From NCBI GenBank assembly GCA_016195685.1, contig JACPZE010000013.1, positions 1-39,797 of the forward strand: a DNA stretch of 39,797 bases, given 5' to 3'. Position 1 is the stretch's first letter. Each line of letters starts with the position of its first letter. The DNA is from Candidatus Gottesmanbacteria bacterium (GTDB lineage: Bacteria > Patescibacteriota > Microgenomatia > 2-02-FULL-39-11). The translations under genes were made by a program, and so were the position numbers. A model generated the notes under the pieces. The model saw only the letters and a program-made list of their open reading frames with translations. It was not told where the DNA came from and ran no database searches. Below, piece by piece: positions 1 to 39,797 of the stretch.

Positions 1-370
1 AGTTAGTTATCGAAATCGGTTTCTGGAAATTTCCATCTGCAATAAGCTTATTTTTAGCTTTTTCCAATGTCAACTGTCTGTCAATTTTAACAGATAAAAT
101 ATTTGGAAATGGATGGCAAGGATAAAAAGCAGACCTGACAGTTTTATAAACACAAATATCAAATCCTTTCTCAAATGCACTTTTACAAAATGCAGAGTTA
201 ATCAGTGGTCCTGCAGGTATACCAAAAGGGGTATAAACTTTCTCTCCTAAAAAATCAACCGCCGGATTACCACTCTGGTGATAATTTTTTCCATCGACGA
301 ATACGCCGTAAGGACCATATTGATAATTTTCGTCATAAGTTTTTGTCGGGTCATAAAATGGGATTTGCAT
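1..370 (-). CDS. pyrD: dihydroorotate dehydrogenase, partial (N-terminal part)
   Basis: Flavoenzyme that oxidises dihydroorotate to orotate, the fourth step of UMP synthesis. Only the first ~123 residues are in the window; the frame is open to the left edge. The start is the ATG at 370, one base after the pyrB stop codon. The translation contains the family's N-terminal segment around TPFGIPAGPLINSAF followed by GFDICVYKTVRS, matching the phosphate/flavin-barrel entry of class 1-like dihydroorotate dehydrogenases. It is the last visible gene of carA-carB-pyrB-pyrD, and this context supports the call. No good Shine-Dalgarno is visible, so translational coupling to pyrB is likely. The subclass cannot be decided without the C-terminal half. 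Confidence 0.8.
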   Translation of the reverse strand, partial: MQIPFYDPTKTYDENYQYGPYGVFVDGKNYHQSGNPAVDFLGEKVYTPFGIPAGPLINSAFCKSAFEKGFDICVYKTVRSAFYPCHPFPNILSVKIDRQLTLEKAKNKLIADGNFQKPISITN

Positions 371-371
371 C

Positions 372-1304
372 TTAATTATTTAATATCAAATCCAAAAGAG
401 CCATACGTATATACATTCCATTTGGCATTTGCTTAGTAAGATATGCAGCGCGAGGATCCTTATCTACTTCTTCTTTTATCTCTCCAACTCTGGGAAGAGG
501 ATGCATCACCATACTTTTTCTTTTCATCATATGAACAAGATTCATATCCACAATATATTTTCCTTGAATTTTATGATAAAGATTTTCCGCCATATACTCC
601 TTCTTTACTCTAGTCACATAGAGTACATCTGCATCATTTATGACTTTTTTGATATCATCGGTTTCTTGAAATTGAATATTATTTTTTCTAAGATATTGTC
701 TAACTGGTTCTTGCAACTTTACTTCCGGTGGGGAAACAAAAGTCATTTTCACCTCTGGAAAAATCGTGAGAAGTTTTGCGAGAGAATTAACTGGACGATA
801 ATGTCCCATCTCGCCAAAAAATACTATGTGAAGGTTTTCCAATTTACCAAGTTCATTTTGTATTGTATAAACATCAAGCAAAGCCTGTGTGGGATGTTCA
901 TTTATACCATCACCAGCGTTTATAACTGGAACTAAAGCTTTTTTTGATAATTTTTCTACCGATCCGGGTTGGGAATGTCGCATAACAATGACATCAACAT
1001 AAGAAGAGTACACCATTCCTGTATCCTCTAGTGTTTCTCCTTTTGATATCGAACTATCGGAAGTTCCAACAACAGGTACAAATCCACCACCCAACCTTTG
1101 CATTGCTGTAATAAATGAACCCATGGTGCGACTTGATGGTTCATAAAATAATGCAGCCATTATTCTCCGTTTTAACCTATCATCCCCTCCTTTTTCCAAT
1201 ACAAGTTTTTTCATCTCATCTGCTCTCTCAAAAAGCATAAAACAATCATTTTTTGTTAAATTGTCCACTGTAATTAAACTTTGATTATAAAAATTATTTT
1301 TCAT
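372..1304 (-). CDS. pyrB: aspartate carbamoyltransferase catalytic chain
   Basis: Condenses carbamoyl phosphate with L-aspartate in pyrimidine synthesis. At 310 residues it is the usual catalytic-chain length. Carbamoyl-phosphate site: SSRT at 57-60, K88 in SKGETLEDT, RH at 109-110 and HPTQ at 137-140. R170 (GHYRPVNSL) and HPLPR at 268-272 match the aspartate-side residues of the Escherichia coli enzyme. Nothing essential is missing. It lies 8 bases after carB and just before pyrD in one operon, so carbamoyl phosphate is made and used by neighbouring gene products. No regulatory chain gene (pyrI) is visible here. Confidence 0.95.
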   Translation of the reverse strand: MKNNFYNQSLITVDNLTKNDCFMLFERADEMKKLVLEKGGDDRLKRRIMAALFYEPSSRTMGSFITAMQRLGGGFVPVVGTSDSSISKGETLEDTGMVYSSYVDVIVMRHSQPGSVEKLSKKALVPVINAGDGINEHPTQALLDVYTIQNELGKLENLHIVFFGEMGHYRPVNSLAKLLTIFPEVKMTFVSPPEVKLQEPVRQYLRKNNIQFQETDDIKKVINDADVLYVTRVKKEYMAENLYHKIQGKYIVDMNLVHMMKRKSMVMHPLPRVGEIKEEVDKDPRAAYLTKQMPNGMYIRMALLDLILNN

Positions 1305-1312
1305 TTTGTTAT

Positions 1313-4300
1313 CTATTTTACATATTCATCCCACGCCTTTATTTTTAACATATCTAAAGGACATTTGGCTAGTGACTCTACAAATAAATTGGCAATTGTC
1401 GCTTTGGTAAAAAGAGGAATGTTCGCATCCACCGCTGCACGCCTTATCATAAATCCGTCCGATATTTCTTTCATTAGATGTTTTACTCCCAAATCTCCTC
1501 TATCACTTAAATTAATCACCAAACTCACTTTTCTCTGCTTTATCATATCAACAACATTAGGTTCCCCTTTTTCATAAACCTTGTATACGAATGTCGACTT
1601 TATGCCATTGTCAGCAAGAAATTTTGACGTATTGCGGGTGGCAAAAATTGAAAATCCCATTTTAGATAATTTTTGGGCTGCAGGAAGCAGTTTATGTTTT
1701 CCTTCATCTCCTCCTAAAGCCAAAAGAGCAGTCTTTACTGGTAGTGGAGTACCGGTTGCTAGTATTGCCTTAAGATATGCCTCCTCCACGCTGTCGCCAA
1801 AACTGGCAACTTCCCCTGTAGAAGCCATTTCAACTCGAAGCACCGGATCTGCCTTCCTTAACCGGGTAAAGGAAAAGTGAGGAACTTTTATGCCGTAATA
1901 TTTTGTCCGTTTTATTTTTATGGCTTTTAGTTTCTTTCCCAGCATAATTTTAGTAGCGAGCTCAATAAAATTTACTCCCAAAACTTTTGAAACAAACGGA
2001 AAGCTTCTAGATGCTCGAAGATTGGCTTCAATCACTAATATTTCCGGATTATCTTTTATATTATCGACAACTAAATATTGTATGTTAAAAGGCCCATTTA
2101 TAGGCAAATTTTGGGCTATTTTTGCGGATACTTTTGAAATATCTTTTATCGCTTTGTTACTTAAAGAAAAAGATGGAAGTACTAAGCTTGCATCTCCTGA
2201 ATGTACCCCTGCGTGCTCTACATGTTCTGATATGGCAGAAACTAAAATTTTACCGCTGTTGGCCACTGCGTCAAAATCTACTTCTTTGGCTCCTCTTATA
2301 AATTTGGATATGACTAATGGATATTCCGGGTTTATAACGCTATCTGATTGTTCTAAGTAAGCTTCAAATTGACCTTCGGAATAGGCAGCAAACATCGCTC
2401 TCCCAGATAGAACATACGAAGGACGGATAAGAACTGGAAAACCAATTTTCCTGGCAAATGAAAGCGCTTGACTTTTACTTGTAAGTTTACCCCATTTGGG
2501 TTGCTTTACGGATAGTTTGTCTAAAAATGCAGAAAATTTTTGGCGGTCTTCTACTTTGTCGATTGTTTCCGGCAGATTACACAAAAACTTCACATTTTGG
2601 CGAGCTAATTTGGGAGCAAGTGTATTGGGAGTTTGCCCTCCTACAGATACAATAAATGGGCATTTCTCTATATCATAAATATCCAATATCCGTTCCAATG
2701 TTAATTCTTCAAAATAAAGTTTGTCTGAAATGTCATAATCAGTGGAAACTGTTTCGGGATTACAATTTATCATGATAGGACTATATCCTAATTTTTTAGC
2801 TGTCGTTGCTGCGGTAACAGCACACCAATCAAATTCTACAGATGATCCAATCTGATAAGGACCTCCTCCTATTATCGCAACTTGCTTTTTGTGTTGATAT
2901 TCGATATCGTTTTTGTCTCTATGATATGAAAAATATAGATAGTTTGTTTTAGCAGGAAACTCTCCAGCCAAAGTATCTATCTGACAAACTTTTGGTAATA
3001 TATTCCACTTTTTGCGAAAAGCTCTTACTTCCTGCCAAGTTAAACTGAAAATTTCACTTATCTGTTTATCGGAAAAACCTAGTTTTTTCAGTAGAAGAAG
3101 TATTTCTTTCGTAAGTTTAACGTGCTTTTTATTTGTTACTAAATTTTTGTAAGTGTAAACAACATTATTAATTCGTTCCAAAAACCATATATCGATCCCT
3201 GTTTTTTGATATATCTCTTTTATCGACTGTCCGTAAAATAAATTATAAGCAATATTATACAAACGGTTTGGCGTAGGAACCAGATCTTTCAACTCGTTTT
3301 TTTTTCTGTCTTGAATTTTATTTTTGTCTAAATCATCCGATATTATTCCTTCATAATCCAAATCCAGAGATCTTACCCCTTTTTGCAATGCCTCTTCAAA
3401 TGTCCGACCTATCGCCATAACTTCACCTACACTTTGCATTTCACTGCCTAATTTTTGTTCCATATCTTTAAATTTCAAAAAATCCCAGCGAGGTATCTTC
3501 ACTACCACATAATCTAATGCCGGCTCAAAAAACGCACACGTTGCTTGTGTAACCTTATTTTTGATTTCGGATAAAGAATAGCCAAGAGCCAGCTTTGCGG
3601 CGATGTAAGCAAGCGGATAACCTGTTGCTTTTGACGCCAAAGCACTCGACCGGGATAATCTGGCATTTACTTCGATAATTCTATAATCACCGTTTTTGGG
3701 AGAAAGTGCATATTGGATATTACATTCTCCGACGATCGGCAATGACTTAACTACTTTTATCGCTATTTCCCGAAGATTGTGGTACTCACTGTTTGTCAAT
3801 GTTTGAGATGGGGCAACGACTATTGATTCTCCGGTATGTATCCCCATCGGATCAAAGTTTTCCATATTACATACTGTAATCGTGTTATCATATTTATCTC
3901 TAACTATTTCGTATTCTATTTCTTTCCAATGCTCCAGATATTCCTCGATTAAAATTTGGGGTGCAAGTGTCAGTGCCTTTTGAGATAGTTCCAAAAGCTT
4001 TTCAAAATTATATGCTACACCCGACCCCAACCCTCCCAAAGAAAATCCTGCACGAACGATGACTGGATATGCGAATTGATTTTTTAGTTTATATAACTCG
4101 CTAATGTTATGACATACCGTACTGACCGGGACTTTTAATCCCAAATCAGTTATCGCCTGGCGGAATAATAATCTATCCTCTGTTTTGATAATCGCGGATA
4201 CCGGGGTACCCAAAACTTTTATTCCGTACTTTTCAAAAATCCCAAGATTATGAAGTTCCATACCGGTATTTAATGCAGTTTGACCGCCGAATCCTAAAAG

Positions 4301-4561
4301 GATACCATCTGGCTTTTCCTTCGCGATTATCTTTTCTACAAAATAAGGAGTTACCGGCAAAAAATAAACTTTATCAGCCAAATCTTTTGAGGTTTGAATT
4401 GTAGCTATATTTGGATTTACTAATATTGTTTTTATCCCTTCTTCTTTCAATGCTTTAGCCGCTTGAGAACCGGAATAATCAAATTCACCCGCTTCGCCTA
4501 TCTTTAAGGCTCCGGAACCCAATAATAAAATCTTGTTTATGTTCAATTTATTTTTAGCCAT
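1313..4561 (-). CDS. carB: carbamoyl-phosphate synthase large subunit
   Basis: Makes carbamoyl phosphate from bicarbonate, ATP and ammonia channelled from CarA. From the chosen ATG it is 1082 residues, the normal size. It shows two homologous halves: the first begins NKILLLGSGALKIGEAGEFD with an ATP-grasp domain (EVNARLSRSSALASKATGYP), the second begins VAIIGGGPYQIGSSVEFDWC with its own ATP-grasp (EANLRASRSFPFVSK). A helical oligomerisation domain lies between them, and an MGS-like regulatory domain forms the last ~140 residues. The open frame extends 12 codons upstream to 4597, but the ATG at 4561 (MAKNKLN) gives a normal N-terminus, a small overlap with carA and a weak AGAAG ribosome site, so it is preferred. 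Confidence 0.95.
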   Translation of the reverse strand: MAKNKLNINKILLLGSGALKIGEAGEFDYSGSQAAKALKEEGIKTILVNPNIATIQTSKDLADKVYFLPVTPYFVEKIIAKEKPDGILLGFGGQTALNTGMELHNLGIFEKYGIKVLGTPVSAIIKTEDRLLFRQAITDLGLKVPVSTVCHNISELYKLKNQFAYPVIVRAGFSLGGLGSGVAYNFEKLLELSQKALTLAPQILIEEYLEHWKEIEYEIVRDKYDNTITVCNMENFDPMGIHTGESIVVAPSQTLTNSEYHNLREIAIKVVKSLPIVGECNIQYALSPKNGDYRIIEVNARLSRSSALASKATGYPLAYIAAKLALGYSLSEIKNKVTQATCAFFEPALDYVVVKIPRWDFLKFKDMEQKLGSEMQSVGEVMAIGRTFEEALQKGVRSLDLDYEGIISDDLDKNKIQDRKKNELKDLVPTPNRLYNIAYNLFYGQSIKEIYQKTGIDIWFLERINNVVYTYKNLVTNKKHVKLTKEILLLLKKLGFSDKQISEIFSLTWQEVRAFRKKWNILPKVCQIDTLAGEFPAKTNYLYFSYHRDKNDIEYQHKKQVAIIGGGPYQIGSSVEFDWCAVTAATTAKKLGYSPIMINCNPETVSTDYDISDKLYFEELTLERILDIYDIEKCPFIVSVGGQTPNTLAPKLARQNVKFLCNLPETIDKVEDRQKFSAFLDKLSVKQPKWGKLTSKSQALSFARKIGFPVLIRPSYVLSGRAMFAAYSEGQFEAYLEQSDSVINPEYPLVISKFIRGAKEVDFDAVANSGKILVSAISEHVEHAGVHSGDASLVLPSFSLSNKAIKDISKVSAKIAQNLPINGPFNIQYLVVDNIKDNPEILVIEANLRASRSFPFVSKVLGVNFIELATKIMLGKKLKAIKIKRTKYYGIKVPHFSFTRLRKADPVLRVEMASTGEVASFGDSVEEAYLKAILATGTPLPVKTALLALGGDEGKHKLLPAAQKLSKMGFSIFATRNTSKFLADNGIKSTFVYKVYEKGEPNVVDMIKQRKVSLVINLSDRGDLGVKHLMKEISDGFMIRRAAVDANIPLFTKATIANLFVESLAKCPLDMLKIKAWDEYVK

Positions 4562-5646
4562 TTTTTTGCTTCTTTGATAAAAAATTCGAGTATCCACTCT
4601 GTATCGGTTGGTCCTGGTGCTGCCTCCGGGTGGAATTGAGAAGTAAAAAAGGGTAATTTGTTATGCCTTATTCCTTCATTAGTCATGTCATTTAGATTGG
4701 TAAACCAAGGACTCCAACCAGGGGGCAAACTTTCTTTATCTACGGCATATCCATGATTTTGAGTCGTAATATAGCATTTACGGTTTAACTCATCGATTAC
4801 AGGTTGATTTTGTCCCCGATGCCCGTATTTTAATTTATAAGTATCTGCTCCAGCGGCCAAAGCCAGTATTTGATTGCCTAGACAGATTCCCAGGATTGGG
4901 ATATCTAAATTTATTGCTTTTTTCACAGTTTCAATAGTCGTTGTAACTTGTTTGGGATCCCCGGGGCCATTGCTTATTATTAAAGCGTCAAATTTAAATT
5001 CATTAAGTTGTGAAAATGGGTCATAATTCCATGGTACTCTTATAACCGTAACATTATATTTCAGCAAAATTCTTAACTGATTATACTTTACGCCGCAGTC
5101 AAGAAGCATTATTTTAAATTTACCATTTCCGTATTGTATAGGTTTAACACATGATACATGGGAAACCAGATTTTCTTTGTTGATATCATAAAAATTAATC
5201 CCGGTTGTTTCAGGATTATTTAATACTATTTTGCCGTTCATGACTCCGGTCTCCCGAATGATTTTAGTCAAAGTCCGAGTATCTATCCCATAAAGAGCTG
5301 GAACTTTTTCCTCCTTTAGCCACGAAGAAAGGTTTTGATAAGACTGCCAATGTGAATTGTTCTCTATATATGATGAAACTATAAGTCCCCGGATGTGTAT
5401 TTTATCCGACTCAAAGTTGGATAGTATTTGATCTTTTCTTAAATATTGAGGAACACCATAATTGCCAATTAGTGGATAAGTGAGAGTAAGTATTTGCCCA
5501 AAATATGAGGGGTCTGTAAATCCTTCAGGGTATCCTACCATTCCCGTATTGAAAACTACTTCCCCCTCAACATCTCTATCATTACCAAAGGATTTTCCCT
5601 CAAAAATTTGGCCATTTTCCAAAATCAAAAATCCAGTCTTACCCAT
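4543..5646 (-). CDS. carA: carbamoyl-phosphate synthase small subunit (glutaminase)
   Basis: Class I glutamine amidotransferase that hydrolyses glutamine and passes ammonia to CarB. It has 367 residues with the CarA-specific N-terminal domain (about 1-150) and a glutaminase domain from ~178. The catalytic triad is visible: C255 in GICLGNQ, H339 and E341 in SQFHPEAAPGP. The oxyanion segment SNGPGDP is at 225-231. First gene of the carAB-pyrB-pyrD operon; its end overlaps the carB start by 19 bases. The ATG at 5646 follows a GGGGA ribosome-site-like stretch and a T run. Confidence 0.95.
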   Translation of the reverse strand: MGKTGFLILENGQIFEGKSFGNDRDVEGEVVFNTGMVGYPEGFTDPSYFGQILTLTYPLIGNYGVPQYLRKDQILSNFESDKIHIRGLIVSSYIENNSHWQSYQNLSSWLKEEKVPALYGIDTRTLTKIIRETGVMNGKIVLNNPETTGINFYDINKENLVSHVSCVKPIQYGNGKFKIMLLDCGVKYNQLRILLKYNVTVIRVPWNYDPFSQLNEFKFDALIISNGPGDPKQVTTTIETVKKAINLDIPILGICLGNQILALAAGADTYKLKYGHRGQNQPVIDELNRKCYITTQNHGYAVDKESLPPGWSPWFTNLNDMTNEGIRHNKLPFFTSQFHPEAAPGPTDTEWILEFFIKEAKKWLKIN

Positions 5647-5674
5647 AAAAAATCCCCAAGCTTTCTGGGACTAT

Positions 5675-5703
5675 ATTTTACAAATATTAACAAATATTTA
5701 CAA
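5675..5703 (-). promoter_or_regulatory. candidate sigma70-type promoter of the car-pyr operon
   Basis: On the minus strand TTGTAA (5703-5698) and TAAAAT (5680-5675) are separated by exactly 17 bases. Transcription would start near 5668, giving a ~22-base leader before carA. That leader can form a short hairpin (CCCA with TGGG, 5654-5669) that includes the GGGGA ribosome-site-like bases and is followed by six T just before the ATG. It could mask the ribosome site or weakly stop read-through from the atp operon. Assigned by hexamer match only. Confidence 0.5.
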
Positions 5704-5737
5704 GCAGGTATTTGTGATTGCCTTCTGAAGGATTATA

Positions 5738-6151
5738 TCAAGCTTTGTACTTACGACGCTTAAGAACTTTCATTGCAATTTCGGATTGTCTAAATAACGC
5801 CTGTGCCTGTAAAAATTCACCGCCTGTAGGTTTGGATTTTAATGCTTCTTCTGCTCTTTTTTGAGCTTCTTTTACTACTTGCTCATTTAATTCGTGAGCA
5901 TGAAATGCGGCCGTTACCAAAATTACTACTTTTTCGGGAGTAACTTCCAAAAATCCTCCTCCAATAGCCAAATAAGATTCTTCACCCTTTTTTGTAATTT
6001 TTACTTCGCCCTGGCGGAGTTTCGTAAAAAGAGGCACATGATGGGGTAAAATTCCAATTATCCCGCTACTGGAAGGCGCAGTCACCATCTCTACTTCATC
6101 TGTATAAGCTATCCTTTCTGGAGTTATTATTTCAAGGTGAAATGTAGACAT
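5738..6151 (-). CDS. atpC: ATP synthase F1 epsilon subunit
   Basis: Central-stalk subunit of the F1 sector, which couples rotation and can inhibit ATP hydrolysis. It has 137 residues: an N-terminal beta-sandwich (FHLEIITPERIAYTDEVEMV, GILPHHVPLF, LAIGGGFLEV) and a C-terminal two-helix part rich in E, K and A. Length and motifs are normal. Last gene of the atp operon. A 71-base gap separates it from atpD, longer than other gaps in the operon, with a weak hairpin (TTGGGA/TTCCAA) and a GAAGGA ribosome site before the start. Confidence 0.93.
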   Translation of the reverse strand: MSTFHLEIITPERIAYTDEVEMVTAPSSSGIIGILPHHVPLFTKLRQGEVKITKKGEESYLAIGGGFLEVTPEKVVILVTAAFHAHELNEQVVKEAQKRAEEALKSKPTGGEFLQAQALFRQSEIAMKVLKRRKYKA

Positions 6152-6222
6152 ATTAATAAACTTCCTTCAGCAACTATCTAATTTGGAATGATCCCAAAAT
6201 AAGTTCGAGATGGCATTTCGTT

Positions 6223-7611
<1,389 letters not shown>

Positions 7612-7635
7612 TCACTGAGTATAAAAATCGATTTA

Positions 7636-8493
7636 TTATTCTACCGCAAGTCTTGCAGTAACCAAATCGGCAATTTCGTAGGTAATTTTTTCCTGTCTGG
7701 CTTTATTGTATAAAAGAGTTAATTCTTGCATAAAATCCAAAGCACTATCTGTAGCATTTTTCATCGCAATCATCCTGGCAGAATGTTCACAAGCTTCTGC
7801 TTCAAAAATTGCTGTCCTTATTTGATTTTCCAAATAATGCGGTAGCAAATCATCCAATATTTCATGAGTACTTGGCTCTATCAAAAATTCTGCAAACTTC
7901 ACTTCCTGTTTAATATCCATTTTCTCAAAGGCAGTTATGGGAAGAAGCATTTTTTTAGTCGGAATCTGCTTCAATGCTGTCAAAAAAGTATTATATGCCA
8001 GATGTACCTCACGATATATTCCCTTTATAAATCCATCCACCAAAAGTTGAGTCACAGCAGGAACACTTTCAAAAAATGGTGTTTTTTGTGAAAAATCAGC
8101 CACCAAACTTCTTCCTGACCTTGTAATTAGACTCTCTCCCTTTTTCCCTACAGTAATATAATCAATTTCCTTTTCTTTACCCCAGGAATTTAGAACACTT
8201 CTGAACAAATTAGTATTTAATCCACCGCACAAACCTTTATTTGTTGAGATGAGGACTACCAATAGTTTCCCTTTTGGATTTCCCGCGGATAGAAGCGGAT
8301 GATGTTTTTTATCTACATGTATTCCCAATTCTTGTACCGCCTGATAAATTTTATCAGCGTAAGGTTTACCCAAAAGGGCCAGATCTTGGGCCTTTTTCAT
8401 CTTTGATGCAGCAACCATTTCCATGGCCTTCGTGATTTGTGAAATATTATCTGCTGATTTTATTCTTCTTTTTATAAGGCGGATATTAGCCAT
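7636..8493 (-). CDS. atpG: ATP synthase F1 gamma subunit
   Basis: Rotor shaft of F1. It has 285 residues with the diagnostic N-terminal helix IKRRIKSADNISQITKAMEM and the C-terminal helix ending in ATDSALDFMQELTLLYNKARQ, the two coiled-coil arms, around a Rossmann-like middle domain (LLVVLISTNKGLCGGLN). It starts one base after the atpA stop codon, implying translational coupling. Confidence 0.95.
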   Translation of the reverse strand: MANIRLIKRRIKSADNISQITKAMEMVAASKMKKAQDLALLGKPYADKIYQAVQELGIHVDKKHHPLLSAGNPKGKLLVVLISTNKGLCGGLNTNLFRSVLNSWGKEKEIDYITVGKKGESLITRSGRSLVADFSQKTPFFESVPAVTQLLVDGFIKGIYREVHLAYNTFLTALKQIPTKKMLLPITAFEKMDIKQEVKFAEFLIEPSTHEILDDLLPHYLENQIRTAIFEAEACEHSARMIAMKNATDSALDFMQELTLLYNKARQEKITYEIADLVTARLAVE

Positions 8494-8494
8494 A

Positions 8495-10003
8495 TTAAAA
8501 TTTCTTTTTAAAATCTGCTATTGCTTTTTCTAACTCTTTTATAGCTTCATCACTAATTTTGCCTTCTTTTTTTATAGTCTTTAACAGTTTAGAGTGAATA
8601 GTCGTCATAAATTCAATATATTTTGTCTCAAATTCCGGTATTTTTGATACTTCCACATCGTCTAAGAATCCGTTAGTACCAGCAAAAAGTAATACTACCT
8701 GTTCCTCTACGCTCATCGGAACATATTGCTTTTGTTTCAGTATTTCAACCATTCTCGCCCCTCTTTCTATTTGCTTTTTAGTTTTCTCATCCAAATCTCC
8801 CGCGAATTGAGCAAATGCTGCAAGTTCCCGATATTGTGCCAAATCCAAACGAAGTTTACCCGCCACCTGTTTCATGGCTTTTATCTGTGCAGTACCACCC
8901 ACTCTGGATACTGACAAACCTACGTTTATCGCTGGTCTTATACCAGCATAAAATAAATCAGATTCCAAAAAGATTTGTCCATCAGTTATGGAAATAACGT
9001 TTGTGGGTATATAGGCGGAAATATCACCTGCCTGAGTTTCTATGATAGGCAATGCGGTAAGAGATCCTCCCCCATGCTTATCGGATAAGCGGCAGGCCCT
9101 CTCCAGTAATCTGCTGTGTAGATAAAAAACATCACCCGGATAGGCTTCCCGTCCGGAAGGACGTCTCAAAATCAAAGAAATCTGCCTATACGCCCAGGCG
9201 TGTTTTGATAGATCATCATAAATCACTAATACATCTTTTCCCTGATCCATAAAGTACTCGCCTATTGCACATCCTGTGAATGGGGCAATAAATTGGAGCG
9301 CAGCTGAATCTGAAGCATTCGCAGCTACAATTATCGTATGACCAAAAGCTTTCTCTTTTTGCAATAAATCCACTATTTGAGCAATTCTAGAAGTTTTTTG
9401 TCCGATTGCTACATATATGCAAATTACGTTTTGATCTTTTTGATTTATGATGGTATCTACGGCAATGGCGGTTTTACCTGTTCCGCGATCACCAATGATA
9501 AGTTCTCTTTGTCCTCGACCAATTGGAATCATACTGTCGATTGCTTTAAGTCCAGTTTGTATTGGAGTATTAACAGGGTGTCTACTGATGACTCCGGGAG
9601 CAATTTTTTCAATGGGGTAATAAGTTTTGGTACTTATAATACCTTTTCCATCCAAAGCAATACCCATCGGGTCGATCACACGGCCGATCAATTTTTCGCT
9701 TACTCCAATAGACAATAATCTCCCTGTCCCTTTTACTCTGTCACCTTCTTTTATAGAAAGATAATCTCCTAAAATGATAGCTCCAACTTCATCTTCTTCC
9801 AAATTGATGGCCACTCCGAATATGCCTCCCGGAAACTCAACCATTTCCGAATAGGATAATTGCCGCAGCCCAGAAATCTTAGCCACGCCGTCTGCGATAC
9901 TTAAAACTTCTCCAGTAAAGCCTAATTCTGCTTTTGTTTGGGTACTTTTTAGTCTTTTTAGAATATCTTCGACGATCTGATTTGGTTTTGAATTCTTGAT
10001 CAT
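8495..10003 (-). CDS. atpA: ATP synthase F1 alpha subunit
   Basis: Non-catalytic nucleotide-binding subunit of F1. It has 502 residues with Walker A GDRGTGKT at 171-178, the signature [14 protein letters not shown] carrying the arginine finger, and the usual N-terminal beta barrel ([19 protein letters not shown]). Intact and of normal length. It follows the short atpH by 10 bases. Confidence 0.97.
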
Positions 10004-10013
10004 ATTTACTTTT

Positions 10014-10364
10014 TTAAACTAAAAGTGAACGTTCCAATAACTCTATCTCATGACTGATGCTCGCATCGAAAAACCAATCATTTACTTTTATGGTAAATCC
10101 TCCTATAAGATTTTTATCAACCTCATTTACGAGTGGGTATTTTACGTTTAGCATTTTATGAAGGGTTTCTTTGATTTTTTTGAGTTGTCCAGGACTTAGC
10201 TTTACCATTGATGAAACTACAATCTCGTCTGATTTATGTATTCTGGCAACCTCTTTTTCTAGGGATTTGGTGACTTGGGGAAGTAAATATTGCTCTCCTT
10301 CATCAAAAATATAATCTAGCAGTCCGCTTACGAGAGCTTTAGATTTTGTGGAGACTTGTTTCAT
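10014..10364 (-). CDS. atpH: ATP synthase F1 delta subunit, short form
   Basis: Peripheral-stalk subunit linking F1 to the b subunits. At only 116 residues it is well below the usual ~175-180. The C-terminal part is recognisable ([20 protein letters not shown], then [21 protein letters not shown]), matching the family pattern of strand, helix and IGG. The N-terminal helical domain that normally holds the alpha subunit is reduced to about 45 residues. It sits between atpF and atpA, exactly where delta belongs, and its start overlaps the atpF stop by one base. The sequence is intact, so this looks like a lineage-specific short form, not a broken gene. Confidence 0.85.
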
Positions 10365-10858
10365 TATTTATTGTTTGCTAACTCCTGTATCTTTTTATTT
10401 ATGATTGCGGTTTGAGTCTTACTACTGAGTATCTTCCCCAACACAGCTTCAACCCAACTCTTGGCTATTTCGATGGTTTGAACACGAAGTTCTCTTTCCA
10501 TTTGTTGCCTTTCCATCTCAAGCTCTTCCCGTCCTTTGGCCAATATAGCATTTGCTTCCAGATGGGCTTTTCCGGTGATTTCCGATTCCACTTTTTTTCC
10601 AACCTTCTTACCATCTTCTATGATTATCCTTGCTTCGTCTTTTGCTTTACTAATTATTTCTTCACGCTTCTTTTCAGTTTTTTCTGCTTCTTCCTGCATT
10701 TTCTGGGTATACTCCAATCCTTCTTGAATTTTTTTCTTTCGCTCATCTAATCCTTTAAGAATAGGTTTATAAAGAAGTTTTTTTAAAACAAAAACCAGCA
10801 GTAAAAAATTGAAAACCTGAGTTAAAAGTTGTAATGGTTCGATACCAAGTTTTTCCAT
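10364..10858 (-). CDS. atpF: ATP synthase F0 b subunit
   Basis: Peripheral stalk of the F0 sector. It has 164 residues: one membrane helix near the N-terminus (about 8-26, LQLLTQVFNFLLLVFVLKKL) followed by a long charged, alanine-rich helix (30-150) typical of the dimeric b coiled coil. The order c-b-delta-alpha supports the call. The start is 15 bases downstream of atpE. Confidence 0.92.
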   Translation of the reverse strand: MEKLGIEPLQLLTQVFNFLLLVFVLKKLLYKPILKGLDERKKKIQEGLEYTQKMQEEAEKTEKKREEIISKAKDEARIIIEDGKKVGKKVESEITGKAHLEANAILAKGREELEMERQQMERELRVQTIEIAKSWVEAVLGKILSSKTQTAIINKKIQELANNK

Positions 10859-10873
10859 AACAATTTAAGTAAT

Positions 10874-11107
<234 letters not shown>

Positions 11108-11132
11108 TCACCTCCTCTATAACATAATATTT

Positions 11133-11879
11133 TTAATGTTCCGATTTAGTTGTTGCCAAAGCTATAAAAACACTTGTTAGCATAGAAAAAATAAGTGCCT
11201 GAATAAACCCTACAAAAAGTTCTAGTCCTAAAAATGGTACAGGAACAAGTAGAGGCATCAAAAAAGCGATAACAGTCAAAAGTACTTCACCAGCAAAAAT
11301 ATTTCCAAAAAGACGAAAAGCAAAAGAAATAACTTTGGTGAATTCAGAAATAAGTTCTAATATTCCAACAAAAAATAGAATGGGATTTGAAAAATTGATA
11401 AATTTCTTAAGGTATGTAACACCTAGAGTCTTAAAACCAGTAAATTGAACTACTATTACCGCTATCAAAGCCAGTCCCAAAGTTGTATTTAAATCAGCTG
11501 TCCCTGATCGAAATAATGGGATAAATAATTTATGTCCTTCTTCTATTTTTTCTATCATTATTGTACCTACTCCGGGTAAAAGTCCGACCCAATTTAATGA
11601 AATAATATAAATAAAATATGTAGCCACAAGTGGAAAAAATGTATTTATCCTTTCATTTAGTATCGTGGAAAATAAATTCCAAATTCCTTCAACCACAATT
11701 TCTGCAATAGACTGAAAGTAACCTGGCACTATAGAAATATTTCTAGTTACCAATAAAGAAAGAATTACTAGAAAAAATATAACAATCCATGAAGTCAAAA
11801 GTGAGTTAGTAACCCAAAAATTGCCAAACAAATAGAAAAGTTTTTCTGCAGTAAGCGAAACATGAATACCGGAATGCAT
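11133..11879 (-). CDS. atpB: ATP synthase F0 a subunit
   Basis: Membrane stator that forms the proton half-channels. It has 248 residues with five or six predicted membrane helices. The essential arginine is R189 in FRLFGNIFAGEVL, the family signature (RLFGNxxAGE). The C-terminal helix reads FVGFIQALIFSMLTSVFIALA, including the conserved Q. The start lies one base after the atpZ stop codon. Confidence 0.95.
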   Translation of the reverse strand: MHSGIHVSLTAEKLFYLFGNFWVTNSLLTSWIVIFFLVILSLLVTRNISIVPGYFQSIAEIVVEGIWNLFSTILNERINTFFPLVATYFIYIISLNWVGLLPGVGTIMIEKIEEGHKLFIPLFRSGTADLNTTLGLALIAVIVVQFTGFKTLGVTYLKKFINFSNPILFFVGILELISEFTKVISFAFRLFGNIFAGEVLLTVIAFLMPLLVPVPFLGLELFVGFIQALIFSMLTSVFIALATTKSEH

Positions 11880-11880
11880 A

Positions 11881-12177
11881 TTACTTTTTTAGTATTTTAC
11901 TCAAAATAAAATATATATTAGTTATTCCAATAAACAATCCTAAAAAAATTAATGAGAGAGTCATTCTGGGAGACGTAGTAAATTTCTTATCCAAAAACTG
12001 TCCCAGAAAGGCTCCCCCAACAATTGGTAAACAAATAGACAATCCCAGTTGTGAAACCAAAGATAGTGTGGCAAAAAATCTTTTCTCCTCTTTTTTTCCT
12101 TTAGGTGTTAACTTCTCTACTTCTTCGGTTAAAATTTTATCTTTACCAAATCGTAAAGTTTTTCGTTTGGCAAACAT
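11881..12177 (-). CDS. AtpZ/AtpI-family protein of the ATP synthase operon
   Basis: 98-residue protein with a charged N-terminal ~35 residues and two membrane helices (about 37-60 and 73-94). The glycine-rich turn GGAFLGQFLDKKF between them is typical of the AtpZ/AtpI small proteins found at the head of atp operons, which assist c-ring assembly or cation transport. First gene of the atp cluster, 13 bases after dnaE. Size, topology and position support the call; AtpZ and AtpI cannot be separated with confidence. Confidence 0.8.
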   Translation of the reverse strand: MFAKRKTLRFGKDKILTEEVEKLTPKGKKEEKRFFATLSLVSQLGLSICLPIVGGAFLGQFLDKKFTTSPRMTLSLIFLGLFIGITNIYFILSKILKK

Positions 12178-12190
12178 TGTAATTTTAGAA

Positions 12191-15100
12191 TTATTTTTTA
12201 TCTAAGTCAAGGACTTTTGCATCATCAACTATAACGGTTACTCTTTCTTCTTTCTCTGTCACCTTACCCTTTAGAATTATTACTTGATCCATTTTCCAGA
12301 TATATTTTGTGCGCTCAAATATCGATGGAAAGACGACTAATTCTATAGTTCCTGTAAAGTCATCTAGCTTTACAAACGCCATTTCCTGTCCGCTTTTTTT
12401 AGTGATTATTTTTTTTATTTGAGAAATTATTCCTCCTATTACAACCGGTCTCTCCGAAACAACCAAAGAAACAATTCTGTTACTTACTTTTTTCTCAAGA
12501 GTAGGTATATAGGATGTTAAAGGATGTTCTGTTAGGTAAAATCCGAGAAGTTCCTTTTCAAAAAGAAGCAGTTCTTCTTTACTTAATTCCTCAACTTCTG
12601 GTAAATGGTCAATTATGTCAAATGACTCCTCCATGGCAAATAGACTTCCTTGTCCATCCGCCTCATTTTTTGCTTTGGTATGAACTTTATCTACTATAGT
12701 AGGATAAGCTGATAAAAGAGCGGCCCTTTTCCCAAATTGATCCAAAGCTCCTGCTTTTATCAAAGATTCCAATGTTTTTTTTGTCACTTTGGAAAGGTCG
12801 ACTCTGCTGACAAAATCAGTAAATGACTTAAAAACTCCATCTTTTTCTCTGGCTTTTAATATACTATCTATTGCTGCCGTACCGACGTTTTTAACAGCTG
12901 ATAGTCCAAATCTGATCCTTCCAGACTCTTTGCTTTCTCCTAGCTCAATGATAAATTCGATATCCGACTTATTTATATCCGGAGGAAGAAGTGATATTTT
13001 CATCCTTCGGCATTCCAATATAGCTTGCGCCATTTTCTCGTTCCCAGCTGTTCCGGTTGCACTTCTACTCTCTGCGGTAAAGACCGCAGTCATAAACTCT
13101 ACAGGAAATTTTGCTTTCATATAAGCAGTATGATAAGCAATCATCGCATATGAAGCAGAATGAGCTTTATTAAATCCATAACCCACAAATTTTTCTATCA
13201 GTGAAAATATTTTTTCTGCAACCGTTTTGGTATATCCACTTTTTACACAACCGCTTACGAATTTTATTTTTTCTTTCTTCATCGCTTCTGGTTTTTTCTT
13301 GCCAATTGCCATACGCAGTTTGTCAGCTTCAACCATCGTGTAGCCAGCCATTTGATTGGCAATTTGCATACATTGCTCTTGATAGACAGCAATTCCATAT
13401 GTTTCAGACAGTATTTGCCGCAGCGCCGGATGGGGATATTTAATTTTCTTAGGATTTTCTTTTGACTCGATAAAACTAGGAATCCAATCCATCGGACCCG
13501 GCCGAAATAAGGCCACCATGGCGGAAATATCAGAAAATTTCGTGGGTTTAAGTTCTCTTGCTAGTCTTCTCATACCGCCCGACTCAAGCTGGAAGATACC
13601 GGTTGTTTCACCCGACGTAATAAGATCATATGATTCCTTGTCATCCAGTGGAATTTTTTGTAAATTCACTTCTATATTCCGTGTTTCTCTAACAAAACGT
13701 ATACTATTTTCCAATATTGTAAGGTTTCTTAGTCCCAACAAATCCATTTTCAAAAGACCAACTGCTTTACCCTCAGCCGCGTTTAGATCCAAACAGTACA
13801 TGTCATATTGGGTAATTATTCTTTCTCCTTTTGTTTCCTTTTGCAAAGGTGTATAGTTTGTGAGAGGCTGATCTGAAATTACTACTCCAGCCGCGTGGAC
13901 AGATGCATGCCTGGCTACACCCTCAAGTTTTCTAGCAATATCAAGCAAATTTTTTGTTTCCGGCTCATTTTTATATGCAGCTCCCAGTTCGGGAGTAATT
14001 TGTATTGCTTTGTCTATACTCATGGGAAACCCTTGGGCCCCCGGGGGGATAAGTTTTGCAATCCTATCTGGCTGAGCATAAGGCATACCCAAAGCACGAC
14101 CCACATCCCGGACTGCCTGTCTTGCCTCCATCGTACCAAAAGTAATTATCTGTGCTACTTTATCATTACCATATTTCTCAGTCACATATGCTATCACTTC
14201 GTCTCGTCTATCGTCTGCAAAATCCAAATCGATATCGGGGGGAGACGGCCTGTCCGGATTTAGAAATCTCTCAAATGGAAGTAAATGTTTTATGGGGTCA
14301 AGGTCGGTTATACCCATTGAATAAGCAACCAAGCTTCCTGCAGCAGATCCGCGGCCAGGTCCTACGGCAATACCTTTTTGCTTTGACCAATTCACGAAAT
14401 CCGCAACGATCAAAAAATAAGTAGAGTATCCTTTATTTATGATAATATCCAGCTCGTATTCTAGCCTTTTACTCAATTCTGAGGTAATCTGAGTAAACCT
14501 CCCTTTTATTCCATTTTTGGCTACTTTTCGAAGGAAACTATCTGCGGTTTCACCAATTGGTACTTCAAATTGGGGAAGTATCCATTTACCCAATTCTATT
14601 TCCACATTGCACATGTTGGCAATCTTAACGGTATTTTGTATAGCCTCTGGATATTGTATGAAAAGCCCTTTCATCTCTTGACTACTTTTCATATAAAAAT
14701 CAGGCGAGGAAAGCATCGAGAGAGGTCTTTTGGATTCAAGCATGGTATGCTGCGTCTGGACGCAAAGTAAAATTTCCTGTGCATAAGCATCCTCGGCATT
14801 TATATAATGTATGTCATTAGTGGCTACTAAAGGTATCCCTAGTTTTCTTGAAAGTTCCACTAGTTTTACATTTACTTTCTGCTGTTCTTCTATTTTGGGA
14901 TGTTGTTGCAGTTCCAAAAAAAATCGTCCGCTGGGAAAAATTTCCATAAATTCCCGGGCTTTTTTTTCTGCCTGAGTATCTTGTCCCGTTAAAAGTAGAT
15001 GCGGTACTTCCCCGTTTAGACATGCAGACAATGCGATCAGTCCTTCGCTATGATCCCGCAGCACTTGTAAATCTATTCTAGGTTTGTAGTAATAACCTTC

Positions 15101-15433
15101 CAAATTTGCATGAGTCACTAACTTCATCAGATTGTGATAACCAGTATTATTTTCTGCCAGAAGTACCAAGTGATATTGATCATTATCTATTCCCTGCTGT
15201 TTGTCGAAGCGGCTGCGGGATGCTTGATAAGCTTCTACACCGATTATCGGCTTTACCCCTGCTTCTTTTGCTTTTAGGAAAAATTTGACTGCACCATACA
15301 TGGATCCGTGATCTGTAATTGCAAGTGAATCCATCCCTAGTTCTTTAGTACGATTAAGAAGATCTGGAATTTTGGCTAACCCATCAAGGAGCGAAAACTC
15401 AGTATGTGTATGAAGATGTACAAAATCAGGCAT
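12191..15433 (-). CDS. dnaE: DNA polymerase III alpha subunit with intact PHP domain
   Basis: Replicative polymerase of 1080 residues. N-terminal PHP domain (1-~210), polymerase core with GPGRGSAAGS at 358-367 and catalytic aspartates D400 and D402 in PDIDLDF, helix-hairpin-helix region, and a C-terminal OB fold (~970-1065). The PHP domain keeps what look like all nine metal ligands seen in active PHP exonucleases: H8, H10, D41, H42, E67, H100, C138, D207 and H209. It may therefore proofread by itself, unlike the E. coli enzyme, where these are lost. It starts 36 bases from the divergent GGDEF gene and runs directly into the atp operon. Confidence 0.95.
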   Translation of the reverse strand: MPDFVHLHTHTEFSLLDGLAKIPDLLNRTKELGMDSLAITDHGSMYGAVKFFLKAKEAGVKPIIGVEAYQASRSRFDKQQGIDNDQYHLVLLAENNTGYHNLMKLVTHANLEGYYYKPRIDLQVLRDHSEGLIALSACLNGEVPHLLLTGQDTQAEKKAREFMEIFPSGRFFLELQQHPKIEEQQKVNVKLVELSRKLGIPLVATNDIHYINAEDAYAQEILLCVQTQHTMLESKRPLSMLSSPDFYMKSSQEMKGLFIQYPEAIQNTVKIANMCNVEIELGKWILPQFEVPIGETADSFLRKVAKNGIKGRFTQITSELSKRLEYELDIIINKGYSTYFLIVADFVNWSKQKGIAVGPGRGSAAGSLVAYSMGITDLDPIKHLLPFERFLNPDRPSPPDIDLDFADDRRDEVIAYVTEKYGNDKVAQIITFGTMEARQAVRDVGRALGMPYAQPDRIAKLIPPGAQGFPMSIDKAIQITPELGAAYKNEPETKNLLDIARKLEGVARHASVHAAGVVISDQPLTNYTPLQKETKGERIITQYDMYCLDLNAAEGKAVGLLKMDLLGLRNLTILENSIRFVRETRNIEVNLQKIPLDDKESYDLITSGETTGIFQLESGGMRRLARELKPTKFSDISAMVALFRPGPMDWIPSFIESKENPKKIKYPHPALRQILSETYGIAVYQEQCMQIANQMAGYTMVEADKLRMAIGKKKPEAMKKEKIKFVSGCVKSGYTKTVAEKIFSLIEKFVGYGFNKAHSASYAMIAYHTAYMKAKFPVEFMTAVFTAESRSATGTAGNEKMAQAILECRRMKISLLPPDINKSDIEFIIELGESKESGRIRFGLSAVKNVGTAAIDSILKAREKDGVFKSFTDFVSRVDLSKVTKKTLESLIKAGALDQFGKRAALLSAYPTIVDKVHTKAKNEADGQGSLFAMEESFDIIDHLPEVEELSKEELLLFEKELLGFYLTEHPLTSYIPTLEKKVSNRIVSLVVSERPVVIGGIISQIKKIITKKSGQEMAFVKLDDFTGTIELVVFPSIFERTKYIWKMDQVIILKGKVTEKEERVTVIVDDAKVLDLDKK

Positions 15434-15434
15434 T

Positions 15435-15463
15435 TTGCTTTAAAGTTAAGGATATTTTAACAT
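15435..15463. promoter_or_regulatory. overlapping divergent promoters of the GGDEF gene (+) and dnaE (-)
   Basis: Plus strand: TTGCTT (15435-15440), 17 bases, TAACAT (15458-15463). Its start point would fall at the ATG of the GGDEF gene (15470), giving a leaderless message. Minus strand: an extended -10 (TGTTAAAAT, plus positions 15454-15462) about 20 bases before the dnaE ATG, without a clear -35. The two -10 elements overlap, so transcription of the two genes may be mutually exclusive. Hexamer matching only. Confidence 0.4.
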
Positions 15464-15469
15464 ACATCT

Positions 15470-17209
15470 ATGCAACTAACTGAACATTCTGCTTTCATGG
15501 AACCATCTAAGAATGTCCCTATTCCAATTATTAGAGTTTCACGAGCTGGTATTATTATCGGTTTTAATAGACAAGCAATTCTAGATTTTGGAGGTCAACC
15601 TGAAGATTTAGCTAATAAACCGGTATCCAAGTTTATTAAGGATAGCACTCCTGATTCTCTTCATAAATTATTTTTTCAAACAGCAAAAGCTGCTTTACAA
15701 TTTCAGAAGGAAATACTATCAGAAAAAATTAAATTACCTGAAGTAGAAATTAGTGATAAATTTGGAAAGCAAAGGATTATTCAAATAAGACCTTCATTAA
15801 TCGGTAAAAGAGAAAGTGAAGAATTTGAAATTATAGCTGTTGATATAACAGAAGAGGTGGAAAAACGTGAATATGCCGAAGCACTTTCTAAAGCCAAAAG
15901 TGCAGTTCATGAACATCTGGAGTTACCGAAGGTTTTGGATGCCATCAGTCAAGAACTCAAACAATTCGTTCCATACGACACAGCTTCTTTAATGTTTTTC
16001 ACCAATAACGAATTATCTGATGCTTATTACTGGCGATCCCACGAATCAAATACTGTTCAAGCAGATAACTTAGATGATCTGCGTGGGAGATTAAAAAATA
16101 CGCAAAATATTCAGCGTATGTTATCAACAAAGGAAACTATCTATATTCCAGATACAACAATTCCTACTAGTGGTTATCAAAAAACTGAATACAGTCAAAA
16201 TGTTATGTCTTATATAGGAATACCAGTAATAATTAATGATAAGGTTATTGGAATTCTTAATTTAAATTCCAAAGCGCTTCACTTTACTGATAAAGACGTT
16301 AAAAGTGCTCAGGATTTTGCCAACATAATAGGCCAAGCTATAGATAATGCTCACTTACATGAAGCAGCCCAATCAGCTGCAAGACTAGATTCCCTAACCG
16401 GACTTTTAAACCATGGCCAATTTATAATAGAAGGTCAACGTGCTATTAAATTTTCTGAGCGAGAAGATAATAGACCTTTTGGGGTTGTTATGATGGATTT
16501 AGATAATTTTAAAGATGTAAATGATACGCGCGGTCATCAAATTGGTGATAATGTATTAGTTGGTATCGCACAAGCTTTAGCTGCTCATATTAGGTTTCCA
16601 GGAGTAACAGGCAGGTATGGAGGTGAAGAGTTCGGAGTTGTAATTCCTTTGAATGGTTTGCACAAAAACTGGTTACAACTAAATCGTATTAGTGACTATA
16701 TCAGATATTTGAAATTTCCCAGTCCAAGAGGCACTTTTAGTATAACAGCTAGTATTGGCATCGCCAATGCAGATCCTCTTATCCCAGAAAATCATGTAGA
16801 AGAATATCTTGACCGTGCAGATACAGCATTATATGTCGTAAAAAAAGCAGAAGACCGGAACGGAATTGGAATTCATATGAGTAGAACTGAAGATACCGAT
16901 AAAGTAATTGTATTTAAACCAGCAGCAGATAACTCTACTAGAGTCGCATTTTATGATGTGTTGCGAACCGGTAATAATCAAGAAAATAATCCAACAGAAA
17001 GTAGAAAAAATACACTAGTGGCAGAATATTATTTCACTCAGGATAAAAAACAAATTACCTTAAGAAAAAAACTTAGTGAGGGTAAGTTTTCAACTGTAAT
17101 TATTAATATAGAGAAAGAAGCGTATTTACCTAATAATTATAGTTGGAGTGATGAAGAAATGCAGATTATGCGAATTATTCATCCACCTAGAAATTGGAAG
17201 GAACTATAA
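15470..17209 (+). CDS. PAS-GAF-GGDEF diguanylate cyclase
   Basis: 579-residue soluble signalling protein. PAS fold at about 14-125 (PIIRVSRAGIIIGFNRQAIL to IIAVDITEEVEKRE), GAF at ~148-297 (SYIGIPVIINDKVIGILNLN), and GGDEF at ~305-468 with the active site GGEEF (384-388) and metal ligand D343 in MMDLDNF. It should make cyclic di-GMP from GTP. The product-inhibition site RxxD is incomplete (R375 present, D replaced by G378). About 110 residues after GGDEF match nothing I recognise. No membrane segment. It is the only plus-strand gene in the first 22 kb. The ATG at 15470 fits a leaderless start; M10 (15497) is the alternative. Confidence 0.9.
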   Translation: MQLTEHSAFMEPSKNVPIPIIRVSRAGIIIGFNRQAILDFGGQPEDLANKPVSKFIKDSTPDSLHKLFFQTAKAALQFQKEILSEKIKLPEVEISDKFGKQRIIQIRPSLIGKRESEEFEIIAVDITEEVEKREYAEALSKAKSAVHEHLELPKVLDAISQELKQFVPYDTASLMFFTNNELSDAYYWRSHESNTVQADNLDDLRGRLKNTQNIQRMLSTKETIYIPDTTIPTSGYQKTEYSQNVMSYIGIPVIINDKVIGILNLNSKALHFTDKDVKSAQDFANIIGQAIDNAHLHEAAQSAARLDSLTGLLNHGQFIIEGQRAIKFSEREDNRPFGVVMMDLDNFKDVNDTRGHQIGDNVLVGIAQALAAHIRFPGVTGRYGGEEFGVVIPLNGLHKNWLQLNRISDYIRYLKFPSPRGTFSITASIGIANADPLIPENHVEEYLDRADTALYVVKKAEDRNGIGIHMSRTEDTDKVIVFKPAADNSTRVAFYDVLRTGNNQENNPTESRKNTLVAEYYFTQDKKQITLRKKLSEGKFSTVIINIEKEAYLPNNYSWSDEEMQIMRIIHPPRNWKEL

Positions 17210-17214
17210 AAGTA

Positions 17215-18615
17215 TTAATTTAGCATTTTCGATAAAAATCTCTTCGTTTCTTCTGCTTCAGCCTTTCCCTTTGCTTCCCTCATCACTTGTCCGACTAAAA
17301 ACATTAAGGCTTGTTGTTTGCCGGATTTAAAGTCCGCCACTGCTTTTGGATTTGCTTTCAACACTTTTTGGATTATTGCTTCAAGTTCCTTATCATCCAT
17401 CTGTACTATTTGCTGTTTTTGGCTTATTAAATTCACCAACTTTTCTGGTGTTACTTTAGTAATATCAGTTTTCTTATTTATAATCCAATTGGCTATTATT
17501 TTAGGTGTTATTCCTTTGTACTTTTTGCTTGACACCTGATATTTGATACTATTTTCGTAATAATCAGCTGTTTCCAATTCATCTGTGAGTATCGTTGCAT
17601 CGTATTCAGATATTTTATAATCTTTTATAAATCTTTTAATCTTTTTGTCTGGCAACTCACAGATTTGTGCTTTGAGTTTTGAGATTTGCGGTTTAGTCCA
17701 ACGTATCGGAGGAATATCCGGTTCTGGAAAATATCGGTAATCATGTGCTTCTTCTTTCGTCCTTTGAGTATAAGTAATTCCTTTCTTTTCATCCCAACCT
17801 CTGGTCTCTTGTGCTGGAACTTCTCCTTTTTCAAGTATGGATATATGTCTGTCTAATTCAAAATCGATGGCTTTTTTCGCGAAATTAAATGAATTAATAT
17901 TTTTTACTTCAACTTTATAATTTGGTAATTTTAATTTGTTTGGTGATTGATTTTTGTTTCTTGAAAATTTTCGGACGGAAATATTTGGCTCCAACCTCAT
18001 TGACCCTTTTTCCATGTCCGCGTCGGATATGCCGATATAGCGGATTATCTGGTGAAGTTTTTTTAGGAAAATTCTTGCTTCTTCACTACTTCTTATATCC
18101 GGCTCGGTAACTATCTCAACCAGAGGCATACCACTTCTATTAAAATCTATGAGCGTGCATTTTGCACCATCTATAGTTGCATGGAGCAATTTTCCCGTAT
18201 CCTCTTCCATATGCACTCTTCGAATTCTTATTTTTTTTCTTATTTGTTGATTGGTTAATTTGTTGATTGGTTGATTGGTATTTGTTTCTAACGATCCATT
18301 GATAGCGAACGGCTTATCGTATTGACTTATTTGGTATCCTTTTGGTAAATCAGGGTAGAAATAGTTTTTTCTGTCAAACTTACTAAATACTGGAATATCA
18401 CAATTTAGAGCCAATCCCAACATCACGCACCACTCTACTGCAATTCTATTTGGAAATGGTAATGTACCAGGTAAAGCTAGACAAACTGGGCAACAAAGTG
18501 TATTCGGCACCTTGCCAAACCAGTCAGCATTACACCCGCAGAACATTTTTGATTTTGTTTTTAACTCGACATGGATCTCCAAACCTATAATAGGTTCGAA
18601 ATTTTCTTTGATCAT
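17215..18615 (-). CDS. gatB: Asp/Glu-tRNA amidotransferase subunit B
   Basis: Binds misacylated Glu-tRNA(Gln) or Asp-tRNA(Asn) and transfers the amide in the GatCAB complex. It has 466 residues. The N-terminal cradle domain includes EPIIGLEIHVELKTKSKMFC, the zinc cysteines FCGC and CCPVC, and DYRYFPEPDIPP; a YqeY-like tail (~400-466) follows. Two small insertions relative to common GatB are low-complexity: around NTNQPINKLTNQQIRKK (repeat-coded, see the repeat entry) and around YQVSSKKYKG. The first four bases overlap the gatA stop. It ends five bases from the convergent GGDEF gene with no clear terminator between them. Confidence 0.95.
   Translation of the reverse strand: MIKENFEPIIGLEIHVELKTKSKMFCGCNADWFGKVPNTLCCPVCLALPGTLPFPNRIAVEWCVMLGLALNCDIPVFSKFDRKNYFYPDLPKGYQISQYDKPFAINGSLETNTNQPINKLTNQQIRKKIRIRRVHMEEDTGKLLHATIDGAKCTLIDFNRSGMPLVEIVTEPDIRSSEEARIFLKKLHQIIRYIGISDADMEKGSMRLEPNISVRKFSRNKNQSPNKLKLPNYKVEVKNINSFNFAKKAIDFELDRHISILEKGEVPAQETRGWDEKKGITYTQRTKEEAHDYRYFPEPDIPPIRWTKPQISKLKAQICELPDKKIKRFIKDYKISEYDATILTDELETADYYENSIKYQVSSKKYKGITPKIIANWIINKKTDITKVTPEKLVNLISQKQQIVQMDDKELEAIIQKVLKANPKAVADFKSGKQQALMFLVGQVMREAKGKAEAEETKRFLSKMLN
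18244..18279. repeat. degenerate tandem TTGATTGG-type repeat inside gatB
   Basis: Plus strand shows TTGTTGATTGGTTAAT followed by TTGTTGATTGGTTGATTGG, i.e. several imperfect copies of a TTGATTGG unit. On the coding strand it specifies the N/Q/L/T-rich stretch NQPINKLTNQQ, an apparent insertion of about 10 residues compared with typical GatB between the FAINGSLE and RIRRVHMEED segments. It preserves the reading frame. Confidence 0.6.
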
Positions 18616-20021
18616 AATTTCGGCTTTTCTTTGAAATAGTTAGTTTCCTGTTCAAATGCGTGAGCGACTTGAATAATCTTCTTTTCGCTAAATTGTGGAC
18701 CGATGACTTGCAAACCTGCAGGAAGACCGTCCGAAAATCCACAGGGTATACTTATTCCGGGCAATCCCGAGATGGTTGACGGTTCTGCCAATATATCCTG
18801 TACTTCGCCAAACATCGGACTTGTTTTACTTGACCCAAGAGGTAATGCGGTACACGGTGCAGTCGGGCCGATGATCACATCAACTTTTTTAAACACCTTT
18901 TCAAAATCTTCTACTATCATCGTTCTTATCTGTTGAGCTTTGAGATACAAAGCATCATAATAGCCCGTCGACAATGCATATGTACCCAGCATGATTCTCC
19001 TTTTTGCTTCTTCACCAAATTTATCACGGCCATACCCGTATCTTATTCCATCAAATCTGGCTAGATTCGCAGAAACTTCTGCTCTTTGAAGGATAGTATA
19101 GACAGAGATAGCATATTGTGGATCAACCAAATTGACATTTTTGACTTTAGCACCTAGTTTTTTAAATACCTCGATTGCTTGGTATATTTTTTCCTGTATA
19201 TTCTTTTGGGAACTTTCTATATACATATCAGCAATTCCTATCTTCATACCTTTAATCTTCTTACCTATGTCTTTTGTATAATTTTCTACTTTCTTAGGAG
19301 AACTGGTTGCATCATATGGGTCAAATCCTGCAATAGCATTTAGTACTATGGCCGCATCTTCCACAGTTTTTGTTATGGGACCCGGACTATCCAGCGATGA
19401 TCCCATTGCTACAATTCCATATCGACTGACCCGACCATAAGTTGGTTTTAAACCTACCGCTCCACACCAAGCTGAAGGTTGTCTTATGGAACCGGCTGTT
19501 TCTGTCCCGATGCTACCGATAGTCATATCAGACATTATTGAAGCTGCCGATCCGCCGGAAGAACCACCAGGAAGCCTTCCCAGATTCCAAGGATTTCTGG
19601 TAGTAAAAAAATCTGATGCCTCGGTAGATGATCCATGAGCCCAAGCATCCATATTAGTTTTACCCAATAGAACAATGTTTTTTTCTTTTAACTTCTTAGC
19701 AACAGTTCCATTAAAAATAGGCAAATAATCTTTCAATACATTCGAAGATGCCGTTGTCCTGATGTCAGTTGTACAAATATTATCTTTTAGCGCAAATGGG
19801 ATACCAACAAGAGGATTATCTGCTCTCTTCTTCATCAATAATTTATCTGCCTTATTTGCTTTATGCAAAGCATTTTCCTCATCTACCGTTACATAAGCTT
19901 TGACCAATTTATCGATGCTTTTTATCCTTGCCAGAACTGATTTTGTCAATTCTTTACTTGAAAATTTTTTCTCTTTTAATCCTTTGCTGGCTTGTGTAAT
20001 TGTAAGTTTGTATAAATCCAT
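18612..20021 (-). CDS. gatA: Asp/Glu-tRNA amidotransferase subunit A
   Basis: Amidase-signature glutaminase that releases ammonia for GatB. It has 469 residues from the ATG at 20021. With numbering from the GTG one codon upstream, the Ser-cis-Ser-Lys triad is K80 (PFALKDN), S155 (PGGSSGGS) and S179 (TETAGSIRQP), all intact. The ATG overlaps the gatC stop as TGATG and is preceded by GGAGG four bases upstream, so it is preferred over the GTG at 20024. The stop overlaps gatB by four bases. The three gat genes form one operon. Confidence 0.96.
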   Translation of the reverse strand: MDLYKLTITQASKGLKEKKFSSKELTKSVLARIKSIDKLVKAYVTVDEENALHKANKADKLLMKKRADNPLVGIPFALKDNICTTDIRTTASSNVLKDYLPIFNGTVAKKLKEKNIVLLGKTNMDAWAHGSSTEASDFFTTRNPWNLGRLPGGSSGGSAASIMSDMTIGSIGTETAGSIRQPSAWCGAVGLKPTYGRVSRYGIVAMGSSLDSPGPITKTVEDAAIVLNAIAGFDPYDATSSPKKVENYTKDIGKKIKGMKIGIADMYIESSQKNIQEKIYQAIEVFKKLGAKVKNVNLVDPQYAISVYTILQRAEVSANLARFDGIRYGYGRDKFGEEAKRRIMLGTYALSTGYYDALYLKAQQIRTMIVEDFEKVFKKVDVIIGPTAPCTALPLGSSKTSPMFGEVQDILAEPSTISGLPGISIPCGFSDGLPAGLQVIGPQFSEKKIIQVAHAFEQETNYFKEKPKL

Positions 20022-20317
20022 CACTCCTCCAATACTGCCTTCACTTTAAAATAACCTTTGTAATGATTAGATACCCCAGATAAAGCTTGTTCCTGCGTCA
20101 ATGAAGATGATACTTTATCTTCCCGAAAAACATTTTCCAACCCGGTAACATTACTTGTAGGCTTGAGTCCTTTGGTATTGAGTAATTTTATTTTATTTAT
20201 GAAATCCAAAGTATCAGAAAGGTCTTTGGATAATGTCTTTGCTTCTTCATCGGAAATATAAAGATTAGCTAGTTTGGCAATGTATTTGACTTTTTCAATC
20301 GTTATATCGTTCGTCAT
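20021..20317 (-). CDS. gatC: Asp/Glu-tRNA amidotransferase subunit C
   Basis: 98-residue subunit that stabilises the GatA-GatB interface. The N-terminal helix-loop EKVKYIAKLANLYISDEEAK and the middle LSDTLDFINKI are characteristic, and the C-terminal half carries NVFREDKV and VKAVLEE. First gene of the gatCAB operon. The ATG at 20317 follows a TAAAAT box by exactly six bases and has no Shine-Dalgarno, suggesting a leaderless start. Confidence 0.93.
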   Translation of the reverse strand: MTNDITIEKVKYIAKLANLYISDEEAKTLSKDLSDTLDFINKIKLLNTKGLKPTSNVTGLENVFREDKVSSSLTQEQALSGVSNHYKGYFKVKAVLEE

Positions 20318-20323
20318 TTGATT

Positions 20324-20329
20324 ATTTTA
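20324..20329 (-). promoter_or_regulatory. candidate -10 box of gatCAB (leaderless type)
   Basis: TAAAAT on the minus strand, then six bases, then the gatC ATG. The best -35 at 17 bases (TGGTAA) is poor, so this is supported mainly by position and by the same -10/6-base/ATG arrangement before three other genes in the window. Confidence 0.4.
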
Positions 20330-20382
20330 ACGTGAAAAATATTTTTTTACCATACGGCAAATTTAAATTTGGTTTTTAAACG

Positions 20383-20409
20383 AAGAAACCCTCACGTAGA
20401 GGGTTTCTT
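20383..20409 (-). terminator. intrinsic terminator downstream of glnA
   Basis: Perfect 11-bp stem (AAGAAACCCTC with GAGGGTTTCTT) closing a 5-base loop, 21 bases after the glnA stop codon. On the minus strand it is followed by a moderately T-rich tail (CGTTT). It separates glnA from the gatC promoter. Confidence 0.85.
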
Positions 20410-20429
20410 CTATTTGTATAAATTTCTGT

Positions 20430-21863
20430 TTACATATCTGCGTACAGATAGAATTCGTATGGAGTTGGCCTGATTGCTACTTCAGCTTGTTCTGTACGTT
20501 TCATAGATACCCACATGTCTAAAAAGTCCGGAGTAAATACCCCTCCCTCAAGTAAGAACTTATTATCTTTTTCCAAGGCATTCAGCGTTTCTGTAAGTGA
20601 CCCAGGAACACTTCTTACTTTTTTTGCATCTTCGGCAGAAAGTTCATAAATATTTTTATCCAAAGGTCCAAAACCAGATTTTACCGGATCAATCTTATTT
20701 TTTATCCCATCAAGCCCTGCCATAAGAAGGGCTGAGAAAGTCAAATACGGATTACTAGCTGTATCCGGTGGCCTAAACTCAATCCTTTTTGACTTGGAGT
20801 TTTTGGGGCCGGAGAAGTACATAGGTATCCTAACAGCAGCACTTCTGTTTCTTTTGGAAAATGCTACATTTACCGGCGCCTCATAATGGGGCACTAGTCT
20901 TCTGTAAGAATTTGTGGTTGGTGCACAAAATGCCAATAACGCATCTATGTGAGTCAATAATCCTCCGATATAATACAATGCGGTTTTAGAAAGTTCAGCC
21001 CAACCATTTTCATCATAAAACAAATTTTTACCGTTTTTCCATAAACTTTGGTGGGTATGCATACCGCTCCCGTTGTCACCAAAGACTGGTTTGGGCATAA
21101 AACTGACTACTTTCCCGTATTTTTTAGCAACATTTTTTACCACATATTTATAAATCAACACATTATCAGCCATCTTAAGCAAATTATCGTAACGCATGTC
21201 TATCTCACATTGTCCCGGTGCTGCTACTTCATGATGATGCATTTCTATGGGTATATTCCAAGCTTCCATAGTATTTACCATCTCGCTTCTTAAATCCTGT
21301 AGAGTATCTTGTGGAGGAACCGGAAAGTAACCTTCTTTGGGTCTTATTGTTATTTGAGTATTTGTTTCGGATTCATTCCCGCTATTCCAAGGAGCTTCAA
21401 TACTGTCTAAACTAAACCCACTTTTGTAGGGTTTTATATCATAAGATAAATGATTGAAAACGAAAAATTCCGCTTCAGGCCCCCAATAGCTTTTATCAGC
21501 AACTCCGGATTTTACCAGATACTTTTCCGCTTTTTTAGCTACATTTCTGGGATCTCGGGTAAAAGGCTCTTTCTTATCCGGATCATAAACATCACAGATT
21601 AAAGAAAGCGTAGGAATTTCATAAAAAGGATCCACGTGAGCGGTCGCTAGATCAGGCAGCAATAACATATCACTTTCATGAATTTCCTGAAATCCTTTTA
21701 TACTAGATCCGTCAAACCCGATTCCTTCTTTTGCGGCTCCTTCGTCAAACGCTGAAGGTGGTATAGAAGCGTGTTGCCAAACTCCTCTAGGATCTACAAA
21801 TTTCAAATCAACAATTTTTAATTCTTTTGACTTAATAAGACTTTTAATTTCTTTAAATGTCAT
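20430..21863 (-). CDS. glnA: glutamine synthetase type I
   Basis: ATP-dependent synthesis of glutamine from glutamate and ammonia. It has 477 residues with the N-terminal beta-grasp (VDLKFVDPRGVWQHASIP), then GIGFDGSSIKGF, the metal and ammonia site EVAAPGQCEIDMRYD, the ATP loop PKPVFGDNGSGMHTHQSLW, and RIEFRPPDTASNPYL. Y406 in KNIYELSAED aligns with the tyrosine adenylylated in GSI-beta enzymes, so covalent control is possible, though no adenylyltransferase is in view. Monocistronic: its own promoter, a structured leader with a terminator, and a strong 3' terminator. The start has AAGGGAG six bases before the ATG. Confidence 0.97.
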   Translation of the reverse strand: MTFKEIKSLIKSKELKIVDLKFVDPRGVWQHASIPPSAFDEGAAKEGIGFDGSSIKGFQEIHESDMLLLPDLATAHVDPFYEIPTLSLICDVYDPDKKEPFTRDPRNVAKKAEKYLVKSGVADKSYWGPEAEFFVFNHLSYDIKPYKSGFSLDSIEAPWNSGNESETNTQITIRPKEGYFPVPPQDTLQDLRSEMVNTMEAWNIPIEMHHHEVAAPGQCEIDMRYDNLLKMADNVLIYKYVVKNVAKKYGKVVSFMPKPVFGDNGSGMHTHQSLWKNGKNLFYDENGWAELSKTALYYIGGLLTHIDALLAFCAPTTNSYRRLVPHYEAPVNVAFSKRNRSAAVRIPMYFSGPKNSKSKRIEFRPPDTASNPYLTFSALLMAGLDGIKNKIDPVKSGFGPLDKNIYELSAEDAKKVRSVPGSLTETLNALEKDNKFLLEGGVFTPDFLDMWVSMKRTEQAEVAIRPTPYEFYLYADM

Positions 21864-21894
21864 ATTTTTCTCCCTTATTAATAAAATTGATAAT

Positions 21895-21965
21895 AAAAAA
21901 ATCTTCCTCAGGGTTACATTCCTTTGGAAGACTTCATCGTCTTCTTCGCTCCTTTGCGAAATAAT
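21895..21965 (-). promoter_or_regulatory. glnA leader: candidate ANTAR-type two-hairpin antiterminator plus terminator
   Basis: Read on the minus strand from the predicted start point. Hairpin P1 is TTCGC-AAAGGA-GCGAA (21960-21945). Directly abutting is P2, GAAGAC-GATGAA-GTCTTC (21944-21927). Then comes a terminator hairpin, TCTTCC (21931-21926) with GGAAGA (21907-21902) and inner AGG/CCT pairs, followed by seven T (21901-21895). The terminator's 5' arm is the 3' arm of P2, so P2 and the terminator exclude each other. Two hexaloop hairpins with the second overlapping a terminator is the arrangement bound by ANTAR regulators. P1 has the expected A1 and G4 loop bases; P2 has G4 but G instead of A at position 1. 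A GAF-ANTAR gene lies at 23873-24589. Confidence 0.6.
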
Positions 21966-21971
21966 ATGGTT

Positions 21972-22001
21972 ATCCTAAAACAGTAGTGAATATTTTGTCA
22001 A
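21972..22001 (-). promoter_or_regulatory. glnA promoter
   Basis: Perfect TTGACA (22001-21996), 18-base spacer, TAGGAT (21977-21972) on the minus strand. Start of transcription is predicted near 21965, just before hairpin P1 of the leader, giving a ~100-base untranslated region. It is back-to-back with the transposase promoter, producing the inverted pair TTGTCAAG...CTTGACAA (21995-22032). Confidence 0.7.
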
Positions 22002-22025
22002 GCCCCTAATTTTGGCGCTGATCCC

Positions 22026-22035
22026 TTGACAACAA
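22026..22035. repeat. left copy of 10-bp direct repeat flanking the IS (probable target duplication)
   Basis: TTGACAACAA, repeated identically at 23072-23081 on the same strand, 11 bases outside the left GGTATAATA motif. An 8-base target duplication within it would fit the IS1595 family. Confidence 0.5.
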
Positions 22036-22054
22036 GTAAGAAGTATGGTATAAT
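22026..22054 (+). promoter_or_regulatory. consensus promoter of the transposase gene
   Basis: TTGACA (22026-22031), exactly 17 bases, TATAAT (22049-22054), with an upstream TGG extension. Both hexamers match consensus. The transposase ATG begins six bases after TATAAT, so the message would be leaderless. The TTGACA lies inside the direct repeat that flanks the element. Confidence 0.8.
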
Positions 22055-22060
22055 AAGGCT

Positions 22061-22960
22061 ATGAAAAATAAGTTTAGCCTGCGACAATATAAGAGAAAAT
22101 ATGGTACACATGAACAGTGCCTAGAAGCAATTAAAAGGCTCCGCTTCCCCGATGAGATGGATTGTCCGAAATGTAAACGGCTATCAGTTTTTTACCCTGT
22201 AAGAGGTCGTACAGCCTATGCTTGTAAGTTCTGCGGTTATCAAATATACCCTCTTGCAACTACTGTTTTTGAAAAAACCAGTACGCCTTTGGACCTCTGG
22301 TTTTTTGCTATGTATCTAATGGTACAGACACGTTCTGGAATATCTGCAAGACAACTTGAAAGAATGTTAGGAGTGACTTACAAAACCGCATGGAGAATTT
22401 GTCGCCAAATAAGACTACTTATGGCGGAAGCAAGTCTTATTCCTCTTACTGGTACTGTTGAGGCAGATGAAGGTTACATAGGAGGAAATACAAGAAATAG
22501 AAAGAGAAAATGGTTTAAGTCCTACTCTGAACAAAAGCAGATTATTCTCGGAATGGTACAAAGAGGTGGAAAAGCCTATTTAAGGCATATTCCTGATAGT
22601 AGTAGATACACAATAATTAATCAGATTAAACATTACGTGAGTCCTAAAACCAGAGTTATAACTGACCAATTTTCATCCTATGTCGGATTAGCGAAATATG
22701 GATACCAACATGATACGGTCAACCACCAAGAAACTTATGTGGTTAAAGATATTCATACCCAAAACGCTGAATGTCTTTGGTCAACGATCAAGCGAGGACT
22801 TTTTGGGGTTTATCGTGTGGTCTCTAAAAAATATTTACAGGCTTATATTGATGAATATGCGTGGAGATATAATTATAGAAATCTCAAGGGAATGATGTTT
22901 GAGAAATTACTAAGTCAAGTTATCGAGGTGAAAGCGATACAGCCCGCTTCAATAAAGTAA
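22061..22960 (+). CDS. IS1595-family (ISXO2-like) transposase
   Basis: 299-residue DDE-type transposase. N-terminal zinc ribbon with C35, C38, C55 and C58 (CPKC...CKFC), a helix-turn-helix-like region (GISARQLERMLGVTYKTAWR, 93-112), then the catalytic ISXO2-like core: D136 in VEADEGYIGG, D202 in VITDQFSSY, and N235/E237 in HTQNAECLWSTIKRG. The C-terminal AYIDEYAWRYNYRN is also typical. Apparently intact, so the element may be active. The ATG is six bases after a consensus TATAAT. The last 41 bases overlap a small ORF on the other strand. Confidence 0.93.
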   Translation: MKNKFSLRQYKRKYGTHEQCLEAIKRLRFPDEMDCPKCKRLSVFYPVRGRTAYACKFCGYQIYPLATTVFEKTSTPLDLWFFAMYLMVQTRSGISARQLERMLGVTYKTAWRICRQIRLLMAEASLIPLTGTVEADEGYIGGNTRNRKRKWFKSYSEQKQIILGMVQRGGKAYLRHIPDSSRYTIINQIKHYVSPKTRVITDQFSSYVGLAKYGYQHDTVNHQETYVVKDIHTQNAECLWSTIKRGLFGVYRVVSKKYLQAYIDEYAWRYNYRNLKGMMFEKLLSQVIEVKAIQPASIK

Positions 22961-23048
22961 GGAAGTCTGCTTTTGAATTTTCTCTGCCACCTTTTTTAAA
23001 CCAATCTCTTAATTTTTTGTCTTTAGCAGAAAAACTTTTCCTTTTCAT
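22920..23048 (-). CDS. 42-residue basic protein at the IS right end
   Basis: Short ORF from the ATG at 23048: lysine- and arginine-rich, beginning MKRKSFSAKDKKLRDWF, then KKGGRENSKADFLTLLKRAV. It looks like a compact two-helix basic peptide; no named family recognised. TATAAT (23060-23055) lies six bases before this ATG in the same GGTATAATA-N5-ATGAAAA module as the transposase start, so expression is plausible. The frame is open to 23105, but the -10 placement favours 23048. It overlaps the transposase 3' end tail-to-tail by 41 bases. It may be an IS passenger or regulator, or a by-product of the inverted terminal sequence. Confidence 0.5.
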   Translation of the reverse strand: MKRKSFSAKDKKLRDWFKKGGRENSKADFLTLLKRAVSLSPR

Positions 23049-23071
23049 TTGTCTATTATACCACTTGATTT

Positions 23072-23081
23072 TTGACAACAA
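23072..23081. repeat. right copy of 10-bp direct repeat flanking the IS (probable target duplication)
   Basis: TTGACAACAA, identical to 22026-22035, 9 bases outside the right inverted GGTATAATA motif. Confidence 0.5.
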
Positions 23082-23085
23082 AACT

Positions 23086-23120
23086 AGTACGCTTGTTGCC
23101 AGCACACAACAAGCAGTACT
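23086..23120. repeat. strong inverted repeat beside the IS
   Basis: AGTAC-GCTTGTTG pairs with CAACAAGC-A-GTACT around the 8-base loop CCAGCACA: a 13-bp stem with one bulged A. No T run follows on the plus strand; on the minus strand it is followed by AGTTTTGTTG, so it could be a weak terminator for minus transcripts entering the IS. Function not recognised. Confidence 0.55.
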
Positions 23121-23158
23121 TATAGGAATCTTTGGAATGAGGCTAAAAAGTCTAAAAG

Positions 23159-23188
23159 TTGAAATTGTTACTTAAGATAGAATATAAT
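23159..23188 (+). promoter_or_regulatory. promoter of the candidate structured RNA
   Basis: TTGAAA (23159-23164), 18 bases, perfect TATAAT (23183-23188). Transcription would start near 23195. No plausible ORF follows; a long hairpin with a T-rich tail does. Confidence 0.55.
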
Positions 23189-23194
23189 ACACTA

Positions 23195-23301
23195 CTGGAA
23201 AAATACGGCCTGTCGGCTAGGACGAGTGTCACGAATCTGTGTAGAGTTGAGAAACTATACTTACATTCCTCATCCTAGCCGAAAGGCCGCATTTATTTTT
23301 T
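23195..23301 (+). ncRNA. candidate ~105-nt structured RNA with intrinsic terminator
   Basis: From the predicted start the RNA can fold into one long closing stem: CGGCC (23206-23210) with GGCCG (23285-23289), a TG/AA internal loop, TCGGCTAGGA (23213-23222) with TCCTAGCCGA (23273-23282), one C/A mismatch, then GAG with CTC. An inner arm GTGTA-GTT closed by a GAGA (GNRA) tetraloop with AAC-TATAC is possible at ~23240-23260. The long stem is followed by ATTTATTTTTT, as in an intrinsic terminator. It matches no class I know (not SRP, 6S, tmRNA or RNase P). The reverse strand also gives a T run after the stem, so it may instead, or additionally, terminate the minus-strand gene ending at 23300. Confidence 0.45.
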
Positions 23302-23731
23302 ACCCGCTTTTCAATTTAACATAAAAAACAATTTCGAATTCTGGATTCTCTTTTCTTATTCTTGGTATTGCCGCCATAACCTCTTTTATTGTAATTTCAT
23401 GATTACCTCCAGTTGCTGGAGCGACTGCGGAATAATTTTTGCTATTACTTGTGCCATTGAGATTCCCCTTTATTCTTTCCAAAGCTAACTTACCCGCTTC
23501 TTTTAATTTTATACCTACTAGGATGGTCGTATGACCTCTCTTTTCATATTTTGGCTCAATAAGGTTAAGACGTTTCATATAGGTAGTTTTATTACCTAGC
23601 CATCTTTTATTTTTATCCATATCTTCGAGATTACGTTTAGAGGCAATAAATATATCCCTTAATGAGACCTCATCACCAGAAGTATTTGAGTAGAATGTTT
23701 TTAAATAATTTGTAGCTGTTTGTATTTTCAT
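23300..23731 (-). CDS. hypothetical protein, possible winged-helix regulator
   Basis: 143 residues, no named family recognised. The first ~95 residues (LKTFYSNTSGDEVSLRDIF..., then NKTTYMKRLNLIEPKYEKRG, then KLKEAGKLALERI) have the helix-helix-wing rhythm of a winged-helix domain. A Ser/Asn/Ala-rich linker at ~95-110 leads to a short C-terminal part (ITIKEVMAAIPRIRKENPEF). It is preceded by paired palindromes around its promoter, consistent with autoregulation. The stop codon lies in the T tract of the adjacent RNA hairpin. Regulator role is inference. Confidence 0.6.
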   Translation of the reverse strand: MKIQTATNYLKTFYSNTSGDEVSLRDIFIASKRNLEDMDKNKRWLGNKTTYMKRLNLIEPKYEKRGHTTILVGIKLKEAGKLALERIKGNLNGTSNSKNYSAVAPATGGNHEITIKEVMAAIPRIRKENPEFEIVFYVKLKSG

Positions 23732-23742
23732 ATTGAATACAT

Positions 23743-23794
23743 ATTATCACCTTTTTAAGGTCTGTCAAGAATCGCCCTAAGACCTTATGAAGGT
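23743..23794 (-). promoter_or_regulatory. promoter with paired palindromic operators (ACCTT-N3-AAGGT)
   Basis: Minus strand: TTGACA (23768-23763), 16 bases, then TAATAT (about 23746-23741), nine bases before the ATG at 23731. Two 13-bp palindromes of the same form, ACCTTTTTAAGGT (23749-23761) and ACCTTATGAAGGT (23782-23794), are 33 bp apart centre to centre, about three helical turns. The first occupies the spacer between -35 and -10 and the second lies just upstream of -35: a classic repressor arrangement. A related everted pair, AAGGT-TT-ACCTT, sits at 23845-23856. Confidence 0.55.
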
Positions 23795-23872
23795 TAATGG
23801 GGAAGATAGGTTATTATGACAATAAAAAGCGAGTTTTACCGTTGAAGGTTTACCTTACTTGTTCTCAAGGGA

Positions 23873-24589
23873 TTAGCTCCCTAATTTTAATCTATCGGCC
23901 AAAATTACAGCTTCTGCTACTTCCTTAAAGGACTTCCGGCTATTCATGCTTTCTTTTTGCAGCATCCGATAAGCTTCATTTTCACTCAAGTTATTTTTTT
24001 TCATGAGTACTCCTTTTGCTTTCTCGATAACTTTTCGAAATTCCAAAGCTTCTTTTAGTACCATAGATTGTTCGACCAACAAGGCGTTTTCTACTGCTCC
24101 TCCGACCAATTTTCCTATTGCAGTAAGTAAATTTATTTCCATTTTAGTATGTGCATGTTTTTTTTGATGCTGTACATTGATTACACCTGTCACATTGCGC
24201 TTATAGACGATCGGTACCGAAAGAAATGCTTCAAATCTATCTTCCGGCAAACTTCTGAAAAATTTGAATCTTGCATCCCTGTTGGCTCCTTTTGAGATAG
24301 CAACTTCGGTTTTTTCTTTTGCCACCCAACCTGTAATTCCCTCTCCCAGTTTCATGGTAATCCTTTGGAGTAAATCAGCGTGGGGATTCTTCGATGCCCG
24401 CAAAACCAACTCATTTTTATTTGTATCGAGAATATAGATAAGGCATGAATCCGCTTTGGATATCTCTGAAGCCAGTTTAACTATTTCTTTCAAAAGTTCA
24501 TCTATTTCCAGGCTATGGACAGATTGCGCTACAGTGTATAAAAACTGTAATTCTTTTTTCAGCTCTATTAGGCTTTTATTTTTTATCAT
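23873..24589 (-). CDS. GAF-ANTAR RNA-binding antiterminator
   Basis: 238 residues: a GAF sensor domain (about 20-170; LASEISKADSCLIYILD, LGEGITGWVAKEK, FLSVPIVYKRNVTGVINVQ) followed by an ANTAR domain (about 178-233; VIEKAKGVLMKKNNLSENEA, then YRMLQKESMNSRKSF and KEVAEAVI). ANTAR domains bind paired hexaloop RNA hairpins and prevent transcription termination, often at nitrogen-metabolism genes. There is no receiver domain, so the input is probably a small ligand at GAF or partner binding. Start codon overlaps the gatD stop as ATGA; last gene of polX-htpX-murT-gatD. Likely target: the glnA leader ~2 kb away (inference). Confidence 0.9.
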   Translation of the reverse strand: MIKNKSLIELKKELQFLYTVAQSVHSLEIDELLKEIVKLASEISKADSCLIYILDTNKNELVLRASKNPHADLLQRITMKLGEGITGWVAKEKTEVAISKGANRDARFKFFRSLPEDRFEAFLSVPIVYKRNVTGVINVQHQKKHAHTKMEINLLTAIGKLVGGAVENALLVEQSMVLKEALEFRKVIEKAKGVLMKKNNLSENEAYRMLQKESMNSRKSFKEVAEAVILADRLKLGS

Positions 24590-25332
24590 AATCTTTTTAG
24601 CATGAAATCATGGGCTTTCCATTCTAATTCATCGTCCAAAGGCTCTAATTCTACATCTTTTTGGTATTTTATTTCAAGCGCACACCCAATCAGCCAATCG
24701 GCAAGATGCGGATTTTTAGAAAGAATAGGGCCGTGGAAATAACTGCCGATTGCATTTTTATATACGGCACCTTCGTATCCGTCTTCACCGTTATTACCAA
24801 ATCCCTTTATGACTTTTGCGAATGGCTTCAACTTTGCTCCTAAAGAAGTTCTTCCTCCATGATTTTCAAAACCAACAATCGTTTTCCCATTTAATTCCTT
24901 TATGTTGATTATTTCTGCAGAAATGTCGCCGATCAAACGTTTCGCTTGGTCACCTAAATGTTTAGTTGTTAGATCCAATATACCTGGTCCGGGTATGTCA
25001 GCGCCTTTATAGGGTCTATAATAATGACCTACAGCCTGATATGCCGCACAGACGAAAAGAGAGGGGATATTTTCCTCAACCATTTTTTTTATCACCGGAC
25101 CTTTATTTTTCAAAAAATCTCCTCCTGCTAATTTTTGTTGTCTATCCTGGGCTCCACCCATAAAAATCACATCACATTTATTTAATTCTTTTACCGATGT
25201 TTCCAGAGTAATATTTTTCACTTCCACATCAATATGCCGTATCTGGCATCTTTGCGTTAAGCAAATAATATTACCGCGGTCACCATAAGTAGACATTAAA
25301 TCTCGATATAACCACGCAATCTTAAGTTTCAT
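24586..25332 (-). CDS. gatD: lipid II isoglutaminyl synthase, glutaminase subunit GatD
   Basis: 248-residue CobB/CobQ-like glutamine amidotransferase. With MurT it amidates the alpha-carboxyl of D-glutamate in lipid II. Signature start LKIAWLYRDLMSTYGDRGN, nucleophile C95 in LFVCAAYQ, and H200 in SYFHGPILSKNPHLAD, matching the catalytic Cys and His of the characterised Staphylococcus enzyme. The segment IPGPGILDLTTK is also typical. ATGA overlaps at both ends tie it to murT and the ANTAR gene. The substrate glutamine links it to glnA. Confidence 0.93.
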   Translation of the reverse strand: MKLKIAWLYRDLMSTYGDRGNIICLTQRCQIRHIDVEVKNITLETSVKELNKCDVIFMGGAQDRQQKLAGGDFLKNKGPVIKKMVEENIPSLFVCAAYQAVGHYYRPYKGADIPGPGILDLTTKHLGDQAKRLIGDISAEIINIKELNGKTIVGFENHGGRTSLGAKLKPFAKVIKGFGNNGEDGYEGAVYKNAIGSYFHGPILSKNPHLADWLIGCALEIKYQKDVELEPLDDELEWKAHDFMLKRL

Positions 25333-26669
25333 AAAATTTTTCTCCCTTTTAATATTTTTCTTACTTCCAACATCGCGGAATATGTTGCTAAAATAAAAAG
25401 CGTTTTCTCTTTTTTAGGGCTTAAAATGCAAAAATCCAATGCTTTCTTTAGATCTTCATAAATTAAAATTGGTCTCTGTGGAAGATTAACTGCATTTTCC
25501 GGTAATTTATGTATTTGCCGAGAATATTTTATCCTAAGGGCCAAATCATAAACTCTGTCACCACTTACTACCGGGGTAATATAAAAAGGCAACATTTCAA
25601 AGTCTACATCCCAAATCCAACTCACATCTCGCCCGTCGGGGATCCGGTCGTTTAAAACAAATAAAATTTCTTCAGCTCCCTGTGAAAGTATAGTTCGTAA
25701 AGATTCATTAAATCCGGCAGGATTTTTGGACAGAAAAATTTTTATCTTTTTCCCGTGTATTTCGATTTCTTCTTGCCTTCCGAATGCAGGCAAAAAATCT
25801 GTAAATGCTTCTTTGATTTTTTCACTATCTATCCCTAAGCACAAAGCTGTAGCAACACAAGCCAAAGTATTGTATCGATTGTAGACTCCAGATAGAGGAG
25901 AAGGCCACTCACTTACCTGCGGATTTGGCCTTTTTTCGCCGCATTTTTCGCATTTCCATATGCCTATATGGGAATAATAAATCCCATCATAAGTTAACCT
26001 GTTTCCGCAATTTAAACAAAATATCGAATCAGTCGCATGCTCAGGTCCATCTAAAAAAAGCTTAGTATTATTTAAACCAAAATAAACCACTTTTTGCTTT
26101 ATATTTTTACCTAGATAAGCAATTTGGGGATCATCGCTGTTTAATATAATTTTTGCTTCTTTGGGCAACATCTTGATCGCATTTGTCCATTTTTCGGCAA
26201 TCACATCGACTTCCCCATACCTATCTAATTGATCCCTAAACAAATTTAAAAAAACGATAACCAATTGCTTATCCCGAGAGAAATCGAGGGAGAAATTTGA
26301 AATTACAGCCGGAAAGCTATTCTCGTCTACTTCAAATACTCCCCAATCCCTATCTAACTTACCCCACCATGATATTTGTTGGATAAATGCTGAAGCTATA
26401 CCGTTTAGAAGATTAGCCCCGCTATCGTTATGCAATACTTCATATCCCTGGTGTTGCAGAATGTTTCTGATCATCAAAGAAGTCGTTGTCTTTCCATTTG
26501 TGCCGGCCACAATAATTACTCCTTTTTTAAGTTTTACTGAAAAAAATCTGATTATATTGGGATTTAATTTTAAAGCAATTTCTCCTGGCCAGGTTCCACC
26601 GCTTCCGATTTTTAAAATTCGACTGATATAAAAAACCAGCTTTCCCAATAATATAAGCGGCAAATTCAT
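25329..26669 (-). CDS. murT: lipid II isoglutaminyl synthase, ligase subunit MurT
   Basis: 446-residue Mur-ligase-like ATPase that activates the lipid II D-glutamate carboxylate for amidation by GatD-derived ammonia. P-loop GTNGKTT at 56-62, central Mur ligase domain, a four-cysteine zinc ribbon (C218, C221, C240, C243) characteristic of MurT, and a C-terminal DUF1727 domain with LNDRIPDGRDVSWIWDVDFE carrying the conserved aspartate. Seven bases after htpX; overlaps gatD. Shows that the organism makes an amidated peptidoglycan. Confidence 0.94.
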   Translation of the reverse strand: MNLPLILLGKLVFYISRILKIGSGGTWPGEIALKLNPNIIRFFSVKLKKGVIIVAGTNGKTTTSLMIRNILQHQGYEVLHNDSGANLLNGIASAFIQQISWWGKLDRDWGVFEVDENSFPAVISNFSLDFSRDKQLVIVFLNLFRDQLDRYGEVDVIAEKWTNAIKMLPKEAKIILNSDDPQIAYLGKNIKQKVVYFGLNNTKLFLDGPEHATDSIFCLNCGNRLTYDGIYYSHIGIWKCEKCGEKRPNPQVSEWPSPLSGVYNRYNTLACVATALCLGIDSEKIKEAFTDFLPAFGRQEEIEIHGKKIKIFLSKNPAGFNESLRTILSQGAEEILFVLNDRIPDGRDVSWIWDVDFEMLPFYITPVVSGDRVYDLALRIKYSRQIHKLPENAVNLPQRPILIYEDLKKALDFCILSPKKEKTLFILATYSAMLEVRKILKGRKIL

Positions 26670-26676
26670 TTTTAAA

Positions 26677-27582
26677 TTACATCGAATGAAGAATTCTTAT
26701 CCTTTCCTCTACTGGAGGATGGGTATTAAATAGACCACTAAACCATGCTGATTTATCTTTTCCTTTAAACGGATTCACGATAAAAAGATGGGCGGTAGCA
26801 TTAGTAGCTCCATGCAAGACATTTCTGTCTTTTGCTATTTTTTCAAGAGCCGTAGCCAAAGAGTCAGGATTCTTGGTTATCAACGCTCCTGAAGCGTCTG
26901 CCAGAAATTCACGTCTCCTTGATATAGCTAGTTGGATGACGGTTGCGATTATAGGTGAAAGTATAGCTAAGACTATGCCGACCAACATCAAAATCGCACC
27001 TATTCCACCCCTATCTTCCCTATCACGCCTATCTCCTCCCCACCAAAGCATCCTCATGAACCAGTCAGAGAGAAATGCAACCATGCCTACGAGTATTGTG
27101 ACTACGGCCAAAACTCGGGTATCGTAGTTTTGTATATGAGAAATTTCATGGGCAAATACAGCCTCAAGTTCACTTTGGTTTAGTATTTCTAATATCCCAC
27201 GGGTAGCACATACTGCGCTATGTTGCGGATCCCGACCCGTTGCAAAAGCATTTGGAGCCTGATCTTCCATGATATAAACTTTGGGCATTGGGATTTTGGC
27301 AAGGCGGGCTACATGTTCTACAGCCTGATATAAGTTTCTGTCTTTCACTTTATCTGCTACTCTTGCTCCGGACATAGCTAGAATCATTTTATCTCCCCAG
27401 AAATAGCTTCCTATACTCATGACACCTGAAATGATCAATGCGTTAACCACCCACGAGATGCCGTATCCGGAGGCTTTGCTTAATATAAAAACAACCATGG
27501 CTATAAAAAGAGTAAAAAAAGCCATGATTATCCAAGTCCTTGTTTTGTTTAACTCTATCTGTGAATTAGCTGATGCCATCAT
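26677..27582 (-). CDS. htpX: membrane zinc metalloprotease HtpX
   Basis: M48-family integral membrane protease for quality control of membrane proteins. From the ATG at 27582 it has 301 residues. Two N-terminal membrane helices (~17-36 and 43-62), HEISH zinc motif at 145-149 after AVFA, two further membrane segments (VVTILVGMVAFLSDWF; GAILMLVGIVLAILSPIIAT), and the third ligand region SRRREFLADASGAL. The open frame continues upstream to 27600, but an AGGA ribosome site inside the end of polX fits the ATG pair at 27582/27579, two bases after the polX stop. Confidence 0.93.
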   Translation of the reverse strand: MMASANSQIELNKTRTWIIMAFFTLFIAMVVFILSKASGYGISWVVNALIISGVMSIGSYFWGDKMILAMSGARVADKVKDRNLYQAVEHVARLAKIPMPKVYIMEDQAPNAFATGRDPQHSAVCATRGILEILNQSELEAVFAHEISHIQNYDTRVLAVVTILVGMVAFLSDWFMRMLWWGGDRRDREDRGGIGAILMLVGIVLAILSPIIATVIQLAISRRREFLADASGALITKNPDSLATALEKIAKDRNVLHGATNATAHLFIVNPFKGKDKSAWFSGLFNTHPPVEERIRILHSM

Positions 27583-27584
27583 AT

Positions 27585-29351
27585 TTATCCTGTTAACCAA
27601 TCTTTTAATTTATTATAAGGCATGGTATTGAGTATATCACTTTTTTCTGCCCAACCACGCCTAGCTACGGAAACACCATATTTCATAAGTGTCATTTGGG
27701 ATACATCATGACTGTCGGTATCGATCACTAGCTTTACATTCTTCTTTAAGGCTTCATAAACTAACCCATCCGGGAGGTCAAGACGTGTTGGATGGGCATT
27801 TATTTCCAACGCTTTATCGTTCTTTTGGCAATATTGGAAAATCTCCTCCCAGTTCACTTGGTAACTATCACGAGATCCGATAAGTCTTCCTGTAGGATGT
27901 GCAAAGATCTTTGCCTTTTTGTGGGATAACCCAGAAATAATCCTTTGAGTCATTTGTTCTTTATCCATATGGAAACTACTGTGTATGGATACGATAATTG
28001 CGTCTAGGTATTCAAAAGCTTCCTCTGGAATTGGTATTTTCCCGTCAGGAAGAATATCTACCTCCAACATGATAAATATTTGTACTCGAACACTTTTTGT
28101 AGAGTATATATATTGTTCAAATTTAGCTCTACGGGCTTTCAATATAGATATAATTTGATTAGGAGTATGCTTTGTGAAGCTAGGGTTGTGATCACTTATA
28201 CCGATATATTCATACTTTAAATCTTCGGCATTTCTTATCAAGACTTCAAGCGATGATGACCCTAAATCATGCGATGGTTCCAGATTATAATTGGAGTGGA
28301 TATGTAAATCTCCTTTTATATCTTTTACTTCTAGTAGTTTAGGTAATTTTCTTTTTGCTGCTACCTCCACTTCACCTCTATCTTCCCTCAATTCCGGAGG
28401 CACCCAGGATAAATCTAAAGCATTATATAAATCTTTTTCGTTGGCAAATTCATATAATTTTTTAGCTTTTCGGATTGGTTTCATCCCGTATTCATTCAAG
28501 GATAATCCCTTTTTAAGAGCTAATTCCCGTAGTTTTATATTATGATTCTTGCTTCCAGTAAAATACTGCAACATTGCTCCGAATTTATCCGGAGATTGAA
28601 CTCTCATGTCCACTTGATGACCATTTGTCAAAAGCATTGTGGCTCCACCTGGACCTTTTTCTACTAATTCTCCCATTTTGGGATAGGATAGGAACCAATC
28701 CACAACGCTAGACGGATTTTTCGTTGAAACAGCTATATCTATATCACCAATTGTAGCTACCATACGGCGCAAACTTCCCAAGGTTACCGCTTCTTTGGTG
28801 TCCTTATGAAGTTTTAGATATTCCAGTATCTCAGAAGCAATTACATAAGCAAACGGAAGCGGCATGCGGTTTTCTTTCACTTGACCTTTTTTAAACCTTT
28901 GGATAGATTCAATTATGTCACTTTGGGATTTCTCCCCAAATCCTTTAAAAAGAGCTATTTTACCATCTTGAGCAGCTTTTAGTAAGTCATCTACCGCAGT
29001 ATCGGGATTTTTTAAAGACAGTAAATGTGCCATTTTGTAAGCCTTTTTTGCTCCAAATCCCGGTATTTCCAAAAGGGGAAACATTGCAGCTGGTAATCCC
29101 CGAAAAACAGACTCAAAATGGGCTACTTTCCCTGTGCGGAATAGTTCATCTAGATGAGAAGAAATTGTCTTGCCTATACCTGGAATAGTCGTCAACTTAC
29201 CTTCTCTCCATAAGTCCTTTGCTTCTGATGTACTGTTTTCTAATGCTTCTGCAGCTTTCTCATAGGCAATGATTTTAAAACGATTTTCGTCTTTTAGTAT
29301 ATACGCTGCGGCAACCTTACGAAGAAGACTGGCAATTCCTTTGTTTGTCAT
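27585..29351 (-). CDS. polX: family X DNA polymerase with C-terminal PHP domain
   Basis: 588-residue bacterial PolX, a gap-filling repair polymerase and 3'-5' exonuclease. Helix-hairpin-helix motifs at ~55-70 (IPGIGKTISSHL) and ~96-110. Catalytic aspartates D203 and D205 in IGDIDIAVS, and D248 in HQVDMRV. A PHP domain (~345-588) has H350 and H352 in GDLHIHSNY, then ISDHNPS, LEVDILPDG, SIHSSFH, AHPTGR and DTDSHD, with the metal ligands apparently complete. First gene of a five-gene minus operon with htpX, murT, gatD and the ANTAR regulator. Confidence 0.95.
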   Translation of the reverse strand: MTNKGIASLLRKVAAAYILKDENRFKIIAYEKAAEALENSTSEAKDLWREGKLTTIPGIGKTISSHLDELFRTGKVAHFESVFRGLPAAMFPLLEIPGFGAKKAYKMAHLLSLKNPDTAVDDLLKAAQDGKIALFKGFGEKSQSDIIESIQRFKKGQVKENRMPLPFAYVIASEILEYLKLHKDTKEAVTLGSLRRMVATIGDIDIAVSTKNPSSVVDWFLSYPKMGELVEKGPGGATMLLTNGHQVDMRVQSPDKFGAMLQYFTGSKNHNIKLRELALKKGLSLNEYGMKPIRKAKKLYEFANEKDLYNALDLSWVPPELREDRGEVEVAAKRKLPKLLEVKDIKGDLHIHSNYNLEPSHDLGSSSLEVLIRNAEDLKYEYIGISDHNPSFTKHTPNQIISILKARRAKFEQYIYSTKSVRVQIFIMLEVDILPDGKIPIPEEAFEYLDAIIVSIHSSFHMDKEQMTQRIISGLSHKKAKIFAHPTGRLIGSRDSYQVNWEEIFQYCQKNDKALEINAHPTRLDLPDGLVYEALKKNVKLVIDTDSHDVSQMTLMKYGVSVARRGWAEKSDILNTMPYNKLKDWLTG

Positions 29352-29419
29352 AGATTATTGATACTCAGATTTTACTATAAATAACCAGTAAAGCACTAAT
29401 GTCATATTCAATTCTTCTA

Positions 29420-29448
29420 TTGACCATATTATAATCTTCATGTATCAT
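29420..29448 (+). promoter_or_regulatory. promoter of tRNA-Asp (and probably the LysM gene)
   Basis: TTGACC (29420-29425), 17 bases, TATCAT (29443-29448), ending 12 bases before the tRNA. No other promoter-like pair is seen between the tRNA and the LysM start, so the two are probably one transcript. Confidence 0.55.
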
Positions 29449-29460
29449 CCAAGACACCAC

Positions 29461-29533
29461 GGGCTCGTGGTGTAGCGGTTAACATGTCGCCCTGTCAAGG
29501 CGAAGATCGGCGGTTCGAGTCCGCTCGGGCCCG
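29461..29533 (+). tRNA. tRNA-Asp (anticodon GTC)
   Basis: 73-nt cloverleaf with 7-bp acceptor stem (GGGCTCG with CGGGCCC), anticodon arm TCGCC-CTGTCAA-GGCGA giving GTC, and T loop TTCGAGT. Discriminator G at 29533 fits Asp. CCA is not encoded. The LysM gene follows 53 bases later. Confidence 0.95.
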
Positions 29534-29586
29534 CCCGTGGACTGCCCCTGTAATCCTCTGCCCAGAAAGGAGGTAATTTTTACCTT

Positions 29587-30135
29587 ATGCTAAATAAATA
29601 TCTCAAACAATTAAGTTTGCCCGAATCATATATCTCTATAACATTAGGTTTTTTAGTAGTTATAGTTGCCGGACTCCTTACCTACAATTACTTTTCCAAA
29701 AACAAAGCTGGCCAACAAGGCGTAAAAGAGGTCGTTTCCGAAAATAAAACGTCGGAAGAAAACATGCAACTTCCTACTACCCACACGGTAGTTGAAGACG
29801 AAACACTCTGGTCAATTGCCGAGAAATATTATAATTCCGGATATAACTGGGTAACGATAGCAGATGCAAATAAACTAACCAACCCAGATTCAATTGAGGC
29901 AGGTCTTGTGCTTTCATTACCAAAAGCAGACACCATCCAACCTCCCAATGAGAATATTTCAGCTGCTGCAACCGAGCTTCCCAAGACTTACACTGTTGTA
30001 AAAGGAGATTATCTGTGGAAGATTGCAGTGGAACAATACGGTGATGGCTTTGCTTGGGTTAAGATTGCAAAAGCTAATAATTTGGTAAATCCTGGGCTAA
30101 TTCATCCGGGAAACGTATTGTCATTACCCAGATAA
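29587..30135 (+). CDS. membrane-anchored protein with two LysM domains
   Basis: 182 residues: short cytoplasmic N-terminus, one membrane helix (~16-35, ISITLGFLVVIVAGLLTYNY), a polar linker, then LysM domains at ~65-110 (THTVVEDETLWSIAEKYY) and ~133-181 (KTYTVVKGDYLWKIAVEQY). LysM binds N-acetylglucosamine glycans, so this is probably a peptidoglycan-binding surface anchor. A near-perfect ribosome site AAAGGAGGT stands 13 bases before the ATG, unusually far, and overlaps the hairpin AGGTAA-TTT-TTACCT, which could mask it or shorten the gap. Confidence 0.88.
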   Translation: MLNKYLKQLSLPESYISITLGFLVVIVAGLLTYNYFSKNKAGQQGVKEVVSENKTSEENMQLPTTHTVVEDETLWSIAEKYYNSGYNWVTIADANKLTNPDSIEAGLVLSLPKADTIQPPNENISAAATELPKTYTVVKGDYLWKIAVEQYGDGFAWVKIAKANNLVNPGLIHPGNVLSLPR

Positions 30136-30160
30136 GTTTTGCTTATTGTTTGAAATTATT

Positions 30161-30177
30161 TCTCTTTAAAAAAGAGA
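30161..30177. terminator. weak bidirectional terminator between the LysM gene and pdxT
   Basis: TCTCTTT-AAA-AAAGAGA inverted repeat in the 43-base convergent gap, with A/T-rich flanks on both sides. The stem is AT-rich, hence low confidence; it is the only candidate in the gap. Confidence 0.35.
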
Positions 30178-30178
30178 T

Positions 30179-30793
30179 TCAACTTTGTGTGGATGTAAAA
30201 TTAAGACTAATTTTCTTGAGAAAATGCTCGTGAAACAGGGTGGACGTAAGTTCCGGATGAAAACACAAAGCTAAATAATAGCAACCGGAAATATTTTGTT
30301 CACAAGCAATAATTTCATCTGCATCTTTGGCAATCACAATTATACTTTTTCCGATGCTTTTTATTTTTGGAGCACGGATAAATACCGCCAAAAGATTTCC
30401 TAAAGAAGTTTCTATTGGCTTTTCAAATGAGTCAGTTTGTCTACCATAGGCATTCCGATCTATTTCTATATCCATCAGCTCCAATGTCTTTTGATCTTTA
30501 GTTTTATTATTTATCGCTTTTGCCATGAGTATTGCACCTGCACAAGTTCCAAAGATATTTTTTATCTTTTTTATACTCTCAAGCATGCCTTCCCTTTCAC
30601 ATAGTTTGTACAAAGTCGTACTCTCACCACCAGGTATAATCAGACCATCTATATGATCAATATCCTTCTTTGTCCGCACAGAGAGTACTTCCATTGATAA
30701 GTTTAATTTGCTTGCAGCTTTCTTTAAAGACAAAATATGCTCAATAACATCTCCATGAAAAGCCAAAACTCCAATTTTTATTGATTGTTGCAT
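30179..30793 (-). CDS. pdxT: pyridoxal 5'-phosphate synthase glutaminase subunit
   Basis: Releases ammonia from glutamine for PdxS. It has 204 residues: IGVLAFHGDVIEHI at the start, GGEST at 55-59, nucleophile C84 in FGTCAGAILMAK, R140 in VFIRAP, and H179/E181 in CFHPELT. The catalytic triad is complete. It follows pdxS by 22 bases on the same strand. One of several glutamine-consuming amidotransferases in the window. Confidence 0.94.
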   Translation of the reverse strand: MQQSIKIGVLAFHGDVIEHILSLKKAASKLNLSMEVLSVRTKKDIDHIDGLIIPGGESTTLYKLCEREGMLESIKKIKNIFGTCAGAILMAKAINNKTKDQKTLELMDIEIDRNAYGRQTDSFEKPIETSLGNLLAVFIRAPKIKSIGKSIIVIAKDADEIIACEQNISGCYYLALCFHPELTSTLFHEHFLKKISLNFTSTQS

Positions 30794-30815
30794 GTTTTTT
30801 CGCTCTTGGAAGAGT

Positions 30816-31706
30816 CTAAATGCCTCTTGCAGCTAATTTTGTTGTCAATGTGGATATCTCCTGTCCCTTCATCGCTTCTCCTAAGTTTTCGGAAGCCTTA
30901 GCAATTTTCTCAGCGTCCGTAAAATGGGCTACGGCATCTACTATGGCACGAGCTCTTTTTTGTGGATCGCTGCTTTTATATATTCCTGAACCTACAAATA
31001 CTCCATCTACACCTAACTGCATGCACAAAGCTGCATCGGCGGGTGTAGCCACACCTCCAGCAGCGAAATTCACTACTGGTAGCCGACCCAATTTAGCTGT
31101 GGTCAAAACCAAATCAAACGATATCCGATAGTCTAAAGCTATTTTCTTTAATCTACTTTGGTTTTTTGCTTTAAATAATCTTTTTAGTTCTTCAACTCCA
31201 CGATTCACAGCTCTTATGTGCCTAACAGCCTCAACTATGTTACCTGTACCTGCTTCACCCTTCGTTCTTATCATTGCCGCACCTTCCTCAATCCTTCTAA
31301 ATGCTTCACCCAAATCACGGCATCCACAGATAAACGGCACTATAAATTTAGTCTTGTCTACATGATTTTCTTCATCTGCAGGAGTTAAAACTTCGCTTTC
31401 GTCGATAAAATCGACTTTAAGAGCTTGTAGAATTTGAGCTTCTACAAAATGCCCTATTCTGCATTTGGCCATCACCGGGATAGTTACAGCAGCCTGAATT
31501 TCTTTGATTTTAGTCGGATCTGCCATCCTAGCTACTCCTCCAGCGGCTCTTATATCTGAGGGTACCCTTTCCAAAGCCATCACAGCTACCGCACCTGCTT
31601 CTTCAGCGATTTTGGCCTGCTCGGCATTCACCACATCCATAATTACTCCGCCTTTTAGCATTTGCGCCAATCCCGACTTGATTTTGAAAGTTCCTTTTTG
31701 CACCAT
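30816..31706 (-). CDS. pdxS: pyridoxal 5'-phosphate synthase subunit PdxS
   Basis: Builds PLP from ribose 5-phosphate, glyceraldehyde 3-phosphate and ammonia (the deoxyxylulose-independent route). 296-residue TIM barrel with [16 protein letters not shown] (D24), the Schiff-base lysine K81 in [11 protein letters not shown]149 in [20 protein letters not shown] and the phosphate site [13 protein letters not shown]. Normal length. First gene of the pdxST operon. Confidence 0.96.
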
Positions 31707-31732
31707 AATTATTGGCCTTTAAATTTATTCGT

Positions 31733-31760
31733 ATTATAATACTTGATATTAGAAAAACAA
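31733..31760 (-). promoter_or_regulatory. pdxST promoter
   Basis: Minus strand TTGTTT (31760-31755), 16 bases, perfect TATAAT (31738-31733). Start predicted ~31726, a ~20-base leader containing AAAGG before the ATG. The -35 touches the tRNA-Gly gene start on the other strand. Confidence 0.55.
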
Positions 31761-31761
31761 C

Positions 31762-31832
31762 GCGGGATTAGTACACCGGTAGTATGCCACCTTCCCAAGG
31801 TGGAGAAGAGGGTTCGATTCCCTTATCCCGCT
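31762..31832 (+). tRNA. tRNA-Gly (anticodon CCC)
   Basis: 71-nt cloverleaf with acceptor stem GCGGGAT/ATCCCGC, anticodon arm CCACC-TTCCCAA-GGTGG giving CCC, and T loop TTCGATT. Discriminator T is usual for bacterial tRNA-Gly. CCA is not encoded. It stands alone between pdxS and the convergent MBL gene. Confidence 0.95.
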
Positions 31833-31855
31833 CAAGATTATTTATGGTTTGAAAT

Positions 31856-32464
31856 TTATTCTGCCAAAGTTGACGACCTTCCGTGGCCTGGATAAATTTG
31901 TGTTTTGGAAGATAGTTTAAATATTTTTTTCAAAGATTTTTGCAATTCTTCCCCATCACTATAGGAAAAATCTGTTCTGCCGACTCCTCCGTCTGCAAAT
32001 AGTAAATCTCCGGTAATAAGAATGTTTTCTTTTTTATTGTAAAGGCAAATACTTCCCGGGGTATGACCCGGTGTTTCAATAATTTCCAAATAACTTTCAC
32101 CAATTCTTATTTTCTCATCGCTATTTAAATAACCATCTATAATCGGCGGCGGATCGGCAGTAATCCCTAAGAAATGTTTCACCGATGATGCCATATTTTT
32201 TACCAAGAAATCATCTCCCTTATGGATATTAAAAGGAATCCTGTAAGCAAATTTTAACTCAGTTACCGCCATTATATGATCGAAATGTCCATGTGTTGCT
32301 ATGATCTGTATCGGGTTTAATTTTTTATCCGCGATAATCCTTTCTATATAATCCGCATCATCTCCGGGATCGATTATAATTGTTTCCAATGATTTAGGAT
32401 CATAAACCAGATAACAGTTTTCCTGCATCTGACCTACAACTAATGTGAGAATTTCCAAAGCCAT
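31856..32464 (-). CDS. metallo-beta-lactamase-fold hydrolase (glyoxalase II-like)
   Basis: 202 residues. Zinc ligands are visible: H58, H60, D62 and H63 in THGHFDH, H134 in PGHTPGS, D153 in TGDLLFADG and H194 in YPGHGR. Size and the DGGVGRTDF segment match the short hydroxyacylglutathione-hydrolase-like group (YcbL type). The substrate is unknown; a thioester hydrolase is likely. Divergent from the rib operon; its ATG is ~40 bases from the rib -10 box. Confidence 0.88.
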   Translation of the reverse strand: MALEILTLVVGQMQENCYLVYDPKSLETIIIDPGDDADYIERIIADKKLNPIQIIATHGHFDHIMAVTELKFAYRIPFNIHKGDDFLVKNMASSVKHFLGITADPPPIIDGYLNSDEKIRIGESYLEIIETPGHTPGSICLYNKKENILITGDLLFADGGVGRTDFSYSDGEELQKSLKKIFKLSSKTQIYPGHGRSSTLAE

Positions 32465-32498
32465 AAGTAAACTTGACTATATTAATAATTAAAGATAT

Positions 32499-32504
32499 TA
32501 TAAT
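32499..32504 (+). promoter_or_regulatory. -10 box of the rib operon
   Basis: Perfect TATAAT with start point expected at ~32508-32511, at the beginning of the FMN aptamer. A TTGACT occurs upstream (32473-32478), but the spacing is 20, so the -35 is uncertain. Confidence 0.5.
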
Positions 32505-32507
32505 ACC

Positions 32508-32632
32508 ATTCCTTCGGGGAAATTGTGTAAGTCAAGATCGGTGGTACACCCCACGAGTTTCGATCTAAAAGATCGGACATGATTTGGTGAAAGTCCAAAG
32601 GCGACCGTACAGTCGGGATAAAAGAGGGAATC
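32508..32632 (+). promoter_or_regulatory. FMN riboswitch aptamer
   Basis: Matches the FMN (RFN) element in order: CTTCGGGG near the 5' end, GATCGGTGGTA, CCCCACGAG, a variable arm, GATTTGGTGAAA, GTCCAAAGGCGACCGTACAG, then GTCGGGAT and GAGGGAAT closing the P1 helix with ATTCC (32508-32512 with 32627-32631). FMN binding should turn off the downstream riboflavin operon. It lies directly upstream of ribE, as expected. Confidence 0.93.
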
Positions 32633-32634
32633 TA

Positions 32635-32655
32635 TGTTTACCTTTATTGGTAAAC
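32635..32655 (+). repeat. hairpin between FMN aptamer and terminator
   Basis: Perfect 7-bp stem GTTTACC/GGTAAAC (32636-32642 with 32649-32655) around a six-base loop. It may act as a spacer or folding aid in the expression platform. Confidence 0.45.
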
Positions 32656-32670
32656 CTATTTATAATGTTA

Positions 32671-32692
32671 ACCCCGAAGCTTCGGGGTTTTT
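32671..32692 (+). terminator. expression-platform terminator of the FMN riboswitch
   Basis: CCCCGAAG-CTTCGGGG (32672-32687) followed by TTTTT. The 5' arm CCCCGAAG is equally complementary to CTTCGGGG at 32512-32519 in the aptamer, giving an antiterminator. The ribE start codon follows within ten bases, so the hairpin would also cover the GGGG available as a ribosome site. Confidence 0.88.
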
Positions 32693-32700
32693 AAATGCTT

Positions 32701-33288
32701 ATGTTTACAGGAATCATTACTAATTTAGGAATAGTAATTGATAAATCAGAGAATAAATTAACAATTAAAACGGGTAGAACAGTCAGTAATGAGTTATCTA
32801 CAGGTGCAAGTATTGCAGTAAATGGGATTTGTCTTACTGTTGTCCATAAATCAAAAGATGAATTTATTATAGATTACATGCCAGAGACTGATGATAAAAC
32901 TAATATCAAATATTTGAAAACTTCTGATTTAGTTAATTTAGAACTACCTGTAAAAGCTAATTCTTTATTATCAGGTCATATTGTCCAGGGACATGCCGAT
33001 GGAATAGGAAAAATAGAAGAGATTAAAAAAGAAGGAAACAGTAAAATATTCACTATCAAAATTCCCTCTCAACTTAGCAAATATATCGTGGAAAAAGGTT
33101 CAATTGCCATAAATGGAATCTCACTCACAGTAATCGACACTCATGCCTCCTACTTTAATGTGGGAATTATTCCATATACTTGGAAGCATACTATGTTACA
33201 TAAAGCTCATATTGGTGACCTCGTTAATATAGAAGTTGATATCTTAGCTAAATATTTGGAAAAGTTATTTAAAGAAAGGAGTACCTAA
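32701..33288 (+). CDS. ribE: riboflavin synthase alpha chain
   Basis: Dismutates two 6,7-dimethyl-8-ribityllumazine molecules to riboflavin. Two lumazine-binding repeats: 1-~90 beginning MFTGIITNLG with VNGICLTVV, and ~95-190 with HIVQGHADGIG and INGISLTVID. The canonical MFTGI start is at 32701; an in-frame ATG two codons upstream (32695) lies closer to the terminator and is less likely. 195 or 197 residues, normal. First gene of the rib operon. Confidence 0.95.
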   Translation: MFTGIITNLGIVIDKSENKLTIKTGRTVSNELSTGASIAVNGICLTVVHKSKDEFIIDYMPETDDKTNIKYLKTSDLVNLELPVKANSLLSGHIVQGHADGIGKIEEIKKEGNSKIFTIKIPSQLSKYIVEKGSIAINGISLTVIDTHASYFNVGIIPYTWKHTMLHKAHIGDLVNIEVDILAKYLEKLFKERST

Positions 33289-33732
33289 ATGAAAAATATC
33301 GATGATATACGCATAGCTGTTGTGAGCAGCTCTTTTCGAAAAGAAATAAGCGATAATTTAGAAAAAAATTGTCTGTCAACACTGAAGTCTAAAGGGCTTA
33401 AAGAAAATCAGGTAGATATTTTCCGTGTTCCAGGATCATTAGAAATACCACTTTTGGCTAAAAAGTTAGCCAAAAAAGGGATATACGATGCCATCGTTAC
33501 TTTTGGAGCTATTCTCAAGGGAAAAACTTATCATTTTGAACAGATTTCCAATGAATGTATCAGGGGCTGTATGAATGTCTCCTTACAATATGAAATTCCA
33601 GTAATTTTTGAGGTCTTAGCCGTGTACGATATTAAAGACGCCATAGAGAGGGCCACTAGAAAGAAGGAAAATAAAGGTGTTGAGGGAGCACTCACTGCTT
33701 TAAAAATGATTGATTTAATGGCAAAACTATGA
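33289..33732 (+). CDS. ribH: 6,7-dimethyl-8-ribityllumazine synthase
   Basis: Condenses the ribitylaminouracil with 3,4-dihydroxy-2-butanone 4-phosphate. It has 147 residues with VPGSLEIPLLAKKL (48-61), FGAILKGKTYHFE with the catalytic histidine H82, and VIFEVLAVYDIKDAIERA. It starts directly after the ribE stop (TAA-ATG), with AAAGGAG just upstream; its stop overlaps ribBA as ATGA. Confidence 0.95.
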   Translation: MKNIDDIRIAVVSSSFRKEISDNLEKNCLSTLKSKGLKENQVDIFRVPGSLEIPLLAKKLAKKGIYDAIVTFGAILKGKTYHFEQISNECIRGCMNVSLQYEIPVIFEVLAVYDIKDAIERATRKKENKGVEGALTALKMIDLMAKL

Positions 33733-34964
33733 GACTTTTTTGTTCAATTACTGCTGCTATAAAAGAAATTAAAAAGGGTAAGATGCTTATCATTGTCGAT
33801 AGTCCTTCTCGTGAGAATGAGGGAGATTTTTATTTCCCGGCAGAACTGGTCACACCCCGTAAGGTCAATTTTTTACTTACCTACGGAAAAGGCCTTGTCT
33901 GCGTGGCTATCAGTAAGGCCCAAGCGGCAAAGCTTCAACTATCTCTTATGGTTGATCGGGTAGATAATACAGAGAAGACCAAAGTCAATTTTTCTGTCTC
34001 AGTTAATGCTGCACGAGGTATCACCACTGGTATATCAGCTTATGACCGGTCAAAAACAATAAAATTACTTGCCGGGGCAAATTCAAAACCAGAAGATTTC
34101 ACCAGACCCGGCCATGTTTTTCCCATAATTGCCCAAGATGAAGGACTATTTAAACGTTCTGGACATACTGAGGCGGCTGTTGCCATATCTACTTTGGCTG
34201 GATTTAATAATGGAGGTGTACTTTGTGAAATCTTAAGGCAGGACGGAAAAGTAGCAAGCGTTAAAGATCTAATAAATATTGCTAGAAAATTTAATATAAA
34301 AATTGTATCTATAAACGATCTTATAAATTATCTAAAAAAACATCCAAACCCAAGCAATAATAATGTAAACAGCGTTATGAAAATTGCCTCTTCATTATTA
34401 CCTACAAAGTATGGACTTTTTCATATCATTATTTACAAATCATTGATAGATGATAGGGAACACGCAGTTTTATCGATGAGTTCTGTGAAAAATGGACCTA
34501 CCTTAACAAGAATCCATTCTCAATGTTTAACTGGCGATACTTTACTATCACTTAAATGCGACTGTCGAGAACAATTACATCAAAGTATGAAAATTATAAG
34601 CCAAAATAAAAATGGCCTCATCATCTATCTGAACCAAGAGGGAAGAGATATTGGTCTATCCAATAAAATTAAAGCTTATTATCTTCAGGATAAAGGATTA
34701 GATACAGTTGAGGCAAATGAAGCGCTGGGATTTGCTCCAGACGCCAGAGACTATAAAATTGCGGCAGATATTCTCAAAGACATTGGTATCTCAAAGGTAA
34801 TACTTCTGACCAATAACCCAAATAAAATTCAACAGTTGAACTCTTACGGAATTACCATCCAAAGTCAAATTCCGCTTGAAGTTTCACCAACTGCCTTAAA
34901 CAAAGAATATCTGAGGATAAAAAAACAAAAACTTGGTCATTTACTAGAGTCTATTAAAGTATGA
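33729..34964 (+). CDS. ribBA: bifunctional DHBP synthase / GTP cyclohydrolase II
   Basis: Makes both early precursors of riboflavin. 411 residues. RibB half (1-~205): SRENEGDFYFPAELVTP at 27-43, the acidic metal site, and the HTEAAVAI segment. RibA half (~206-411): zinc cysteines C266, C277 and C279 (SQCLTGD, LKCDCR), YLNQEGRDIGL at 300-310, and LLTNNPNKIQQL. Both domains look complete. Overlaps ribH and ribD by four bases on each side. Confidence 0.95.
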   Translation: MRLFCSITAAIKEIKKGKMLIIVDSPSRENEGDFYFPAELVTPRKVNFLLTYGKGLVCVAISKAQAAKLQLSLMVDRVDNTEKTKVNFSVSVNAARGITTGISAYDRSKTIKLLAGANSKPEDFTRPGHVFPIIAQDEGLFKRSGHTEAAVAISTLAGFNNGGVLCEILRQDGKVASVKDLINIARKFNIKIVSINDLINYLKKHPNPSNNNVNSVMKIASSLLPTKYGLFHIIIYKSLIDDREHAVLSMSSVKNGPTLTRIHSQCLTGDTLLSLKCDCREQLHQSMKIISQNKNGLIIYLNQEGRDIGLSNKIKAYYLQDKGLDTVEANEALGFAPDARDYKIAADILKDIGISKVILLTNNPNKIQQLNSYGITIQSQIPLEVSPTALNKEYLRIKKQKLGHLLESIKV

Positions 34965-36058
34965 ATACTAATTTAAAAGATCACTTCTTTATGAAAATAG
35001 CTTTAAGATTGGCAAAGAAAGGTATTAGCTGGACTAATCCTCATCCTATGGTTGGTTCGGTGATTGTCATAAATGGCAAAATCGTGGCTCGCGGATACCA
35101 CAGACGGTTTAGCACCGATCATGCGGAAATGGAGGCTTTAAAACATGCTACAGAAGGTGTAGGAGGCGCGACTATGTATGTGACTCTTGAACCGTGTCAC
35201 TTACCCTATGATCTTTCTGGTCCGAGAATTCCGTGTGTAACTATTATTAGGCAAGCTGGGATAAAAAAAGTCCACATTGCTATGCTTGACTCCAATCCAG
35301 AAGTTGCTGGTCGTGGAAGGATAGCTTTAGAAAAAGCAGGCATTCAAACCACTTTGGGACTTCTGCAAGAAGAAGCATTACATTTAAATGAAGCATATCA
35401 CCATTTCATGACAAAAGGTCGTCCATTTGTGGCGGCTACATTTTCTACTAGTCTTGATGGGAAAATAGCCACCCGTACCGATGATTCAAAATGGATTACC
35501 AACCAGCAAGCTAGAAATTATGCCCGTAGCTTGCGCGGTCGCTATCAAGCTATTCTGATTGGAATTAATACTGTTTTAAGAGATGATCCACACTTAGGTA
35601 TAAGAGTGAAAGGGAAAAAAGATCCACTGCGCATTATCCTTGATTCAACACTCAAAATACCATCAACAAGTAAAGTTTTAAGGGATACCAACGTGCTGAT
35701 TGCCACGACAAAAAAAGCAAATAAAGAAAAAATGAAAGTATTAGTGGATAAAGGAATAACAGTTATATTATTTGATGAACAGGGTATACCACTTTCTAAA
35801 CTTCTAAAGGAATTTAAGAAACGGAAAATTATTAGTGTTCTCGTGGAGGGAGGAGGAAGCGTATTGGGAAGTTTCCTTGATGAAAGAATTATTGATAAAG
35901 TTTATGCTTTCCACTCCCCGATACTAATTGGTGGAGAAAAAGCAGTAAGCGCTATCAAAGGAGAAGGAGTAGTTGCCATAAATGACGCTTTAAAGCTTAA
36001 AAATGTTACTTTTAAAAGATTTGATGATAATTTGCTTACAATTGGTTATACAAACTGA
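34961..36058 (+). CDS. ribD: bifunctional riboflavin-specific deaminase/reductase
   Basis: Deaminates then reduces the pyrimidine intermediate after GTP cyclohydrolase II. 365 residues. Deaminase domain (1-~145) with NPHPMVGSV, H54-A-E56 and zinc cysteines C79 and C92; the spacing between the cysteines is about four residues longer than the usual PCxxxGRTPPC pattern. Reductase domain (~150-365) with ATFSTSLDGKIAT, SKWITN and VEGGGSVLGSFL. Overlaps ribBA by ATGA; the kinase follows two bases later. Confidence 0.94.
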   Translation: MNTNLKDHFFMKIALRLAKKGISWTNPHPMVGSVIVINGKIVARGYHRRFSTDHAEMEALKHATEGVGGATMYVTLEPCHLPYDLSGPRIPCVTIIRQAGIKKVHIAMLDSNPEVAGRGRIALEKAGIQTTLGLLQEEALHLNEAYHHFMTKGRPFVAATFSTSLDGKIATRTDDSKWITNQQARNYARSLRGRYQAILIGINTVLRDDPHLGIRVKGKKDPLRIILDSTLKIPSTSKVLRDTNVLIATTKKANKEKMKVLVDKGITVILFDEQGIPLSKLLKEFKKRKIISVLVEGGGSVLGSFLDERIIDKVYAFHSPILIGGEKAVSAIKGEGVVAINDALKLKNVTFKRFDDNLLTIGYTN

Positions 36059-36060
36059 GT

Positions 36061-36447
36061 ATGAAAAAGACAATTTGGTTTTCTGCAAAGGTCATTGCCG
36101 GAAAGCAAATAGGCCGGACTTTGGGTTTCCCTACTATTAATTTAGATAATCCCAGTCTTTTGAGTGGTAAAAAAGAAGGCGTCTATGCTGTTTTGGTAGA
36201 AATTAAAAATAAAAATTACCATGGGCTTTTGTATTACGGTCCCCGATTAATATTGCAAGAAAAAGAAAACATCTTGGAAATTTATCTTTTTGATTTCGAT
36301 AAGGATATTTATGATCAGGAAATAAATTTTCAGCTTAAAAATTTTATCCGGTCGGTGGAAAACTTTTCCAACTTTGATCAGTTCAAAAAACAATTGGCCG
36401 AAGATGTGAAAAAAGCCAGAGAGCTAATCCGTGCTTCAAAAGTTTAA
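36061..36447 (+). CDS. stand-alone riboflavin kinase
   Basis: 128 residues covering only the flavokinase domain found at the C-terminus of bifunctional RibF. GRTLGFPTINLD is the kinase signature, followed by GVYAVLVEI, LEIYLFDFDKDIYDQEI and the C-terminal helix EDVKKARELI. The N-terminal nucleotidylyltransferase domain that would make FAD is absent, and the gene has its own start two bases after ribD. It should convert riboflavin to FMN, the ligand of the riboswitch. FAD synthesis must be supplied elsewhere. Confidence 0.88.
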   Translation: MKKTIWFSAKVIAGKQIGRTLGFPTINLDNPSLLSGKKEGVYAVLVEIKNKNYHGLLYYGPRLILQEKENILEIYLFDFDKDIYDQEINFQLKNFIRSVENFSNFDQFKKQLAEDVKKARELIRASKV

Positions 36448-36474
36448 AATTCTTTGCTAAAATATGCATGAGTT

Positions 36475-36545
36475 GCCTCCTTAGCTCAACGGCCGAGCAG
36501 CGGTATCGTAAACCGTCGATGACAGTTCAATTCTGTCAGGAGGCT
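36475..36545 (+). tRNA. tRNA-Thr (anticodon CGT)
   Basis: 71-nt cloverleaf with acceptor stem GCCTCCT/AGGAGGC, D arm TAGCTCAACGGCCGAGCA, anticodon arm GCGGT-ATCGTAA-ACCGT giving CGT, and T arm GACAG-TTCAATT-CTGTC. CCA not encoded. It borders the compositionally different segment that starts near 36600. Confidence 0.92.
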
Positions 36546-36603
36546 CAAACAACCTTATTTAGTGATTCTTATGGTATTATTCAACAGAAGATATGCAGAA
36601 AAA

Positions 36604-37563
36604 TTAGGATTTCACGCTGCCGATTCCCACAAGAGAAAGGAGTGCGTGTTCCGTCAGCCCAACAACAAGTTCGTGGCTGACATCAGTTCCCCCTGCTTTA
36701 CTTACTTCACGATCTAATATGACACACGTGGGGTAACGAACTCCAACACCGCTAACCCCTCTGGTGGAATCATCCCACCAGTCATCGAGGCGGCGATGTG
36801 TGAACATAACTTCCCGAATCGAGTCATTCCCCATGGGAACACCGTTGTGTGCCAAAAGAGCATCCTGTGTTATTACATCTTTTCTTCTATTATGAAACTC
36901 TGAGTGTGTCCACTGATCTTTATCGGCGAATCGAAAGACAGTGGTTCCTTCCTCACCTTTACGTTCAACCCTAAAACTCGTATCGATGATCATTGCATCA
37001 TCCCTTTTCAACCTATCTGGTAATCCTTTTTCGAGTTGCTCTCTTTTGTCCAATGAATCAAGCATCACGACCTTAACCCGGCGTTCGCCAGAAAGAGATG
37101 TACCTTCGGGCAACTGTATACTCATTGCATGGAGTAATGATTTTTTCGCTTCAGCGGAATTTGCTCCATTCAACTGATTTTCCAGGGCAACGCGCGAAAT
37201 CCTGACAGCCAATTCGTTTGGAATCAAATCCGCCAAAGGTTTATCACTTGAATCTTTCTGAAGATTGTGTGCAAGTCGTTTATCGGCAAACGCGCCTAGG
37301 ACAGATTTTCCGCCGATACCGCCAAATGCTACAGCTGCAACTCCACCAACGGTACGGAAGAAATTTACAAAAGCCATCCCATGCTCATTAGGTGGAGGTG
37401 GAATCATTGATGTCACAGCGAATAAACCACCAGAAACACCTCCCCCTACGGCAGACAAGAGAGCCATTCCTAGTCTATCTCTTGCACGCATATTCAATTC
37501 GCTAATAGCTACCTGCATAACAGCCTCAGGTGCAACAATTGCTTCATAGTGTTGTGTTTCCAT
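36604..37563 (-). CDS. hypothetical membrane-associated protein
   Basis: 319 residues from the ATG at 37563 (METQHYEAIVAPEAV). The frame is open upstream to 37737 but would then overlap the preceding gene by 161 bases. Two glycine-rich hydrophobic segments (~33-52 GMALLSAVGGGVSGGLFAV; ~67-88 FFRTVGGVAAVAFGGIGGKS) look like a membrane hairpin, followed by a soluble ~225-residue part rich in charged residues (DKRLAHNLQKDSSDKPLADL; RRVKVVMLDSLDKREQ). No family recognised. Its base composition is visibly more GC-rich than the flanks, suggesting acquisition. Probably co-transcribed with the gene ending at 37577. Confidence 0.6.
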   Translation of the reverse strand: METQHYEAIVAPEAVMQVAISELNMRARDRLGMALLSAVGGGVSGGLFAVTSMIPPPPNEHGMAFVNFFRTVGGVAAVAFGGIGGKSVLGAFADKRLAHNLQKDSSDKPLADLIPNELAVRISRVALENQLNGANSAEAKKSLLHAMSIQLPEGTSLSGERRVKVVMLDSLDKREQLEKGLPDRLKRDDAMIIDTSFRVERKGEEGTTVFRFADKDQWTHSEFHNRRKDVITQDALLAHNGVPMGNDSIREVMFTHRRLDDWWDDSTRGVSGVGVRYPTCVILDREVSKAGGTDVSHELVVGLTEHALLSLVGIGSVKS

Positions 37564-37576
37564 AATTTGATTGCGC

Positions 37577-37978
37577 TTATGTATTTGGCGCGTGTATGAT
37601 CTTTCTATTTGCTGCCAATATCGGACCAAGTGTGTCGGCCGCATCGTCCATGGCAACGTCAAAAGCCCTACTAACCACCTTCTGTAATGCTGGATCATGG
37701 AAGATACCTTCGCGCTCAATCCATTGCGTAAGAGCACTAATATCTACTGGCCACGTCATAATCAACCTGGCGAGCGAACTGGCTTTATCTTTTGGTAGTG
37801 TCTCAAGAACGGCGGCGATTACATGACACATAATCGATTGTTTCAACGAATCGAATGCAGCCGGGATTGCTCTAGTAGATAGTCTTGCCAAACGCAATAC
37901 TTCAACCAGCGCATCTTTATTGATACTGTGTGATTTTTGGTCATTACTGTGGCTGTCATATTGACCAAATCTAGGCAT
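37577..37978 (-). CDS. hypothetical protein
   Basis: 133 residues, mostly helical in appearance: a polar N-terminal ~20 residues, then alternating hydrophobic segments (DALVEVLRLARLSTRAIPAA; IMCHVIAAVLETLPKDKASS; VVSRAFDVAMDDAADTLGPI). No family recognised, no membrane helix. An extended -10 (TGGTACAAT, minus; TACAAT at plus 37988-37993) lies nine bases before the ATG, again giving almost no leader. First of a two-gene GC-richer cassette, 13 bases before the next gene. Confidence 0.6.
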   Translation of the reverse strand: MPRFGQYDSHSNDQKSHSINKDALVEVLRLARLSTRAIPAAFDSLKQSIMCHVIAAVLETLPKDKASSLARLIMTWPVDISALTQWIEREGIFHDPALQKVVSRAFDVAMDDAADTLGPILAANRKIIHAPNT

Positions 37979-38064
37979 AAGACAATAATTGTACCATGAA
38001 CAGTCAAGCAGGAATATGTTAGTAAAATAGGTCCGAGCGATTTGGTATAAGGACTCAAAAGATA

Positions 38065-39119
38065 TTATTTATCCTCAGTACCATCGGATATCAAATCAAG
38101 TCCTTTTAGTTGCGGTAAAGCATTCCCTCCAGCTAACCCTTGCATTCCCCCGTATACATTTGCTGTTGCCAGAATGATTCTCCGTAACTGTGATTCCCGC
38201 TGTTTCCAGCTCTTTTCATAAGCTATCCTCTCTCTACTTACCTGTTCATGCATCTCCCGATATGCCTCCAGAATTGCTTCTATCTGCTGGCGAAACCTAT
38301 TTCCGGTCACATATTCATATATCAAATCTGCTTTTCTACCCTGATGCGCCTGGGCTGTTTTTTGATAGGCGACTTTTACCAGAATTTCCCGAAGTAACGC
38401 AGAAAGAGGGATAAGTAAATTTCTTTCGCATACCCAAATTCCTTCCACTTGTCCCATGCCTATTGTACCTACCGGTAATACTTCAGAAACCATAGCTGAG
38501 ATGTCCGCATTTACTTTCCTTGTATCATCTTTTAACTTCTGTATCCATCAGACCAATTTTTTGTCCTTTTGGATTCCCACAATATCACTCCACAGATGGT
38601 TTTTCCACTTGGACTTCTGACTATCTGCTTCGTATCCGCTCCTGCCTCTCCCTTGTCTACCGGCACAATCATATCTGTGGGAAATGCATCCTTTAGAGCT
38701 TTTTCTATATCCAGCTCCTGTACTTCGCCTTGAGTTTGTTGCGATCCCTGAGAGGCGGTCCTTTTTGCTTCTTCCAATTGTTTATTGAGCCTTTCTATGG
38801 TAAGATCTCTTTCCTTCATCTTTAATCTGGTTTGCTCATCGGCTTCTTTCAGAGTCGACTCACGGATCTTTTGCCGTTCGGCGTCTAGTTGTCTTTGTTT
38901 CTCCAGTTCAAATTTGCGTTTTTCATCTTCAAGCAGTTCCTTTTGCTTCCTCACTTGTAATTCATTTTCTTCAGCTTTGACTACCTGCTGTTTATACTTT
39001 AGGATTTCTTCTTCGTGCAGTTTTTCGACTTTCGTTATCTCCTTTGTGCGGATATGATCAAGGAAAGCCTCACTTATCTCAAATTCTTTCCCGCAATATA
39101 TGCATTTAATTTTATCCAT
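38065..39119 (-). pseudogene. DUF2130-family protein, split by a 4-nt loss
   Basis: The upstream part (39119-38532) encodes a CIYCGKEF zinc-knuckle start, a long E/K/Q coiled coil (~25-120) and the beginning of the DUF2130 domain ending KRTKNWSDG, then shifts out of frame to a stop. The downstream part (from before 38493) resumes in another frame as LKDDTRKVNADISAMVSEVL and continues through GIGMGQVEGIWVCERNLLIP to the natural end. Restoring one GATG unit at 38541-38549 (GATGGATAC to GATGGATGGATAC) rejoins the frames as SDGWIQKLKDD, as in intact family members. The WESK segment resembles an ExK nuclease motif (inference). A sequencing error is possible. Confidence 0.75.
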
Positions 39120-39202
39120 AGTTGTCTTTCGATTCTAAAACTTATCGTATCTGAAATTCTATCACTTTAACATTTATGAATCGAGGAGAAACCCTCTTTA
39201 CC

Positions 39203-39797
39203 TTAATCAAAAACTACTGTTTTATTTCCATAAACTAAGATCCTTCTTTCCAGATGCCAACGGACCGCCCGCGATAATACTACTCTTTCTATATCTTTCC
39301 CTTTTCTTACGAGATCCGCGATGGTATCATTATGAGTAACTCTGACTGTATCCTGTTCTATAATCGGGCCACTATCCAAATCTGGACTGACATAATGACT
39401 GGTGGCTCCTATGATTTTTACTCCCCGCGCGTATGCCTGATGATAAGGTTTAGCCCCGACAAAAGCAGGAAGGAAAGAATGATGGATATTTATGATGGGT
39501 TTATCTACATTCTTTATAAAGTCGGCAGATAATATTTGCATGTATCGGGCCAAAATCACTAAATCTATCTTGTTTTCTACAAGCATCTTCAAGGCTCTTT
39601 CTTCTCCAATCGATTTATCATGCTTATCTACTGGTATCTCATAAAAAGGAATACCATAAAATTCAACAAGTCTTTGTGCGTTTCTGTGATTACCGATGAC
39701 AAGCGGAATCTTACAATTAATTTCCCCGTTTTTGTATCTGAAAAGCAAATCCGCCAAACAATGGTCTTCATTGGAAACAAATATGGCTATTTTGACG
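39203..39797 (-). CDS. purU: formyltetrahydrofolate deformylase, partial
   Basis: Hydrolyses 10-formyl-THF to formate and THF. The frame is open through the right edge; ~197 C-terminal residues are visible, i.e. the formyltransferase-like domain. The N-terminal ACT domain would lie outside. The translation begins VKIAIFVSNEDHCLADLLFR, the PurU SxEDHCLxDLL signature, then PLVIGNH, YGIPFYEIPV, the catalytic INIHHSFLPAF and GATSHYVSPDLDSGPIIEQD. This distinguishes it from PurN. The internal ATG at 39757 is not the start. Confidence 0.92.
   Translation of the reverse strand, partial: VKIAIFVSNEDHCLADLLFRYKNGEINCKIPLVIGNHRNAQRLVEFYGIPFYEIPVDKHDKSIGEERALKMLVENKIDLVILARYMQILSADFIKNVDKPIINIHHSFLPAFVGAKPYHQAYARGVKIIGATSHYVSPDLDSGPIIEQDTVRVTHNDTIADLVRKGKDIERVVLSRAVRWHLERRILVYGNKTVVFD

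Follow-up and report, generated by a model that had tools for sequence, protein, structure and literature searches.

The leader of the glutamine synthetase gene glnA in this Candidatus Gottesmanbacteria genome is very probably a transcription attenuator under the control of a neighbouring one-component GAF-ANTAR protein, as judged from sequence comparison. Both lie in a window of 39,797 nucleotides (the whole stretch analysed, contig JACPZE010000013.1), the relevant features of which are collected in Table 1. ANTAR antitermination of nitrogen genes is known from NitR, EutV and NasR. The host lineage (Gottesmanbacteria-type) is uncultured, with a tiny and regulator-poor genome, and to our knowledge little is known about gene regulation in Patescibacteria.

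Table 1. Features of the window around glnA and the GAF-ANTAR gene
Feature	Position	Strand	Basis
gatA, downstream of glnA	18612..20024	-	Pfam Amidase; position
gatC, downstream of glnA	20021..20317	-	Pfam GatC; position
glnA, glutamine synthetase, putative regulated gene	20430..21863	-	Pfam Gln-synt_C 1e-128
Leader element, span matched by covariance model R1 (71.7 bits)	21891..21964	-	Copy in training set
Intrinsic terminator	21895..21932	-	Sequence, folding, pairing kept in 14 leaders
P2 hairpin (putative antiterminator), GAAGAC-GATGAA-GTCTTC; loop 2 at 21933-21938	21927..21944	-	Sequence; GAC/GTC core
P1 hairpin, TTCGC-AAAGGA-GCGAA; loop 1 at 21950-21955	21945..21960	-	Sequence; covariation
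Promoter-like TTGACA-N18-TAGGAT of glnA	21972..22001	-	Consensus scan; relatives
IS1595-type insertion, 1867 bp	22014..23880	.	Pfam DDE_Tnp_IS1595; terminal inverted repeats; target duplication
Transposase of the insertion	22061-22960	+	Pfam DDE_Tnp_IS1595
Extra ORF inside the insertion	23300-23731	-	
GAF-ANTAR protein, proposed regulator	23873..24589	-	Pfam; EutV contact residues; structure model
gatD-like glutamine amidotransferase, overlaps ANTAR start	24586..25332	-	Pfam GATase_3
murT	25329..26669	-	Pfam MurT_C, Mur_ligase_M

Architecture of the glnA leader

The leader (21895-21960, minus strand) reads as two hexaloop hairpins and a terminator. The hairpins, with the loops AAAGGA and GATGAA, abut as an earlier sequence-only reading had described, with 0 nt between the full stems. 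P1 has a stem of 5 bp and P2 one of 6 bp, at least 3 pairs being expected of an ANTAR target. Both loops are closed by a C:G pair and carry G at position 4; position 1 is A in loop 1 and G in loop 2, and the departure pointed out earlier is therefore real. The terminator 5' arm GTCTTCC (21926-21932) is common to the 3' arm of P2, and its 3' arm GGAAGAT (21901-21907) runs into seven T (21895-21901), again as first read. The promoter-like element precedes the leader where it had been placed. In ViennaRNA the terminator state of the 67-nt core came to −21.9 kcal/mol and the nascent RNA folded as P1 and P2 to −12.8 kcal/mol, and the leader has a folding z-score of −2.0. One dual hexaloop alone passed the filter in the whole window, and it is the one with an overlapping terminator; when the whole window was shuffled 2000 times with dinucleotides preserved, this combination arose 17 times in total.

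The GAF-ANTAR protein

In the protein of 238 aa Pfam recovered the ANTAR domain (1.3e-21, 76.6 bits against a cut-off of 27.3) together with GAF_2 (9e-16), in agreement with the initial assignment. Nine of the 11 RNA-contact residues of EutV are identical in the window protein, R142, K143, K147, K149, E160, Y164, M172, N173 and R175 corresponding to R185, K186, K190, K192, E203, Y207, M215, N216 and R218; EutV R168 and R177 are not conserved. In the monomer model a long helix (149-199) is compatible with a coiled-coil dimer. The genome holds a second, frame-broken GAF-ANTAR gene, which counts against the proposed circuit.

The best match of the GAF domain is 3ci6, the GAF domain of PtsP/EI-Ntr (HMMER 8.6e-17; Foldseek TM 0.84-0.88 on target), for which glutamine binding has been reported, and the neighbouring genes make and use glutamine. 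Neither point is decisive, and glutamine as the signal is a guess that we hold at about even chances. The ligands of GAF domains are diverse, the structural match ranking next is a GAF that binds cAMP, and a GGDEF protein is encoded in the window; a circuit of the same design that responds to another ligand, such as 2-oxoglutarate or a cyclic nucleotide, would have an evenly balanced prospect of being the real one.

Conservation of the leader in relatives

Both hexaloops and the overlap with the terminator, the conservation of which the reading from sequence had put up for testing, are conserved across the family in homologous glnA leaders. Covariation, which had been proposed as a check on both stems, was found for P1, where 18 double-changed cells compare with 4.1 in shuffles. 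Alignments A4 and A5 were registered by hand, and pair counts made on them are biased in favour of the structure as drawn; the slide control is more reliable. P2 yields little covariation because it is nearly invariant, its GAC/GTC core being present in all 15 leaders. The terminator pairing that overlaps P2 is kept in 14 leaders. The loop-closing pair is C:G in 12 of 15 P1 hairpins (U:G in the rest) and in 15 of 15 P2 hairpins, and the spacing is short and fixed, with 11-13 nt from loop to loop in most homologues. Position 4 is G in 27/27 loops read without a sequence filter, a count that leaves out G172, G233 and G302, the loops of which were found using a G4 filter. At position 1 the 27 lineage loops have 22 A and 5 G; besides the window copy, four further homologue loops carry this G, which therefore looks tolerated. 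One leader (G039) has no P1, which counts against an ANTAR-controlled attenuator.

Co-occurrence with ANTAR genes and a second target

A covariance model trained only on glnA leaders was run against 374 genomes of the class. At E<1e-3 it matched 13 of them, all of which encode ANTAR, and none of the 352 ANTAR-less genomes; its noise level was set by G068 and G110 (E 0.003-0.005, no ANTAR). The expected co-occurrence of element and regulator gene was thereby found. Dual hexaloops were absent from all five glnA leaders examined that go without ANTAR. Among these is the close relative G012, which has neither an ANTAR gene at the locus nor the hairpins, and in which the promoter elements are nevertheless at the same place as in the other relatives. 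The GAF-ANTAR gene stands directly before glnA in nearly all genomes of the family and also in other lineages. Most distant GAF-ANTAR homologues (Acidobacteria, Nitrospira, Omnitrophota) were not within 4 kb of glnA, and two that adjoin it (L123, L128) showed no dual hexaloop on inspection by eye. In the sequences of the relatives, the GAF-ANTAR gene and the predicted leader switch are conserved and lost together.

The sole other strong match of the model lies before an ammonium-transporter gene (amt), the only one found in 19 genomes, and no ANTAR gene stands beside it. Since the same element precedes amt in the relative that has such a transporter, the regulator would be able to act in trans. 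Two weak matches (G007:C1:1056379 and G011:C12:45740) were discarded; the genes around them are unrelated, and they resemble ordinary terminators.

Gene neighbourhood and the insertion between regulator and target

The GAF-ANTAR gene is the last in the order polX, htpX, murT, gatD, GAF-ANTAR, an arrangement read earlier with which both the Pfam families and the overlapping or nearly touching ORFs agree. gatC and gatA are probably co-transcribed with glnA.

The distance of ~2 kb between regulator and glnA noted in the sequence-only reading is seen in the window but is not the native one: a single-copy IS1595-type mobile element, flanked by an 8-bp target duplication (CTAATTTT at 22006-22013 and 23881-23888), makes the gap. 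Inverted repeats of short length close to 21985 and 23190 had been considered as its ends and were displaced by the longer repeats and the target duplication at 22014/23880. The relatives have the GAF-ANTAR gene directly against glnA, and natively the ANTAR stop codon falls within the -35 box of the promoter of glnA, so "~2 kb away" understates the link.

The element of 1867 bp has entered the ANTAR gene at its final codons, and loop 2 does not begin with A; a native circuit could by these two changes have become uncoupled in this genome. We consider this improbable: the ANTAR frame is full length with the last residue alone changed, the glnA promoter and leader are intact, G at position 1 recurs in four further homologue loops, and the regulator should act in trans. 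It is very unlikely that the terminator merely ends polX-htpX-murT-gatD-ANTAR transcripts, the hairpins being incidental. In relatives the terminator comes directly after the ANTAR gene and would also stop upstream transcripts; however, the glnA promoter precedes it, so an unregulated terminator would silence glnA, and incidental hairpins do not fit with covariation in P1, with the G kept at position 4, or with the same element before an amt that has no adjoining ANTAR gene. We give hardly any credence to the view that the leader is a riboswitch for some metabolite, or an attenuator of the leader-peptide type, and that the ANTAR gene plays no part in it. Although leaders of biosynthetic genes in which alternative hairpins form often belong to these types and an FMN riboswitch lies elsewhere in the window, no Rfam 15 family searched at gathering and loose thresholds reaches its gathering threshold over the leader, and the element is a minimal two-hairpin motif whose distribution tracks ANTAR genes and which is missing where they are missing.

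Proposed circuit

Conservation, co-occurrence, coupled absence and the match before amt all support the proposal that the ANTAR protein acts on the glnA leader; we infer binding, antitermination with read-through, and the direction of control. In the absence of active protein, polymerase starting at the glnA promoter would make P1 and a transient P2, after which the more stable terminator would form from the 3' arm of P2 and transcription would stop before glnA. Once the GAF domain signals that nitrogen is needed, most likely as low glutamine, an ANTAR dimer would grip both hexaloops and hold P2, so that the terminator is blocked and transcription may proceed into glnA and probably gatC-gatA.

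Relation to known systems and significance

For NitR from Clostridium saccharobutylicum it is described that ANTAR antitermination promotes glutamine synthetase/GOGAT genes under nitrogen limitation (PMC6316151, citing Stutz et al. 2007). An ANTAR protein with a glutamine synthetase target is common to both systems, likened here by description and not by sequence; NitR is clostridial, whereas the window regulator comes from Patescibacteria and is a one-component protein of the GAF-ANTAR type, for which the anatomy of the leader is described here. With the Enterococcus faecalis regulator EutV and its eut leaders (PMC3369931, PMC8934654) the window system shares dual hexaloops with G at position 4, a second hairpin overlapping the terminator and the ANTAR contact residues. 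EutV, however, has a receiver domain, the partner kinase EutW and an ethanolamine-use target, and the E. faecalis linker is 5-12 nt long whereas the stems abut here. Function of the eut system suffered when the linker was 3 nt long, which counts against the proposal; the linker rule may be species-specific. In Klebsiella oxytoca, NasR and its nasF leader resemble the present pair in the one-component regulator, the two-hairpin target, the terminal C:G pair, which closes each loop in the NasR selection, and the nitrogen gene, but NasR has a NIT (nitrate) sensor and serves nitrate assimilation instead of glutamine synthesis (PMC7496416). A at loop position 1 is a preference in the NasR selection, and its mutation lowers eutP induction. 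The regulons predicted by Ramesh et al. 2012 likewise include ANTAR elements before ammonium transporter and glutamate/glutamine synthase genes; no Patescibacteria are named in the sections of that paper drawn on here, whereas we find one or two targets in genomes of this group without detectable P-II (PMC3369931).

The two reviews of the ANTAR field consulted name no characterised GAF example. What appears to be new is a GAF-ANTAR protein with a predicted target, the Patescibacteria setting, the abutting stems and the lack of detectable P-II. A glutamine-sensing GAF-ANTAR protein could conceivably be the main nitrogen regulator of this P-II-less lineage, using antitermination in Gottesmanbacteria and, in sister lineages of the class where leaders carry two or three hexaloops without a terminator, a terminator-independent route, an extension that we regard as doubtful. 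Leaders that lack a terminator are those of G227, G233, G302, L080 and L082. Two natural experiments on how the regulator-leader pair behaves are offered by G012, where it is absent, and by the insertion in the window. With predicted targets assigned to GAF-ANTAR proteins, a complete chain of sensor, RNA and target can be proposed, a nitrogen-control circuit that would be testable with one protein and an RNA of ~70 nt.

The glnA leader and its conservation

The window forms one entire contig of a 1.19-Mb genome (46 contigs, 93% complete). On its minus strand the glnA leader runs from the promoter through the hexaloop hairpins P1 and P2 to a terminator. The sequence-only reading had seen abutting paired hexaloops there, with the 3' arm of P2 shared by the terminator, and this was the sole dual hexaloop to pass the filter in the 39.8-kb window, terminator included; 2000 window shuffles gave 17 dual hexaloops with a terminator. 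In folding calculations the complete leader RNA preferred the terminator (−21.9 kcal/mol, versus −16.0 kcal/mol when constrained to form P1 and P2) and the nascent RNA ending at the P2 end folded into P1 and P2, matching the expectation for a switch that needs a stabilising protein.

Coordinates of the features discussed (window positions unless a locus is named)
Feature	Position	Strand	Remark
P1 hairpin of glnA leader		minus	TTCGC-AAAGGA-GCGAA
P2 hairpin of glnA leader		minus	GAAGAC-GATGAA-GTCTTC
Terminator of glnA leader		minus	5' arm = P2 3' arm; 3' arm GGAAGAT into seven T
IS1595-type element	22014-23880		1867 bp; 8-bp duplication CTAATTTT
Inverted repeat in the element	23201-23294		strong, 26 nt
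Extra ORF in the element	23300-23731	minus	no Pfam match
PAS-GAF-GGDEF protein	15470-17209		putative diguanylate cyclase, encoded in a Patescibacteria genome of small size
FMN riboswitch	32506-32633		82.5 bits; upstream of riboflavin operon
Two adjoining ORFs	38065-39119	minus	apparently one gene split by a frameshift (DUF2130-like by eye)
Second GAF-ANTAR gene, same genome (G000:C13)	L002 1477-2165		frameshift-split; between penicillin-binding-protein-like gene and pheT
Leader before ammonium transporter gene	G010:C13:5028-5106		loops AAGGAA and AGAGAA; terminator
Leader before asparaginase-like gene (G353)	L164 1723-1790		dual hexaloop, overlapping terminator
Three tandem hexaloops (G227)	L160 2559-2627		reverse-complement coordinates
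Three tandem hexaloops (G302)	L163 1926-1989		reverse-complement coordinates
Hexaloops before GAF-ANTAR gene (G093)	L035 640-700		similar in L036 (G102)

In most genomes of the family, a covariance model built from eleven glnA leaders gave a single strong match, at the glnA leader itself. The sequence-only reading had proposed a search of homologous leaders for the hairpins and the overlap; P2 with the overlapping terminator was kept in 14 and P1 in 13 of these, P1 being absent from G039 (a genome of another family) and short in G011. Loci L049 (MFJN01000062.1) and L050 (MFJU01000001.1) carry the same leader sequences as G001:C62 and G013:C1. The window's relatives within its family match Candidatus Gottesmanbacteria (Microgenomates, Patescibacteria). 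P1 pairing was retained while its sequence varied, with double changes at 4/5 pairs, and over both hairpins 18 cells were double-changed versus 4.1 in shuffles, and 97% were paired versus 37-58% after sliding. The P2 core GAC/GTC is invariant, and covariation in P2 is therefore weak; G006 shows joint changes in the three strands that make up the P2/terminator switch. Among 27 loops taken without a sequence filter, position 4 was always G; 22 of the loops had A at position 1 and 5 had G. The G at position 1 of loop 2, which had been flagged as a deviation, thus looks, judged from the sequences, like a variant tolerated in this lineage. Loops mostly lie 11-13 nt apart (17 in G002, 27 in one G001 copy).

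Co-occurrence with the probable regulator

The expected co-occurrence with ANTAR genes was found in relatives that are not independent of one another: an ANTAR protein is encoded in 22/374 genomes of the class, and all 13 with a model match at E<1e-3 are among these. Matches outside the training set include G172 (another family; order ANTAR-leader-glnA), G039 and the second G001 copy. In G012, gatD and glnA lie on a 557-kb contig with TTGACA/TAGGAT retained, and both the ANTAR gene and the leader hairpins are absent from this locus. The genome is 83% complete, making absence of ANTAR elsewhere likely rather than certain, and the locus is likely to represent a natural loss of regulator and hairpins together. 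Hairpins were also absent from the four more distant ANTAR-less glnA leaders examined.

GlnA is 62% (G010) and 78% (G172) identical to that of the window, and 34-41% in the remaining relatives (45% for a partial G001 match), whose enzymes share 60-84% with G014. ANTAR proteins of the family, by contrast, share 61-74% identity with that of the window, and one leader design is common to all. In the Gottesmanbacteria family two glnA types, mutually 34-41% identical, share one place behind the ANTAR-leader unit, the enzyme apparently having been swapped under the switch.

The GAF-ANTAR gene had been placed about 2 kb from the glnA leader. This distance is real but not native, since a single-copy IS1595-type element with long terminal inverted repeats separates otherwise adjoining genes: glnA directly follows the GAF-ANTAR gene in G001 (two copies), G003, G004, G006, G007, G008, G010, G011, G013, G014 and also G039, and in G002 the two lie at ends of separate contigs. 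With the flanks rejoined, the ANTAR protein ends ...RLKLGA-stop, its TGA falling, as it does in G008, within the TTGACA of the glnA promoter. Since the insertion changed no ANTAR residue but the last and spared both promoter and leader, the circuit is probably still functional.

The GAF-ANTAR protein

The ANTAR domain of the window protein aligned gap-free to EutV, the ANTAR regulator of Enterococcus faecalis eut leaders, with 9/11 RNA-contact residues identical. These include M172 and E160/Y164, where alanine changes in EutV abolish or strongly lower RNA binding. Its AlphaFold model (mean pLDDT 84.7) comprises a GAF domain, a long helix and the ANTAR helices. By sequence and by fold the closest match of the GAF domain was that of PtsP/EI-Ntr, for which glutamine binding is reported. 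Since gatD, glnA, gatC and gatA are neighbours and P-II was not found in 18/18 genomes searched, glutamine is our leading guess for the signal, one that could equally prove wrong.

Probable further targets and variant leaders

The only other strong model match (E 3e-8) shows every element of the design and is found about 50 nt upstream of an ammonium transporter gene in G010, the only one of 19 genomes searched with this gene family. As the model was trained on glnA leaders alone, this match is a blind confirmation. In G353 a leader follows another GAF-ANTAR gene and precedes an asparaginase-like gene, likely a further ANTAR nitrogen target, whose asparaginase C-terminal domain scores 34.3 bits, slightly below the Pfam cut-off.

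Between GAF-ANTAR and glnA, G227 and G302 carry three hexaloops with no evident terminator, and L162 (G233), L080 and L082 two without one, which suggests another read-out in these sister lineages. In G093, and similarly in G102, hexaloop hairpins stand before a short ORF, about 300 nt ahead of the GAF-ANTAR gene itself, and may be combined with a terminator; this arrangement may reflect autoregulation.

Relation to known systems

Antitermination by ANTAR proteins at dual hexaloops is established (PMC3369931, PMC8934654), predicted targets include nitrogen genes, glutamine synthase genes among them (PMC3369931), and a Clostridium regulates GS/GOGAT through NitR (PMC6316151). The ANTAR reviews consulted name no characterised GAF-ANTAR protein, and no open-access paper on ANTAR in Patescibacteria was found. 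Added here are a target assigned to a GAF-ANTAR protein and a compact leader form with abutting stems, together with two natural events at glnA loci, a loss and an insertion, and a second target of the circuit.
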